Below, piece by piece: positions 1-64,000 of a stretch of DNA of 64,000 nucleotides. A program made the translations under genes and the position numbers. This DNA is from Erythrobacteraceae bacterium. GTDB taxonomy: Bacteria > Pseudomonadota > Alphaproteobacteria > Sphingomonadales > Sphingomonadaceae. The stretch is taken from the NCBI GenBank assembly GCA_027489065.1, contig JAIYAM010000060.1, positions 21,498 through 85,497 on the forward strand. The letters are read 5' to 3'. The stretch's first letter is position 1. Every line of letters starts with the position of its first letter. Below the pieces are notes generated by a model, which worked only from the letters and a program-made list of their open reading frames with translations, was not told the origin of the DNA and did no database searches.

Positions 1-73
1 CTTCATCTCGCTGACCGAGAACCTGATGATGGTGGGCATGGCGCTGTGGATGCTGTGGGGGACGTCCGTCTAG
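1..73 (+). CDS. C-terminal fragment of a membrane protein (partial, begins upstream)
   Basis: Frame 2: FISLTENLMMVGMALWMLWGTSV*; open at the 5' edge, hydrophobic tail. Confidence 0.5.
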   Translation, partial: FISLTENLMMVGMALWMLWGTSV

Positions 74-110
74 TTCGCCCCCCTGGCCAAGCGCCCGGCG
101 GTGGAGGCGA

Positions 111-512
111 TCAGCCGCCCGGGTTGGCCGCGCTCAGCCGGATGAACGGCGCGCGCAGGTCAGCCGGGCTAGCCGCCTCGAGCGCACCTGCCGCGACATC
201 CTCGGCCGACCAGAACAGCGACGGCGCCGTATCGTCGAGCATCGCCCAGTTGGGGAACAATCGCTCGCCCATGTCCTCGCTCAGCAGCAGTTCGACATTG
301 GCGTGGCGATCGTCCTCGCAGATGCGCGCATAGAGCGCATCGATCGCATCGGCGGGGCCTTCGATCAGTTGGAGATAGAGATCATGACGGCAAATCAGTG
401 CCCCGGTGATGCCCATCAGCGGATTGTTGCGCCGGGCGACCGACAGGATCCCCGCCAGCATGGAACGATCGAAGCCGAAAGGCTGCGAGCGATAGATGAT
501 GCGCTTTTCGAT
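111..512 (-). CDS. BLUF-domain blue-light sensor protein (start codon non-standard or uncertain)
   Basis: IEKRIIYRSQPFGFDRSMLAGILSVARRNNPLMGITGALICRHDLYLQLIEGPADAIDALYARI matches BLUF family pattern; start placed at an ATC preceded by GGGGAG. Confidence 0.75.
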   Translation of the reverse strand: MEKRIIYRSQPFGFDRSMLAGILSVARRNNPLMGITGALICRHDLYLQLIEGPADAIDALYARICEDDRHANVELLLSEDMGERLFPNWAMLDDTAPSLFWSAEDVAAGALEAASPADLRAPFIRLSAANPGG

Positions 513-613
513 TGGAGGCTCCCCGCGTGACGTGATGTGCGTGAAGCTACGCGAAAGCGGGCGCGGGGGATAGCGGCGTGTTTTGCGTTCGCTCCGCCTA
601 CGGTCGCCACATC

Positions 614-1240
614 TCAGGTCGCGAGGATCGCCGGTCCGATCAGCCCCATCCACAAGGCCATTCCCGCAACCCCGCCGACGAGCGCGGATGACAAACTGGC
701 GATCCGGCCGGCCGGCATCGGCCGCGTCATCGTCCAGAGCCAGTACGCCAGCAGGGCGCAGAACTGAATCGCCACCAGCCATACAGGCGAAAGGCCGAGA
801 GCGGTTGCGGCGTTGTATTCATCGAAGTTGGGCGCGCCCTGAAACGCGGTGCCATCGAACCACGCCTTGGCCACCCAGAACAGGTAGGTCCCGCCGACCA
901 GAAAACGGATGGGCGCGGTAATCGCCAAAGCGAACGCCCATAGCGAGCGAGGTCGGCTGGTCAGGCCCCATGCAGCGATTCCCATCAAGGCGATCGTCAC
1001 GAGCGGGCCCGCCGATGCCTGCAATGCCACGGCCGTATCTGCGGCCAATCCGATTTCCGGCCCACCCGACACGCTTCCGGGGTTCATCCGAACGGGAAAA
1101 CCCAGTCCGAGTCCGACACAAAAGTGGCCCAGTTCGTGGAGGATTATGGCCGAGGGAGCCAGCAGAGCGCCCCAGCCCGCCAGAGCAAGGAGATCCCGCC
1201 AAGCCGGGCGCCGCGCGCGGGCTGCATTGTCGGTATCCAA
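614..1240 (-). CDS. Putative membrane zinc metalloprotease-like protein (HExxH-type HELGH motif)
   Basis: SAIILHELGHFCVGLGLGFPV plus several TM segments; start (TTG at 1240) uncertain, longer ORF to 1384 possible. Confidence 0.5.
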   Translation of the reverse strand: MDTDNAARARRPAWRDLLALAGWGALLAPSAIILHELGHFCVGLGLGFPVRMNPGSVSGGPEIGLAADTAVALQASAGPLVTIALMGIAAWGLTSRPRSLWAFALAITAPIRFLVGGTYLFWVAKAWFDGTAFQGAPNFDEYNAATALGLSPVWLVAIQFCALLAYWLWTMTRPMPAGRIASLSSALVGGVAGMALWMGLIGPAILAT

Positions 1241-1337
1241 GTGCCATCCCCCTGGTCGGTGCCCATCCGGAGTATTACTGGCAGGCTGGGATTGCGCAAC
1301 GGCGACCTTCGGGCCGATCGGGGCGACTATGCGATGC

Positions 1338-1886
1338 TCACCTCGCCAGCGGACCTTCCGCGAAGTCCTTGCGCGTGATTGCATAGGTCAGGTGCGGGAT
1401 CACCTCGCCCCCTGCCATGATCCGCTCCTCGCGGCGGTCGGTCAGCCGGGCGCCGATCTTCTCCAGTGCGCGGCGCGAGCGGGTGTTGGTTTCGCCCACC
1501 AGAAAGCGCACTTCCGCGACGCTGGCCAAAGCATGGGCCAGCATCAGGCGCTTCATTTCGTGGTTGTATCGCCCGCCCCAGTGCGAGCGGGCAAGGAAGG
1601 TCCAGCCGATCTCGACCGAACCGCCGTTCTCCTCCTCGAGCCCCTGAAATCGAGACGATCCGATCACCCTGCCGGTTTCGGCGTCGATCGCCACCAGCGC
1701 GCCCTTGTTCGCCAGCGCGTCCTCGAAGAAGGCGCGGAACACCGGCTCGCGCCAGCGGTCATGCGCTGGGTGCTGCTCCCAGATCAGCGGATCTGATGCG
1801 ACTGCGAAGAGCGCGTCCCAGTCGTCCGGGCGGAGCGGGCGCAGGCGGACATGCTCGCCCTCCAGCACCGGCTGGCGGCCGAGCAT
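1338..1886 (-). CDS. GNAT family N-acetyltransferase (RimJ/RimL-like)
   Basis: LEGEHVRLRPLRPDDWDALFAVASDPLIWEQHP...NTRSRRALEKIGARL. Confidence 0.85.
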   Translation of the reverse strand: MLGRQPVLEGEHVRLRPLRPDDWDALFAVASDPLIWEQHPAHDRWREPVFRAFFEDALANKGALVAIDAETGRVIGSSRFQGLEEENGGSVEIGWTFLARSHWGGRYNHEMKRLMLAHALASVAEVRFLVGETNTRSRRALEKIGARLTDRREERIMAGGEVIPHLTYAITRKDFAEGPLAR

Positions 1887-1891
1887 TGCCG

Positions 1892-3082
1892 TTACTGCGC
1901 CACCGCCGCCAGCGCGGCGATGAACTTGGGCAGGTTCGAAGGGGTGAGCCCTGCGATGTTGATGCGGCCCGAGGCGGCCATGTAGATGCCGTGCTCCTCG
2001 CGAAGCGTGGCGACCTCCTCCTTGGTGATCGGCAGCATCGAGAACAGCCCGTTCTGCGTGCCCAGCGGGGTGAGGTCGACCCGCCCTGCCGTGCCCGCCG
2101 CCGCAAGGGCATCGCGCACCTCGCGCATCCGCGCGCGCATCGTATCGAGCTCGGCGAGCCACAGCCCGGTCAGTTCGGCATCGTTGAGCACGATCCGCAC
2201 CGCCGCGCCGCCGTGATCGGGCGGCATCGACCATGCCGCGCGGGCCAGCGCATTGGCGTTGGAGAAGGCGGTATCGAGGTCGCCCGGCTCCTTGGACATG
2301 ACGTAGAAGGCGCCGACGCGGTCGCGGTATTGGCCGAAGTTCTTGTCGCAGCTATGCGCGACGAAGGCTTCCGGCACGGCGGCGAGCACGGCGCGCATGC
2401 CGGCCGCGTCCTCCTCCATGCCGTGGCCCAGGCCCTGATAGGCGGAATCGATGATCGGGAAGGTGCCGCTTTTAGCGAAAGCTGCGGCGATCGCGGTCCA
2501 CTGGTCGGCGGTGTAATCAATGCCGGTCGGGTTGTGGCAGCAGGCGTGGAGCAGCACGGCCTCGTCCGGGCCCGCGCCGTTGATCGCGGCCAGCACCGCA
2601 TCGAGGTTCGCCGTGCCGTCGGGGTTGGCGTGTTCGAAGGGGGCAAGCTCCAACCCGAGATCGGCGAGGATCTGCGCGTGGTTCGGCCAGCTCGGCACGC
2701 CCATGTGGACGCGGCGGACGCCCGCCTTCTGGGCCATCGCAAGAGCGAGGCGGACGGCGCCCGTGCCGCCGGGGCTCTGCATGCCCTGAACGCGCCCGCC
2801 CATCGTGGGGTCACCCGCGCCGAAGATGTATGGCATCAGCGCGGTGACAAAGCCCATGTCGCCTTCCGGGCCGAGGTAGGACTTGCTCTCCTGCGTGTCG
2901 ACAAGGCGTTGCTCGGCCGCCTTGATCGCGGCGAACACCGGGGTCGCGCCGTCTTCGGTGCGGTAGACGCCCACGCCGAGGTCGATCTTCTCGGCGCGCG
3001 GGTCGGCAGCGTGGAGGCGGATCAGGGCGAGCAGCGCGTCGGGCGCCTGGGGGCTGAGTCGGTCAAGCATGGCCGAGCGCAA
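1892..3082 (-). CDS. Aromatic/aspartate aminotransferase (class I PLP)
   Basis: KIDLGVGVYRTEDG, CCHNPTGIDYTADQW, SCDKNFGQYRDRVGAFYV active-site Lys motif. Confidence 0.9.
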   Translation of the reverse strand: MRSAMLDRLSPQAPDALLALIRLHAADPRAEKIDLGVGVYRTEDGATPVFAAIKAAEQRLVDTQESKSYLGPEGDMGFVTALMPYIFGAGDPTMGGRVQGMQSPGGTGAVRLALAMAQKAGVRRVHMGVPSWPNHAQILADLGLELAPFEHANPDGTANLDAVLAAINGAGPDEAVLLHACCHNPTGIDYTADQWTAIAAAFAKSGTFPIIDSAYQGLGHGMEEDAAGMRAVLAAVPEAFVAHSCDKNFGQYRDRVGAFYVMSKEPGDLDTAFSNANALARAAWSMPPDHGGAAVRIVLNDAELTGLWLAELDTMRARMREVRDALAAAGTAGRVDLTPLGTQNGLFSMLPITKEEVATLREEHGIYMAASGRINIAGLTPSNLPKFIAALAAVAQ

Positions 3083-3141
3083 TGCCGCCCCGCCCCGTTC
3101 GCCGCAACAGCGATTTCGCTTGGTTGCTCAGAAAGGCGTGC

Positions 3142-3927
3142 TCAGAACGGCACCCACTTCTGTTCCTTGGAGAACTTCATGTAGCCCGCATTGATCCCGA
3201 GCCGCAGCCCTGCGCCGACCCGGATCGGGATCAGCACCACGTCGCCGCGGCGCAGGTAGCTCGCGGTCAGCCCGCCGACGAAATAGGCCTGCCCCTCGCC
3301 CGAGGGGAAGCGGTTGAAGAGGGTCTCGGTATCGTAGAGGTTGTAAACCAGCACGAAGGTGTTGCCGGCATTGGCCCCGGCATCGAACCCGATCGACGGC
3401 CCGGTCCAGTAGACCTTCTGTTCGCCTTCGACCTTGTGGTGGAGCGTCCCCGAGCCATAGCGCGCGCCGACGATGAACGCCCCGCCCGCTTCGCGCCCGA
3501 CGATGTAGCCGTTGGGGCGGCCCTGCTTCTTGAGCAGGTCCTCGATCAGCTTGGCGAGGCCTTCTGCACCCTTGCCGAACACGCCTTCGGCCGCACCGAT
3601 GAGGTCGTCCTCGCCATAGGTTTCGGAGGTCGCGGCGGGCACGGCGTCGGGCAGGGGTGCGGCAGCCGTGGCGGGCGCGGCGTACTCGCTCCAATTGCCG
3701 GTCGGGTCGGCGGGGGCCGGTGTCGCGGGGGCAGTGGAGGGGGCGCTCGTCTGCGGCTGGGCAAGGTCGGCGTCGATCCCCTGATCGCTCATGGCGGCAT
3801 CGGGATCGACTTTCTGAAGATCCTGCGCCGCGACAGGCGCAGTCAGGGCGAGCGCCGCGAAGGCGCCCAGCATAAGACCCGCGAACTTGCGTCCGAGATC
3901 AGGGAAACGGGCGGTCATCACGTTCAT
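3142..3927 (-). CDS. DUF1134-type secreted protein
   Basis: Signal peptide, Ala/Pro-rich linker, then GRPNGYIVGREAGGAFIVGARYGSGTLHHK...; DUF1134-like pattern. Confidence 0.65.
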   Translation of the reverse strand: MNVMTARFPDLGRKFAGLMLGAFAALALTAPVAAQDLQKVDPDAAMSDQGIDADLAQPQTSAPSTAPATPAPADPTGNWSEYAAPATAAAPLPDAVPAATSETYGEDDLIGAAEGVFGKGAEGLAKLIEDLLKKQGRPNGYIVGREAGGAFIVGARYGSGTLHHKVEGEQKVYWTGPSIGFDAGANAGNTFVLVYNLYDTETLFNRFPSGEGQAYFVGGLTASYLRRGDVVLIPIRVGAGLRLGINAGYMKFSKEQKWVPF

Positions 3928-4194
3928 TATGCGGCCTCTCGCAAGCTCGGTCAGCCCCGGTTCTTTGCGCATCGCAGGAGAATCCTTGTCTCTGGCCCAT
4001 GCAACCGCTCGTCGCCGGACCGAATCGGATTTGCGACGAACCGTGCCCTCCTGCCGGGGCGAGGCTGAACGCCCGCCGAACCGCGCGCCGCTCCGAGGTG
4101 CTGCGCGAGGGGCCGCGGCTTTTTTGTCCGAGCCACCTTGCCGCTGACGCAATGCCCGACTATAGCGCCGCCCTCGCAGCCAAGCGTTGTGCCC

Positions 4195-4285
4195 GGAGAC
4201 GTGGGTGAGTGGCTGAAACCAGTTCCCTGCTAAGGAACCGTACTCTATCAGGGTACCGAGGGTTCGAATCCCTCCGTCTCCGCCA
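4195..4285 (+). tRNA. tRNA-Ser (anticodon GCT, class II with long variable arm, CCA encoded)
   Basis: GGAGACG...CGTCTCC acceptor pairing, CCCTGCTAAGG anticodon loop, GGTTCGAATCC T-arm, GCCA end. Confidence 0.95.
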
Positions 4286-4380
4286 CCTTTGCCCGAAATC
4301 GAAGCAGCATGTGCTGTGTCCCAGGCGCGCTGCGTCGATCGCTCGTGAGCGCCCGCACGGGCGCGCAAGGCATGCTCAGG

Positions 4381-5547
4381 CTAGTCGCGCAGCAACCCTG
4401 GCACAGCCAGAGCTTCCGCAAGGCCCGAGAGCGCGGCCGCAAGCGTCGCGCGTTCCTTGGCGAAACAGAAGCGCACCAGATGTGTCTCCGGCGCACCCGC
4501 GTAGAAGGCCGAGACCGGGATAGCGGCGACGCGCGCGTGATCGATGATCAATTCGCAGAACTGCGTGTCGGGGATCGTGATGCCGGAGGCCCGAAGGTCG
4601 ACCGTGACGAAGTAGGTCGCCGCGCTGGGCAGCACCGCGAGGCCGATTGCCGCGAGCCCCTCGGTGAGAAAATCCCGCGACGACTGGTGTTCGCGGCAGG
4701 CGGTGGCGATCCACGCGTCCTGGCTGTCCAGCCCCTCGGCAATCGCCCATTGCAGGTTCGGCGGGGTGGTGAAGGTGAGGAACTGGTGCGCCTTGGCGAG
4801 CACCCGCGCGAGCGGCGAGGCGGCGCACATCCAGCCGACCTTCCAACCCGTCAGCCCGAAGATCTTGCCCGCAGAGCCGATCTTGACGGTGCGCTCCTCC
4901 ATCCCGGGGAAGCTCATCAGCGAGCGGTGCGCCGCGCCGTCATAGACCAGCGCCTCCCAGACCTCGTCGCAGATCGCGATGATGTCGTGTGCAATGCAGA
5001 CCTCGGCGAGAAAGGCGAGGTCAGCTTCGGCGGCGCGCGTGCCCAGCGGGTTGAGGGGATCGTTGACAACGCACAGGCGCGTGCGCGGACCGATGCTGGC
5101 GGCCAGCTGCGCCCGGTCGATCCGTCCCGAGGGAAGGGTCAGGCGCACGGGCCGCGGCGTGCCTCCGGCCCGCAGCACGAGCGGAAGATAGGCGTCATAG
5201 AGCGGCTCGAACAGCAGCACCTCGTCGCCAGGGGCGATCAGCGCGAGCAGGCTCGCCGCCAACGCCTCGGTCGCGCCGGAGGTGACGACGATCCCGTCCG
5301 GGTCGAGCGCGAGGCCCTGCTGCCGTCCGTACCAGCGTGCGACCGCCGCGCGCAGCTCGGGCAGGCCGCCAGAGGGCGGATACTGGTTGGAACGCTCGTG
5401 CAGCGCCGCAGCGGCTGCGGCGATGACGGTTTCGTTGCGCGGCCCGTCGGGAAAACCCTGTCCCAGGTTGACCGCACCGGTCGCCCGGGCACGCGCGGAC
5501 GTCGCCTCGAAGATGGTGGTGGGCATGTCGCGGAAGATCGGGTTCAT
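4381..5547 (-). CDS. Class I/II aminotransferase (methionine/kynurenine aminotransferase-like)
   Basis: NLGQGFPDGP, GATEALAASLLALI, AICDEVWEALVYDG, KIGSAGKIFGLTGWKVGW. Confidence 0.85.
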   Translation of the reverse strand: MNPIFRDMPTTIFEATSARARATGAVNLGQGFPDGPRNETVIAAAAAALHERSNQYPPSGGLPELRAAVARWYGRQQGLALDPDGIVVTSGATEALAASLLALIAPGDEVLLFEPLYDAYLPLVLRAGGTPRPVRLTLPSGRIDRAQLAASIGPRTRLCVVNDPLNPLGTRAAEADLAFLAEVCIAHDIIAICDEVWEALVYDGAAHRSLMSFPGMEERTVKIGSAGKIFGLTGWKVGWMCAASPLARVLAKAHQFLTFTTPPNLQWAIAEGLDSQDAWIATACREHQSSRDFLTEGLAAIGLAVLPSAATYFVTVDLRASGITIPDTQFCELIIDHARVAAIPVSAFYAGAPETHLVRFCFAKERATLAAALSGLAEALAVPGLLRD

Positions 5548-5623
5548 GGGCCGGGGCTTTCTCCTGACAGGCTGGATACCATGCAACGCGCAAGCCTGCG
5601 TACGCCCGCTGCCGGTCCCGGTA

Positions 5624-7645
5624 TCATAGATCGACACGCAGCTCGGCGAGCATGCGCCGGCTGGTGGAATACTGGAACGCCCCGTTGGAGCCGACCTGCC
5701 AGCCGTAATCGTTGAACAGGTTGGCGAGCTGGACGCGCAGCAGTGCGCGGGTCGAGCTGACCGAGAAGCGGTATCGCAGGCCGATGTCGAGCGTCTCACG
5801 CGGCGGCGCGGACAGGCTGTTGGGCACATTGCCGACCCGCGCCGAGAAGCTCTCGGCGGTGACGTCGAAGGACAATGGGCTCGTGCCCTGCGCCAGTCGC
5901 CAGTCGAGCGTGGCGATCGAGCGCCGGCGGATCGAACCCACCGGACGCGCGCCGATCGCGCCTTCGTCGACGAGCACCCCGCTGATTTTCGGATCGAGCA
6001 GCGCCGTGCCGAGCACCACGGTCACGCCCGGGCGCAGCGCCCCGGTCAGCGAGATCTCGGCGCCCTTGCTCGCCGAGGCGCCGAGATCCCGGTACAGCAG
6101 GTCGTTGTCGAGGTTGTAGTAGGGCTTGCGGATCCGGAACACGCCGGCGACGAGGCTGAGGTTGCCGGCAAGACCGTAACGCAGGCCGAAATCGACCTGG
6201 CTCGTCCTGATCGCGGGGGGAATCGTGCCACGGTTGCTGGCGTTCTGGGGCGCGGCGGCCACTTCCTCGAAGCCGCGCACATATCCGCCGTAAACCGACA
6301 ATCTCGGGTTGATCGTGTAATTGCCGGTGACGCTCCCGGTCACCGGCTGGCTGCGCGTCGCGGTGATCAGCCCGGCGCTGACGAAGTCGATCGTCTTCCT
6401 GTAGCGCGAACCGGAGATAGCCGCATCGAGCAGGAAGCGCCCGGGCCGCGTCAGCGTGTAGGCAAAGCCGAGCGTGGCCTGCGAGGAGGTGTCGGTGTCA
6501 TCGACACCGAGTGCGATCGCGGGCCTGGGCCGCTCGTCGGCGAAGGCCAGCGTGCTCGGACCCAGCGCAATGCGCTGCACCCCGCCGAACCGCCGGTCGC
6601 CGCTGCGCCCGCGCAGGCTGAGCGTCAGCCGATGCACAAGCGGCCCGTGGTCGAAGGCCCGCGCGACGCGGATCTCTCCGGAGAGCGTGCGATCGCGGTT
6701 GTTGCCATCGACCACCATCACCCGGTTGGCCACTGTGCCGTCGGGACGCAGGCCCGCAAAGAGGTCGGTGAAATTGGCGTCCACCCGCCGCTCGGCGCGG
6801 AACAGCCCGGCATCGATCTGCCAGTCGCGGAGCGGCAGGTGGGCGAGACCGCCATAGACCACTTGCGAATTGTCGCGCTGGGCCCAGCTCTGCCCGATCG
6901 TCTCGCGGCGCTTGATCCGCGGGGGCAGGTAGTCGCCGCCCGGGAAGATCGAGGGCGCGGCCTCGTCGTCATAGGTCCGGGTGCGGCCCCAGAAGCCAAC
7001 CACGCTGGCCCCCGCGTACGGCTCCCAGGCGAGCCCGCCCGAGGCGACCCACGATCTGAAATCGCCCCCCTCGTGCCGGTTCTGGCTGCGCACCGTCCCG
7101 CCCAGGTAGGTCCTGAGGCCCGGTGCCACTTCGAAGTTGCTGTCGACACTCGCGACAAGCGACCCGAATTGCCCCCGCTCAAGCAGGACCGTGAACTGAT
7201 CGGCATCGGCTGATGCGGAAAGGTCGAAATCGACAATCCCTGTCGGAGCGGGAAAGGGATAGCCCTGCGCGGCGATCCCCACGCGCACCCTGCTGCCGCG
7301 GATCAGACGATTGGGCAGGCGATCGACGGGTGCGAAGTACAGCCCCTCGATCCGTGCATTGCCCGCATCGACCGGGGAGAACCCCCGCACGTCCTCGTTG
7401 GAGTAAAGGCCGATCCGCTCGTTTCCGACCGACTGGCCGAAGGCATCATTGGCTTTGGTGACGACGTTGTCATCGACCTGCTGGGCGAGCGCCGTCCCGG
7501 GAAGCGTGGCCAGAAGGCCTGCCAAGCCGAGGACTTCCCGCCACCGAACACCGCTCATGGTTCCGATCATCCGCCTGTTCATGCCGAACTCGGCATCCAG
7601 GGGGGCTTGCCGGGTTCGGGATAGGAAGGCGCTCTTGGCGAACAA
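5624..7645 (-). CDS. TonB-dependent receptor-like outer-membrane protein
   Basis: Signal peptide, plug-like EDVRGFSPVDAGNARIEGLYF, many alternating beta-strand segments; start may be one of several downstream Met. Confidence 0.75.
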   Translation of the reverse strand: MFAKSAFLSRTRQAPLDAEFGMNRRMIGTMSGVRWREVLGLAGLLATLPGTALAQQVDDNVVTKANDAFGQSVGNERIGLYSNEDVRGFSPVDAGNARIEGLYFAPVDRLPNRLIRGSRVRVGIAAQGYPFPAPTGIVDFDLSASADADQFTVLLERGQFGSLVASVDSNFEVAPGLRTYLGGTVRSQNRHEGGDFRSWVASGGLAWEPYAGASVVGFWGRTRTYDDEAAPSIFPGGDYLPPRIKRRETIGQSWAQRDNSQVVYGGLAHLPLRDWQIDAGLFRAERRVDANFTDLFAGLRPDGTVANRVMVVDGNNRDRTLSGEIRVARAFDHGPLVHRLTLSLRGRSGDRRFGGVQRIALGPSTLAFADERPRPAIALGVDDTDTSSQATLGFAYTLTRPGRFLLDAAISGSRYRKTIDFVSAGLITATRSQPVTGSVTGNYTINPRLSVYGGYVRGFEEVAAAPQNASNRGTIPPAIRTSQVDFGLRYGLAGNLSLVAGVFRIRKPYYNLDNDLLYRDLGASASKGAEISLTGALRPGVTVVLGTALLDPKISGVLVDEGAIGARPVGSIRRRSIATLDWRLAQGTSPLSFDVTAESFSARVGNVPNSLSAPPRETLDIGLRYRFSVSSTRALLRVQLANLFNDYGWQVGSNGAFQYSTSRRMLAELRVDL

Positions 7646-7846
7646 ACGATCCTGTTGCCACTAGTATCTTCCGCGATGGCGTAACGGCGAATGGTCGGAA
7701 AGCCGACTAGCCTCCAGCCTCGTCGCATCGCTGGGGCGGCTCGGGGTGCGTGCGTCCCCGCGCCCCGCTCCGCCTGTCCTATGTGAATGCCGCTCCCAAG
7801 GCCCCTCGCCAGCTTCCTGCCTGCCCATGCACAGGAGGACATTCCC

Positions 7847-8212
7847 ATGGCCGAATCCATCAACACCGACGAAACCCGCGAACTGATCGCCTCGAGCAAG
7901 GTCGAGGGCACCGCGGTCTACGATCCCGAAGGCGAACGCCTCGGGACCATCACCAACTTCATGGTCGACAAGCGTTCGGGCAAGGCGGAGTACGCCGTTC
8001 TGCAGTTCGGCGGGTTCCTCGGGGTCGGGGCCGATTACTACCCGGTGCCCTGGCAGATGCTCAGCTACAGCACCGATCACGGCGGCTATGTGGTCGATCT
8101 CGACAAGGACATGCTCGAAGACGCGCCGCGCTACGGCAATGACGATGCGGCGCCGCAATACGACGCCGACTACGACCGCGCGGTCTACACCTATTACGGT
8201 GTGACCTACTAA
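7847..8212 (+). CDS. PRC-barrel domain protein
   Basis: GTAVYDPEGERLGTITNFMVDKRSGKAEYAVLQFGGFLGVGADYYPVPW; SD AGGAGG upstream. Confidence 0.85.
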   Translation: MAESINTDETRELIASSKVEGTAVYDPEGERLGTITNFMVDKRSGKAEYAVLQFGGFLGVGADYYPVPWQMLSYSTDHGGYVVDLDKDMLEDAPRYGNDDAAPQYDADYDRAVYTYYGVTY

Positions 8213-8224
8213 GACAGCTTGCGG

Positions 8225-8256
8225 CGGCCCCGCTCCTGTTTGCCGGAGCGGGGCCG
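8225..8256 (+). terminator. Strong GC hairpin after the PRC-barrel gene
   Basis: CGGCCCCGCTCC-tgtttgcc-GGAGCGGGGCCG perfect 12-bp stem. Confidence 0.7.
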
Positions 8257-8275
8257 TCACATTTTCCACAAAGCC

Positions 8276-8578
8276 TCAGGTCGTCGGGTCGAGCACCTCG
8301 GCGACCTTTTCCGTCTTGGGCTTGGGCAGGGCAATCATCGCGAAGATGAACAGCGCGAAGGCGAGGCAGATCGCGTTGGGGATGATCAGCGTCCATTCGC
8401 CCTTGAGCAGCCCGAAGGTCGTCCACGAGGCAAAGCTGAGGCAGGTCAGCGCAAACATCGCGAGCGACAACCCCTTGGTCGAACGCTCGCGGATGATCTT
8501 CCAGGCCTGCGGCGTGAAGCTCGCTACGGAGGCGCAAGCGCCTACGGTGCCGACGATGGTGGTCCAGTCGAAGCTCAT
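8276..8578 (-). CDS. SemiSWEET / PQ-loop small transporter
   Basis: VGTVGACASVASFTPQAWKIIRERSTKGLSLAMFALTCLSFASWTTFGLLKGEWTLIIPNAICL. Confidence 0.8.
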   Translation of the reverse strand: MSFDWTTIVGTVGACASVASFTPQAWKIIRERSTKGLSLAMFALTCLSFASWTTFGLLKGEWTLIIPNAICLAFALFIFAMIALPKPKTEKVAEVLDPTT

Positions 8579-8582
8579 GGCC

Positions 8583-9440
8583 TCAGCTGCCCACGATGGT
8601 GCCGCCATTGGGGTGCAGGACCTGCCCGCTCATGTAGCTTGAGTCCTCGCAGGCGAGGAACAGGAAGCTGGGCGCGACTTCGTTGGGCTGACCGGGGCGG
8701 CCCATGGGCACGTTCTGGCCGAAGGTTTCGAGCTTTTCCTCGCTCGCTCCGCCGAAGGGATTGAGCGGAGTCCAGATCGGCCCCGGGGCGACGCCGTTCA
8801 CGCGAATGCCCTTTTCGGCGAGATTCTGCGACAGCGAGTGGGTGAAGGCGGTGATCGCACCCTTGGTGGCCGAATAGTCGAGCAGCTCATCGGCGCCCTT
8901 ATACATCGTCACCGAGGTGCAGTTGATGATCGCCGCGCCGCGTCCGAGATAGGGCATCGCCGCCTGCACCATATAGAACATGCCGAACACGTTGGTCTGG
9001 AAGGTGCGCTTGAGCTGCTTCTTGCTGATCTCGGTCACCTCCTTGTCGGGGTGCTGCTCGCCAGCATTGTTCACGAGGATGTCGATCTGGCCGAACTTGC
9101 GGATCGCAAGGTCGATGATCTCGCGGCAGTGGTCGCGGTCGCCGATGTCGCCGGCGATGGTGACGGCCCGCCCGCCCTCGTCCTCGACCAGCTCGGCGGT
9201 GCGCAAGGCGTCCTCTTCCTCCTCGAGGTGCGAAATGACGACGTTGGCGCCTTCGCGGGCGAACAGCACCGCAACCGCGCGGCCGATGCCGCTATCGCCG
9301 CCGGTGACGATCGCCACCTTGCGATCGAGCCGCCCCGAACCGGGGTAGCGCGGCTCCCAATCGGGCTTGGGGTCGAGATTGGCTTCGAGGCCGGGCAGGT
9401 CGTCTTCTTGGACCTTAGAGACGATCTTGGAGTCGGACAT
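8583..9440 (-). CDS. SDR family oxidoreductase (stress-protein/glucose-dehydrogenase type)
   Basis: VAIVTGGDSGIGRAVAVLFAREGANV, NNAGEQHPDKEV, YSATKGAITAFTHSL. Confidence 0.9.
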   Translation of the reverse strand: MSDSKIVSKVQEDDLPGLEANLDPKPDWEPRYPGSGRLDRKVAIVTGGDSGIGRAVAVLFAREGANVVISHLEEEEDALRTAELVEDEGGRAVTIAGDIGDRDHCREIIDLAIRKFGQIDILVNNAGEQHPDKEVTEISKKQLKRTFQTNVFGMFYMVQAAMPYLGRGAAIINCTSVTMYKGADELLDYSATKGAITAFTHSLSQNLAEKGIRVNGVAPGPIWTPLNPFGGASEEKLETFGQNVPMGRPGQPNEVAPSFLFLACEDSSYMSGQVLHPNGGTIVGS

Positions 9441-9474
9441 TGGGGCGTTCCTTCTTGGCAGGTGGTGGAGAGGG

Positions 9475-10266
9475 TCAGGAGAGGGTGACGTCGAGCACCA
9501 TCATCAGCGCGAGGCCCGCCATCAGCGCGGGGGTAGCCGAGCCATGGGCGATCTGGCGGCGGGTGTGGGGGATGATCTCGGCCATCACGACGAACAGCAT
9601 CGCGCCCGCGGCAAAACCGAGCGCCCATGGGAGCACCGCGGCCGAGACGCCCGCGACAGCAACCGCGAACGCGCCGCCGAGGGGTTCGACGAGGCCCGTG
9701 GCGAGCGCGGCTGCGGCGCAGCGGGCGCGGCTCCAGCCGATACTGGCGAGCAGCGCGGCGACCGCCATGCCTTCGGGAATGTTCTGCAGCCCGATGCCGA
9801 GCATCGTCGCCCAGCCGAGCTGCGGGTCGCCGCCCATGAAACTGATGCCGACGGCGGCACCCTCGGGCAGGTTGTGTAAGGTGATGGCGACGACGAACAG
9901 CGCGATGCGGCGTTCCTCGGCGACACCCAAGGCTGCCCCGAGCCGCTCGGGCAGGTGCCCGCGTGTCGCAAGACCATCGGCCCAGAAGCCCAGACGGCCC
10001 ATCGCCAGCGCGCCGAGCCAAACCGCGGCGAGCACGCCGAGCATCGCAAAAGCGAGCGATGCTCCGCCTGTCCGCATCTGTTCGTAAGCCGGCAGGATCA
10101 GCGAGAACACCGCGGCGGCGATCATCACCCCTGCGGCAAACCCGATCAGCAGATTCTGCCGCCGCACGTCGGGCGCCCCCGAAGCCGCGACGAGCAGCCC
10201 GCCGATGCCCGTCAAGGCACCGGCGAACAGGCTCGCCGCGATCCCGAGAAGCGCAGCCGACATCAT
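9475..10266 (-). CDS. ZIP family metal transporter
   Basis: ITLHNLPEGAAVGISF and GIGLQNIPEGMAVA motifs, about 8 TM segments. Confidence 0.9.
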   Translation of the reverse strand: MMSAALLGIAASLFAGALTGIGGLLVAASGAPDVRRQNLLIGFAAGVMIAAAVFSLILPAYEQMRTGGASLAFAMLGVLAAVWLGALAMGRLGFWADGLATRGHLPERLGAALGVAEERRIALFVVAITLHNLPEGAAVGISFMGGDPQLGWATMLGIGLQNIPEGMAVAALLASIGWSRARCAAAALATGLVEPLGGAFAVAVAGVSAAVLPWALGFAAGAMLFVVMAEIIPHTRRQIAHGSATPALMAGLALMMVLDVTLS

Positions 10267-11147
10267 TCGGCGTCGACGGGTGGGCCGGCGGCGAGGTCGA
10301 CCCCGGTGAGCGGATCGCTGTTCGGGTCAGACGCCGTGCGCAGCATCATGGTTTCCACCGTCTTCATCTGGCTTGCAGGCAGCGCGACCTCGGCCATGCC
10401 TTCTCCGCCATCGATCGGACGGCTCATCTGCTCCTCGTCGGTGCGGTCCCACTCGGGGCCGCTATTCCACGGCCCTTCGGTGTCGCCGGGCCCGGTCGAG
10501 GCGTTGACATACAGCCTGTCATAGGGAGCCTTCCCCGGCAGGCGGCCCGGAGGGAAGTTGTCGGCGATCGAGTAGAGCGCCTTCTCGAAGCTCTTCTGGT
10601 GCGCGATCTCGCGGGTCATCAGGAAGCCGAGCGCGTCCTTGATGCCCGGATCATCGGTGATCGCGATCAACCGCTCGTAGATGATCTTCGCCCGGCTTTC
10701 GGCCGCGATGTTCGAGCGAAGGTCACAGGTCGGATCGCCGCGCGAGTCGATATACGCTGCAGTCCAGGGCACGCCCGAGGAGTTGGTGAGCGCCGGACCG
10801 CCGCCATAGAGGATCGCCTGGGTGTGGCTGTTCCCGCCCGCGGTGAGCGACCTGTAGAGCTCCGCTTCCTCGAGCGCCGCCTCGGCAAGGTCGCCCTTGG
10901 CGCCCTTGTTGAGCATCGCGACGATCGAGCCGATCACCTCGAGATGGCTGAGTTCCTCGGTGGCGATGTCGAGCAGCATGTCCTTGCGGCCCGGGTCCTC
11001 CTCGGCCAACCCTTGCGTGAAGTAACGCATCGCTGCGGCGAGCTCACCGTCAGGTCCGCCGAACTGTTCGAGCAGCAGCGACGCGAGCGCCGGGTTCGGC
11101 TCGTCCACGCGGACGGTGTATTGCAGGCGCTTGTTGTGGCTGAACAT
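10263..11147 (-). CDS. Manganese (non-haem) catalase
   Basis: GELAAAMRYFTQG, ATEELSHLEVIGSIV, NIAAESRAKIIYERL, TREIAHQKSFEKAL (di-Mn ligand pattern). Confidence 0.92.
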   Translation of the reverse strand: MFSHNKRLQYTVRVDEPNPALASLLLEQFGGPDGELAAAMRYFTQGLAEEDPGRKDMLLDIATEELSHLEVIGSIVAMLNKGAKGDLAEAALEEAELYRSLTAGGNSHTQAILYGGGPALTNSSGVPWTAAYIDSRGDPTCDLRSNIAAESRAKIIYERLIAITDDPGIKDALGFLMTREIAHQKSFEKALYSIADNFPPGRLPGKAPYDRLYVNASTGPGDTEGPWNSGPEWDRTDEEQMSRPIDGGEGMAEVALPASQMKTVETMMLRTASDPNSDPLTGVDLAAGPPVDAE

Positions 11148-11197
11148 GAAGCAGGTTCCTTATTTGCGACCGCTCGGGCGCGGTCTCGGACAGTCTG

Positions 11198-11335
11198 TTA
11201 GCGGTGGTTGTTGCGGCCGTGCTCAGATGAAGTCTGGCCGACCAATGTCCGCATCCGTAGCCAGCCAATCACACCAACAACTAGCGGTACGCCGAGTATC
11301 CAGAACGGTAGAATGGGTCCGATGATAGAAGACAT
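11198..11335 (-). CDS. Small single-TM protein (hypothetical)
   Basis: MSSIIGPILPFWILGVPLVVGVIGWLRMRTLVGQTSSEHGRNNHR. Confidence 0.4.
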   Translation of the reverse strand: MSSIIGPILPFWILGVPLVVGVIGWLRMRTLVGQTSSEHGRNNHR

Positions 11336-11523
11336 TGAATTGACTCCGCATGGTTTAACAATTGATTGTTCCCCTGCGCTTCCCAAGACTGTGTGAACAT
11401 CGTCGGATACCCCATAACATGGGTTCCAAACTTGTCGGGTTTGCCGGAAAATCGGCGGGATTCACCTATGTGAGACTGCAGTTGAACCAATCGCGCTAGG
11501 CTGAGCTATCGCCCTCGTGCGAT

Positions 11524-11551
11524 GCCGCCTGTCTGGTCCCGGGCAGGCGGC
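11524..11551 (+). promoter_or_regulatory. Hairpin in the presumed 5' UTR of the GT-Glf gene
   Basis: GCCGCCTG-tctggtcccggg-CAGGCGGC. Confidence 0.35.
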
Positions 11552-11577
11552 GACCTCGACCCGGAAGGCCTCACATC

Positions 11578-13920
11578 ATGCATCGCCCCACTGAGAATCG
11601 CCCTTCGGCCAACCCCGTGCGGCGTCCGGTGATCGTCTGCTTCTCGCATTTGCGCTGGAACCTCGTGTTCCAAAGGCCGCAGCACATCCTCACCCGGCTG
11701 CTCGGCCAATTCGACGTCATCTATTGGGAGGAACCGCGCGACGAGGCGGATTGCGACACGGCGTGGGTGGATTGGACCCTGCTCGACGACGGGTTGGTGC
11801 GCGCCGAGCCGGTGCTGCCGACCGGCCTCAGCCCTGCCTCCTCCGAAGCGGCGCTGCGGGAGCTGCTCGCGGAGATGCTCGAAGGCGAAACCCGCCCGCT
11901 GGTGTTCTGGTATTACACCCCGATGATGCTTGGCTTCAGCTCCGGCATCCGCCCCGATCTGGTCGTCTATGACAACATGGACGAGCTCGCCAATTTTGCC
12001 TTCGCGCCCGGGGGCATCGCCCAGCGCGAGGCGACGCTGATGGCGCAGGCCGACATCGTGCTGTGCGGCGGCAAGAGCCTCTACGATGCGCGCCGGACCC
12101 GGCACCACAATATCCACTGCGTTCCCTCCGGCGTTGACGTGGCGCACTTCGCGCGCGGTGCCGACGGGCATCCCGATCCTGCCGACCAGGCCGCGATCCC
12201 CCGCCCCCGCCTCGGATTCTATGGCGTCATCGACGAGCGCATGGACCTCGCGCTGCTGGGCCGGATGGCGCAGCTGCGCCCCGACTGGTCGTTCGTGATG
12301 GTCGGCCCGGTGGTGAAGATCGCGCAAGGCGATCTGCCGCAGGCGAGCAACATCCACTGGCTGGGCGGCAAGAGCTACGCCGAGCTTCCGGCCTATGCCG
12401 CCGGCTGGGACGTCGCGCTGATGCCCTTCGCGATCAATGCCGCCACCGAGTTCATCAGCCCCACCAAGACGCCCGAATACATGGCCAGCGGTCTCCCGGT
12501 GGTTTCGACCCCGATCCGTGACGTGGTCTCGGGGTACGGCGAGTTCGAAAGCGTGGCTATCGCCGCAGACGCCGACAGCTTTGTTGCCGCTTGCGAGGCC
12601 TTCCTTGCAGCGCCTGCCGCAGCCCGCGCGCACTGGCGCAGCGAGGCTCGCGACTGTCTAGCCAGCCAGAGCTGGGACGGGATCGCCGCGCGGATCGAGC
12701 GGGAAATCGAGAACGGCTTTGCCGCACGCCGGCGTGCATCCGCAACGCCAAAGACCGTCAAGGGCCGCTCAAAGCGCCACTACGATGTGTTGGTGGTCGG
12801 CGCAGGGTTCGCCGGATCGGTCATGGCCGAACGGCTTGCAGCAGGCTCGGGCCGCTCGGTGCTGGTCATCGACAAGCGCGATCACATCGCCGGCAATGCC
12901 TTCGACCACAAGGACGAGGGCGGGATACTGGTCCACAAGTACGGGCCGCACATCTTCCACACCAACAGTCGCGACATCCTCGACTATCTGTCGCGCTTCA
13001 CGAGCTGGCGCCAATACGAGCACCGCGTGCTCGCCGAGGTCGAGGACCAGCTCGTGCCGATGCCGATCAACCGGACGACGCTCAATGCGCTCTATGGGCT
13101 TGATTTGAAGGACGAGGCCGAGGCCGAAGCCTACCTCAAGTCGGTCGCGGTCGACATCCCCGAGATCAAGAGCTCGCGCGACACGGTCGTCGCGCAGGTC
13201 GGGGTCGATCTCTACGAGAAGTTCTTCGAAGGCTATACCCGCAAGCAGTGGGGCATCGACCCGAGCGAACTCGACAAGTCGGTCGCCGCGCGTGTCCCGG
13301 CCCGCACCAACACCGACGACCGCTACTTCACGGACACCTATCAGTGCATGCCCGCGAACGGCTACACGGCGATGTTCGCGGCCATGCTGGACGAGCCGCG
13401 GATCACGGTCATGACCGGAATCTCCTATGACGAGCTGCCCGACGACATCACCTGGGATCACCTGGTGTGGAGTGGGCCGATCGACGAATATTTCGGGCAT
13501 CGGCTGGGCAAGCTGCCCTACCGCTCGCTGCGCTTCGAACACGAGAACCTGAACGTGGAACAGGCGCAACCGGTCGCTGTGGTGAACTATCCCGACTATG
13601 ACGTGCCCTACACTCGCATAACCGAGTACAAGCACCTCACCGGGCAGGTCGCGCCCAACACCAGCATCACCCGCGAATATCCGGCCGACGAGGGGGACCC
13701 CTACTATCCGATCCCCAATGACGAGGCACAGGCAATGTACAAGCGCTACGACGCGCTGGCGCGGGCGCAGCGGGACGTGACCTTCGTGGGGCGGCTCGCG
13801 ACCTATCGCTACTACAACATGGACCAGATCGTCGGTCAGGCGCTCGCCACATGGCGACGGCTTGATGAGCGCTGGCGGACGGAGGCCCTCGCCGGGTCCG
13901 GGGCGGTGGCGGCCGAATGA
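11578..13920 (+). CDS. Fusion protein: N-terminal GT4-like glycosyltransferase plus C-terminal UDP-galactopyranose mutase
   Basis: N-term CFSHLRWNLVFQRPQHIL...SPTKTPEYMASGLPVVSTP; C-term VVGAGFAGSVMAERLA, KRDHIAGNAFDHKDEGGILVHKYGPHIFHTN, EGYTRKQWG, YRSLRFE, NYPDYDVPYTRITEYKHLTGQ, FVGRLATYRYYNMDQ. Confidence 0.92.
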   Translation: MHRPTENRPSANPVRRPVIVCFSHLRWNLVFQRPQHILTRLLGQFDVIYWEEPRDEADCDTAWVDWTLLDDGLVRAEPVLPTGLSPASSEAALRELLAEMLEGETRPLVFWYYTPMMLGFSSGIRPDLVVYDNMDELANFAFAPGGIAQREATLMAQADIVLCGGKSLYDARRTRHHNIHCVPSGVDVAHFARGADGHPDPADQAAIPRPRLGFYGVIDERMDLALLGRMAQLRPDWSFVMVGPVVKIAQGDLPQASNIHWLGGKSYAELPAYAAGWDVALMPFAINAATEFISPTKTPEYMASGLPVVSTPIRDVVSGYGEFESVAIAADADSFVAACEAFLAAPAAARAHWRSEARDCLASQSWDGIAARIEREIENGFAARRRASATPKTVKGRSKRHYDVLVVGAGFAGSVMAERLAAGSGRSVLVIDKRDHIAGNAFDHKDEGGILVHKYGPHIFHTNSRDILDYLSRFTSWRQYEHRVLAEVEDQLVPMPINRTTLNALYGLDLKDEAEAEAYLKSVAVDIPEIKSSRDTVVAQVGVDLYEKFFEGYTRKQWGIDPSELDKSVAARVPARTNTDDRYFTDTYQCMPANGYTAMFAAMLDEPRITVMTGISYDELPDDITWDHLVWSGPIDEYFGHRLGKLPYRSLRFEHENLNVEQAQPVAVVNYPDYDVPYTRITEYKHLTGQVAPNTSITREYPADEGDPYYPIPNDEAQAMYKRYDALARAQRDVTFVGRLATYRYYNMDQIVGQALATWRRLDERWRTEALAGSGAVAAE

Positions 13921-15353
13921 AGGCCGCCGACGAGCTGACGCAGAACGCCATGGACCGCGTCGCGCCGCCGGCTGACGGCGCGGCGTGGATTCGCTGCGCC
14001 CCGGGCTCGCCCTACTTCGAGACCGGGGCGGGCGAGGCGTGGCTGCCGGTGGGGCACAATGAGGCGGTCGCCTGGCCGCGCCTCGCCGGTCTTTACCGTC
14101 GCCGCGACGTAGCCCCGGTCGAAGAACACTTCGCCGAACTCGCAAGCTGCGGCGTCAATTGCCTCAGGCTGATGCTCGACTACAGCCAGGTGAGGCATCG
14201 CCATCTCGAACATCGCGTCGGCGAGTTCAGCCCGGCGATGGTGCAGATGTGGGACGATCTGATCGCGCTGGGCGAGAAGCACCAGATCCGCTTCCTGCTG
14301 ACCCCTTTCGACACCTTCTTCATGGTGAAGCGGTGGAAAAGCCACCCCTATTCGCGCCACCGCGGCGGGCCTGCCCGATCGCTCGAGACGATGCTCACCT
14401 GCGCGGACACTCGCGCGGCGGTCATCAACCGGATGCTGTTCGCGACCCGGCGCTGGGGGCATAGCCCGGCGGTATTCGCCTGGGACCTGTGGAACGAGAT
14501 CGACCCCTTCTACGCAGGCGGCGACCTTCAGGCCACGCACGACTTCGTCACCGAACTCTCGGCCGCCTTGCGTGCGGAGGAACTGCGCCTCTACGGACGT
14601 GCGCACCTCCAGACAGTCTCGGTGTTTCACCCCAATTTCGTCGCCGCGCCGGCGCTCGGGGAGACAATCTTCCGCCACCCCTCGCTCGATTTCGCGAGCG
14701 TGCATCTCTACGAACGCGGCACGCTCGATGCGCCGCGCTCATCGCTCGCCCCTGCGCAGGCGACAGTGCGGCTGATGACCGAGGCGCTGGCCGAATGCCC
14801 GCCTGGCCGTCCGGTGCTCGATACAGAACATGGCCCGGTGCACGCCTTCAAGGACCGCCGCCTGACACTGCCCGACAGCTTCGATACCGCCTGCTTCCGC
14901 CGCACCCAGTGGGCGCACATTGCCAGCGGCGGCGCGGGTGGCGGAATGCGCTGGCCCTATCGCCATCCGCACATCCTGCTTCCGGAAATGCACGCCGCGC
15001 AGCGCATCTTCGCCGATTTCCTGCCACTGATCGACTGGCAGCGGTTCGACCGCCAGCCGCTCGGCGAGCGCCTGACGGTTCACGACTTCGCCGGACTGGC
15101 TTGCGGCTGCGGCGACGCAAACCAGGCAGTGATCGCGCTGATGGCAAGCGAGAGCGACGGCGGCACTGCTCGCCACCTCGAGATTACCGGCCTAGCGCCG
15201 GGGTGCTACGACGTTCGCCAGGTCAACACCGTCACGGGCGCACGCGAAGATTGTCAGGTAAACACCCGGCAGGACGGCTCGTTGGTGGTGCTGACGATGG
15301 GCGGCGTGCAGGATATCGCCTTGGCTATCACGCCCGCACCGGACGGGTGCTGA
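13917..15353 (+). CDS. Putative clan-A (GH5-like, TIM-barrel) glycoside hydrolase
   Basis: GHNEAVAWPR, NCLRLMLDYSQ, VFAWDLWNEIDPF (candidate acid/base Glu), RPVLDTEHGPV (candidate nucleophile Glu); ATGA overlap with upstream CDS. Confidence 0.75.
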   Translation: MKAADELTQNAMDRVAPPADGAAWIRCAPGSPYFETGAGEAWLPVGHNEAVAWPRLAGLYRRRDVAPVEEHFAELASCGVNCLRLMLDYSQVRHRHLEHRVGEFSPAMVQMWDDLIALGEKHQIRFLLTPFDTFFMVKRWKSHPYSRHRGGPARSLETMLTCADTRAAVINRMLFATRRWGHSPAVFAWDLWNEIDPFYAGGDLQATHDFVTELSAALRAEELRLYGRAHLQTVSVFHPNFVAAPALGETIFRHPSLDFASVHLYERGTLDAPRSSLAPAQATVRLMTEALAECPPGRPVLDTEHGPVHAFKDRRLTLPDSFDTACFRRTQWAHIASGGAGGGMRWPYRHPHILLPEMHAAQRIFADFLPLIDWQRFDRQPLGERLTVHDFAGLACGCGDANQAVIALMASESDGGTARHLEITGLAPGCYDVRQVNTVTGAREDCQVNTRQDGSLVVLTMGGVQDIALAITPAPDGC

Positions 15354-15363
15354 GGCGCAGCAA

Positions 15364-15879
15364 CTAAGCGAGGGCCCTCAGCCCGATCGTCAGCGCTGCC
15401 GCCGCGGCGAGGTTGCGCACCTCGCGGCGCGGCCGCTCGCCGTAGTCGATGCGGTAGACCCAGGACCGCTCCGGCACGGCCGCTGCCACATAGGTGACGC
15501 CCGGCCCCTCGTCCTCCTCGGGATCGGAGCTGCCCGCAAAGCCGGTGATGGCGAGCGCCAGCCCGCCACCCGATCGCTCGAGACAGCCTTCCGCCATCGC
15601 GCGGGCAACCGGCTCGCTCACCGCGCCTTCGCGTTCGATCAGATCGCCGTCGATCCCGAGCATCTCCTGCTTGGCGTCCTTGGTGTAGGTCACGAAACCG
15701 CGATCGAAGCTGTGGCTCAGCCCTTCGATGTCGGTCAGCAACGAGGCGAGGAACCCGCCGGTGCAGCTTTCGGCCGTGACCAGCGAAGTCTCCTTCTGCT
15801 CGAGCTTTTCGAGCAGCGCCCTGGCCGCAGCGTGAAGCTGTTCGATTTCGGGCACGGCTCTTGCGGCAAGATCAAGCAT
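15364..15879 (-). CDS. CinA C-terminal family protein (nicotinamide-nucleotide amidohydrolase-like)
   Basis: TSLVTAESCTGGFLASLLTDIEGLSHSFDRGFVTYTKDAKQEMLGI, LALAITGFAGSSDP. Confidence 0.9.
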   Translation of the reverse strand: MLDLAARAVPEIEQLHAAARALLEKLEQKETSLVTAESCTGGFLASLLTDIEGLSHSFDRGFVTYTKDAKQEMLGIDGDLIEREGAVSEPVARAMAEGCLERSGGGLALAITGFAGSSDPEEDEGPGVTYVAAAVPERSWVYRIDYGERPRREVRNLAAAAALTIGLRALA

Positions 15880-15887
15880 CGGCCTGA

Positions 15888-16394
15888 TCACGCCCTCAGC
15901 GCGATTGTCTCGGGCGGCGGCAGTGCGCCCGATTTGGCCTGATCCTTGAGTTGCTGTTTCAGCTGCGCCATCTCCTCGCCGATCACCGTAAGGTCGAAAT
16001 CCGCCTTGCGGACCTGCGCGAAGATGCTGCCGCGCTGACGCTCTTCCTCGTAGACGTGGTGTTCGACCTGCTCCTTGAGCACGCTGACCTTGGCCTCGTA
16101 GAATTGGTCGCTGGGCTCGGACTGCTGGAGGGAGAGGATCAGCGCCTTGGCGCTGTCGTGTTCGACCTGCGCCTCGTCCATCATGCTGTCGTCGACGATC
16201 GAGCGCACGGCCGGGTAGAAGACCTGCTCCTCGATCAGACAGTGGATGGTAAGCTCCTCGCAGATCTGACGAACGATCTTCTGCTGCACAGACGCGCTGC
16301 GGGCGTTCTCGTACTTCTCGAACAATGCCTCGACGGTGCGGTGATCGTCGGCGAGCAGCTGGAGCGCATCGCGTGACTGGGGTTGCTTGGCCAT
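15888..16394 (-). CDS. Hemerythrin-domain protein
   Basis: LLADDHRTVEALFEKYENA, HCLIEEQVFYPAV, QVEHHVYEEER. Confidence 0.85.
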   Translation of the reverse strand: MAKQPQSRDALQLLADDHRTVEALFEKYENARSASVQQKIVRQICEELTIHCLIEEQVFYPAVRSIVDDSMMDEAQVEHDSAKALILSLQQSEPSDQFYEAKVSVLKEQVEHHVYEEERQRGSIFAQVRKADFDLTVIGEEMAQLKQQLKDQAKSGALPPPETIALRA

Positions 16395-16562
16395 GTTCGG
16401 GTTCCTTTGTTGTGCGAACCGGAGCGACTCGTCGCCGTCCACACCCATGAGTGTCGCCCGCACAGCCCAAGGCAGCACACGCCTATGTTAGTGCCTCCAG
16501 CCGAGCCCTGCCCCACCACCTGAGCACCGCGCTCCGCGGACCCGCATGAAGGACAACGACGC

Positions 16563-17486
16563 ATGGCAGCCCGCGCCTACTGGTCCGGCCAGATCCGCCT
16601 CGCGCTGGTCTCGATCCCGGTCGAGATCTTCTCCGCAACCAAGCCCAGCGCGCAGATCCATTTCAATCAGGTCCACAAGCCCAGCGGCAAGCGCATCGCC
16701 TACGAGAAGGTCGTCCCCGGCATCGGTCCAGTGAAGCGCGAGGATATCATCAAGGGCTATGAAGTCGAAAAGGGCGAATACGTCCTGCTCGAGGAGCGCG
16801 AGATCGAGGCTGTGAAGCTCGAAAGCAAGCGCACGCTGGAACTCGTCCAATTCGTCGAGGCGCACGAGATCGACCCGCTCTATTTCGAGAAGCCCTACTA
16901 TGTCACGCCCAAGGACCAGCTTGCGGAGGAGGCCTTCGTGGTGCTGCGCGAGGCGCTGCGGAAGTCGAAGAAGGTGGCACTCGGGCAGCTCGCCTTGCGG
17001 GGGAGCGAGAAGCTCGTCGCGCTGAAGCCCTGCGGCAAGGGCATGCTGCTCGAGACGCTGCGCTATGCCGACGAGGTGCGTGCGGGACGTGCCTTCTTCA
17101 GCGAGATCGACGATACGGCTCCCGATGCCGAACTGCTCGATCTGGCCACCACCCTGATCGACAAGCGCACAGCGCCCTTCGATGCGGGCGAGTTCGAGAA
17201 CCGCTATGTGGAGGCGCTGCGGGCGCTGATCGACAAGAAGGCCAGGTCGAAGACTGGCAAGGCGATCATCGAGGATGCAGGCGAATCCGGCCGGGGCGGG
17301 AGCAATGTCGTCGATCTGATGGCGGCGCTCAAGAAGTCGGTCGGGACCTCGGGAAGCACTGCGGCCAAGAAGGCCGCTCCTGCCGCGAAGAAGCCAGCAG
17401 CCAAAAAGGCAACCGAGACGAAGAAGGCAGCGCCCGCGGCAAAGGCCCCGGCGAAAAAGCCCGCCCCCGCCCGCAAGCGCGCCTGA
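16563..17486 (+). CDS. ku: Ku protein (bacterial NHEJ) with Lys/Ala/Pro-rich C-terminal tail
   Basis: ARAYWSGQIRLALVSIPVEIFSATKPSAQIHFNQVHKPSGKRI; adjacent ligD. Confidence 0.95.
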   Translation: MAARAYWSGQIRLALVSIPVEIFSATKPSAQIHFNQVHKPSGKRIAYEKVVPGIGPVKREDIIKGYEVEKGEYVLLEEREIEAVKLESKRTLELVQFVEAHEIDPLYFEKPYYVTPKDQLAEEAFVVLREALRKSKKVALGQLALRGSEKLVALKPCGKGMLLETLRYADEVRAGRAFFSEIDDTAPDAELLDLATTLIDKRTAPFDAGEFENRYVEALRALIDKKARSKTGKAIIEDAGESGRGGSNVVDLMAALKKSVGTSGSTAAKKAAPAAKKPAAKKATETKKAAPAAKAPAKKPAPARKRA

Positions 17487-17499
17487 GCCGATCAAGCCG

Positions 17500-19983
17500 A
17501 TGGCCAAGCGCGCCGATCCACTCGCCGACTACAACGCCAAGCGCGACTTTGCGCGCACTGCGGAGCCCAAGGGCAAGCATGATGCGGCGGCCGGCGGGAA
17601 CACCTTCATGGTCCAGAAGCATGCGGCAACCCGGCTCCACTGGGACTTGCGGCTCGAGGTCGACGGCGTGCTCAAAAGCTGGGCGGTCACCAAGGGCCCT
17701 AGTCTCGACCCTTCCGTCAAGCGCCTCGCCGTGCGCACCGAGGACCACCCGCTCGGCTACGCGACCTTCGAGGGCACCATTCCCAAAGGCGAGTATGGCG
17801 GGGGCACGGTGATGCTCTGGGACCGCGGCACTTGGGCGCCCATCCAGGGCAAAAGCGCCAAGGATCTGGATGAAGGCCACCTCCACTTCACGCTCGAAGG
17901 CGAGCGGATGAAGGGCGAGTGGATGCTGATCCGCCTGAAGGGCCGACCGGGAGAGAAGCGGGAAAACTGGCTGCTCCGGAAGGTGACCGACAAATTTGCG
18001 CAGGAAGGCGAAGTGCTGGTCGAGCAGGCATTGACCAGCGTGTCGACGGGCCGTTCGATGGCCGAGATCGCGGCGGGCAAGAAGGGGGAAGCAAAGGCAA
18101 CCGCCAAAGCCGAGGCGCCTGCGAAGGCCAAGCCAAAGGCCAAAACCAAACGCGCCGGCAAGCTTCCCGCATTCCGAAAGCCGCAGCTCGCCACGCTCGT
18201 CGATGCGGTGCCGACCGGCAATGGCTGGATGCACGAGATCAAGTTCGACGGCTACCGCGCGGTGATCGCGGTCAGGCAAGAAGAGGTGAGGGTCTACACC
18301 CGCACCGGCCAGGATTGGACCGACAAGTTCCAGCCGCTGGTTGTCGCTGTTGCCGCCATGGACCTGCCGCCCGCCCTTATCGACGGCGAGATCGTCGCGC
18401 CGGGCAAGGACGGCAATCCCGATTTCTCGACCCTCCAGAACGTGCTCAAGCGCGGCCACGGGTCACAAGGTCCCGGTGATGCGCTCGAATTCCATGCCTT
18501 CGACCTGCTCGAGGTCGACGGCGAGGATCTGACCGGGCTTGCCAACATTGAACGCAAGGAACGCCTCGCCGCGCTGCTCGACGATGCCAGGCCGCCGCTC
18601 TATGTCGCCGACCATGTGATCGGCGCCGGGGAGCAATTGTTCGAGGCGATGTGCAAGGCCGGGCAGGAGGGGATCATCGCCAAGGCGATCGACGCACCCT
18701 ACGCCTCGCGCCGCACGAAAAGCTGGGTGAAGGTCAAGTGCACCCGGCGGCAGGAATTCGTGATTGCCGGCTTCAAGGCTTCCACGGCCCGAGGCCGCCC
18801 TTTCGCCTCGCTGCTGCTGGCGCAGAACGAGGGCGGCAAGCTCGTCTACAAAGGCAATGTCGGCACCGGCTTCGGCGGTGACACGATGGCCGACCTAGCC
18901 GCCAAGATGAAGCCGCTCGAGCGCAAGACGCCGACGGTGGAGGTCGACCGCCCCGCCGCGCGCGGGGTGACATGGATCAGTCCCAAGCTCGTCGCCGAAA
19001 TCGCCTTCGCGGAGTTCACCGCCGAAGGTCGGGTGCGCCACGCAAGCTTCCTGGGTCTGCGCTCCGACAAGCCTGCCAAGGCCGTCACACCCGAGCGGCC
19101 CGTGGCCATGCCCGAACCTGCCAGCGAAGTCGCGATTTCAAGCCGAGAGCGGGTGATCTTCCCCGAAAGCGGGCAGACTAAGGGTGACCTTGCCGATTAT
19201 TATGCAGCGGTCGCGCCGCTGATGCTTCCCTTCCTCGGCAACCGGCCGATCAGCCTCGTCCGCTGTCCGCAGGGGCGCGCGCGCAAATGCTTCTTCCAGA
19301 AGCACGACTCCGGCGCGCTGGGCGACGCGGTCAAGCACGTGCCGATCCGGGAGAAGGACGGCGGCAGCGAGGACTATCTTTACGTCACCGACGCCCGCGG
19401 CATCCTCCAATGCGTGCAGATGGGCACCATCGAGTTCCACGCCTGGGCCTCGCGTGCCGATGCCGTGGAGGCGCCTGATCGCATGATCTTCGATCTCGAT
19501 CCTGACGAGGGCCTCGACTTCGCGGACGTCAAGCAGGCCGCCCGCGACATCGCGAAGCACCTCACCGACATAGGCCTCGCCAGCGTGCCGATGCTTTCGG
19601 GCGGCAAGGGCGTGCACGTGGTCGTCCCGCTCACGCCGGGCCGCCCATGGGAGGAGCACAAGGACTTCGCCCGCCGCTTTGCCGAGGCGCTCAGCCAGGC
19701 CGAACCCGACCGCTTCGTTGCGACAATGAGCAAGGCCAAGCGGACGGGCAAGATCTTCATCGACTGGCTGCGCAACCAGCGCGGCGCGACGGCGGTGGTG
19801 CCCTATTCCGCACGCTCGCGGGCCGGGGCGCCGGTCGCGGTGCCGGTCACCTGGGACGAGCTCGCGACCTTCGACAATGCCCACCCCTTCTCGATCAGCG
19901 ATGCCGACGCGCTGATTGCGCGCGCCGCCGCGCCGGCACTCAAGGGCTGGGGTTTCGCCGCGCAGGCGCTGCCCCCACTGTAG
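17500..19983 (+). CDS. ligD: ATP-dependent DNA ligase D (phosphoesterase-ligase-polymerase order)
   Basis: PE domain FMVQKHAATRLHWDLRLEVDGVLKSWAV; ligase EIKFDGYRA; Pol domain RPISLVRCPQG...FDLDPDEGLDF...GKGVHVVVPL. Confidence 0.95.
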   Translation: MAKRADPLADYNAKRDFARTAEPKGKHDAAAGGNTFMVQKHAATRLHWDLRLEVDGVLKSWAVTKGPSLDPSVKRLAVRTEDHPLGYATFEGTIPKGEYGGGTVMLWDRGTWAPIQGKSAKDLDEGHLHFTLEGERMKGEWMLIRLKGRPGEKRENWLLRKVTDKFAQEGEVLVEQALTSVSTGRSMAEIAAGKKGEAKATAKAEAPAKAKPKAKTKRAGKLPAFRKPQLATLVDAVPTGNGWMHEIKFDGYRAVIAVRQEEVRVYTRTGQDWTDKFQPLVVAVAAMDLPPALIDGEIVAPGKDGNPDFSTLQNVLKRGHGSQGPGDALEFHAFDLLEVDGEDLTGLANIERKERLAALLDDARPPLYVADHVIGAGEQLFEAMCKAGQEGIIAKAIDAPYASRRTKSWVKVKCTRRQEFVIAGFKASTARGRPFASLLLAQNEGGKLVYKGNVGTGFGGDTMADLAAKMKPLERKTPTVEVDRPAARGVTWISPKLVAEIAFAEFTAEGRVRHASFLGLRSDKPAKAVTPERPVAMPEPASEVAISSRERVIFPESGQTKGDLADYYAAVAPLMLPFLGNRPISLVRCPQGRARKCFFQKHDSGALGDAVKHVPIREKDGGSEDYLYVTDARGILQCVQMGTIEFHAWASRADAVEAPDRMIFDLDPDEGLDFADVKQAARDIAKHLTDIGLASVPMLSGGKGVHVVVPLTPGRPWEEHKDFARRFAEALSQAEPDRFVATMSKAKRTGKIFIDWLRNQRGATAVVPYSARSRAGAPVAVPVTWDELATFDNAHPFSISDADALIARAAAPALKGWGFAAQALPPL

Positions 19984-20716
19984 GGCGGTCGAAATGCAGG
20001 TAATTGCTGTTGAACATCGCGACCCGCTTGAGCCTGTCGAGATCGTTGATCCTTAGCTGCTTGTCCGACAGTTCGATCAGCCTTTCGCGGCGCATCTCCT
20101 GAAGCGTGCGGTTGAGGTGGACGAGGCTCAGACCATTGGCTTCCGCCAGATGGTTTTGGGTGATCGGGAAGTCGAAGCTCAACCCTGTCGCCAGTCCCAC
20201 CGCCGACAGGCGGTAATAGAGCTCGACGAACAAGTGCGCGAGCCGTTCAAGCGGCGAGCGCTGCCCGATCGACAGCAGCCATTCGCGCTGGATGCCGGAG
20301 CACACCATCTCGTGCCACAGCAGCGCGCGCAGCAGTTGGGGGCGATCCTCGATCACCGACTGGAATTGCTGCGGCTGGATCTCGAAATAGCGAACGGCAG
20401 TCAGCGCCCCGATCGAATGGTCGAGCTCCTTCAGGATGTAGATGTTGAGGTCGCAGAAGTCGCCCGGCAGGAAAAAGCCGACGATCTGCCGCCGCCCGTC
20501 AGGCAGATCCTTGTAACGACACGCCCAGCCCGACACGAGCAGGCGCACCACGCTGGGGTTCTCCCCTTCGCGGGCGATGTCGTGCCGGGGATCGCGGATG
20601 CAGATCGGGCCTGTCTCCAGCCCCATCAACGCGGCGCGATCCTCCTCCTCGAGCGGCATGTAACGGCCCAGCAGGCGGAACAACGGCTCAATACCCGCTG
20701 CGGTCAGTGTCGTCAT
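19940..20716 (-). CDS. Crp/Fnr family transcriptional regulator
   Basis: Cyclic-nucleotide-binding fold pattern with FFLPGDFCDLNIYILKELDHSIGAL and HTH FPITQNHLAEANGLSLVHLNRTLQEMRRERLI. Confidence 0.88.
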   Translation of the reverse strand: MTTLTAAGIEPLFRLLGRYMPLEEEDRAALMGLETGPICIRDPRHDIAREGENPSVVRLLVSGWACRYKDLPDGRRQIVGFFLPGDFCDLNIYILKELDHSIGALTAVRYFEIQPQQFQSVIEDRPQLLRALLWHEMVCSGIQREWLLSIGQRSPLERLAHLFVELYYRLSAVGLATGLSFDFPITQNHLAEANGLSLVHLNRTLQEMRRERLIELSDKQLRINDLDRLKRVAMFNSNYLHFDRPTVGAAPARRNPSP

Positions 20717-20888
20717 GTTCGTCACCCTCGGTCGTTTCTCCAGAAGTGAGAGACCGCTCACCACAAAGGCGAACGAGGATACCTGCACACTAACGCAGAT
20801 TAGCGGCGCGACAGGGTTTCGAGCGGCTGGGGCGTTCCGATCGCAGGACATGGGCCGCCCTGCGGGCCGGAACGCCCCCAACGCGGGT

Positions 20889-21131
20889 TCAGTAGGTTGC
20901 GGGGGGATCGCTAGCCGGGAAGCTCTGGTCACTCGCTTCATCGACTGCGGACCACGAGCTCCGCTGGCCGTCTCGCATCGCTTCCGGGCCAGCATCGCGC
21001 ACCGGGCTTGCACCGTTATGCGCCTGGTCCGAAGCGAAGGCGGCGGGCCGCCCGGAGCGCCCGCCCTGCTTGCGCTGCGTGAGGACGTAGGCGGCAGCGC
21101 CGACGGCGAAGAGGGTCAGGATCATACGCAT
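20889..21131 (-). CDS. Small membrane-anchored hypothetical protein
   Basis: MRMILTLFAVGAAAYVLTQRKQGGRSGRPAAF...; N-terminal TM plus hydrophilic tail. Confidence 0.5.
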   Translation of the reverse strand: MRMILTLFAVGAAAYVLTQRKQGGRSGRPAAFASDQAHNGASPVRDAGPEAMRDGQRSSWSAVDEASDQSFPASDPPATY

Positions 21132-21280
21132 GGCGGGAGGTTCCTCGGATAGGCGGGCACGGATTCGACCCGCTTTTCAATCCGACAACCTTCCCACCCG
21201 AGGGCAAGGTGTTCTTTATCTTGCTTTAGGTCGGGCATGGACTTGCCCTTGGTGCAACCTATGTTAGCCAAAGTTCAGAC

Positions 21281-23455
21281 ATGGCAATCTATGCGACGAA
21301 GGGGGACAAGGAGCGCATGGCGGACAACCCTTACGATCCTTTCGAGACACTGTTCGGCGCTGCCTTCGACGCCTCGCCCGCGGCTGCCTGCATTCTGGAG
21401 CCGATCTACAGCGACGACGGCGGAGTTGCCGACTGGCGGTATCTCGCGGCCAACCGCCGGATCGGCGATCTGCTGGGCCTGCGCGATCCTGTCGGGCAGA
21501 CTTTGCGGGGCCGCTGGCCGAATGCGTCAGCCGACTGGATGGACGAGTTTGCCGAGGTGCTGACGACCGGAAAGCCGCTGACAGTGGTGCGGGCGGCATC
21601 GGAAAGCGGGCAAATCTACGAAACGTCACTCACGCCCTTGCGGTTCGGCGGGGGCAAGGCGGTCATGGCGACGATCCGCGACGTCACCGGCGAGCACCGC
21701 GCGCGCGCCGAGCAACGCGAGGCCGATGCCCGCTACAAGCTGCTGTTCGATACCATCGACGAGGGATTCTGCATCGTCGAAGTGCTGTTCGACGAAGCTG
21801 GCCACGGCCACGATTATCGCTTCCTCGAGGCCAATGATGCTTTCGTTGGCCAGACTGGCATGGTGAACCCGATCGGCAAGACCATGCGCGAGCTCGAGCC
21901 GGACATCGAGGACAAGTGGGCCGAGACCTACGGCCGGATCGCCCTTACCGGGGTCGCAGAGCGGTTCGAGAGCGAATCCCCGGCGATGAACCGCTGGTTC
22001 GATGTCTTCGCCTTCCCCATTGGCGAGACCGCGCCCTTTCAGGTCGGCATCCTTTTCGAGGACATCGCGCAGCGCAAGCTTATGGAAGCCGCCCTGCGCC
22101 ACAGCGAGAACCGGCTGCACACGCTGATCGAGGCGAGCTCCGACCTGATCTTTCGGATGAACCCGCAAGCCACTCTCATGGAGCAGGTCGGCGGCGATGC
22201 CCTGCTCGGGGATGTCGGAGAGGAAAGCAACTGGATCGAACGTTTCGTGGTCGAAAGCGACCGCGCCATGGTCGGATCGGTGATTGCCGATGCGTCCGCG
22301 CGCCGCGCCCCCTTCCATGTCGAAAACCGGGTGCGCACCGACGACGGGGTTGTGCGCTGGTTATCGTCGCGTGCGGTCCCGGTGCTCGACGACGAAGGGG
22401 CGGTCACCGAGTGGTTCGGGATGGCGACCGACATCACAGCCCGTCGCAACGCCGAACAGCAGCTCGCCCACGGAGCGCAGATGCTGCGGGTGGCGAGCGA
22501 GATCGGCAAGGTCGCGATGTGGGACTGGAACGTCGAGACCGGCGAGCTGATCTGGTCCGACGAGCATTTCCGGATCGAAGGCTATGAAGTCGGAGAGGTC
22601 ATCCCGACCTACGAGATCTGGGCCGAGCGGGTGCATCCCGATGACCGCGAGGGCTGCGACACCAAGGTCGCGCAGGCAATGGCCAGCGGCGGTGACTACA
22701 TCAACGAATACCGCATCTGCCAACGGGGCGGCGAAGTTCGCTGGGTCTCGGCACGCGGGCGCTTCCTCTATGACGAGAAGGGCCAGCCGATCCGCATGCT
22801 CGGGGCGATGATCGACATCACCCAGCGCCGCCGCGAGGAGGAATGGCAGCGCCTGCTCGTCGCAGAGCTTCAGCACCGGGTGCGAAACCTGATCGGCATG
22901 GTGCGATCGGTCGCGCGGCTATCCGCGCCGAGTCATCGGAATGTCGACGATTATGTCGATCACCTGATCGGCCGCCTTCAGGCGATGGGCCGAACCCAGA
23001 GCACCCTGACACGCTCGCCGGGCCGCAGCGTCGACCTTGCCGAGCTGGTGCGCGAGGAGCTGGTGGTCCACGCGGTCCAGCCCGAGATGTGCCATGTCGA
23101 TGGACCGGAGGTGGCGCTTTCGCCCCACGCGGCGGAAATCGTCACGCTGGCGATCCACGAGCTTGCCACCAACTCGGTCAAGTACGGGGCGCTCGGTGAT
23201 TCCGGGTACATCCGGATCGTCTGGTCGACCTACGAGAAGGATGCCAAGCTGTGGGTCTCCTTGCGCTGGCAGGAGACCGCCCCGCGCGGGCCCACCCGCA
23301 ATAACCGCAAGGGTTTTGGCCGCCGGCTCATCGAGGAACGCGTCCCCTACGAACTGGAAGGCACTGGTGAGCTCAAGGTGCACGACACCGGCGTGCTGGC
23401 TCAGCTGGATTTCCCGCTGCAGGACACCGGCAGCATCCTTGACCCGCGATCGTGA
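21281..23455 (+). CDS. Multi-PAS HWE-family sensor histidine kinase
   Basis: Several PAS repeats; LLVAELQHRVRNLIGMVRSVARLS H-box, LAIHELATNSVKYGALGDSGYIRIVW; start may be 21317. Confidence 0.9.
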   Translation: MAIYATKGDKERMADNPYDPFETLFGAAFDASPAAACILEPIYSDDGGVADWRYLAANRRIGDLLGLRDPVGQTLRGRWPNASADWMDEFAEVLTTGKPLTVVRAASESGQIYETSLTPLRFGGGKAVMATIRDVTGEHRARAEQREADARYKLLFDTIDEGFCIVEVLFDEAGHGHDYRFLEANDAFVGQTGMVNPIGKTMRELEPDIEDKWAETYGRIALTGVAERFESESPAMNRWFDVFAFPIGETAPFQVGILFEDIAQRKLMEAALRHSENRLHTLIEASSDLIFRMNPQATLMEQVGGDALLGDVGEESNWIERFVVESDRAMVGSVIADASARRAPFHVENRVRTDDGVVRWLSSRAVPVLDDEGAVTEWFGMATDITARRNAEQQLAHGAQMLRVASEIGKVAMWDWNVETGELIWSDEHFRIEGYEVGEVIPTYEIWAERVHPDDREGCDTKVAQAMASGGDYINEYRICQRGGEVRWVSARGRFLYDEKGQPIRMLGAMIDITQRRREEEWQRLLVAELQHRVRNLIGMVRSVARLSAPSHRNVDDYVDHLIGRLQAMGRTQSTLTRSPGRSVDLAELVREELVVHAVQPEMCHVDGPEVALSPHAAEIVTLAIHELATNSVKYGALGDSGYIRIVWSTYEKDAKLWVSLRWQETAPRGPTRNNRKGFGRRLIEERVPYELEGTGELKVHDTGVLAQLDFPLQDTGSILDPRS

Positions 23456-23466
23456 GGACCTGACGC

Positions 23467-23841
23467 ATGACTGATCGACCGCTAGCCGGCTACCGCATCA
23501 TCATTCTCGAAGATGACTATTATCAGGCACACGACAGCAAGGACACGCTCGTGGAAGCAGGGGCGCAGGTGATCGCGGTGACCGCGACGGTTCCCGATAT
23601 CGACGTCCATCTTGCCGCCGGGCGGGTCGATGCGGTGCTGATCGACATAAATCTGGGGCGCGGACTGTCTTTCGACTTCGCGCGGGTCCTGCGCCGCAAC
23701 GCCATTCCGTTCCTGTTCCTGACAGGTTACGATGCCGGAATGCTGCCCGAGGATCTTGCGGGGAGCCCCTATATCAGCAAGCCTGCCGATCGTGCGCGGA
23801 TCGTGGCAGGACTGGCCGACCTGATGGCCAGCCAGTCCTGA
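23467..23841 (+). CDS. Single-domain response regulator (FATGUY-like variant)
   Basis: RIIILEDDYYQAHDSK, AVLIDINLGRGLSFDF, IPFLFLTGYDAGMLP, YISKPAD. Confidence 0.88.
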   Translation: MTDRPLAGYRIIILEDDYYQAHDSKDTLVEAGAQVIAVTATVPDIDVHLAAGRVDAVLIDINLGRGLSFDFARVLRRNAIPFLFLTGYDAGMLPEDLAGSPYISKPADRARIVAGLADLMASQS

Positions 23842-23863
23842 TCCACTCAAGCCAGATTGGCGA

Positions 23864-24616
23864 TTAGGCCGCCGCCACCTTGAGCTGTTCGCGTTCCAGT
23901 TCGATCTGGGTGCGCGGCGCGAGGTAGGCGCTGTCGAACCCGGCGATCTGCTGCAGGGTACGAAGGTCGAGGATGGTCAGCTGCTTGGATCGCAGCGTGA
24001 TCAGATCCTCCTGCCGCAGCTGCTGGAGCTTGCGGTTGATGTGGACTGGAGTGAGCCCCAGCACGTCGGCAAGATCGTCCTGCGTCAGCGGGAAGTAGAT
24101 CTGGTTGCCGAGGTTCGGATCGACCATCGACAGGCGGTAATGGCTCTCGCAGATGAGGTGCGCCATCCGCTCAAGCGCATCGCGCCGACCGACGTTCACA
24201 ACCCAGGACGAAAGCACCGCATTTTCCATGCAGCCATAGCTGCGCATCGCCTCGCCCACTGCCGGGAAACGGTCGATCACGCGGCGCATGTCGGAATGCA
24301 GGATGTTGACGATCTTGCACGGGCTCAACGTGATCACTTCCTCGATCGCGATCCCGTCGGGTGAGCAATCAAAGTAGAACGCATCGCCAGGGAGCAGCAA
24401 TCGCGTGATCTGCCGGGCGCCATTGCGCAGGATCTGGTAGCGCGCGGCCCAGCCGCTGAGGATCACCGGGAAGGACACCATCTCGTCCCCGTCTCGCGAC
24501 AGGTACTTCTTGGCACCGATCTCACGGGGCTGGCGGCAAAGCTCCTCGACCGCCTCGATCTCCTGCTCGTTGAGTTCGGCAGCATGCATAAGTCGTAGCA
24601 AAAAGGCGTTAGACAC
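23864..24616 (-). CDS. Crp/Fnr family transcriptional regulator (second)
   Basis: RLLLPGDAFYFDCSPDGIAIEEVITLSPC; HTH FPLTQDDLADVLGLTPVHINRKLQQLRQEDLI. Confidence 0.88.
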   Translation of the reverse strand: MSNAFLLRLMHAAELNEQEIEAVEELCRQPREIGAKKYLSRDGDEMVSFPVILSGWAARYQILRNGARQITRLLLPGDAFYFDCSPDGIAIEEVITLSPCKIVNILHSDMRRVIDRFPAVGEAMRSYGCMENAVLSSWVVNVGRRDALERMAHLICESHYRLSMVDPNLGNQIYFPLTQDDLADVLGLTPVHINRKLQQLRQEDLITLRSKQLTILDLRTLQQIAGFDSAYLAPRTQIELEREQLKVAAA

Positions 24617-25033
24617 TTGCGTGCTCCTTCATTCGTAGCGGGGACCCCATTGTCCCCCAATCACCAAAAACTCTCTCACTCAAATGGTACGCGGCGGGTC
24701 GATCACGTTCCCACCTACTCGAATAACAAACGGTGCCATCCTGCATGCGTTCCTGCAACTTATCGCAGATATCGGGCAGCGCACCCCCTCCACTCAAGCC
24801 TCTCCAGCGATTCGTAGGCTCTCGAAAAACCTCGATCGACAACAGCGCTTTACGACACTCGGTTGCGATTATCGGATGAAATAAGGCTACGCTGAACGGG
24901 TTCAGCATAACGGCAAGCGGGCTCAGGTCACTAATGCAGGATAGGCGATAGTTGTGACGCGAGTGAGACCTTTCCTCTCGGGCACGGGATCTGCACGCCG
25001 CAGGCCCGGCACGAAACCGGAAAGGAAACTGAG

Positions 25034-25795
25034 ATGGCGAATGATCGCAACACCAATCGCGAGAGCCGGGGACTGAACGACCGTCAGGAAACTCAGGTGC
25101 AAGGCAGCGAGAACCAGCGTGACGGTGGCGCCTCGCAGGGCGCCGGCTCCTGGAGTCAGGGCCCGCAAGGCGATAACGACAGCTACCTCCGTGACCAGCA
25201 GGGCCAGAGCGGGCAGAGCGATCAAAGCCGCGACCAGGGCGGTGGCTCCGGCCGGCAGAGCGGCTATGGCAGCCAAGGTGGTTATGGCGGCTACGGCGGC
25301 CAAGGCGATGGCTACGAGGACACACGATATGCCGGCCGAGGCAATCAGGGGAGTCAGGGCGGCTACGGCAATCAGGGCAACTTCGGTCAGGGTAGCTTCG
25401 GTTCGTCCGGGCAGAGCGGCTATGGCAGCAGCCACCAGAGCGGCGGAGGAGCCGGCGGATTTGGCTTCAGCGGCCGTGGCGGCGAGGATGCGCTGATGGG
25501 TAGCTCAGAGCACGGGCAGAGCGCCTGGCGGAACCAGCAGGGCCAAGGCCAAGGTCAGCACGGCCATCATCACGACCACAGCTACAGCCAGTGGCGCCAG
25601 AAGCAGATGGAACAGTTCGATAACGACTACCACGAGTTCCGTCAGACCCAGCAGGACGAGTTCAACAGCAAATTCGAGGAATGGCGCAGGCAGCGCGCGG
25701 GACAAGCGAGCCAGAGTGGCGAGCCAGACAGCGCATCGGCTTCGAACACTTCCACGGGTCCGACGCCCGGGAAATCGGGTCCCACCTCGAGCTGA
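25034..25795 (+). CDS. Gly/Gln/Ser/Tyr-rich low-complexity protein with C-terminal aromatic/charged module
   Basis: QSGYGSQGGYGGYGGQGDGYEDTRYAGRGNQGSQGGYGNQGNFGQGSFGSSGQSGYGSS; C-term YSQWRQKQMEQFDNDYHEFRQTQQDEFNSKFEEWRRQR; SD GGAAAGGAAAC upstream. Confidence 0.75.
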   Translation: MANDRNTNRESRGLNDRQETQVQGSENQRDGGASQGAGSWSQGPQGDNDSYLRDQQGQSGQSDQSRDQGGGSGRQSGYGSQGGYGGYGGQGDGYEDTRYAGRGNQGSQGGYGNQGNFGQGSFGSSGQSGYGSSHQSGGGAGGFGFSGRGGEDALMGSSEHGQSAWRNQQGQGQGQHGHHHDHSYSQWRQKQMEQFDNDYHEFRQTQQDEFNSKFEEWRRQRAGQASQSGEPDSASASNTSTGPTPGKSGPTSS

Positions 25796-25995
25796 GCCAA
25801 AGCGGCGGGCTGCGCCTCTGTAGCGTTGCCGCGCGCAACGTAGCGCCCCTGACTTGGCCGGTCGGGGGCGCTTTCTTTTGAATGAACGAAGAAAACGGTC
25901 TGCCGCGAAAGGAAGGCAACACAGGTTAGAGCGTGCAAGGAACGGGTCAGGCAGAACAATCGATGCCCGAGGGTTCCCGATCTCTCCGGCATTGG

Positions 25996-26033
25996 ATGAT
26001 CAAGCTGCCTAGGTTTCCATTCCGCTTGATCAT
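25996..26033. repeat. Perfect 10-bp inverted repeat
   Basis: ATGATCAAGC-N18-GCTTGATCAT. Confidence 0.6.
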
Positions 26034-26049
26034 TTGCCCCAAAACAACT

Positions 26050-26082
26050 CCCCCGCCCAGCGATGGGCGGGGGTCTTTTTTT
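26050..26082 (+). terminator. Rho-independent terminator
   Basis: CCCCCGCCC-agcgat-GGGCGGGGG followed by TCTTTTTTT. Confidence 0.85.
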
Positions 26083-26100
26083 GTCCGCTGACAAACGAAA

Positions 26101-26128
26101 GCCCGCTCCGGCGGGGGCCGGAGCGGGC
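26101..26128 (-). terminator. Strong hairpin downstream of the second hemerythrin gene
   Basis: GCCCGCTCCGGC-gggg-GCCGGAGCGGGC, adjoining the stop side of 26148..26678. Confidence 0.65.
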
Positions 26129-26147
26129 TTGTCAGAGCTTTCGTCCG

Positions 26148-26678
26148 TCAGGACTGGTCGACGCGCTCGAAGTAGTCGCGATATTCCATGCTCATCCGCT
26201 GGCGCTCCGCCATGGGCGCATAGCGGATCACGTCCGGGAGCCAGCTGCTCTCTTCCTGATAGACATGCTGCAGGACAGCACTCTCGATATGGTCGAGCTT
26301 CTCGCGCCATTCCTTCGTGCCCGGCTCGAGCTTCTGCAGCGCGGCGAGCTGCACCTTGGTCATGGCGTGTTCCTCGTAGGCCATGCCCGCGTGGGCCTTG
26401 CCCGAGTGATCCGAAATCTCGGGGTAGACCACCGCCTCTTCGGCCATCGAGTGGGCGTTGAGCAGAAGCGCCAACTCTTCGATGATGGCTTCGGCGTCCA
26501 TGCCGGCGTCTTCGCGGGCCTGCTGGAACAGGCTTTCGATCTGGCGATGCTGGTCGAGGATGTCCTGCGCAAAGGGCTCGTTGACGGCGAGCTGTTCAAG
26601 CTGACGGCGGGCTTCCATGCGCTGTTCGTCGGTGGCGGCCGGCGCGATCGCGGCGGCTATGCGGTCCAGGAATGACAT
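26148..26678 (-). CDS. Hemerythrin-domain protein (second)
   Basis: DILDQHRQIESLFQQAREDA, NAHSMAEEAVVYPEI, EEHAMTKVQL, HVYQEESSWLPD. Confidence 0.85.
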   Translation of the reverse strand: MSFLDRIAAAIAPAATDEQRMEARRQLEQLAVNEPFAQDILDQHRQIESLFQQAREDAGMDAEAIIEELALLLNAHSMAEEAVVYPEISDHSGKAHAGMAYEEHAMTKVQLAALQKLEPGTKEWREKLDHIESAVLQHVYQEESSWLPDVIRYAPMAERQRMSMEYRDYFERVDQS

Positions 26679-26763
26679 GCAATTCTCCTTCTAGAGCAGG
26701 GAGGACGATCCCTTGTTCCGTGACAGTAAAAAGGAGGGGCGGCGGGGGCCTTTTCCTGCGTTC

Positions 26764-26779
26764 CTAACCATCGTTAGGG
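26764..26779. promoter_or_regulatory. Palindrome in a divergent promoter region
   Basis: CCTAAC-catc-GTTAGG between the divergent hemerythrin and antiporter genes; coordinates approximate within 1-3 nt. Confidence 0.4.
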
Positions 26780-26838
26780 CTGCACCGCGAGACGCTTGCC
26801 ATGCCCGCCCTACCGCGTGGGGCTTACGGCAGGGACTG

Positions 26839-28092
26839 ATGATCTATCACGAATTCCTGCTGTTTGCGGGTCTTGCGATTGTTTGCGCATTCTGGCTGCC
26901 CCGCTTCCTGTCGGGGCGCGAACCCGCGTCTTCGTCGCTTCTCATCCTTGCCGGGGCCGCCGGCGGGTTCCTGATCGCCGAGCCCCCGCCCCTGTTCGAT
27001 CCGATGTCCGATCCGGAATGGTGGGAGATTCTGAGCGAGATGGCGGTGATCGTCGCCCTGTTCGCCACAGGCATGCGGCTCGACGTGGTGCGCCCGTTCT
27101 CGCGCTGGCAAGCGACCGGCCGCCTGCTGGCGGTGGCGATGCCGCTGACCATCGGTGCGATGGTCCTCGTCGGCCTTGCGGCCGGCTGGCCACTGGCGAG
27201 CGCGCTGCTGCTCGGCGCAGTGCTCGCCCCGACCGATCCGGTGCTTGCGGGAGACGTGCAGGTCGGCCCGCCCACCGAAGGCGGCGAGCACCCGGTGCGC
27301 TTCGCTCTGACTGCCGAGGCAGGGCTCAACGACGGCCTTGCATTCCCCTTCGTCTACCTCGCCATCGCCGCGATTGCCGGGCTGTCCGCGACCGAAGCGG
27401 CGGAGTGGGCCGCCTATGACCTCGTTTACCGCATCGTTGCCGGGGTGCTGGTCGGTGGAGCTGCCGGCTGGCTTCTGGGCCAGATCGTGTTCCGCTGGCC
27501 TGCTCAGAACGTGCTTGCGGAGACCGGCTCGGGCGTGCTTGCGCTGGCCGGTGTGCTGGTGTGCTACGGCGCGGCCGAGATGATCCACGGCTACGGCTTC
27601 ATCGCCTGTTTCGTTGGTGGCCTGGTCTTCCGCCGGATCGAGGTTGGGCATGAGTTCCACAGCGACCTCCACCTCTTCAACCTCGCCATCGAACATGCGC
27701 TGACCGCGGTGCTCCTGTTGATGACCGGAGCGGCGCTCGGCACCTATGCGGGTCTGGTGCGCTGGGATCACATTGCGATCGCGGCGAGCCTTGTCTTCGT
27801 CGTGCGCCCCCTGATCGGCTGGGTCGCTCTCGCCGGCACTGACCTCACTGCGCGCGAGCGGATGGTGGCGGCGGCCTTCGGCGTGCGCGGAATCGGCAGC
27901 ATCTATTATCTGGCCTTTGCCGCAGGAAGCGTCGCCGCCATGCCCTTTGTCGGCGAGCTGTGGCTGGTGGTGCTGGTGACGATCGCGATGTCGGCAGCCG
28001 TCCATGGCCTGACCGCAGGCGCGGCGCTGTCCGGCATAAGGGCTGACGCTCAGGACGACGAGACAGAGGCCGAGCCCGAGGCTGCCGGATGA
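26839..28092 (+). CDS. CPA-type cation:proton antiporter
   Basis: About 12 TM segments; LLLGAVLAPTDPVLAGDVQVG, LTAEAGLNDGLAFPFVYLA; upstream start at 26713 possible but less likely. Confidence 0.88.
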   Translation: MIYHEFLLFAGLAIVCAFWLPRFLSGREPASSSLLILAGAAGGFLIAEPPPLFDPMSDPEWWEILSEMAVIVALFATGMRLDVVRPFSRWQATGRLLAVAMPLTIGAMVLVGLAAGWPLASALLLGAVLAPTDPVLAGDVQVGPPTEGGEHPVRFALTAEAGLNDGLAFPFVYLAIAAIAGLSATEAAEWAAYDLVYRIVAGVLVGGAAGWLLGQIVFRWPAQNVLAETGSGVLALAGVLVCYGAAEMIHGYGFIACFVGGLVFRRIEVGHEFHSDLHLFNLAIEHALTAVLLLMTGAALGTYAGLVRWDHIAIAASLVFVVRPLIGWVALAGTDLTARERMVAAAFGVRGIGSIYYLAFAAGSVAAMPFVGELWLVVLVTIAMSAAVHGLTAGAALSGIRADAQDDETEAEPEAAG

Positions 28093-28829
28093 CGCCCGCA
28101 CCCCCGCCTCTCGCGCTTCTGCTCGATTTTGACGGCACGCTCGCCCCGATCGGCCCGACGCCCGACGACATTGCGGTCACCGACGACCTGCGCGAACTGA
28201 TCGCCGAGGCGGCGGAGCGGTTGGACGGCCGTGTCGCGCTGGTCAGCGGTCGCTCTCTCGACCAGCTCGACGCGCTGTGGGGTCGCAGCCTGTGGCCTGT
28301 GACGGTCGCAGCGAGCCACGGACAGGAGCTTCGCCACGATGGCATCCGCCGCGCGCCTCCCCTCGCCGACATCTTCCCGCGCCTGATCCGCGAGGTCCAG
28401 GCGCGCTTCCCTTCTTCGGACGGCGTGGTGGTCGAGCTCAAGAGCTTCGGCCTCGGGCTCCATTACCGGCTCGCGCCCGGAAGACGCGATGCAGTGCGTG
28501 CGTGGACGGAGGAGCGCGCGGCGGAACACGGCCTCGTCGTCCAGCCGGGCGACATGGTATTCGAGTTGCGCCTGCCGGGCGCGGACAAGGGCGATGCGGT
28601 TCGCACGATCATGCGGCTCGCCCCATTCTCCGGGAGCCGGCCCCTGTATATCGGAGACGATCTCACCGACATCCCGGCCATCGAGGCGGCGCGGGCTTTG
28701 GGCGGTAGCGGGATCGCGGTGGGCGGGCGGATCGCCGGGCATGCCGATGCGGTGCTCGCCTCCCCTGAAGCGGTGCTCGAGCATGTCAGGACCGTGCTGC
28801 AAGGTAGCCGGCGCGCTTTCATCACTTAG
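28089..28829 (+). CDS. otsB: Trehalose-6-phosphate phosphatase
   Basis: LLLDFDGTLAPIGPTPDDI, ALVSGRSLDQLD, YIGDDLTDIPAIEAA. Confidence 0.93.
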   Translation: MTPAPPPLALLLDFDGTLAPIGPTPDDIAVTDDLRELIAEAAERLDGRVALVSGRSLDQLDALWGRSLWPVTVAASHGQELRHDGIRRAPPLADIFPRLIREVQARFPSSDGVVVELKSFGLGLHYRLAPGRRDAVRAWTEERAAEHGLVVQPGDMVFELRLPGADKGDAVRTIMRLAPFSGSRPLYIGDDLTDIPAIEAARALGGSGIAVGGRIAGHADAVLASPEAVLEHVRTVLQGSRRAFIT

Positions 28830-28964
28830 GCGTTTTTTTGTCCGGCCGCCCTCGCGCAAAGGCGGCGCAACCATTCGACGCGGCGGGGATCGCCCGGCCC
28901 GCCACGGCACCCATATTGCTCGGCCGCGCCCTCGGGCCGCCCTGCGACAGCCTGAAAGGCCATC

Positions 28965-30386
28965 ATGGCCCGCCTGATTTGCGTATCGAACCGCGTGAAG
29001 GTCGAAACCGATGACGACCATGCCAGCCGAGGCGGCCTCGTTGTCGCGCTGGCCGCTGCCTTACGCGAAAACGACGGCCTGTGGTTCGGCTGGTCGGGCG
29101 GCGAGACGGAAGCCTTCTCCGGCCAGATCACTTTCCGACGTGACGACGGGGTGGCGCTTGCGACCATCGATCTGGAACCGCAGGACATAGAGGAATACCA
29201 CAGGGGCTTCGCCAACCGCACCTTGTGGCCGCTGCTCCACTCCAGGCCCGCTTTGACCGACATGGAAGGCGGCTTCGGCGACGGCTATGCGCGGGTCAGC
29301 TGGCGTTTCGCCGCGGCGCTCGCGCCGCTGATCGAAGCCGACGACCTGATCTGGGTGCACGACTATCACCTCATCCCGCTTGGGAGACACCTGCGCGAGC
29401 ACGGCTTCGGCAATCGCATCGGGTTCTTCCTTCACACGCCCTGGCCGCCCGCCGGCGTGTTGATGTCTCTGCCCCACCACCGCGAACTGGCCCTCTCGAT
29501 GCTCGCCTACGATGTGATCGGTTTTCAGTCGGAGGAGTGGCTTTACGCTTTCTGCGACTACGCGACCGGCCATCTCGGCGCGCGCGTGGAGGGCGAGTGC
29601 GTGATGCTGGGCGAGCGCAGCACGCGGCTGCTGATCTGCCCGATGGGGCTGGACGCTGCGGATTTCGCCGGCGCGGTGCACAGTCTCGCGGCGCGGCAGA
29701 CCGAAACGCGGCTCGCGGTCAGCGCGGTCGGATACGACCTCATCGTCGGGGTCGACCGGCTCGACCACTCCAAGGGCCTTGCAGAACGTTTCGCAGCCTA
29801 TGAACTGCTGCTCGCCAGCCGTCCCGAACTGCGCGAGAAGGTGGTGATGCTCCAGATCACCCCGCCGCCGCGCGGCGACGTGCCGAGCTGCGCGCAGATC
29901 CGCAGCGACCTGGAGATGCTTTCGGGCCGCATCAACGGCGCTTTTGCCGCGATCGACTGGATGCCGATCCGTTACGTCAATCACGGCTATTCGCGCGACG
30001 AACTGTTCGGCGTGTACCGTGCCGCCCAGGTCGGGCTCGTCACCCCCTTGCGTGACGGGATGAACATCGTCGCCAAGGAATATGTCGCAGCGCAGGACCC
30101 CGCCGATCCCGGCGTGCTGGTCCTGTCGTGCTTTGCGGGAGCCGCTGCGCAGCTGTCCGAGGCCGTCATCGTCGACCCGCATTCGGCCGAGGATATCGCC
30201 GACGGCATCGCCCGCGCGCTCGCCATGCCGCTCGCGGAGCGGCAGGAACGGCACAAGGCCCTGCTCGAGAACGTCACGCTTCATGACGTGCGTTGGTGGT
30301 CGCGCACCTTCATGGAGGCGCTCGATCAGGTGCCTGCGCGCAAACCCGGCCCGCCGCTCGTCGCCTCTTCAGTCGAAGGCGGATAA
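28965..30386 (+). CDS. otsA: Trehalose-6-phosphate synthase
   Basis: RLICVSNRVKVETD, WVHDYHLIPLGRHLRE, GVDRLDHSKGLAERF, LRDGMNIVAKEYVAAQ. Confidence 0.95.
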   Translation: MARLICVSNRVKVETDDDHASRGGLVVALAAALRENDGLWFGWSGGETEAFSGQITFRRDDGVALATIDLEPQDIEEYHRGFANRTLWPLLHSRPALTDMEGGFGDGYARVSWRFAAALAPLIEADDLIWVHDYHLIPLGRHLREHGFGNRIGFFLHTPWPPAGVLMSLPHHRELALSMLAYDVIGFQSEEWLYAFCDYATGHLGARVEGECVMLGERSTRLLICPMGLDAADFAGAVHSLAARQTETRLAVSAVGYDLIVGVDRLDHSKGLAERFAAYELLLASRPELREKVVMLQITPPPRGDVPSCAQIRSDLEMLSGRINGAFAAIDWMPIRYVNHGYSRDELFGVYRAAQVGLVTPLRDGMNIVAKEYVAAQDPADPGVLVLSCFAGAAAQLSEAVIVDPHSAEDIADGIARALAMPLAERQERHKALLENVTLHDVRWWSRTFMEALDQVPARKPGPPLVASSVEGG

Positions 30387-30388
30387 GC

Positions 30389-30425
30389 GAACCCCCGCGC
30401 GAGGGGAGAACTCGCGCGGGGGTTC
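30389..30425 (+). terminator. 15-bp stem hairpin after otsA
   Basis: GAACCCCCGCGCGAG-gggagaa-CTCGCGCGGGGGTTC. Confidence 0.75.
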
Positions 30426-30451
30426 GGCGATGGAGAGTGCTGCGCTACCGC

Positions 30452-31114
30452 CTATGGCGCGGGCGCTGCGCTCCCCGCCGCACCGGGCCTGCCACCGGTC
30501 GCCTCCGGCGTCGCCCGCATCGGTGAGGTGCCGGGCGCATTTGTCTCGAGCCAGTCGTGATGCTTCTGAACCGCGGGGATTGTCGCCTGCGCGAACTGGC
30601 GCACTTCGGCTACGTCACCGCCGCCCGCGTAGGACTTGAGCAGCTCGAGCGCCTGCTGGTGCGCGAGCTTCTGCTGATTGAGATACTCGCTTTCGAACTC
30701 CTGTCCGTTCAGACGGTTGAGCACCTCGAGCTGCGTTTGCCGCGTGGCATCGAGCTTGGCCGGCATCGCAAGCGTCTGGCCCGACGCCGCGATCGCCTGC
30801 TTGAGATCTTCCGACGACTTGGTGTGATCGGTGATCATCATCTGCGCGAAATCGCGCACGGAGCCCGACTTCACCTTCTTGAGCGCGATCTTCGAGCTCT
30901 CGATCTCGAAGATGTCCGAGAGCGCCGCGCGCTGGGCGAAGTCCTGCGCACTGGGGGCGCCGATCGCGAAGGCCCCGCCTGCATCTGTGCCCGCATCGGG
31001 CTGGGCAATTCCGGTACCCTCGTCGGCCCGCGCCGTATCCGCGTCCGACCCATTCTGCTGGCCGCCACATGCGGTCGCCAGCAGGCTTCCCGCCATCAAT
31101 AGTGCAATTCGCAT
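30452..31114 (-). CDS. DUF4142-type lipoprotein
   Basis: Lipobox LLATACGG; ALSDIFEIESSKIALKKVKSGSVRDFAQMMITDHTKSSEDLKQA. Confidence 0.85.
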   Translation of the reverse strand: MRIALLMAGSLLATACGGQQNGSDADTARADEGTGIAQPDAGTDAGGAFAIGAPSAQDFAQRAALSDIFEIESSKIALKKVKSGSVRDFAQMMITDHTKSSEDLKQAIAASGQTLAMPAKLDATRQTQLEVLNRLNGQEFESEYLNQQKLAHQQALELLKSYAGGGDVAEVRQFAQATIPAVQKHHDWLETNAPGTSPMRATPEATGGRPGAAGSAAPAP

Positions 31115-31321
31115 CCTTCGTCCTTTCAGGTCAACGTCCCTTTGGAGGGGTCGCGGTCACCGTAAATCGGGGGTGTCAGGAGCGAACTCACATAGGCCAG
31201 TGACCCGCTTTACGGGGATCTAGGCAACGGCTCCGTGAAATCCTCGCCGAGTTTAAGGAACCCGACGAAGCGGTCGCCGACAAGGGAGAGGGGAGGAACA
31301 AATGGAAAAGGTGCAGTACTC

Positions 31322-31846
31322 ATGCCAGTCCCGAGCCAACCTTGCGAGCGTGCTCTCCCCGGCTTCTCGGAGGAGATGACCGCGTCGCTCCCGGCGCTGC
31401 GCAGCTTTGCCCGATCCCTGTGCCGCCACAGCGACATGGCCGAGGACCTGGTGCAGGAAACAATGGTCCGCGCCTGGTCGTCGCGCCACACTTTCCTGCC
31501 CGGAAGCAATTTCCGCCCGTGGCTTTTCACGATCCTGCGCAACCAGTTCTACAACGCGATACGCAAGCGCAATCGGCTGGTCACGTGGGAGCCGGAGGCG
31601 GCCGAGCGGCTGCTGGTGCAGGAACCCGAGCAGGAGGCTCGCATCCATCTCGAGGACATCGAGGGTGCATTGAGCCAGCTCCCTCGCGGCCAGCGCGAGA
31701 TGCTGCTGATGATCGCGGGCGCAGGCATGACATACGAAGAGGCTGCATTGGCGGCCGATTGCAAGCTGGGGACGGTCAAGAGCCGCATCAATCGCGGCCG
31801 GGCAGCAATCCGGGCGATCATCGACGGCGCGGACGCGGCCTACTGA
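31322..31846 (+). CDS. ECF sigma factor, EcfG-like (general stress response type)
   Basis: LPALRSFARSLCRHSDMAEDLVQETMVRAWSSRHTFLPGSNFRPWLFTILRNQFYNAIRKRNR; LGTVKSRINRGRAAI; start could be 31376. Confidence 0.85.
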   Translation: MPVPSQPCERALPGFSEEMTASLPALRSFARSLCRHSDMAEDLVQETMVRAWSSRHTFLPGSNFRPWLFTILRNQFYNAIRKRNRLVTWEPEAAERLLVQEPEQEARIHLEDIEGALSQLPRGQREMLLMIAGAGMTYEEAALAADCKLGTVKSRINRGRAAIRAIIDGADAAY

Positions 31847-31882
31847 TCGCAGCTGCGAAACGTCGCCGTTCCTGAACAGTAA

Positions 31883-31916
31883 TACGGGCCCGCCTCTCGA
31901 GAGAGGCGGGCCCGTA
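31883..31916 (+). terminator. Near-perfect 34-bp palindrome after the sigma gene
   Basis: TACGGGCCCGCCTCTC-ga-GAGAGGCGGGCCCGTA. Confidence 0.7.
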
Positions 31917-31973
31917 TGCAGGGGGCACAGCGGTTGTGCCTCGCAATTTTGCGCCCCCCGTATCTTGACGAGA

Positions 31974-32267
31974 TTATTGGGGCGCGTTTTCCGCCTTGTT
32001 CTCGATGTTCTGGGCAGTGGCATCGGCCTTTTCGCGCACGGCGTCGGCCTTGTCCTCCATCCTCTGCTCCGCCGTGGAGTCGACACCATCGACGGTCTTG
32101 TCGAGATTGTCGGCCCTCTCTTCCATGGCATCGGCGGTGGCCTCGCCCTGGTCGACGACGGCTTCAGCCTGCTCTTCTGCGGCGTCCTCGCGCTTGTCCT
32201 GTGCACTGTTGCACGCAGCAAGCGAGAGAGATGCGCCCGCCGCGGCGAGAATGATGAGCTTTTTCAT
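31974..32267 (-). CDS. Small coiled-coil lipoprotein
   Basis: MKKLIILAAAGASLSLAACNSAQDKREDAAEEQAEAVVDQGEATADAMEERADNLDKTVD. Confidence 0.75.
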   Translation of the reverse strand: MKKLIILAAAGASLSLAACNSAQDKREDAAEEQAEAVVDQGEATADAMEERADNLDKTVDGVDSTAEQRMEDKADAVREKADATAQNIENKAENAPQ

Positions 32268-32284
32268 GATGCTCTCTCCTAAGC

Positions 32285-32554
32285 TTAGCGAACTGAACCG
32301 CGACGGAACAGGTTCACGATCGCGAGCAGTACAACAGCGCCGAGGAACGAGACGACCAGCGCGCTGATCGAGAAATCGCCCTGGGTGATGGTCCCGCCGC
32401 CGATCAGCGGATTGATCAGGAACCCGGCCACCAATGCACCGATGATGCCGACGACGATGTTGAGGAAAATGCCCTGCTGGGCGTCGGTGCGCATCACCAT
32501 GCTGGCAAGCCAGCCGAGAATACCGCCGACGATGATAATCAAAATGAGGTTCAT
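32285..32554 (-). CDS. GlsB/YeaQ/YmgE-family stress membrane protein
   Basis: MNLILIIIVGGILGWLASMVMRTDAQQGIFLNIVVGIIGALVAGFLINPLIGG. Confidence 0.9.
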   Translation of the reverse strand: MNLILIIIVGGILGWLASMVMRTDAQQGIFLNIVVGIIGALVAGFLINPLIGGGTITQGDFSISALVVSFLGAVVLLAIVNLFRRGSVR

Positions 32555-32900
32555 TGCTGTGCTCCTTGCCGAGAGGTTCTATCATACGTCGTGCGACCGC
32601 GAGTAATCGCCGAGACGGACATGATCGACCCGGACAGGGGTGACAGTGTGGCAGCATTGCGCCCTCACCTATGTTGTGAGAGATGCAACACCTCTACACA
32701 GAGCTGCCGCTGCACCTCGCACGCACCCCGACCGGAACAAGCAAGGTCGAGGCTGTCTTGCGCTGCACCGCAAACGGCTGTTAAGAACGTAGTCCAAAGA
32801 CAGGGGGAAAGCGGGATCGAATTCGTTTGATCGGCTCAGGCGACCCCTCGCGCTCTCGGCTCTCCTCCTCTCAATCATTCTCACAAGGTCTCTCTGCGGC

Positions 32901-33695
32901 ATGATCTCGAAGAAGCAAATCGGGCGGATGATCCCTTACAGCGTGATCGAAAACGGGCGGCGCATCATCAATCTGGGCCCGAACCGCTGCCGCGTCTGCG
33001 AGACCCCCGTGCGAAGCTTTCAGGATACCGGCTACGGCTTTGAACTTCTCGAGAAGGCGCAGGTGGTCGGCGGCCTGAGACGCTTTGCCGATGCCTGTCC
33101 GGTGTGCCATTCGAGCTCGCGCGAGCGGCTGGTGTGGTTCTGGCTGTCGCAGGCCGGAAAAGGCTTCCGCTTCGCTGACGGCGCGGCGATCGCCCACTTT
33201 GCTCCGGAAAAGGGCCTCACCCGCAGGATCAGCGGCGCCGCACCGCGCGGCTACACAGCCTACGACTTCGAACCTTCGCGCTACCGCCACCTCGAGCGGG
33301 TCGAGAAGGCGGATCTTTCGAGCCTGCCGATGCCAGATGAGAGTGTCGACCTTCTGATCTGCAACCACGTGCTTGAACATGTGCCGGACGTGCCGCTGGC
33401 GCTGTCGGAGATCCGCCGTGTGTTGCGATCGGGCGGCGTGGCTATCCTTCAGGTCCCCATCGCGCTCAAGCTTGACCAACCGATCGAGCTGCCGCTTGAT
33501 TCAAGCCCCGAGGATCGCATCGCGCTGCTTGGGCAGGACGATCACCTGCGGCTCTACACCGCGGAGTCGTATTTCGAGACACTTCAGCTGGCAGGCTTCC
33601 GGGTCGAACGTTACGATCCCTTCGAGGACCAGGCACGGCTGGCGACTGAATGGCGGCTCGACCCGTACGAACTGCTGCACCTTTGCTACAAGTGA
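32901..33695 (+). CDS. SAM-dependent methyltransferase with N-terminal CxxC...CxxC zinc-ribbon-like segment
   Basis: CRVCETPVRSF...CPVCHSSSRERL; LPMPDESVDLLICNHVLEHVPDVPLALSEIRRVLRSGG. Confidence 0.85.
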   Translation: MISKKQIGRMIPYSVIENGRRIINLGPNRCRVCETPVRSFQDTGYGFELLEKAQVVGGLRRFADACPVCHSSSRERLVWFWLSQAGKGFRFADGAAIAHFAPEKGLTRRISGAAPRGYTAYDFEPSRYRHLERVEKADLSSLPMPDESVDLLICNHVLEHVPDVPLALSEIRRVLRSGGVAILQVPIALKLDQPIELPLDSSPEDRIALLGQDDHLRLYTAESYFETLQLAGFRVERYDPFEDQARLATEWRLDPYELLHLCYK

Positions 33696-33712
33696 CGCGC
33701 AGCCGATAAGGC

Positions 33713-34663
33713 TCAATCGAGCGAGGAGCGCCCCGCGTAGCCTCGCCACCAGGCGCCTGGCTCCGCAAGGATTGGTGCGACGGCGCGGCGACGGTCGCGG
33801 TGGCTAGCCGAAATTGGACTCAGAAGGGCGCTGACCAGCCACCACCTTGCGGCGGTGAGCCAATAGGCGGCGCCGACAATCTGCGCCAACGGCGCGCGCC
33901 AGTGGCGGTGCGCGTAATGCATCAGTCCGGTATACACGAACCGAATGCGTGCAGGCGAATAGGCATTCCCGCCGCCGACATCGTGAATGATGCGGCAGTC
34001 GGGCGTGAGCCAGACAACCCCGCCCTGCCTTTTCAGCCGGGTGAAAAGATCGATCTCTTCCGAATAGAGCAGGAAAGTGGGATCGAAGCCCCTCAGCGCG
34101 TCCCAAGCCGTGCGGCTGATGAGCATGAACCCCCCGCACAACACGTCTACCCGGATCGGCTGATCGAGCCGTACCAGCCGCGCGCGCAGCTTGGCGGCGT
34201 CGCTCAGCCCGATCATCGTCTGCAAGATCCCGCCCACCGACGGGATAGACAGGAAGTTGCCGCCGTCGAGGTTGCCGTCGGGGTAAGTGGTGAGGCCACC
34301 CCATGCCCAGCCGTCGGGCCGCGAGCGCGCGAAATCGAGCAGTCGGTCGATTGCCGGATCGAAGAGCTCCGTATCGGGATTGAGAAGCAGGAGGTATTCG
34401 CCGCGGGCGTGCTCGGCGAGGAGGTTGTTGGCCCGCGCAAATCCGATATTGCCCTGCCCGGGAATGATCCGCACCATGGGAAACTCGGTTGCGACCTTGT
34501 CCGCCGTGCCGTCCTTGCCATTGTCGACGAGCAGAATCTCGTAGGTGCCCGGGGCCGTGTGCGCGATGACCGACGCGATGCAGTCGGAGATAAAGGCGAC
34601 CGAGTTGTAGGCGACGACCAGGATGCTGACGAGCGGCGTGCCGGTCGGAGCCACCCCGGTCAT
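33713..34663 (-). CDS. Family 2 glycosyltransferase (rhamnosyltransferase-like)
   Basis: VSILVVAYNSVAFISDCIASVIAHT, LLVDNGKDGTADKV, YLLLLNPDTELFD, LLYSEEIDLFTRLKRQGG. Confidence 0.9.
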   Translation of the reverse strand: MTGVAPTGTPLVSILVVAYNSVAFISDCIASVIAHTAPGTYEILLVDNGKDGTADKVATEFPMVRIIPGQGNIGFARANNLLAEHARGEYLLLLNPDTELFDPAIDRLLDFARSRPDGWAWGGLTTYPDGNLDGGNFLSIPSVGGILQTMIGLSDAAKLRARLVRLDQPIRVDVLCGGFMLISRTAWDALRGFDPTFLLYSEEIDLFTRLKRQGGVVWLTPDCRIIHDVGGGNAYSPARIRFVYTGLMHYAHRHWRAPLAQIVGAAYWLTAARWWLVSALLSPISASHRDRRRAVAPILAEPGAWWRGYAGRSSLD

Positions 34664-34780
34664 GGCGGGCTCCGGATCATGCGGATGGTCGATCAAGCTC
34701 GGGATCCCAGGTTGCAACAAGGCGCGACCTGCGGGCTGATGCCAGAGGCGGCAGGAGCGGACAAGCCGCTTTAGGTGCCA

Positions 34781-35374
34781 TCAGGTGCGGCGCTTGAGGA
34801 CGAGGTAGAGCGCGCCCTCGCCGCCGTGGCGAATGTGAGCGCGGCGCACGGCGGTGATCGCATCGCCATGTCGACTGGCGGCGAGCCAGTCCAGGAGCTT
34901 GGCACGGATCGCACCGCGGCGCGTCATGCGATCGGCGGGATCGACAGGTCGCTCCCGGCCCGCCACCACCAGCACCACCCGTGCATTCATCATCCGCGCC
35001 TGATCAAGTGCGCTCATTACCCGGTCGTAGGCCGTGTCCAGGGTATGCCCATGCAGGTCAAGCGTCAGGTCAGGCTCGAGCCGCCCCCCTTTCATCCGCC
35101 GATCCCAATGGGAGTCGAGGCCCGGTTCCGGCGGACGGGGCGGGGTCGCGCCGGGTGTGGTGCGCGGCTGATGAGGCACGCGCGGCTTCGGCACCCTATG
35201 TGGCGCGGGAGTGACCGGCTTTGCCGGAGGTGCGGGCTTCGACGGCGCGGGCACCGGCGCCTTGGGCGGAGCGGGAGGCGCAGGCCGCTTCTTCCCGGGC
35301 AGCGGCTTGACGCTGGCAGCGAGGTGCGCCCATGCGGCCTGCTCGCCCGAGGTAAGCCCCCGCGGCGCCCTCAT
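34781..35374 (-). CDS. Smr-domain protein with Pro-rich linker
   Basis: DLTLDLHGHTLDTAYDRVMSALDQARMMNARVVLVVAGRER...HGGEGALYLVLKR; Pro/Ala/Lys-rich region before it. Confidence 0.88.
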   Translation of the reverse strand: MRAPRGLTSGEQAAWAHLAASVKPLPGKKRPAPPAPPKAPVPAPSKPAPPAKPVTPAPHRVPKPRVPHQPRTTPGATPPRPPEPGLDSHWDRRMKGGRLEPDLTLDLHGHTLDTAYDRVMSALDQARMMNARVVLVVAGRERPVDPADRMTRRGAIRAKLLDWLAASRHGDAITAVRRAHIRHGGEGALYLVLKRRT

Positions 35375-36561
35375 CGGCCCGTCAATCGCGCGGCAGCTTC
35401 GCGCGGGAGCAGCACATAGGCCTGCCCGCGCCCGCTCATTCCCCCGGCGATGCGGCGCGCATCCTCGCCCGCGCCCCAGAAGGTGTCGAAGCGGTTTGCG
35501 CCCTTGATTGCCCCGCCGGTGTCCTGCGCGATCCACAGGCCGTCAGCCTCGGGACGATCGAGGTCGAGCCAGACCGGGGCGCCGAGCGGCACGAAGGCCG
35601 GGTCCGCGGCGACCGAACTCTCGCGCCGCACCGGCACGCCCAGCGCGCCCAAGGGACCGTCGCCTTTGATCTCGGAGAAGAAGATCCAGCTCTTGTTGAG
35701 CCGCATCAGCTCGCGGCCCTCACGCGGGTTGTCGCGGATATATGCCATGATCCCTTGCATGGACCCCGCATACTTGCCCGGCCCTTCGCCAAGCAGGCCC
35801 CGCTCACGCATGACCGACCCGATGCCGACATATTCGCGCCCGTTTTGTCCGGCATAGCCGATGCGGATCACCTCGCCCTCGGGCGTGCGCAGCCGGCCGG
35901 AACCCTGAATCTGGAGAAAGAAGAACTCGACCGGATCGGCAGCCCAGGCGATCACCTGCGCCTTGCCTGCCAGCGCGCCGTCCTCGATTGCAGCACGATC
36001 GTGGTAGAGCACGAAACGGCCCTGATCGTCGTATCGGCCAAGCGGCGGGCGGCCGGTGCGCTCAGAGGGCGCGACATCGTCGGGCCAGGCACGCACCAAG
36101 TCCGAGGGCATGGCATAGACCGGCACCTCGAAGCCGGAACGGCGGGTGCGGCTGCCGGCAATCTCGGGCTCGAAATAGCCGGTGGCAAAAGCCTTGCCGT
36201 CGCCGATCTGCACGGGGGTGAAGGTTTGCGCGAAGAAGTCCCGCGCACGTGCCGGATCCCAGCCGCGCGCCGCATCGCATGGCGCTTGCCAGTCGCTGCG
36301 GCGGGTCAGGCCGCTGGCGTCGTCGCGGGCAAGGAGGCGCGGGCAGGACTCCGCAAAACTGGCGAGCGCGGCGCGCGCATCGGAATCGCCGAGGTTAAGC
36401 GATGCCAGCGTCGGCCCGAGGGCCACCCCGGCGAGCACCGCGCTGGCCGCGCCGAGGGCAGCGGGCGCAGTAACGGCCGGCGGAGGAAGGCTGCCTTGTG
36501 GCGCTCCTCGTCCGCAGGCCGATACTGCAAGCAGCATGGCCAGAACTAGCAGCGCACGCAT
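35371..36561 (-). CDS. mltA: Membrane-bound lytic murein transglycosylase A family
   Basis: ATGYFEPEIAGSRTRR, VEFFFLQIQGSGRLRTPEG, GYAGQNGREYVGIG, WIAQDTGGAIKGANRFDTFWGAGEDA. Confidence 0.92.
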   Translation of the reverse strand: MRALLVLAMLLAVSACGRGAPQGSLPPPAVTAPAALGAASAVLAGVALGPTLASLNLGDSDARAALASFAESCPRLLARDDASGLTRRSDWQAPCDAARGWDPARARDFFAQTFTPVQIGDGKAFATGYFEPEIAGSRTRRSGFEVPVYAMPSDLVRAWPDDVAPSERTGRPPLGRYDDQGRFVLYHDRAAIEDGALAGKAQVIAWAADPVEFFFLQIQGSGRLRTPEGEVIRIGYAGQNGREYVGIGSVMRERGLLGEGPGKYAGSMQGIMAYIRDNPREGRELMRLNKSWIFFSEIKGDGPLGALGVPVRRESSVAADPAFVPLGAPVWLDLDRPEADGLWIAQDTGGAIKGANRFDTFWGAGEDARRIAGGMSGRGQAYVLLPREAAARLTGR

Positions 36562-36585
36562 GGATATTCCTCCGGAGGAAAGAAC

Positions 36586-37290
36586 CTAGCCTTCGTCGGT
36601 CTCGTCGAGCAGCCAGTTGGGATCGCGCGAGGCGATGTTGCGCGAGAAGGTCCATACATCGCGGCTCTCGATCGCGTCGTCGAGCGATCCCGCGATCACG
36701 GTGCCATCCTTGTCGCGGGTGACCGCAGCGATGTCGGCCACGAACAGCAGCGCGATGCGCGCCATCCCGCCATCGAGAATGGCCGAGTGGACGCGAACCT
36801 CCTCGATGCGGATCAGCTTGTTGGATAGCGTCTCTCCCGCTGCCTCGCGGGCGTCGATCGCGCCGACGAAGCCGGCGTAGACGTCATCGTCGCACAGATC
36901 GCGCAGGGTCTCACGGTCGCCATTCCAATAGGCTTCGAGGATCATCCGGTAGGCGCCGCGTGCGCCGTCGAGGAACTGGGTCAGGTTGAACTTGCTGTCC
37001 GCCGAGCCAATCTCCCGCAGCGCGCGTTCGACGGCAGGCATCACCCCCTCGAGTTCGGCAGGGCGCGGAGCGACGGCGGGAACAGGCACGGCGGCGGGAC
37101 GGATCGCGGGCTTGTCGTCCGACTCGAAGCGCTGCACGGCAGGCTCCTCTTCCTGCTCCGCACGGCGACCGAGCACCGAATAGAGCCGCAGGCCGAGGAA
37201 CGCGGCCACCATGGCAAGGAGAACGATTTCGAGCACTGCATCAATCCGATCATCGAACACGGCGCATATCCGGGGGAACGCCCGCGCCAT
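36586..37290 (-). CDS. Tim44/TimA-family protein (start may be GTG at 37260)
   Basis: Single N-terminal TM; FNLTQFLDGARGAYRMILEAYWNGDRETLRDLCDDDVYAGF. Confidence 0.88.
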   Translation of the reverse strand: MARAFPRICAVFDDRIDAVLEIVLLAMVAAFLGLRLYSVLGRRAEQEEEPAVQRFESDDKPAIRPAAVPVPAVAPRPAELEGVMPAVERALREIGSADSKFNLTQFLDGARGAYRMILEAYWNGDRETLRDLCDDDVYAGFVGAIDAREAAGETLSNKLIRIEEVRVHSAILDGGMARIALLFVADIAAVTRDKDGTVIAGSLDDAIESRDVWTFSRNIASRDPNWLLDETDEG

Positions 37291-37500
37291 CAAGGGAACA
37301 TCACACTGCCTTAAATAGGGCTTCATTACAATTCGCCAACGCCTGATAGGTTGCCGCGCGGGCCAAATGCCTCGTCCGGCGCGCGGGCGTGGTTGCGAGA
37401 GCCTTGCGCCCCTGCTAGGCGGCCCCACGCGACGCGCCTGCGTATACTATCATGCGCCTGGCGCACCACCTGTTACCCACTTTGAAAGACCAGCACGACC

Positions 37501-38046
37501 ATGGCTGAAGAAGAAGGCGTCCTCACGAACCTCGACATGGGCACCGGCGACGGACCCAAGCCCAACGGCGCGGACACGCTGCCGGCGGTGGGGATCATCA
37601 CGCAATACGTGAAGGATCTCTCGGTCGAAAACCCGAGTGCGCCGGACGTCTACCAGTGGCCCGAGCCGCCGCAGATCGACGTGCAGTTCAACATCGCGGC
37701 CGAGCCGATCGGCGACGACGTGCACGAAGTGACGCTCAAGCTGACCCTGAGTGCGAGCTCGCAGCGCGGAGCGGTCTACATGGTCGATCTGGCCTATTGC
37801 GGCCTCGTCGGGATGCGCCACGTGCCCGAGGATCAGGCCCATGCCTTCCTCTATGCCGAGGCGCCCCGCCTGCTCTTCCCGTTCGCCCGCCGCATCGTCG
37901 CGGACGCCGTGCGCGATGCAGGGTTCCCGCCGCTGATGGTTGATCCGGTCGACTTCAACGGCATCTACGCCCAGCAACTCGCCGCGCGCCGCGCCGAGGA
38001 AGCCGCCGGCGGCGAGCCGATCAAGCCGGTCACGGGCAACGCCTGA
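37501..38046 (+). CDS. secB: Protein-export chaperone SecB
   Basis: ITQYVKDLSVENPSAPDVYQW, VDLAYCGLVGM, LLFPFARRIVADAVRDAGFPPLMVDPVDFNGIYAQQL. Confidence 0.95.
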   Translation: MAEEEGVLTNLDMGTGDGPKPNGADTLPAVGIITQYVKDLSVENPSAPDVYQWPEPPQIDVQFNIAAEPIGDDVHEVTLKLTLSASSQRGAVYMVDLAYCGLVGMRHVPEDQAHAFLYAEAPRLLFPFARRIVADAVRDAGFPPLMVDPVDFNGIYAQQLAARRAEEAAGGEPIKPVTGNA

Positions 38047-38078
38047 ACTGACGCGCCCGGGGCGGGGGCAGCAGGCCG

Positions 38079-39698
38079 ATGGGGCTTCTCAAAAATGTCG
38101 GGACGATCGGCGGGCTGACTGCGGTGAGCCGGGTGTTCGGCTTCGCCCGCGACATCATGCTCGCCCGCGTGCTCGGCGCCGGGCTCGCGGCGGATGCCTT
38201 CCAGCTTGCCTTCACCTTGCCCAACACCTTCCGCCGCCTTTTCGCGGAAGGGGCGTTCAGTGTCGCCTTCGTGCCGCTCTACAGCCGCGCACTGCATGGC
38301 AACGACGGCTCGCCGGGTAGCGAAGAGGCCGCGGAACGCTTCGCCAATGACGTGCTGAGCGTCTTCGTGTGGGTGCTGCTCGGCTTCACCGCCCTGTGCA
38401 TGATCGCGATGCCGGGGATCGTCTGGCTGCTGGCGCGCGAATATGCGTCCGTTCCGGGCAAGTTCGAGCTTTCGGTGTTTCTCAGCCGTTTGACCTTCCC
38501 GTATCTTGGCCTTGTCAGCCTTGTTGCCATGCTGTCAGGGCTGCTCAACGCGCGCTCGCGGTTCGGACCCGGTGCGGCCGCGCCGATCCTGCTCAACATC
38601 TGCCTTATCTCGGGCATCCTGATCGGCCACCACCTGCGCGGCGACACCACCAACGACGTTGTGGTGGTCTATGCGCTTTCGAGTGCGGTGGCCCTGTCGG
38701 GAGCGGTGCAGCTCGCCTACATGGCGTGGGAAACCCGCCGCGCGGGGGTGCGCCTGAAAGTGACTGCCCCGCGCCTCACCCCCGAGGTGCGCAGGCTCGG
38801 AATGCTGATCCTGCCCGCGACCTTCGGGGCGGGGATCTACCAGATCAGCCAGCTGGTCGACACGTTCTTCGCGACCTCTCTGCCGCAGGGGTCGCTCACG
38901 CTGCTGAAGCTCGCCGATCGCTTGAACCAGATGCCGCTAGGGATCGTCGGAATCGCTCTGGGCACCGCGATCCTGCCGATGCTGAGCCGTCACATCCATA
39001 CCGGCGAGACCGCCGAGGCGCAGCGTTTGCAGGGCAACGCCTTCGAGATCGCGACCCTGCTCACCCTCCCCGCCGCCGCCGCGCTGGCGGTCTGCGCCCC
39101 GGCCTTCTGCACGGCGTTTTTCGTGGGCGGCAAGTTCACCGCTGCCGACGGTGCGATCATGGCGAACATCGTCGTCGCGCTGGTGGCTGGGCTCCCCGCC
39201 TACGTGATCGTCAAGGTCCTGAACCCCGGCTTCTTCGCGCGCGAGGACACCCGCACGCCGGTGTGGACCGCACTTGCCTCGCTGATCTTCAACATCGCGA
39301 TCAACCTCTACGTGGTCGAGCGCTACGGGATCGTCGGTCTTGCGGGCGCCACTGCGGCTTCGGCCAGCCTCAACTGCCTGCTGCTCTATGCCATCCTCCA
39401 CCGCCGCGGCTGGTTCCGCTTCACCGCGGGCCTGTTCGGCAAACTTGCGCGCCAGCTCCTTGCCACGGCGGCGATGACCGCAGTCCTGTGGGTTCTGATG
39501 CCGCTGATGGAGAGCCGCTACGGCGGCCCCTGGCTGGACCGGATCTGGTCGCTCACAGCGCTGGTCGCGGCGGGGGGTGCGGTGTTCTTTGCCGCGGCCT
39601 TTGCGCTCGGCGCGCTCGACAAGAGCCTCATCGGCCAGCTACGGCGCAGGCGGCCGGCCCGTACCAAGGCCGACGACGAGATACTGGAGGTCGAATAA
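38079..39698 (+). CDS. murJ: Lipid II flippase MurJ
   Basis: [58 protein letters not shown]. Confidence 0.95.
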
Positions 39699-39699
39699 A

Positions 39700-40716
39700 A
39701 TGCGCGTGGTTTCCGGCATCCAGCCGACCGGCAATCTGCACCTCGGCAATTACCTCGGTGCGATCCGCAACTGGGTGCGGATGCAGGATTCGCTCGAGGA
39801 CGGCGCCGAGGCGCTGTTCTTCCTCGCCGATCTGCACGCCCTGTCACAGCCGCACGACCCGGCCGGGCTCCATGCGGGAACGCTCGAGATGGTGGCCGCG
39901 CTGGTCGCCTGCGGGATCGACCCTGATCGCTCGGTCCTCTTCAATCAGGCGCAGGTGCCCCAGCATGCCGAGCTGCAATGGCTGCTCAACGGCACGGCGC
40001 GCATGGGCTGGCTGAACCGCATGACCCAGTGGAAAGACAAGGCCGGCAAGAACCGTGAGGGCCAGTCGGTTGCGCTCTTCACCTACCCCGTCCTCCAAGC
40101 GGCCGACGTGCTGCTCTATCAGGCCACCCACGTGCCGGTGGGCGAGGACCAGAAGCAGCACCTCGAGCTCGCCCGCGACATCGCGCAGAAGTTCAACAAC
40201 GACTTCTGTCCCGAGGACGCGCCGGTCTTCACCTTGCCCGAGCCGATCATTCCGGCCGAAGCCGCGCGGATCATGAGCTTGCGCGACGGCACTGCGAAGA
40301 TGTCGAAGTCGGACCCTTCCGACATGAGCCGCATCAACCTTTCCGACGATGCCGACACCATGGCGCAGAAGATCAAGAAGGCGAAGACCGACCCCGAGCC
40401 GCTGCCGTCCGAGGAAGCCGGTCTTGCCGAGCGTGCCGAGGCGCGCAACCTCGTGGGGATCTACGCAGCGCTCGCAGGCCAATCGGTCGGTGACGTGCTG
40501 GGCGAGTATGGCGGACAGGGCTTCGGCACCTTCAAGCCCGCGCTGGCCGAGCTGCTGGTGACAAGCCTCGGCCCCATCCGGGACCGGTTCGTAGCGCTGA
40601 AGGGCGACTCCGAGACCCTCGACGCGATTCTCGCTCGCGGTGCGGCCCGCGCCCGCGAGCGGGGCACGCCGACGCTCGACGCCGCGTACCGCGCGCTCGG
40701 ACTGGTGCGCCACTGA
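39700..40716 (+). CDS. trpS: Tryptophanyl-tRNA synthetase
   Basis: [46 protein letters not shown] (KMSKS). Confidence 0.97.
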
Positions 40717-40846
40717 CACATCAAGCTTGCGACAAAATGATGGCTTCTGGCGGCAATATTCAATTGCCGTTCATTGGCATGTAATATGATATCGCGATCA
40801 AGCGCCATTGCTGTCATTGCAATGGCCACCAGACAGAGGTTGTGCC

Positions 40847-41545
40847 ATGTTGCGTTCGATGTCTCCATTCAAGACCCTGACCCGCCTCGCCTTGCCTGCG
40901 GCCATCGCGCTGGGGCTTTCGGCCTGCGCGCCGACTCCGTTCAAGGCCGATGTGTCGCGCTTCACCGTGCCGCTTCCTGCGCCGCAGGGCCAGACATTCG
41001 CGGTCGTCGCCGAGGATCCGCGCCTCGCCGGGGGCCTCGAGTTCGCCACCTATGCCAATGAAGTGGCGGGTGAACTGACGAAGCTCGGCTATGCGCGCGC
41101 CGCTTCGCCCGAGAGCGCCGACATGCTGGTGCGCTTCGACTACCGCGTCGACAACGGGCGCGAGCGGGTGCGCACCGATCTGGGCGGTGGCGGGTTCGGT
41201 GCCGGGTTTGGCGCCGGCCGCTGGGGTCCTTGGGGTCCGTGGGGCGGCTGGGGCGGCGGTCCCTACGGCGCGTGGGGCCTTGGCTTCAACGACCCGTTCC
41301 TCGGCGGACCGAACGTGCGCAGCTTCACCGTCTACACCAGCGCGATCGACCTGAAGATCGACCGCCGCGTCGATGGCCAGCGACTGTTCGAAGGCAAGGC
41401 CGAAGCCGTGTCGCGCAGCAACCGTCTGCCGGCTCTGGTGCCGAACCTGGTCGATGCACTGTTTACGGGCTTCCCCGGCAATTCGGGCGAGACTTTGCGC
41501 ATCACCATTCGTGACGACGAAAAGACCGTGCGCCCCGCCGACTGA
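40847..41545 (+). CDS. DUF4136-type lipoprotein with Trp/Gly/Pro-rich insert
   Basis: Lipobox LGLSACAP; FAVVAEDPRLAGGLEFATYANEVAGELTKLGY; RWGPWGPWGGWGGGPYGAWG. Confidence 0.75.
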   Translation: MLRSMSPFKTLTRLALPAAIALGLSACAPTPFKADVSRFTVPLPAPQGQTFAVVAEDPRLAGGLEFATYANEVAGELTKLGYARAASPESADMLVRFDYRVDNGRERVRTDLGGGGFGAGFGAGRWGPWGPWGGWGGGPYGAWGLGFNDPFLGGPNVRSFTVYTSAIDLKIDRRVDGQRLFEGKAEAVSRSNRLPALVPNLVDALFTGFPGNSGETLRITIRDDEKTVRPAD

Positions 41546-41587
41546 TGGTGTAAGGCACTCCGCAAGAGACCCTTGGACGGGAACAAG

Positions 41588-41619
41588 AAGGCGGCGCAGG
41601 GGATCGCGCCGCCTTTTTT
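41588..41619 (+). terminator. Rho-independent terminator
   Basis: AAGGCGGCGC-aggggatc-GCGCCGCCTT followed by TTTTG. Confidence 0.85.
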
Positions 41620-41649
41620 GTTGTCCGCGTTCGGCGTGAGCCGCGCTGC

Positions 41650-42357
41650 TTACCAGTCGGCAGACTGCTCCGCACGATCGGGGCTTTGGACCCATGGCAG
41701 GCGGGTATAGCGCGCGGCGGCACGGCGGCGGGTGCTCGTTTCTTCCTCGCGTCCGACGCCGTGGCGCGTGCGATGTTCGCGCAGCAGTTGGGCGAGCAGA
41801 AGCTGCCCGAACGACCAATCCTCGATCCCCGAATCCGCGTTGATGTGCCCGATCGAACCGGCATAGGCGAACGTCGCTCCCCAATCCGCAGCAAGCCCGC
41901 GGGCGGTCCGCAGCGTGCAATAGGAGTCGTTCTCGCTCGCTGCGAGGAACGAGGGGAACGGCAGCGCCCGGCGCGGGGTCGGGCCGAAGCGGGCGAGGCG
42001 CTCGTCCACGCCCTCCCTCTCGACATCGGGCGGCGCGACCAGCAGGGCGCCGACCACGGGGTTTCCATAAGCGGGCTGCTCGTACTCCGCCCACCAGGCG
42101 ACTGCGTGGCAGCCGAGTGAATGCGCGACCAGGATCACTGGTCGCCCGGCGCGATGGACCGCGAGGTTGATCTTGTTGACCCAGGTGTTGCGATGCGGAT
42201 CGTCCCACATCCCCAAGTCCACCCGCTCGCAATCGGGGATCTGCTTTTCCCAGCGAGACTGCCAGTGCTGTTCGCCGCTGTTGCCCAGACCGGGTACGAG
42301 GAGGATCAGCGGATCCTCGGCAAGGTTGGTTGTGTCGAGTTCGAGAGAATGGGCCAT
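41650..42357 (-). CDS. RBBP9/YdeN-like alpha/beta hydrolase
   Basis: LILLVPGLGNSGEQHWQSRWE, ILVAHSLGCHAVAWW, GSIGHINADSGIEDW. Confidence 0.88.
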   Translation of the reverse strand: MAHSLELDTTNLAEDPLILLVPGLGNSGEQHWQSRWEKQIPDCERVDLGMWDDPHRNTWVNKINLAVHRAGRPVILVAHSLGCHAVAWWAEYEQPAYGNPVVGALLVAPPDVEREGVDERLARFGPTPRRALPFPSFLAASENDSYCTLRTARGLAADWGATFAYAGSIGHINADSGIEDWSFGQLLLAQLLREHRTRHGVGREEETSTRRRAAARYTRLPWVQSPDRAEQSADW

Positions 42358-42481
42358 GTCATGCTCCTTGAAGGGCGTAGATGACCGTCCATTGATATGG
42401 TCCGACAAGACTCCAGATAACTCAACCAAATCGATTGACAAGAGCCTGGCGGCGAGAGTCCGGATTCTTGCGGCGAAACGT

Positions 42482-42934
42482 TCAGAGCTTCGCGTGCCCT
42501 CCGGTCGAGCCGAAGCCGCCTTCGCCGCGATCCGTCGAATCCAACTCCGCGACCTCTTCCCATGCCGCCTGCACGACCGGGGCCAGCACCAGTTGGGCCA
42601 CGCGGTCGCCGCGCTGGATCGCGAAGGGCCCGTCGCCCAGGTTGATGAGGATCACCTTGAGCTCGCCCCGGTAGTCCGAGTCGATCGTACCGGGGGTGTT
42701 GGGCACGCTGATGCCGTGCTTGAGCGCCAGTCCCGAGCGCGGGCGGACCTGAATCTCGTAGCCTTGCGGGATGGCCAGCGCGAGGCCGGTCGCGACCGCG
42801 TGGCGCGCGCCCGGCGCGATGGTCACCGATTCGGCACTGACCACATCCATCCCCGCCGCGCCTATCGTAGCATAGGCAGGCAGCGGCAGGCCCGCGCCGT
42901 GCGGCAGGCGCTTTACCTGAACTGGTATGCTCAT
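42482..42934 (-). CDS. dut: dUTP diphosphatase
   Basis: [54 protein letters not shown]. Confidence 0.96.
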
Positions 42935-44592
42935 TCGGCAGCCTCGGCATGCAAGGTCGCCGCGATGCGCTCGACCAGCGCCATCGCGACCGCCGCCTTG
43001 GGCATCTCGTCGAGCACCTCGATCCCCTCGCCGCTGACGATGGTGACCCGGTTGTTCTCGCCGCCCATCACGTCTCCGCTCACGTCATTGGCGACGATCC
43101 AGTCCGCGCCCTTGCGCTTGCGCTTCTGCTTGGCGTGCTCGAGCATGTTCTCGGTCTCGGCCGCGAAGCCGATCACCAGTTCGGGCCGGCGCGGCGCGCC
43201 CGCCAGATTCGTGAGGATGTCGGGGTTCTCGGTCAGCACCAGTGCGGGCGGGGCCGAGCCGCGCTTCTTGATCTTCTCCCCGCGGTACTCCTTGGGCCGC
43301 CAATCGGCGACCGCGGCGACCATCACCGCGACATCGGCGGGGAGCGCGCGGCGCACGGCTTCCGACATGTCCATCGCGCTTTCGACATCGACGCGGTGCA
43401 CACCCGCCGGGGTCTTGAGCGCGACTGGACCGGCCACCAGCGTCACCCGCGCGCCCAATGCGGCAGCGGCGGCGGCGATGGCGAAGCCCTGCTTCCCGCT
43501 CGAGCGATTGGCGATGTAGCGCACCGGGTCCAAGGCTTCCCAGGTCGGCCCGGCGGTGACCAGGACGTGCCGTCCGGCGAGCGGACGATGGGTCGGGACG
43601 AGGCCGAAGTCGGCGCCCTCCGCGACTTCGCCCAGATCGGCCTCGATCGCGTCAGGCACGGCAGGGGCAAGCAACTCGGGCGCGGCCTTGCGCGGATCGA
43701 TGACATGGTTGAGCGCAGCCAGGTCGATTGGCGGAGCGGCGCCCGCCTTGCCCTTCTTCGCGAGCAGCGGTCCACCCAGGTCGGGCGCGAATGCGGGAGC
43801 GATCTCCTCGGCCGGCGGGAAGTCCTCGATCGCGGGATCGGGCAGGTTCTCGTATTCGGCCTCGATCTCCGCGTGGCTGCGCTTGGCGGTCGAGCGCGGG
43901 ATGATCCGCGCGAAGAAACCGCCGAGCCCCCCTTCGGGCAGTGCCGCGCTGTCGTTCTCGTCCTCAGGCTCGAGCGCCTCGACTTCGATCCGCGGCGTGG
44001 CGACCAAGGTCTGAGGCTCGGGCACTGCAATGCCGAAGTGGGCGGCGATTTCGCGCCAGATCGCCTCGGGCTCGGGCAGGCGGCCATAGCCGAACTCGCC
44101 GCAGGCCATCGCCCCCTTGTCGGGATGGAGCACGGTGACGCCTGCGGCCTTGAGCAGGCCGATGTTGCGCTGGGTCGCCTCGTGCTCCCACATCCGCACG
44201 TTCATGGCGGGCACGGCCATGACCGGCTTGTCGGTGGCGAGGATGAGGGTCGTGGCGAGATCGTCGGCGATGCCGTTCGCCATCTTGGCGAGCAGGTCTG
44301 CGGTCGCCGGACACACGACGACAAGATCGGCCTCGCGCGACAATTGGATATGCCCCATCTCGGCCTCGTTCTTGAGGTCGAAGAGGCTGGTGTAGACTTG
44401 GTTCTCGGACAGGGCGGCAAGCGACATCGGGGTGACGAATTGCTGCCCGCCCTTGGTGAGCACGCAGGTCACCTCGCCGCCCCCCTTGCGGATCAGGCGC
44501 ACGACTTCGCAAGCCTTGTAGGCCGCGATGCCGCCGCCCACGACCAGCAGGATGCGTGGGTGTTTGCCCGCTGCCGCCTCCTCGATGCTCAT
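42931..44592 (-). CDS. coaBC: Bifunctional CoaBC with enlarged acidic inter-domain region
   Basis: [34 protein letters not shown]-term [32 protein letters not shown]. Confidence 0.95.
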
Positions 44593-44665
44593 CTCGCCAG
44601 CCTTTCGCGCCTCGCTACCCGGACGTACAGACATAGTGGTTTGCACGAGCCTTCGCAAAGCTTGG

Positions 44666-45784
44666 TTAAGTTTGCCTTGCGATGGCGCGCAACAGTTCAA
44701 AGATGGCGCGCGGTGCAAAGGCCAGACCGATCCCGTAGGCGGGAAGGCCCAACTGCATCCAGTAGAAATTCTCAGGCCGGGCGAACAGCGCGACCATAGT
44801 GGCAAGCCCCGCGAACCAGAGGCTTGCAAACAGCCCCAACCGGCCGCCGAGCGAGGCCCATCCGAGCAGCGGCAGCACCGCAATTGCAGCGCCGAGGCTC
44901 ACCGGCAGCAGTGCAAGACCCGTGAGCCGCCAAACCGCCATCAGCGGCAGGCCGTAGCCGGTGAAGGCGCTCCACCCTTGCGAGACGGGATCGCCCGGCA
45001 GGCGCCCGGCTTCGACCGCGAGGTAGTGGAGTCCCATCCCGGCGGTGAAAGCTGCAATCAGTGCGGCCACGCCTGCCGCCTCGCGCCAACGCCGCGCGGC
45101 GAGCGCAAAGGCGAGCCACAGCAGCACGAAAGACACCGCCAACTCGCGCACGGCGAGCGCAATGGCTGCCGCGATCAGCGCCGGCCACCAGCGGTCCTCC
45201 CGATAGATGAGCAAAGCGAGCGTCAGCCACAGCCCCGCCCACAGCTCGTGGATCAGTCCGGCGAGCGGCACAGCCGCCGCCGCGCCGCCGAATGTCAGCA
45301 GCACCAACGCAGCGAGCCGCTCGGGCAGCGACACCAGCGCTGCGAGCCGAAGCTGGAGCGCAAGCAGGCAGGCAAGCACAAGCCCCAGCTCTATGTAGCG
45401 AACGCCGCCTATGCCGATGAGTGATTGCAGCCAGGCAAGGCTCGGCTGACGCACCGCCACGAAAGGCCGGGTCGGGTAGTTGTCCTTGCGCTGCTCGTCC
45501 AACGCGGCGGGGTAATAGCCCTCGCCCGCGGAAACCCGAGCGGCGATGCGGGAATAGAGTGCGAGATCGCCGTCGCCCCCGGCCGGGTCCGCGATGCTGG
45601 CGGGAGCCGCAGCGGTGGCCCGATTTACGGCGCGCTCGGCTTGGTCGGCAGCGGCGGTAGCAAAGGCGCCCCACGCCATAGCGGCGATGAGGAGCGACAA
45701 CACCAGCACCGCAGCCCAACGCGGCAGATGCGGCAAGGGCCGACCGAGCGCCTCCCACCGATCGATCAGCGAAACGTGTGTCAT
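44666..45784 (-). CDS. Polytopic membrane protein (unknown function)
   Basis: About 9-10 hydrophobic segments; YYPAALDEQRKDNYPTRPFVAVRQPSLAWL soluble loop. Confidence 0.75.
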   Translation of the reverse strand: MTHVSLIDRWEALGRPLPHLPRWAAVLVLSLLIAAMAWGAFATAAADQAERAVNRATAAAPASIADPAGGDGDLALYSRIAARVSAGEGYYPAALDEQRKDNYPTRPFVAVRQPSLAWLQSLIGIGGVRYIELGLVLACLLALQLRLAALVSLPERLAALVLLTFGGAAAAVPLAGLIHELWAGLWLTLALLIYREDRWWPALIAAAIALAVRELAVSFVLLWLAFALAARRWREAAGVAALIAAFTAGMGLHYLAVEAGRLPGDPVSQGWSAFTGYGLPLMAVWRLTGLALLPVSLGAAIAVLPLLGWASLGGRLGLFASLWFAGLATMVALFARPENFYWMQLGLPAYGIGLAFAPRAIFELLRAIARQT

Positions 45785-45803
45785 CCCCGCCCCCCGGCCC
45801 GGA

Positions 45804-47360
45804 TCATCCGATCCAGCCGGCCGCCATCGCGCCCCACACTGCGGCTGCCCCTGCAAGCCCGGCAACGACATAGCCGAGCCGGCTCGGTCCCTCGCGCCTG
45901 TCGGTGAGCAGCGCGATCGTCGGAAGCGGCGGAGCCTCGGGCGCGCCGCCCTTCGGCGGGAACATGTCCTCGACCCGGCGGATCAGGCCGGGCAGGCGCA
46001 GCAGCGTCTCGGTATCCTGCTTGAGCCGGTCGGCGAGCGCCGCTTCCGGCCCCAGCTCGTCGCGGATCCATTCGCGCACATAAGGCGCGGCGGTGTCCCA
46101 CATGTTGATGTCGGGATTGAGCTGGGTGGCGATGCCTTCGACCATCACCATCGTCTTTTGCAGCAGCAGCAGGTGCGGCTGGGTCTGCATGTCGAAATCG
46201 CGGGTGATCGCGAATAGCCCGTCGAGCATCTGGCCGACCGAAAGCTCCTTCACCGGCTTACCGCGCATCGGCTCACCCACCGCGCGCAGGGCGGTCGCGA
46301 ATTCGCCGACCGAGTGGTAGGAGGGCACATATTGCGCCTCGAAATGGATTTCCGCGACGCGCTGGTAATTGCCCGTCGTGAGACCGTAGAGGATTTCGGC
46401 GAGCCACTGCCGCGCGCGGCGATCGATGCGGCCCATGATGCCGAAGTCGATCGCGACGATGGTGCCGTCGTCCTCAACAAACAGGTTCCCCTGGTGCATA
46501 TCGGCGTGGAAGAAGCCGGTGCTGATCGCCTGGGTGAGGAAGCTGATCACCAGCTTTTCCGAGATCGCCGCCAAGTCGTGGCCACGCGCGCGCAGATCGT
46601 CGACGCGGCTGATCTTGATGCCGTCGATCCACTCGATGGTCATCACCCGCCCGTTGGTGCGGTCCCAGTCGATGGTCGGAATGCGGTAGCCGGGGACGCC
46701 CGCCATCTGTTCGGCGAGTTCCGAGGCCGAGGCCGCCTCGCGCCGGAGATCGAGCTCGGAATTGGTCCAGCGCTTGAAGTTGGCGATGGTGAGACGCGGA
46801 CGCAGGCGGCTCGCCTCCCCGCCCATGGCCTCGACATGGGCGGCGGCCCACTCATAGGTCTGGATGTCGCGCGCGAATTTCTCGCGGATGCCCGGGCGCA
46901 GCACCTTGACTGCGACCTTGCGCCCGTCCGTGGTTACCGCCTTGTGCACCTGCGCGATGGATGCGGCGCCGACCGGCTCGGGGTCGAGTTCGCTGAACAG
47001 GTTTTCGAGCGGTTGGCCGAAGCTCGATTCGATGGCCGCGCGGATCTGCGCGAACGGCACCGGAGGGAGCGAGTCCTGAAGGCTCAGGAGATTGTTCGCC
47101 GCCTCGTCGCCGACCAGGTCCGGCCGCGTGGCGAGGCTTTGCCCCAGCTTGATTGCGGCCGGACCGATCGCACGGAAGGCGCCCGAATAATCACGCGGCC
47201 CGCCCTTGCCGGTCAGTGTCGCGAGCCGTGCGAGACGCACCAGCCGGCGCACCATCGCCGGTGCATTGGGGTCGTTCTCGATCCCCACAAGCGCACGCCG
47301 CCGCGCGAGTGTGACGCCCCAGCGGGCGAGGCGGGTCAGGTGGACAACGGAAGACGTCAC
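45804..47360 (-). CDS. ubiB: UbiB family atypical kinase (ubiquinone biosynthesis)
   Basis: GPAAIKLGQSLATRPDLVGDEAANNLLSLQDSLPP, VAVKVLRPGI, GFFHADMHQGNLFVEDDGTIVAIDFGIMGRID. Confidence 0.95.
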   Translation of the reverse strand: MTSSVVHLTRLARWGVTLARRRALVGIENDPNAPAMVRRLVRLARLATLTGKGGPRDYSGAFRAIGPAAIKLGQSLATRPDLVGDEAANNLLSLQDSLPPVPFAQIRAAIESSFGQPLENLFSELDPEPVGAASIAQVHKAVTTDGRKVAVKVLRPGIREKFARDIQTYEWAAAHVEAMGGEASRLRPRLTIANFKRWTNSELDLRREAASASELAEQMAGVPGYRIPTIDWDRTNGRVMTIEWIDGIKISRVDDLRARGHDLAAISEKLVISFLTQAISTGFFHADMHQGNLFVEDDGTIVAIDFGIMGRIDRRARQWLAEILYGLTTGNYQRVAEIHFEAQYVPSYHSVGEFATALRAVGEPMRGKPVKELSVGQMLDGLFAITRDFDMQTQPHLLLLQKTMVMVEGIATQLNPDINMWDTAAPYVREWIRDELGPEAALADRLKQDTETLLRLPGLIRRVEDMFPPKGGAPEAPPLPTIALLTDRREGPSRLGYVVAGLAGAAAVWGAMAAGWIG

Positions 47361-47364
47361 TGGA

Positions 47365-48120
47365 TCAGATCTTCCACCCCGAGTGGATCGCGACCAGCCC
47401 GCCCATGATCGGCTCGACCTTGGTGTTGGCGAAGCCTGCCTGACGGATCATCTGCTCGAAGGCGGGCATCGGCGGGAACTTGCGAATCGATTCGGCAAGG
47501 TAGCGGTACGAATCCGCGTCGCCGGCGATCATCTGGCCCATGCGCGGCAGCAGGTGCTCGGAATAGATGTCGTAAGCCTCCTTTAGTCCCGACCACTCGA
47601 CAGTCGAGAATTCGAGGCAGAAGAACCGCCCGCCGGGACGAAGCACGCGCAGCGCTTCGGCAAGCGCGCGATCTATGTGCGTGACGTTCCGGATGCCGAA
47701 GGCGATGGTGTAGGCATCGAAGGAGTTCGAGGCGAAGCTCACTTCTTCCGCGTTCTGGCAGGTGAAGACGAGACTGCCGTCCTCCTCGGAGAAGCCGCGT
47801 TCCAGCGCGCGTTCCGCGCCGACGTCCAGCATGTCCTGGTTGATGTCGGCGACGGTGATATGGGCGCCGCGGACCGCCATGCGGAAGGCGATGTCGCCGG
47901 TGCCGCCCGCCATGTCGAGGATGTTCTCGCCAGCTTGCGGCTTCACGCGCTTGACGAAGCGGTCCTTCCATAGCCGGTGCATCCCGCCCGACATCGCATC
48001 ATTCATGATGTCGTACTTGCGCGCGACACTGGAGAAGACCTCGCCAACTTTGCGGGTCTTTTCCTGCGGAGTAACCTGGGTGTAGCCGAAGGAGACGGTT
48101 TCGTCGGTGGTATCGCTCAT
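47365..48120 (-). CDS. ubiE: Demethylmenaquinone/ubiquinone methyltransferase UbiE
   Basis: VFSSVARKYDIMNDAMSGGMHRLWKD, DMAGGTGDIAFRM, GIRNVTHIDRALAEALRVLRPGGRF. Confidence 0.96.
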   Translation of the reverse strand: MSDTTDETVSFGYTQVTPQEKTRKVGEVFSSVARKYDIMNDAMSGGMHRLWKDRFVKRVKPQAGENILDMAGGTGDIAFRMAVRGAHITVADINQDMLDVGAERALERGFSEEDGSLVFTCQNAEEVSFASNSFDAYTIAFGIRNVTHIDRALAEALRVLRPGGRFFCLEFSTVEWSGLKEAYDIYSEHLLPRMGQMIAGDADSYRYLAESIRKFPPMPAFEQMIRQAGFANTKVEPIMGGLVAIHSGWKI

Positions 48121-48191
48121 GCCCGGTTCCCTAGAGGGAATTGCCCCGCAGGCAAAGGGTGATAGAGGGCGTGCCATGTGCGAAGTTTGCA

Positions 48192-49007
48192 ATGCCTGAG
48201 CTGCCCGAAGTCGAGACGACCGTCCGGGGGTTGGCGACGTTCCTTGAGGGAAAGCGGATCACGCGCGTGACGCTGAACCGCGCAGACCTGCGCCGCCCGT
48301 TCCCAGCAGATCTGGTGCAAGTGATGACCGGAGCCACCGTCACTTCGCTTTCGCGGCGGGCCAAGTATGGCCTGATCAACCTCGACCGCGGGGCGACGAT
48401 GATCTTCCATCTGGGCATGAGCGGGCGGTGGCGGATTGATCCGGACACGCCCGACACCCACGATCACCTGCTCCTCGACACGGCGGGCCACCGCTTCGCG
48501 CTCTGCGATCCACGGCGCTTCGGTTCGGTCGATCTGGTGGCGACCGGCAAGCTGGAAACCTGGCCGCAGTTCGCAGCTCTCGGCCCCGAGCCGCTCGGGC
48601 CTGGTCTGACCCCCGCGCACCTCAAGGCGGCGCTCAAGGGCAAGGTGCTCTCGATCAAGCTGGCGCTGCTCGACCAGCGGATCGTAGCCGGCCTCGGCAA
48701 TATCTATGTCTGCGAGGCGCTGTGGCGCGCAGGGATCCGACCGACCAAAGAGGCGGGCAAGGTCACCGGGCCGCAGCTCGCCAGATTGGTCCCGGCCATC
48801 GTTGCCGTGCTCGAAGCTTCGATCCGCGACGGCGGCTCGACCTTGCGCGATTATGCCCGGCCCGACGGCGAATTGGGCTATTTCGCCAGCTCCTTCGATG
48901 TCTATGGCCGCGAGGGCGAACCCTGCCGACGCCATGACGGCGGCGCGATAAAGCGCATTGCGCAAGGCGGGCGAAGCACCTGGTACTGCCCAGTGTGCCA
49001 GAAGTGA
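48192..49007 (+). CDS. mutM: Formamidopyrimidine-DNA glycosylase
   Basis: MPELPEVETTVRGL; QRIVAGLGNIYVCEALWRAGI; C-terminal zinc finger CRRHDGGAIKRIAQGGRSTWYCPVCQK. Confidence 0.97.
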   Translation: MPELPEVETTVRGLATFLEGKRITRVTLNRADLRRPFPADLVQVMTGATVTSLSRRAKYGLINLDRGATMIFHLGMSGRWRIDPDTPDTHDHLLLDTAGHRFALCDPRRFGSVDLVATGKLETWPQFAALGPEPLGPGLTPAHLKAALKGKVLSIKLALLDQRIVAGLGNIYVCEALWRAGIRPTKEAGKVTGPQLARLVPAIVAVLEASIRDGGSTLRDYARPDGELGYFASSFDVYGREGEPCRRHDGGAIKRIAQGGRSTWYCPVCQK

Positions 49008-49159
49008 GGGAGAATCGTTGACCTCGGAGCACTTGCCGACTATGCGCGCTGCTTTCCGGCGGTTGGGCCATGAGTCCGCTCGCCTGTTTTCGAGCAAACC
49101 GTCACCATTTCCCCGGTCGCCCCAAGCGGCCTGAAGCAACCGCGAGACAGACACGAATT

Positions 49160-49420
49160 ATGGCCAACACGCCGCAAGCCAAGAAGCGCATCCGTCGCAA
49201 CACCGCCCGTGCCGAGATCAACGGCGCGCGCATCAGCCGCATCCGCAGCTTCATCAAGAAGGTCGAAGCCGCTTGCGAAGCGGGCGACAAGGAAGCGGCA
49301 GCCACGGCGCTCAAGGCGGCACAGCCTGAAATGGCCCGCGGCGTGGCCCGCGGCGTGCTCCACAAGAATACCGTGGCGCGCAAGATGTCGCGCCTGACCC
49401 GCCGGGTCTCAACGCTCTGA
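49160..49420 (+). CDS. rpsT: 30S ribosomal protein S20
   Basis: [36 protein letters not shown]...[22 protein letters not shown]. Confidence 0.97.
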
Positions 49421-49482
49421 TTCGGATCGAATCAAACCTGTCATCCTGATTCAGGCTTCCCGGCGCACGCCGGAGCCTTTCA

Positions 49483-49523
49483 AAACGAAACGGCCGCGCT
49501 CGATGAGCGCGGCCGTTTCGTTT
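49483..49523 (+). terminator. rpsT terminator hairpin
   Basis: AAACGAAACGGCCGCGCT-cgatg-AGCGCGGCCGTTTCGTTT, 18-bp perfect stem. Confidence 0.8.
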
Positions 49524-49928
49524 GCATAAAACGCAAGTGACCCGAGCCTTAAAAACCTCAGGATTTCTCGCGATTCGCGTGCTTTCGGCATCCTTTATGC
49601 TTTGGAATCAGATGCATGAACGGACGCCTGCGGGTCACACCCGAGTCAACATGAATATTTCACTTTTTTTAAAAGTCCTCGCTTGCGCAAAGGCTCTCGG
49701 CGTTCTTTACATGGCTCACCCGGCGGGGACAGTCCGGGTGCTTTACAATCTGACCGACAGGGGGGTCCGCGGAATCATGGATTCGGCGGGGGTAAAGGCA
49801 GTGCCTGTCGCAATGGAATTAAACGTCTGCGGGCCGTGTGGGTCGCAGGCCGTGGGTGAATTGGGGATGAGCTTGTGCACAGGACTGACAAGGCACGGAC
49901 AACTGGCCGACAGGCTGACGAACATCTG

Positions 49929-51332
49929 ATGGAAGATGCCGAAGCTGTTAATCTCGCTGCCGACTGGTCCGACATCAGTCAGGGGCTGCGCAAGGATCTG
50001 GGGCACCAGCTGCACAGCCAGTGGATCAAGCCGATCCAGCTGGGCTCGCTGAACCGCGAGACCGGTTCGCTCGATCTGTACCTTCCCACCGAGTTCTCCG
50101 CCAACTGGGTACGCGACCGTTTCCACGATCGCTTGCAGCTTGCCTGGAGCATCGCCCGCTCCGAAGTCCGCAAGGTCAACATCATCGTTCACCCGGGCCG
50201 CCGCCAGCTGCCCGACCTGCGCCTCGACGACGGCCGCCGCCCTGCCAATGACGGCGCGAGCGCAATCGCCATGGCTGCGGGCGCGCTGGGCGATGCGACC
50301 TTCACTTCCTCGGTGGGCCTCGATCCGTCGCTGACTTTTGGCGCCTTCGTCACGGGCGAGGCGAACATCCTGGCCTGCAATGCGGCGCAGCGCATGGCCG
50401 CGTTGGAACAGCCGCAGTTCTCGCCGCTCTACCTCAAGGCGGCGACCGGACAGGGCAAGACGCACCTCCTCCACGCAATCGGCCACGCCTACCTGCAGGC
50501 CCACCCGCGCGCCCGGATCTTCTACTGCTCGGCCGAGCGCTTCATGGTCGAATTCGTCCAGGCGCTGAAATCCAGCCAGACGATCGAGTTCAAGGCCCGC
50601 CTGCGCTCCTTCGACCTGCTGCTGGTGGACGACATCCAGTTCATCATCGGCAAGGCGAGCGCGCAGGAGGAACTCCTCTACACGATCGACGCGCTGCTCG
50701 CAGAGGGCAAGCGCCTCGTGTTCGCCGCCGACCGTGCCCCGCAAGCGCTGGACGGGGTCGAGCCGCGCCTCCTGTCGCGACTGTCGATGGGCCTCGTCGC
50801 CGACATCCAGCCCGCCGACATCGAGCTTCGCAAGAAGATCCTCGTCAGCAAGCTGGTCCGCTTCGCGCCGCTTGCCGTGCCCGAGGACGTCGTGGAATTC
50901 CTCGCCCGCACCATCACCCGCAACATTCGCGAGCTGGTCGGCGGGCTGAACAAGCTGATCGCCTATGCCCAGCTGACCGGGCAGGACGTCTCGCTGCAGC
51001 TCGCCGAGGAGCAGCTCACCGACATCCTCTCGGCCAACCGTCGCCGCATCACGATCGACGAAATCCAGCGCACGGTCTGCCAGTTCTACCGCATCGACCG
51101 TGCGGAGATGAGCTCCAAGCGCCGCGCCCGCGCCGTCGTGCGTCCGCGGCAGGTGGCGATGTATCTCTCCAAGGTGCTCACTCCGCGCAGCTACCCGGAA
51201 ATCGGGCGCAAGTTCGGCGGGCGCGACCACTCGACGGTGATCCACGCGGTGCGCCTCATCGAGGACCTGCGCCAGCGCGATGCCGACATGGACGGCGACG
51301 TCAGGAGCTTGCTGCGCCAGCTCGAGAGCTGA
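49929..51332 (+). CDS. dnaA: Chromosomal replication initiator DnaA
   Basis: Walker A ATGQGKTHLLHAIGH, LLLVDDIQFI, C-terminal GRKFGGRDHSTVIHAVRLIEDL; start may be 49875. Confidence 0.96.
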   Translation: MEDAEAVNLAADWSDISQGLRKDLGHQLHSQWIKPIQLGSLNRETGSLDLYLPTEFSANWVRDRFHDRLQLAWSIARSEVRKVNIIVHPGRRQLPDLRLDDGRRPANDGASAIAMAAGALGDATFTSSVGLDPSLTFGAFVTGEANILACNAAQRMAALEQPQFSPLYLKAATGQGKTHLLHAIGHAYLQAHPRARIFYCSAERFMVEFVQALKSSQTIEFKARLRSFDLLLVDDIQFIIGKASAQEELLYTIDALLAEGKRLVFAADRAPQALDGVEPRLLSRLSMGLVADIQPADIELRKKILVSKLVRFAPLAVPEDVVEFLARTITRNIRELVGGLNKLIAYAQLTGQDVSLQLAEEQLTDILSANRRRITIDEIQRTVCQFYRIDRAEMSSKRRARAVVRPRQVAMYLSKVLTPRSYPEIGRKFGGRDHSTVIHAVRLIEDLRQRDADMDGDVRSLLRQLES

Positions 51333-51370
51333 TCGGCACACCGCATATCCCCACCCTGTTCACCGCAGTT

Positions 51371-51425
51371 TCGACAGGCCTCTCCACAGGGCTGTCGACA
51401 GGCTGTGCACAGGCTGTAAACAGCC
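51371..51425. repeat. Imperfect ~11-bp phased repeats (ACAGGCTG core)
   Basis: tcgacaggcct / ctccacagggctg / tcgacaggctg / tgcacaggctg / taaacagcc. Confidence 0.6.
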
Positions 51426-51430
51426 TTTCC

Positions 51431-51862
51431 ATGCCTTCCGAGCGCCTTTCTCCCGAGCTTGTCGATCTGCCTGCCGGGTGGCTTGCCGCCCTGATCCGTG
51501 GCGGAAAGGGCTGCTGTCCGCGCTGCGGGAAGGCAGCCTTGTTTCGCAAGTGGCTGAAGCCGGTCGAGCGCTGCGCCCATTGCCAACAGGACTGGTCGCT
51601 GCAGCAGGCGGACGACTTTCCCGCCTATATCGGCATCTTCGTCGTCGGACACCTGCTCGCGCCGGTTGTGATCGCGATGATCGTGACCTGGCACCTTACC
51701 GCATGGATGACACTCGCGATTACCTTGCCGGTCGCACTCGTGATGCTGCTGGTCATGCTCCAGCCGACCAAGGGCGCGGTGATCGCCTTCCTGTGGTGGC
51801 AGGGGATCGGCGCCTTCCGGCAGGAGCGCCGCACGCCCGACGCGCGGGAGGAGAAGCCTTGA
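51431..51862 (+). CDS. DUF983 family protein
   Basis: GKGCCPRCGKAALFRKWLKPVERCAHCQQDWSLQQADDFPAYIGIFVVGHLL. Confidence 0.9.
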   Translation: MPSERLSPELVDLPAGWLAALIRGGKGCCPRCGKAALFRKWLKPVERCAHCQQDWSLQQADDFPAYIGIFVVGHLLAPVVIAMIVTWHLTAWMTLAITLPVALVMLLVMLQPTKGAVIAFLWWQGIGAFRQERRTPDAREEKP

Positions 51863-52626
51863 GCCTCTCGCCTGCGCGGCTCGATCGCTTCGCCCGCCAT
51901 ATCGTTCTGCCCGAGGTCGGTGGCGCGGGACAGGTGCGCCTCGCCGAATCGCGCGTCGCTGTGATCGGCCTCGGCGGGATCGGGAGCCCTGCGCTGCAAT
52001 ATCTGGCGGCAAGCGGCATCGGCCACCTTGCGCTGGTCGACAACGACGTGGTCGACGTCAGCAACCTCCAGCGCCAGACGATCTTCACGACCCGCGACGT
52101 GGGCTACGGCAAAGCCGTTTCGGCCCGGCGCTGGCTGGCCAATTTCGACGATTCGCTGACCGTCGACGTCTCCGACGCGCGGATCACGCCCGAGAACGCT
52201 GCGGCACTGATCGCCGGAGCGGACCTCGTGCTCGACGGGACCGACAATTTCGCCACGCGGCTTGCCGTGTCGGACGCCTGCGTCGCCGCGGGCGTACCGC
52301 TGCTCTCGGCCGCCGTCGGTCGCTTCCAAGGGCAGGTGGCCGCCTTTGCCGGGCACCTGCCCGATCAGGCCTGCTACCGCTGCTTCGTCGGCGATGCATT
52401 CGACGCCGAGGACTGCGATACCTGCGCCGATGACGGCATGCTCGGCGCGATGGCCGGTTGGGCCGGCACCTTTGCCGCGCTGCAGGCGGTAAAGGCGCTG
52501 CTTGCGGGTGTGAGCAGCCTCGGGGAGCCCGGCTGGGGGCGCCTTCACGTGCTCGACGGGCTTGAGCCTTCCTTGCGCACGATCCGAATTGCCAAGGACC
52601 CGGCCTGCACAGCCTGCAGCGGCTGA
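51859..52626 (+). CDS. HesA/MoeB/ThiF family adenylyltransferase (TTG start)
   Basis: RLDRFARHIVLPEVGGAGQVRLAESRVAVIGLGGIGSPALQYLAASGIG, DGTDNFATRL; Cys pairs CYRC and CTAC. Confidence 0.93.
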   Translation: MSLSPARLDRFARHIVLPEVGGAGQVRLAESRVAVIGLGGIGSPALQYLAASGIGHLALVDNDVVDVSNLQRQTIFTTRDVGYGKAVSARRWLANFDDSLTVDVSDARITPENAAALIAGADLVLDGTDNFATRLAVSDACVAAGVPLLSAAVGRFQGQVAAFAGHLPDQACYRCFVGDAFDAEDCDTCADDGMLGAMAGWAGTFAALQAVKALLAGVSSLGEPGWGRLHVLDGLEPSLRTIRIAKDPACTACSG

Positions 52627-52734
52627 GCCCTCACCCCGTCCCGCGCCCGACACGGCGCGGCACGGAAGGGAAGTGCCTCAGGGAACATCGTCCCGCGCGC
52701 CGGGGTCAGCCTCTCCCCACCCAAGGAGGCAAAC

Positions 52735-53025
52735 ATGCAGAATTTCGACATCGTCGGCGCCCTCGCCTTCTTCACGATCGGCGCCGTGCTTGTGTTCGGC
52801 ATCATTTCATGGATGCGCGCAAGGAAGGCGCAGGACCAGCACAAGGATGCCGCCGTAGCCCAACGCCAGCGGATGGAAGACGGCACCACCCGCAGCGACG
52901 AGACCCGGGCGAACGAACGCGAAGGGCTCCCTGCCGACCGCGTAGCCCCGACTGACGGGGGCCGCAGCTGGAGCAAGGAACGCGGCGCCAACCCGCCGAC
53001 TGCGCCCGTCACCCCGCCCGACTGA
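52735..53025 (+). CDS. Small single-TM hypothetical protein
   Basis: MQNFDIVGALAFFTIGAVLVFGIISWMRARKAQDQHKD; SD AAGGAGG upstream. Confidence 0.6.
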   Translation: MQNFDIVGALAFFTIGAVLVFGIISWMRARKAQDQHKDAAVAQRQRMEDGTTRSDETRANEREGLPADRVAPTDGGRSWSKERGANPPTAPVTPPD

Positions 53026-53719
53026 GCACCTCGTCCACCCATTCCGGCACCAACACGCTAGCTGGACCCAAGCGGCTCTCATGAAACAGGCGCGAGCCTT
53101 CGCTTGGCTCGAGATTGAGTTCAAGCGTACGTGCGCCGCTCGCCCGGGCTTCCTGAACGAAGCCCGCGGCGGGATAGACCGCACCGGAAGTGCCGATGCT
53201 GACCAACAGGTCGCATCTCTCGAGCGCGGCGTAGATGCGGTCCATGCGGTAGGGCATTTCGCCGAACCACACGACGTCCGGGCGCAGGGTGCGCGCCTGG
53301 CAGACGGGGCACGGCGGCCGGTCAAGCATCGTGCCGAGCCAAGGGGAGCGCATGTCGCAGGACGTGCACAGCGCGCTCTTCAACTCGCCGTGCATGTGCA
53401 GCACTTTTGCCGATCCGCCGCGTTCGTGCAGGTCATCGACGTTCTGGGTGACCAGAAGCAGTTCCCCCGCAAACTCCTGCTCCAGCCGCGCGAGTGCCGC
53501 GTGCGCCGGGTTAGGTTCGACCTTTTCCAGTGCGGCGCGTCGCATGTCGTAGAAGCCGAGCACCAGATCGGGATCGCGCGCGAACCCTTCGGGCGTGGCG
53601 ACATCCTCGATGCGGTGCTGTTCCCATAGGCCACCGGCCGAGCGGAAGGTATCGATCCCGCTTTCGGCGGAGATGCCTGCGCCGGTGAGGATGACGATGC
53701 GGTGAATTCCTGCGCTCAA
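53009..53719 (-). CDS. cobB: Sir2-family NAD-dependent deacylase
   Basis: IVILTGAGISAESGIDTFRS, LVTQNVDDLHERGGS, CTSCDMR...CPVCQARTLRPDVVWFGEM. Confidence 0.96.
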   Translation of the reverse strand: MSAGIHRIVILTGAGISAESGIDTFRSAGGLWEQHRIEDVATPEGFARDPDLVLGFYDMRRAALEKVEPNPAHAALARLEQEFAGELLLVTQNVDDLHERGGSAKVLHMHGELKSALCTSCDMRSPWLGTMLDRPPCPVCQARTLRPDVVWFGEMPYRMDRIYAALERCDLLVSIGTSGAVYPAAGFVQEARASGARTLELNLEPSEGSRLFHESRLGPASVLVPEWVDEVLSRAG

Positions 53720-53727
53720 ACCTGTCT

Positions 53728-53815
53728 CCGTTCGCCCCGAGCTTGCCCGAGTGCTGTCTTTCCCGTTACGGCACTAAGGACAAGAACAGGGCTTCGACAA
53801 GCTCGGCCCGAACGG
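53728..53815. repeat. REP/BIME-like imperfect inverted repeat
   Basis: CCGTTCGCCCCGAGCTTG ... CAAGCTCGGCCCGAACGG (18 bp, 2 mismatches) in the cobB-dapB gap. Confidence 0.65.
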
Positions 53816-53827
53816 AAGGTTGACGGG

Positions 53828-54556
53828 ATGCTGCAATTCGGGGTGATCGGGCACAAGGGCCGGATGGGCCGTGCGCTGGAGGCGGCGATCGCGGACGCCG
53901 GCCATGCGCTCTTCGCCGGTGTCGATGCGGGCGGAAGCATCGGACCATTCGCGGCGCAGTGCGACGTGCTGGTCGATTTCTCGGCACCCGACGCGCTGGC
54001 GGCGAACCTTGGAGCGGCGAAGGTGGCGGGCAAGCCGATCGTGGTCGGCACAACCGGGCTGGAGGAGCCGCACTTTGTGATGCTGGTCGAGGCGGCCCGG
54101 AAAGTTCCGGTGCTGCAGTCGGGAAACTTCTCGCTGGGCGTCACGCTGATGGCGCATTTGGTGCGGGAGGCTGCGGCAAGGCTCGGGACCGATTGGGACA
54201 TAGAGGTGCTGGAAATGCACCACCGCATGAAGGTCGACGCGCCCTCGGGCACCGCCAAGCTGCTGGGCGAGGCGGCGGCGGCAGGGAGGGGCATCGCTCT
54301 TGCTGACAACATGGAGAGCGGCCGTCACGGCATGACGGGTGCTAGGGCCCAAGGCGCGATCGGCTTTGCCACCCTGCGCGGCGGTACCGTGGCGGGCGAG
54401 CATTCGGTGATCTTCGCCGGGTCCGAGGAGCGCCTGACGATCGCGCACAGCGCTGAGAACCGCATGATTTTCGCCCGCGGGGCCGTACGGGCGGCGGAGT
54501 GGCTGACCGATCAGCCCGCCGGGCGCTACACCATGAACGACGTGCTGGGGCTGTGA
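53828..54556 (+). CDS. dapB: 4-hydroxy-tetrahydrodipicolinate reductase
   Basis: FGVIGHKGRMGRALEAAI, VVGTTGLEE, LEMHHRMKVDAPSGTAKLLGEA. Confidence 0.95.
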   Translation: MLQFGVIGHKGRMGRALEAAIADAGHALFAGVDAGGSIGPFAAQCDVLVDFSAPDALAANLGAAKVAGKPIVVGTTGLEEPHFVMLVEAARKVPVLQSGNFSLGVTLMAHLVREAAARLGTDWDIEVLEMHHRMKVDAPSGTAKLLGEAAAAGRGIALADNMESGRHGMTGARAQGAIGFATLRGGTVAGEHSVIFAGSEERLTIAHSAENRMIFARGAVRAAEWLTDQPAGRYTMNDVLGL

Positions 54557-54580
54557 CCCACCACCCATGACGCTTAAGCC

Positions 54581-55261
54581 ATGACCCGCGACCAGATTTT
54601 CGAGTTCTTCCGCCGCCTCGCGGAGGACGATCCCACCCCGCGCACCGAGCTTGAATACGGCAATGCCTATCAGCTCGTCGTCGCGGTGGCGCTTTCGGCG
54701 CAGGCGACGGACGTGGGCGTCAACAAGGCGACCCGCGCGCTGTTCGCCAAAGTGACGACGCCGCAGCAGATGCTCGACCTGGGAGAAGACGGCCTGAAGG
54801 AGCACATCAAGACCATCGGGCTCTTCAATTCCAAGGCCAAGAACGTCATCCTCCTCTCGCAGCTGCTCGTCGACGAGTACGGCGGCGAGGTGCCGGGTAC
54901 GCGCGAGGATCTCGTGCGGCTCCCGGGCGTCGGGCGCAAGACCGCCAACGTGGTGCTCAATTGCTGGTTCGGGCAGGAGACCTTCGCGGTCGACACGCAC
55001 ATCTTCCGCGTCGGCAACCGCACCGGTCTCGCCAAGGGGAAGACGCCCGATCATGTCGAGGCGAAGCTCGAAAAGCGCGTCCCTCAGCCCTTCCGCCTGC
55101 ACGCCCACCACTGGCTGATCCTCCACGGCCGCTACGTGTGCAAGGCGCGCACTCCCGAGTGCTGGCGCTGCAAGGTCGTGGACCTGTGCTCCTTCAAGAA
55201 GAAGGTGCTCGAGCCACCCAAGGGCCGCGCAGCGACAGGAGCCGATACAAGCGTGGATTAA
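54581..55261 (+). CDS. nth: Endonuclease III
   Basis: ALSAQATDVGVNKATRALF, LPGVGRKTANVVLNCWFGQETFAVDTHIFRV, CKARTPECWRCKVVDLC FeS ligands. Confidence 0.96.
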   Translation: MTRDQIFEFFRRLAEDDPTPRTELEYGNAYQLVVAVALSAQATDVGVNKATRALFAKVTTPQQMLDLGEDGLKEHIKTIGLFNSKAKNVILLSQLLVDEYGGEVPGTREDLVRLPGVGRKTANVVLNCWFGQETFAVDTHIFRVGNRTGLAKGKTPDHVEAKLEKRVPQPFRLHAHHWLILHGRYVCKARTPECWRCKVVDLCSFKKKVLEPPKGRAATGADTSVD

Positions 55262-55318
55262 GGCGCCGTTCAAACGCCGGGGCGAAGATTGGGATCCTTG
55301 CCGGTGGAGACCCTCGCC

Positions 55319-55741
55319 ATGACCCTGCGCATCCTTGCTCTTGCCCCCCTGCCCCTTCTCGCGCTCGGTGCCTGCGCACCGGACCCGGCTGGCGACGCGG
55401 CGCGTGCTGCTGCCGAAATCGCGAAGGCACCCGCCGCGACGGTGACGGGGCCCGGCGAGAGCTGCATCAACCGATCGCAGGTGCGCCACACGGTGGTTCG
55501 CTCCGACAGGGTAATCGATTTCGAGATGCAGGGCGGCAAGGTTTACCGCAACACACTGCGCAGCAGCTGCCCGGGCCTGAGCTTCGACCGCGCGCTCACC
55601 TACGAGACCTCGATCGACCAGCTGTGCACGCCGCAAATCGTCTACAGCCTGCAGAACATCGGCGGCAATCTCCAACGCGGCGCGGGGTGTTCGCTGGGCG
55701 AATTCGTGCCGGTGGAGTATGTGAAGGACGCGAAGGGCTGA
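55319..55741 (+). CDS. Small secreted/lipoprotein-like hypothetical protein
   Basis: Lipobox LLALGACAP; conserved Cys residues downstream. Confidence 0.7.
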   Translation: MTLRILALAPLPLLALGACAPDPAGDAARAAAEIAKAPAATVTGPGESCINRSQVRHTVVRSDRVIDFEMQGGKVYRNTLRSSCPGLSFDRALTYETSIDQLCTPQIVYSLQNIGGNLQRGAGCSLGEFVPVEYVKDAKG

Positions 55742-55749
55742 GGCCAGCC

Positions 55750-57081
55750 CTAGCCCCGCCCGTCTCCGAAATTGCTCTCGTCCAGTTCCAGCCCCGCGCG
55801 GCCGTCGGCTACGGTGTGGGCGGGGGCGTGGGGGAGATCCATGTCCTCGGGCTCCTCGATCTCGAGCATGCCTTCCCACTTGGTGATGACCGCCGTCGCC
55901 ACTGCGTTGCCGACCACGTTGGTGGCGGTGCGGCCCATGTCGAGGAACTGGTCGATGGCGAGGATGATCGCCACGCCCTCGACCGGCAGGCCGAACATGG
56001 CAAGCGTGCCGGTGATCACCACGAGGCTCGCGCGCGGTACGGCGGCAATGCCCTTGGACGAGATCATCAGCGTCAGCAGGATCATGATCTGCGTGCCGAT
56101 GGGCAGATCGATGCCGTAGGCCTGCGCGATGAACAGCGTCGCGAAGCTCATGTACATCATCGAGCCGTCGAGATTGAAGGAATAGCCCAGCGGCAGCATG
56201 AAGCCCGAAATGCGGCGCGGCACGCCGAAGCGGTCGAGCTGCTCGAACAGCTTGGGCAGCGCGGCCTCGCTCGATGCGGTCGAGAAGGCGATCATCAGCG
56301 GCTGACGGATGTAACGGATCAGCACGAAGATGCGCTTGCCGAGGAACACCGCGCCTGCAGAAAGCAGGATCACCCACAGCAGCACCAGCGAGAGGTAGAA
56401 CTCGGACAGCAGCGTGAGATAGGTGCTGAGGATCGACAGCCCGCTCGCGGCAACCACGTTGGCGAGCGCACCGAACACCGCGATAGGCGCATAGCGCATC
56501 ACGTAGCCGGTGACCTGCAGCATCATCTCGGCCAGCGCGTCCGCGCCCTTCACCAGCGCGTGCCCGCGCTCGCCGATCGCCGACAGGGCTACCCCTGCGA
56601 AGATCGAGAAGACGAGGATCTGCAGGATGTTGTTGGTCGCCAGCGCCTCGACCGCGTTCTTGGGGAAGATCGAGAGGATGAAGTCGGTCGCCTTCAGCTC
56701 CTTGACCTCGCCGACCGCGGCGGCGGCGCTGGCGACGTCAGGGATCGGCGCGCCGATGCCGGGCTCGAAGAAGTTGACCAGCAGGAGGCCCAGCCCGATC
56801 GAGACGAGGCTGGCGGTGATGAACCACGCCAGAGCCCGCACGCCTATTCTGCCGAGCGCGGCGCTGTCGCCCATGTGCGCGATGCCGACAACGATGGTCG
56901 AGAGCACCAGCGGCGCGACCAGCATCTTGATGAGGTTGAGGAAAATGTCGCTGAGCAGCTTGAACCACGGCGCGATCGATTCCTTGATCACATCGGCCGG
57001 GACCATCTGGTTGAGCAGCTGCCCGACGATGACGCCGAGCACCATGCCGATCAGGATGTAGAGGGTGAGCTTGCGATCCAT
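55750..57081 (-). CDS. Dicarboxylate/amino acid:cation symporter (DAACS)
   Basis: LLSDIFLNLIKMLVAPLVLSTIVVGIA, GYSFNLDGSMMYMSFATLFIAQA, VVGNAVATAVITKWEG. Confidence 0.95.
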   Translation of the reverse strand: MDRKLTLYILIGMVLGVIVGQLLNQMVPADVIKESIAPWFKLLSDIFLNLIKMLVAPLVLSTIVVGIAHMGDSAALGRIGVRALAWFITASLVSIGLGLLLVNFFEPGIGAPIPDVASAAAAVGEVKELKATDFILSIFPKNAVEALATNNILQILVFSIFAGVALSAIGERGHALVKGADALAEMMLQVTGYVMRYAPIAVFGALANVVAASGLSILSTYLTLLSEFYLSLVLLWVILLSAGAVFLGKRIFVLIRYIRQPLMIAFSTASSEAALPKLFEQLDRFGVPRRISGFMLPLGYSFNLDGSMMYMSFATLFIAQAYGIDLPIGTQIMILLTLMISSKGIAAVPRASLVVITGTLAMFGLPVEGVAIILAIDQFLDMGRTATNVVGNAVATAVITKWEGMLEIEEPEDMDLPHAPAHTVADGRAGLELDESNFGDGRG

Positions 57082-57108
57082 GTTCTCTCCGAGCGTCCTG
57101 TGCGGACG

Positions 57109-58272
57109 CTATTCCTGGCTTCCGGCGAGCGCCAGCGCCTGCCCAGCGATGCGGGCGTAAATTCGGGCGAGCACCGCAAGGTCGGGGATGGCCACGGCCT
57201 CGTCGCGCTTGTGCATGGTGGCGTTGCAGAGCCCGAACTCGATCACCGGGCAAACGCTGCGCAGGAACCGTGCGTCGGACGTGCCGCCGGTGGTGCTGAG
57301 TTCGGGCACCATGCCCGTCTCGGCCTCGACCGCGGCGCTGACCAGCTTTGAAAACGCCCCAGGCTCCGTCAGGAAGGGTTCGCCCGAGATCACGGGCCGC
57401 GCCTTGCCGCCGTGACGCTCGGCGATGGCCATGACCCGCTCGGACAGGCTGTGGCCGGTGTGAAGGTCGTTGAAGCGGATCGAGATGCGGGCGCTGCCAG
57501 CGGCGGGAATGACGTTGTGCGCGCGATTGGGGGCGGTGATCTCGGTGATCTCGAGATTGCTGGGCTGGAACCACCGCGTACCGGTATCGAGCGTTAGCGC
57601 GTCCAGTTCCGCAAGGATCGCGACCAGCCGGGGCAGCGGATTGTCGGCGAGGTGCGGATAGGCGACGTGTCCCTGCGTGCCCTCGACATCGATGAAGATA
57701 TTGACCGATCCGCGCCGCCCGATCTTCACCATGTCGCCAAGCCGGTTCACCGAAGTGGGCTCGCCGACGAGGCACAGGTCGGGCTGTATGCCCTCGGCCG
57801 TCATGTAATCGATCAGCGCGCGGGTGCCGTGGAGCGCCGGGCCTTCCTCGTCGCCGGTGATGATGAAGCTGATCGTGCCGGCCTCGGCAGGCACCTCGGC
57901 GGCAGCGGCGACCATCGCGGCGATCGCGCCCTTCATGTCGACCGCGCCGCGCCCGTGGAGCAACTCGCCGCGCACCTGCGGATCGAACGGGTCGCTCGCC
58001 CAGCCCTCACCCGGCGGGACCACGTCGAGATGCCCAGCAAATGCAAAGTGCCGCGACCCTTCGGGGCCGGGACGGATGGCGAACAGGTTCTCGACCGGCG
58101 CCTCTTCGGAGCCCGCAGGGCCCTCGCCGCGCGTGAAGCGGTGGACCGCGAAGCCGAGCGGCACCAGCATCGCCTCAAGCGCGTCGAACACCGCCCCGGT
58201 CGCGGGCGTCACGGAGGGCGCGGCGATCAGGCGCTTGGCAAGGTCGGCTACGTCGAGCATGGTCTGGCTCAT
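57109..58272 (-). CDS. dapE: Succinyl-diaminopimelate desuccinylase
   Basis: FAFAGHLDVVPPGEGWASDPF, GRGAVDMKGAIAAMV, ITGDEEGPALHGT, TTGGTSDARFL. Confidence 0.94.
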   Translation of the reverse strand: MSQTMLDVADLAKRLIAAPSVTPATGAVFDALEAMLVPLGFAVHRFTRGEGPAGSEEAPVENLFAIRPGPEGSRHFAFAGHLDVVPPGEGWASDPFDPQVRGELLHGRGAVDMKGAIAAMVAAAAEVPAEAGTISFIITGDEEGPALHGTRALIDYMTAEGIQPDLCLVGEPTSVNRLGDMVKIGRRGSVNIFIDVEGTQGHVAYPHLADNPLPRLVAILAELDALTLDTGTRWFQPSNLEITEITAPNRAHNVIPAAGSARISIRFNDLHTGHSLSERVMAIAERHGGKARPVISGEPFLTEPGAFSKLVSAAVEAETGMVPELSTTGGTSDARFLRSVCPVIEFGLCNATMHKRDEAVAIPDLAVLARIYARIAGQALALAGSQE

Positions 58273-58366
58273 GGATGGGGGCCTAGCAGGAGTTGGCGCC
58301 GATGAGGAAGCGCGTTTGTGACGCCATCCCCCGGGCGGATGCGCTCCGCGAAGGGGGGCGCCTGCC

Positions 58367-58987
58367 GTGATCGACCCTTCGACGGACTGGGCCGGATTTG
58401 CGGTCGCGGTGCTGATCGTCGAGCTGACCCCCGGCCCGAACATGGCGTGGCTGGCGACGCTGACCATCTCCGAAGGGCGACGCGCAGGCCTCGGCGCGGT
58501 CGCGGGCATCACGGTCGGCCTCGCGGCCAATGCAGTGCTGAGCGTGCTCGCCGCGAGCCTTGTTCTCCAAACCGACGGTCCGCTGGGACGGGCCGTGTCG
58601 GTGGCGGCGGCGGCAATGATGACGTGGCTCGCGTGGGACGCGTGGCGCGGGGCGGGCGAAACCACTCAGTTCGAGCGTGCGGGGCGCAGCGGCCGGCACG
58701 CGTTCGCCGGGTTCATTCTCAACCTGCTCAACCCCAAGGCGGCGCTGTTCCTGGTCGCGGTGATGCCGCAGTTCGTTGCCGGCGGTCAGCCGACGATCAC
58801 GCAAGGCTTGATGTTCGGCGCAACCAGCGTGACCATTGCCACCGTGATCCACCTCGCGCTGGTGCTCGGCGCGGAGGCTGCGAGGGGCAGCCTGCTGGTC
58901 GAGGCTCGGGCGCGGATCGTGCGGCGGGTGCTGGCGATTGCCATGCTGGGCGTCGCGGTGTGGTTCCTCGCCAAAGCCTTCGCCTGA
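58367..58987 (+). CDS. LysE family translocator
   Basis: LTPGPNMAWLATLTISEGRRAGLGAVAGITVGL; FILNLLNPKAALFLVAVMPQFV. Confidence 0.93.
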   Translation: MIDPSTDWAGFAVAVLIVELTPGPNMAWLATLTISEGRRAGLGAVAGITVGLAANAVLSVLAASLVLQTDGPLGRAVSVAAAAMMTWLAWDAWRGAGETTQFERAGRSGRHAFAGFILNLLNPKAALFLVAVMPQFVAGGQPTITQGLMFGATSVTIATVIHLALVLGAEAARGSLLVEARARIVRRVLAIAMLGVAVWFLAKAFA

Positions 58988-58997
58988 CCTTTGGCGC

Positions 58998-59885
58998 CTA
59001 GCGCCGGCGTCGCTCGTCCGGCACCACGAGCGGCCCCGGCGCGAAGGCGCTGTCGAGCAGGTCCGCGATCCGCAGGCCCGCCTGCACCACCCGCCGCCGC
59101 GCCACAGGCACAGCGCGCTCGATGTCATCCTGCGTCAGCGCCGTCTTGTCGGGCAAGGGACCGGGGCAGACGTTCTGGGTGTCGAAGGCAGTGGGATAGA
59201 CGAAACTCCGGGCGATCTCCCAGCTCTCCCGCCCCCAGTCGTCGGGCTTGCCCCCGGCGAGCTCGGCGCGCTCGGCAGGCGTGTAGGCCCGCGCCACCGG
59301 ATCGGCGGGATCGCTGATCGCCCGCTCGGCGAGCGGACCGTCCCATATGCTGTGCAGGTTCAGCCCCGGCTTGATCCCGTAATCAGCCTCGCGGTCGTTG
59401 CCGCCCTTGTCATCCTTGTCGCCCGAGTGGAGCGGCATGTGCACATCACCGGCAAAGTGCACCATGAAGGCCAGCGCCTCCAGTCGCACCGCGGCAGGAA
59501 GGCTCTCGTCGGCGAGGATGCGATGGGCGCGGGTGATCTGCGCGGTGACGCAATTGCCCCCCGCGCAGCTGGAGCGCGGGTCGAACACCTCGCAGATCGG
59601 CGCGGTGCGGTAGTGCCATGCGGCGGTATAGCCCCAGCGCCAGCCCTCCCCGCGAACGCAATCGGCCCAGACCGCGGCGTCCTCCAAGGTCTTGAGCGGA
59701 CATTGCGGCGTGCCGAGGTCTTTCTCTCGGGCGAGCAGCGCGCGGATCTTGCCGCGGACTTGCGGCGAGACATTGGCGAGCGCGATGCTCGCTGTCTGAC
59801 GGTGGGCATAGGCGCCCCAGGCACCCGCCTGCACGGGGGCAAGCAGCGCCAGCAGCGCCGCGAAACCGAGAACCAGCCGCTTCAT
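58998..59885 (-). CDS. S1/P1 nuclease family protein
   Basis: GAWGAYAHRQTASIAL (mature N-terminal Trp), MVHFAGDVHMPLHSGDKDDKGGND, NLHSIWDG. Confidence 0.93.
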   Translation of the reverse strand: MKRLVLGFAALLALLAPVQAGAWGAYAHRQTASIALANVSPQVRGKIRALLAREKDLGTPQCPLKTLEDAAVWADCVRGEGWRWGYTAAWHYRTAPICEVFDPRSSCAGGNCVTAQITRAHRILADESLPAAVRLEALAFMVHFAGDVHMPLHSGDKDDKGGNDREADYGIKPGLNLHSIWDGPLAERAISDPADPVARAYTPAERAELAGGKPDDWGRESWEIARSFVYPTAFDTQNVCPGPLPDKTALTQDDIERAVPVARRRVVQAGLRIADLLDSAFAPGPLVVPDERRRR

Positions 59886-60544
59886 TGCACCTTCTCGAAC
59901 TGCTCGATCACCCATTCCTCTTCGCTCGCCGCGCCGATCCATTCGGCCATCCAGTCATGCTCCCAGATGGCCTGCATATAGGCCTGCGCGAAGCCGGGGA
60001 CGCCGATGTCGTAGGTGACGAAGCGCGTCACGACAGGGGCGTAGAAGATGTCGGCGGCGCCGAAGGTTCCGAACAGGTAGGGCCCCGCGCTCCCGTGCCG
60101 TGCGCGCGCTTCGGCCCACAGCTGGAGGATGCGCACGATGTCGTGCTTGGTCGCGTCGGAGAGGCCCGGCAGCTCCACCCGCCGGCGGATGTTCATCGGC
60201 AGTTCGCGCCGCAGGGACTGGTAGCCCGAGTGCATCTCGGCGACCATCGCGCGCGCCATCCCGCGGGCGGCTTCATCCTTGGGCCAGAACCGCTCGCGGC
60301 CCACTTTATCGGCGCAATATTCGAGGATTGCGAGGCTGTCCCACACCACCACATCGCCGTCCCACAGGATCGGCACCTTGCCGCTCGACGGCTGGACCTC
60401 GCCCATGTCGTGCTTCAGGCGGTCCCATTCCTCGCCCATGATCGGCACGGTGAGCTCGTCGAAATGGAGCCCCGATTGCTTGACCGCCAGCCAGCCGCGC
60501 AAGCTCCAGCTCGAATAGTTCTTGTTGCCGATGATGAGTTTCAT
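59882..60544 (-). CDS. Glutathione S-transferase family protein
   Basis: KLIIGNKNYSSWSLRGWLAVKQSGLHFDEL, VWDSLAILEYCADKV. Confidence 0.92.
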   Translation of the reverse strand: MKLIIGNKNYSSWSLRGWLAVKQSGLHFDELTVPIMGEEWDRLKHDMGEVQPSSGKVPILWDGDVVVWDSLAILEYCADKVGRERFWPKDEAARGMARAMVAEMHSGYQSLRRELPMNIRRRVELPGLSDATKHDIVRILQLWAEARARHGSAGPYLFGTFGAADIFYAPVVTRFVTYDIGVPGFAQAYMQAIWEHDWMAEWIGAASEEEWVIEQFEKVQ

Positions 60545-60645
60545 GTCGGTCTGCTCCACCTGCAAGACTGATTGGAGGCTCCCGTAGGTATTAAGGCTGG
60601 AACTGTCGAGGCTGAACGGGTTATCCGGCGCATAAGGAGACCCGC

Positions 60646-61065
60646 ATGACCCTGCCCCCTTTCCACCTCGCCTTCCCGGTCGACGACCTCGCCGCCGCGC
60701 GCCGTTTCTACGGCGAGGTGATGGGTTGCGCCGAGGGGCGTTCCTCCGACGAGTGGATCGACTTCGACTTCCACGGCCACCAGATCGTCGCCCACCTGGC
60801 ACCCGGACAGGCGGGAGACCGGGCGAGCAACCATGTCGACGGGCACGGCGTCCCTGTCCCGCATTTCGGGCTCGTGCTGACGATGGAGGCGTGGGAGGCG
60901 CTTGCCGAGCGCCTGCGGACGGGCGGCTGCGAATTCGTGATTGAACCGACCATCCGCTTCAAGGGCCAACCGGGCGAGCAAGCCACGATGTTCCTGCGCG
61001 ATCCCAGCGGCAATGCGCTCGAGTTCAAGGCGTTTGCGGACATGGGCAAGCTGTTTGCCAAGTGA
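60646..61065 (+). CDS. VOC family (glyoxalase/bleomycin resistance-like) protein
   Basis: [41 protein letters not shown]. Confidence 0.92.
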
Positions 61066-61255
61066 CGATTCGATTGGCTCGTTGGCCAAGCTGAGGCCCA
61101 TATCTGCTTTTGGCTAGCGACCCCGAAGCTGCCATCCGGCGAAGAAGGCAAGGCACCAACTCGCCGAAACTGACCCTCGTTATTCAGATGATAATGTCGC
61201 CCTTGTCCTGTCCTGTTACCGCGCGCGGCAACTTGAGGCGATCCGGGGATACAGA

Positions 61256-63172
61256 TTGGTTTTCCTTGATGACGTTGACACCCGCGAAGTGGCGCTCGTG
61301 GAGTTTGGCAGCTTTGTTCTCGATAGCGACGATCTTGATGCCATCCTTACCGAGGGTTGCAGGCTGATCGCCGAGGCGCTTGGCACCCCCTTTGCCAAGA
61401 TCATCCAGATTGAGCCCGATCACAACACCGGGCTGGTCCGCGCCGGAGTGGGCTGGAATGACGGCGTAGTAGGGCACGAACGTATTTCCTTGTCGGGCAA
61501 CACGTCGGAGGCATTTGCGATCAATTCCGCAGAGCCCGTCATTACGCAGGACGTATCGGACGAAACACGTTTCACCTTTCCGCAATTCCTGATCGATCAC
61601 AGGGTGAGCGCGATCGTGAATGTGCCGATCTTTTTGCCAGGCCGCGTGGCGTGGGGCCTGCTGCAGGTGGATGATTGCCAGCCGCGCAATTTCGGGCCTG
61701 TGGAGATCAACTTTCTCAAGGCCTATGCCATGGTGCTTGGGCCGGTCATTGACCGCCTTTATGCCGTTGATGAGCGCGAAGATGCACGCGCGAAACTTGT
61801 CGAACGGGAGGCTCGTTTACACCGGATTCTCAGCCGGATGGGCGAGGGGTGGGCGATTCTGAGCCCCGATTTCACGATCGCTGACTTCAATTGCGAGGGG
61901 CTGCGCATGATAGGCCGCCCCGGCGAAAACGTGATCGGACGTTCGCTTTGGGACGTGTATCCCGGCAGTGATCAAGCTGACGTCAGCCGGGTTTTCAAGC
62001 AGGCGATGGAAGAACGCGTCGCCGTCACGATCGAGCACGAGGTTTTCGTCGATGGCCGGTCCCCGATCTGGGTGGAAATGCGGGCCTACCCGAATGACGA
62101 TGGCACTCTTGCCGTCTTCTGGCATGACGTTACCCGCCGCACGATGGATTTCGTTGCGCTGCAACGAAACGAGGAAAAGCTCAGAAGCGCCATAGAAGTG
62201 GCTGGGGTCGGATTGTGGGATGTGGATCTGCTTTCTGGGACAGCCACCTGGTCGGATGAGTTTTTCCGGATGCTCGGTCATGAACCCGGAGCGGTCGAGC
62301 CCGGTTACGATGCCGGGTTGGTTCACCTGCACGGCGACGAGCAGACCGTCGAGGATGCCAAAGTCAAAGCATGCATGGATGCGCGTGAGGATTACTCTTC
62401 CGAGTTCCGGGTAATCCATCCCGACGGTGCATTGCGCTGGCTTCGGGCGCGAGGGCGGTTCTTCTACAATGCCGCGAACGAGCCGGAGCGCATGCTCGGG
62501 GCGGCAATCGACATTACGGAATCGATGGAATTGCAAGAACGCCAGCGGCTGCTGGTCGGCGAATTGCAGCACCGCACCCGCAATCTCATGAGCGTCGTCC
62601 GCTCGATAGCCGAGACGACCGGACGCAGCAGCAACGACTTCGAAGAATTTCGCCACAAGTTCCGCGACCGGCTGGACGCCCTGGGACGGGTTCAGGGGCT
62701 TCTTTCGCAGCTTGGTCCCAATGAACGCGTCACGTTTGACCAACTGCTTAGAACGGAACTCGCCGCCCTGACCGACGAAGCTGCCCTAAGGAAGATGGAC
62801 CTCAGCGGGCCGAGCGGGATCGCGCTGCGCTCGGGTAGTGTTCAGGCTCTGGCTATGGCGTTGCACGAGCTGGGAACCAACGCGCTGAAATACGGAGCGT
62901 TCAAGCAGGATGAGGCACGTCTGCAGATCAGCTGGGCGGTCGAGCAATCCGAAGGCGAAGCACGGCCTTGGCTGGTCATCGACTGGCGCGAAAGCGGCGT
63001 GGAGATGGCTGCCGACGGACAGACGCAAAGGTCTGGCCAAGGACGCAAACTGATCGAGATGGGACTTCCGTACCAGCTTGCCGCGCGCACGACCTACGAA
63101 CTGGGCTCGGACGGCGTGCACTGCACGATCGCTATCCCGCTGCCGGAAAAAGGGGCTAACCGTCATGGTTGA
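61256..63172 (+). CDS. GAF-PAS-PAS HWE-family histidine kinase (TTG start likely)
   Basis: GAF VIGHERISLSGNTSEAFAI; PAS repeats; LLVGELQHRTRNLMSVVRSIAETT; MALHELGTNALKYGAF. Confidence 0.9.
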   Translation: MVFLDDVDTREVALVEFGSFVLDSDDLDAILTEGCRLIAEALGTPFAKIIQIEPDHNTGLVRAGVGWNDGVVGHERISLSGNTSEAFAINSAEPVITQDVSDETRFTFPQFLIDHRVSAIVNVPIFLPGRVAWGLLQVDDCQPRNFGPVEINFLKAYAMVLGPVIDRLYAVDEREDARAKLVEREARLHRILSRMGEGWAILSPDFTIADFNCEGLRMIGRPGENVIGRSLWDVYPGSDQADVSRVFKQAMEERVAVTIEHEVFVDGRSPIWVEMRAYPNDDGTLAVFWHDVTRRTMDFVALQRNEEKLRSAIEVAGVGLWDVDLLSGTATWSDEFFRMLGHEPGAVEPGYDAGLVHLHGDEQTVEDAKVKACMDAREDYSSEFRVIHPDGALRWLRARGRFFYNAANEPERMLGAAIDITESMELQERQRLLVGELQHRTRNLMSVVRSIAETTGRSSNDFEEFRHKFRDRLDALGRVQGLLSQLGPNERVTFDQLLRTELAALTDEAALRKMDLSGPSGIALRSGSVQALAMALHELGTNALKYGAFKQDEARLQISWAVEQSEGEARPWLVIDWRESGVEMAADGQTQRSGQGRKLIEMGLPYQLAARTTYELGSDGVHCTIAIPLPEKGANRHG

Positions 63173-63539
63173 ACAAGTCTTGGGCGCGTGCCGCGTGCTC
63201 GTTGTCGAGGACGAATACACGATCGCCGAGGAGATCTGCTTCGAACTGAAGCGCGTCGGAGCCGTAGTGATCGGCCCGGTCGGCCAATTGCGCGCCGCGA
63301 TCGATCTCGTCAGAACTGCGCCCGAAATCGACGTGTCCGTGCTGGACTTGAACCTCGGCGGCGAGACCGTCTTTCCTCTGGCCGATCTGCTAGCGGAGCG
63401 AGGCGTGCCGATCATCTTTGCGACCGGATACGATGCGCAGTCGATCCCCTCCCGGTTCGCACCCGCTGCCACGCTCGTTAAGCCGGTGGCGATTTCAGCG
63501 ATGGTCAAAGCGGTGAGCTCTGCGATCATAGCAAGATGA
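63165..63539 (+). CDS. Single-domain response regulator of the FATGUY type
   Basis: VLVVEDEYTIAEEICFELKRVG, SVLDLNLGGETVF, IIFATGYDAQSIP, LVKPV; overlaps the kinase CDS by 8 nt. Confidence 0.92.
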   Translation: MVEQVLGACRVLVVEDEYTIAEEICFELKRVGAVVIGPVGQLRAAIDLVRTAPEIDVSVLDLNLGGETVFPLADLLAERGVPIIFATGYDAQSIPSRFAPAATLVKPVAISAMVKAVSSAIIAR

Positions 63540-63619
63540 TACGCAAGGTCGTCGGCAGGGCACCCGCAAGGATTGTGCGCCGGTGAGCGGCTAAGGCAAG
63601 AAGGCGCGCCTGATTACGC

Positions 63620-64000
63620 CTACCCCATCCACCCCTCGCCCAGGGCGTCCGACACCACCGCGGCGCGCAGGGCTTCGATGCCCATGCCTTTCTCACTGCT
63701 GGTGAGGTGCAGTTCGGGGTAGGCGGCGACGTGCTTGCGCACTTCGGCAGCGGTCTTTTCGGCGACGGCGGCGAGTTCGCTCGCCTTGATCTTGTCGGTC
63801 TTGGTCAGCACCACACGGTAGCCCACGGCCGCCTCGTCGAGCATCTTCATCATCACCCGGTCGACGTCCTTCAACCCGTGCCGGCTGTCGACCAGCACCA
63901 GCGTGCGGGCCAGCACCTGCCGCCCGCGCAGGTAGGAGTTCACCAGCGCCTTCCACTTGTCGACCACCTTGATCGGCGCCTTGGCAAAGCCGTAGCCGGG
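63620..64000 (-). CDS. EngB/YihA-type ribosome biogenesis GTPase (partial, N-terminus outside window)
   Basis: PGYGFAKAPIKVVDKWKALVNSYLRGRQVLARTLVLVDSRHGLKDVDRVMMKMLDEAAVGYRVVLTKTDKIK. Confidence 0.92.
   Translation of the reverse strand, partial: PGYGFAKAPIKVVDKWKALVNSYLRGRQVLARTLVLVDSRHGLKDVDRVMMKMLDEAAVGYRVVLTKTDKIKASELAAVAEKTAAEVRKHVAAYPELHLTSSEKGMGIEALRAAVVSDALGEGWMG

Follow-up and report, generated by a model that had tools for sequence, protein, structure and literature searches.

The window analysed here, a stretch of 64,000 nucleotides from an Erythrobacteraceae bacterium, carries two overlapping genes on its plus strand. The fusion gene P0001 (11578-13920) begins with ATG and encodes 780 amino acid residues in one open reading frame (ORF). 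The gene of a clan-A-like glycoside hydrolase (GH), P0002 (13917-15353; ATG start, 478 residues), starts inside its stop codon, the two sharing an ATGA at 13917-13920. Coordinates, lengths and overlap were verified exactly as given in a first-pass annotation, which had also read P0001 as a GT4-like glycosyltransferase (GT) followed by a complete UDP-galactopyranose mutase (UGM; Glf). The domain searches bear this out.

The N-terminal half of the fusion (residues 18-389; 11629-12744, plus strand) is a GT4-type (GT-B) glycosyltransferase domain, which matches PF13692 (Glyco_trans_1_4) in a Pfam search with 38.7 bits against a cut-off of 27 and is modelled mostly with pLDDT above 90. It scores 77 bits for the TuaH equivalog NF047676 and does not reach the cut-off of 550; by score it appears to be a distant TuaH-like domain. 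In the E-x7-E motif the second glutamate (E300) is invariant, and the first position is Phe292 (PTKTPEY) in the window as well as in the consensus. Helix 366-389 is followed by a linker of low confidence in the AlphaFold2 model (residues 390-397; 12745-12768, plus strand), and this in turn by the UGM domain (residues 400-764; 12775-13869, plus strand).

The UGM half lies above the cut-offs of both PF03275 (GLF; 259.5 bits against 26.3) and TIGR00031, the NCBI UGM equivalog (about 370.2 bits against 303.75). It aligns over its whole length with the Deinococcus UGM 3hdq, 219 of 379 residues (58%) being identical, and matches that structure at a TM score of 0.97 by target in Foldseek. The DrUGM residues which we take to be catalytic, H88, W184, R198, Y209, N296, R305, Y335, Y370 and N372, have their equivalents in H461, W558, R572, Y583, N670, R680, Y710, Y745 and N747 of the fusion, R572 and R680 aligning with R198 and R305, and all nine are invariant in 60 fused proteins. 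The glycine motif of the FAD site (VGAGFAGS) is present, and the loss of FAD-site residues that the first-pass annotation had envisaged for this half is not the case. The window UGM resembles the bacterial enzyme (Glf, TIGR00031; 3hdq) in fold and in all tested catalytic residues, but the known enzyme is a separate protein, whereas here it is fused C-terminally to a GT4 domain. Judged by sequence, P0001 joins a GT4-type glycosyltransferase to a complete UGM whose tested catalytic residues are intact.

The AlphaFold2 model of the fusion, built on 60 sequences (pLDDT 91.5), shows two cleanly defined domains connected by a short, loose linker; with a pTM of 0.55 it does not predict the mutual orientation of the domains, and hence not substrate channelling. 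The source genome has a single UGM and a strong galE. That the GT domain may take UDP-galactofuranose (UDP-Galf) as its donor is suggested solely by its fusion to UGM.

P0002 had been labelled GH5/clan-A-like; its glutamates fit clan A, where the acid/base Glu follows an Asn on strand 4 and the nucleophile Glu lies on strand 7, but the GH5 label is not supported. The predicted acid/base Glu194 (WDLWNE; codon 14496-14498, plus strand) and the predicted nucleophile Glu304 (DTEHGP; codon 14826-14828, plus strand) form a clan-A-like pair, on the pattern WNE and DxEHGP, that is invariant in an alignment of 23 relatives (23/23); a catalytic pair failing to fit clan A is thus not what was found. A Pfam search of P0002 matched no family, and PF00150 (GH5) was reached by one of the 23 relatives, at E 0.001. 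The AlphaFold2 model of P0002 was poor (pLDDT 57) and was set aside for fold searching, a profile search of the PDB being used instead. The profile of the 23 relatives matched best with 9gmj, a 'DUF5060 domain-containing protein' (E 2e-20), compared with E about 0.003 for GH5 mannanases. The DUF5060 proteins (9gmj and 9gpc), the closest solved relatives, share the WNE motif and a C-terminal stretch with P0002 but are longer, with about 127 extra N-terminal residues; the glutamate corresponding to E194 is Gln in the 9gpc sequence. P0002 appears to be a clan-A-like hydrolase with a DUF5060 protein as its nearest solved relative, for which the label GH5 is too specific. It is probably cytosolic, since no signal sequence was seen on reading its N-terminus.

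Genome contigs were scanned for relatives of the fusion, and at least 581 loci encode one. The best 80 of these at least 581 loci belong to sphingomonads, Paracoccus, Devosia, rhizobia, Azospirillum, Caulobacteraceae, a few Betaproteobacteria and a Chromatiales metagenome-assembled genome, and in 79 of the 80 the fusion is a single ORF; it is widespread and not special to this locus. The exception is Microvirga (L104), where GT and UGM are separate genes side by side, with a TAA six bases ahead of the ATG of UGM. The Azospirillum and Sphingobium plasmid records label the fusion only 'glf'. The GT half has been overlooked in the annotations seen, and the fusion is real and common.

Among 351 Sphingomonadaceae genomes, 67 have UGM or its GT; as read from the table, 45 carry the fusion, 14 adjacent separate pairs, seven UGM only and one GT only, so that in 59 of the 67 the two are either fused or neighbours. 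On the Deinococcus ficus plasmid pDFI2 (L169:7386-9666), separate GT and glf genes overlap by 8 bases. These separate pairs (D. ficus, the 14 Sphingomonadaceae and Microvirga) have the same order as the fusion and are adjacent or overlapping; however, they encode two proteins, and the D. ficus pair is without an annotated adjoining GH gene. In a UGM tree, a quick tree with many weak branches, the fused forms make up one main clade; next to it is a clade of separate genes, which takes in most of the adjacent pairs, and one later split and a few cases of UGM alone also appear. Since separate adjacent GT and UGM genes form the neighbouring clade, the fusion probably arose from neighbouring genes.

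P0002-like hydrolases occur in 20 of the 351 Sphingomonadaceae genomes, all of them among the 67 with UGM or GT (hypergeometric P about 3e-16 by genome and 4e-7 by genus, values that are inflated by kinship since related genomes are not independent). The gene is adjacent in 13 of the 20 genomes and lies elsewhere in seven. Within the genus of the source genome, the hydrolase is found in six of seven genomes with the fusion and in none without it. In the class-wide sample the only other genome with this hydrolase, G478, also has GT and UGM. The gene-neighbourhood survey of fusion and hydrolase that had been proposed from the first reading thus finds this type of hydrolase only with the GT/UGM family (20/20 and, as counted in the class-wide sample, 2/2 genomes). 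The link is not due to chance and is statistical as well as positional. Nevertheless, the hydrolase is not strictly required for the fusion, because E. oryzae (L027) and genome G017 carry the fusion without it.

Other hydrolases show a comparable association. A GH1-RmlD protein, unrelated to P0002, occurs in 28 of the 351 genomes, all 28 among the same 67, and adjoins the fusion at many Sphingomonas loci. Like P0002, this Sphingomonas/Sphingobium protein is probably a cytosolic TIM-barrel GH that tracks UGM genomes, but it belongs to another GH family and has an RmlD reductase fused on. The source genome has its own copy (L138:8972-11185, minus strand, on contig C15; the fusion lies on another contig), 57%/48% identical to a Sphingobium protein that does adjoin the fusion. 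Overall, a TIM-barrel-type GH of any kind is found in the flanks of 67 of the best 80 fusion loci, a count that includes four P0002-type loci (L026, L028, L029 and L030) added from overlapping genes; several of the remaining 13 loci end at contig edges. The last gene of the Paracoccus and rhizobial operons encodes a GT4-GH protein, and in Azospirillum the fusion is followed by an annotated beta-galactosidase and then an ABC transporter. Functional coupling of GT, UGM and hydrolase is supported well beyond the source genome. The first-pass proposal of a self-contained galactofuranose (Galf) unit survives as far as this coupling is concerned, but 'self-contained' is doubtful because further GTs, oxidoreductases or, in Azospirillum, the ABC transporter accompany the fusion in relatives.

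In Paracoccus acridae (L097:6835-16703) the operon consists of a GT, the GT4-UGM fusion, a GT4-Gfo/Idh fusion, a Zn-alcohol dehydrogenase and a GT4-GH fusion. Similar operons occur at L070, L074, L096 and L099, with Ku and LigD coming after the operon in several cases. This conserved Paracoccus-type operon encodes several fused enzymes and is a biosynthetic cluster that is so far uncharacterised.

In the window, the immediate neighbours of the fusion encode PRC-barrel, SWEET-like, SDR, ZIP, Mn catalase, hemerythrin, Ku, LigD and HWE kinase proteins. No polysaccharide locus was found among these immediate neighbours, for which the first-pass annotation was right. With its Mn catalase and Ku/LigD, the locus is a stress island, and its setting is one of stress survival, not a polysaccharide locus. 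Further along the window, two adjacent genes (28089-30386) resemble by eye those of trehalose-6-phosphate phosphatase and synthase, which would fit a stress-survival region. The GT/glf pair of the D. ficus plasmid lies near genes for a ferritin-like protein and a universal stress protein, and therefore the stress setting may extend beyond Proteobacteria.

Of 79 relatives, 33 have a motif of the general-stress sigma factor EcfG (GGAAC-N17,18-GTT) 5' of the fusion or of the operon that contains it. Scrambled or wrongly spaced versions of the motif give 0-5, and 1.1% of random windows contain it; the published consensus is GGAAC-N17-20-GTT (PMC6599016). Upstream of the fusion in the source window, no EcfG motif (GGAAC-N16..18-GTT) was found. 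The EcfG-regulon genes 1750 and 1751 of S. melonis Fr1 are annotated 'Glycosyltransferase' and 'Glycosidases' (PMC6599016); a link between them and the fusion was considered but is not claimed, since their promoters match none of the loci compared, S. melonis AS2.3 included. Alignment of six upstream regions gave two conserved blocks, neither assigned to a strand: CCCCATAACATGGGTTC at 11410-11426, with the palindrome CCCAT-AAC-ATGGG, and ATTCACCTATGTGAGACTG at 11460-11478. Both are common to Erythrobacter-clade loci 5' of the fusion, and the block at 11410-11426 is a possible regulatory site.

Known loci for Galf polymers, Kingella pamABC and Klebsiella O2a, place UGM beside Galf transferases of families GT2 and GT111 (PMC12269835). 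The window likewise has UGM beside a transferase, here a candidate Galf transferase. In contrast to those loci, which have no fusion, the transferase is of GT4 type and fused, it has a hydrolase partner, and there is no O-antigen locus in the immediate neighbourhood.

In our view these genes rather probably encode a bifunctional cytosolic enzyme that makes and uses UDP-Galf, together with a coupled GH acting on the same glycoconjugate, and would form a module for a galactofuranose glycan linked to stress. Using reduced FAD, the C-terminal UGM domain would convert UDP-Galp supplied by the GalE of the genome to UDP-Galf, and the N-terminal GT4 domain would transfer Galf, on the cytosolic side, to an acceptor. 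The clan-A-type hydrolase, whose translation is coupled to that of the fusion, may work on this glycoconjugate in the cytosol, where it would trim or recycle wrongly built product or else act on the product as a transglycosylase. Non-orthologous TIM-barrel GHs would do the same job in relatives, and the module would probably be part of stress-survival physiology. More tentatively, and with clearly less confidence, one may envisage a pathway, not described before and regulated by stress, that leads to a galactofuranose glycoconjugate in Alphaproteobacteria and some Betaproteobacteria and in which the cytosolic TIM-barrel GH is a building step. The GH would then serve in transglycosylation or proof-reading, not in degradation, and unrelated GH families could take its place.

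GT4 and TuaH-like enzymes use various sugar donors, and the GT4 domain could transfer another sugar while UGM supplies UDP-Galf to some other Galf transferase, the fusion then tying two glycan steps together. This is somewhat unlikely in our estimation. It would agree with the absence of GT4 among the Galf transferases of PMC12269835, with the several other GTs adjoining the fusion in Paracoccus and rhizobial operons, and with the seven family genomes that have UGM without GT; however, many Sphingomonas loci have no such other GTs beside the fusion, and the adjacency or fusion of the two in 59 of 67 family genomes also speaks against it. The hydrolase, for its part, could be an ordinary catabolic glycosidase, a chance operon neighbour unrelated to Galf, as its distance from the fusion in seven of 20 genomes might suggest: in G145 it lies far away, and in G096 and G396 it adjoins an inositol-phosphate-synthase gene. 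Yet every genome with this GH has GT/UGM, the unlinked cases included, P0002 has no visible N-terminal signal sequence, and analogous GHs recur at fusion loci, which makes a catabolic role unlikely.

It is quite improbable that the UGM domain uses a different UDP-hexose, for instance UDP-GalNAc as the Campylobacter enzyme does. The Campylobacter UDP-GalNAc mutase 4mo2 is a homologue, but its arginine in HIFR, at a position that presumably sets GalNAc use, is His461 (HIFH) in the window, as in Deinococcus UGM. As to two proteins with a missed stop, a sequencing or gene-calling artefact foreseen at first reading, separate-gene forms do exist, and Microvirga has its TAA before the UGM gene; against this, relatives sequenced in independent assemblies have a single ORF in 79 of 80 cases and form one main clade, and an artefact, of negligible probability, is already refuted for the group.

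Galactofuranose has been described chiefly in mycobacteria, in fungi and in some O-antigens and is, to our knowledge, absent from mammals. In a literature search that covered few subscription journals, no paper was found that describes the GT-UGM or the GH1-RmlD fusion, links TuaH with galactofuranose or shows galactofuranose in these bacteria, and the sole paper found on DUF5060 was a Lactobacillus genome survey. The fusion, listed only as 'glf' in public records, is common in Alphaproteobacteria, a group for which that search returned no Galf paper, and it is accompanied by a hydrolase type without family assignment that occurs, in the sampled genomes, only where this GT/UGM family does. If the Galf product is real, the locus would give defined access to a glycan associated with stress, and also a natural enzyme in which donor synthesis combined with transfer can be studied.

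An inositol-phosphate-synthase cluster was considered as an obligate partner of the hydrolase and rejected: it is present in 14 of the 20 GH genomes, but it also occurs in UGM-negative genomes and is missing from genus g23. On contig C15 of the source genome (L139; C15:30000-49900), as at L145, a myo-inositol-1-phosphate synthase gene lies with genes for sugar epimerases and several glycosyltransferases.
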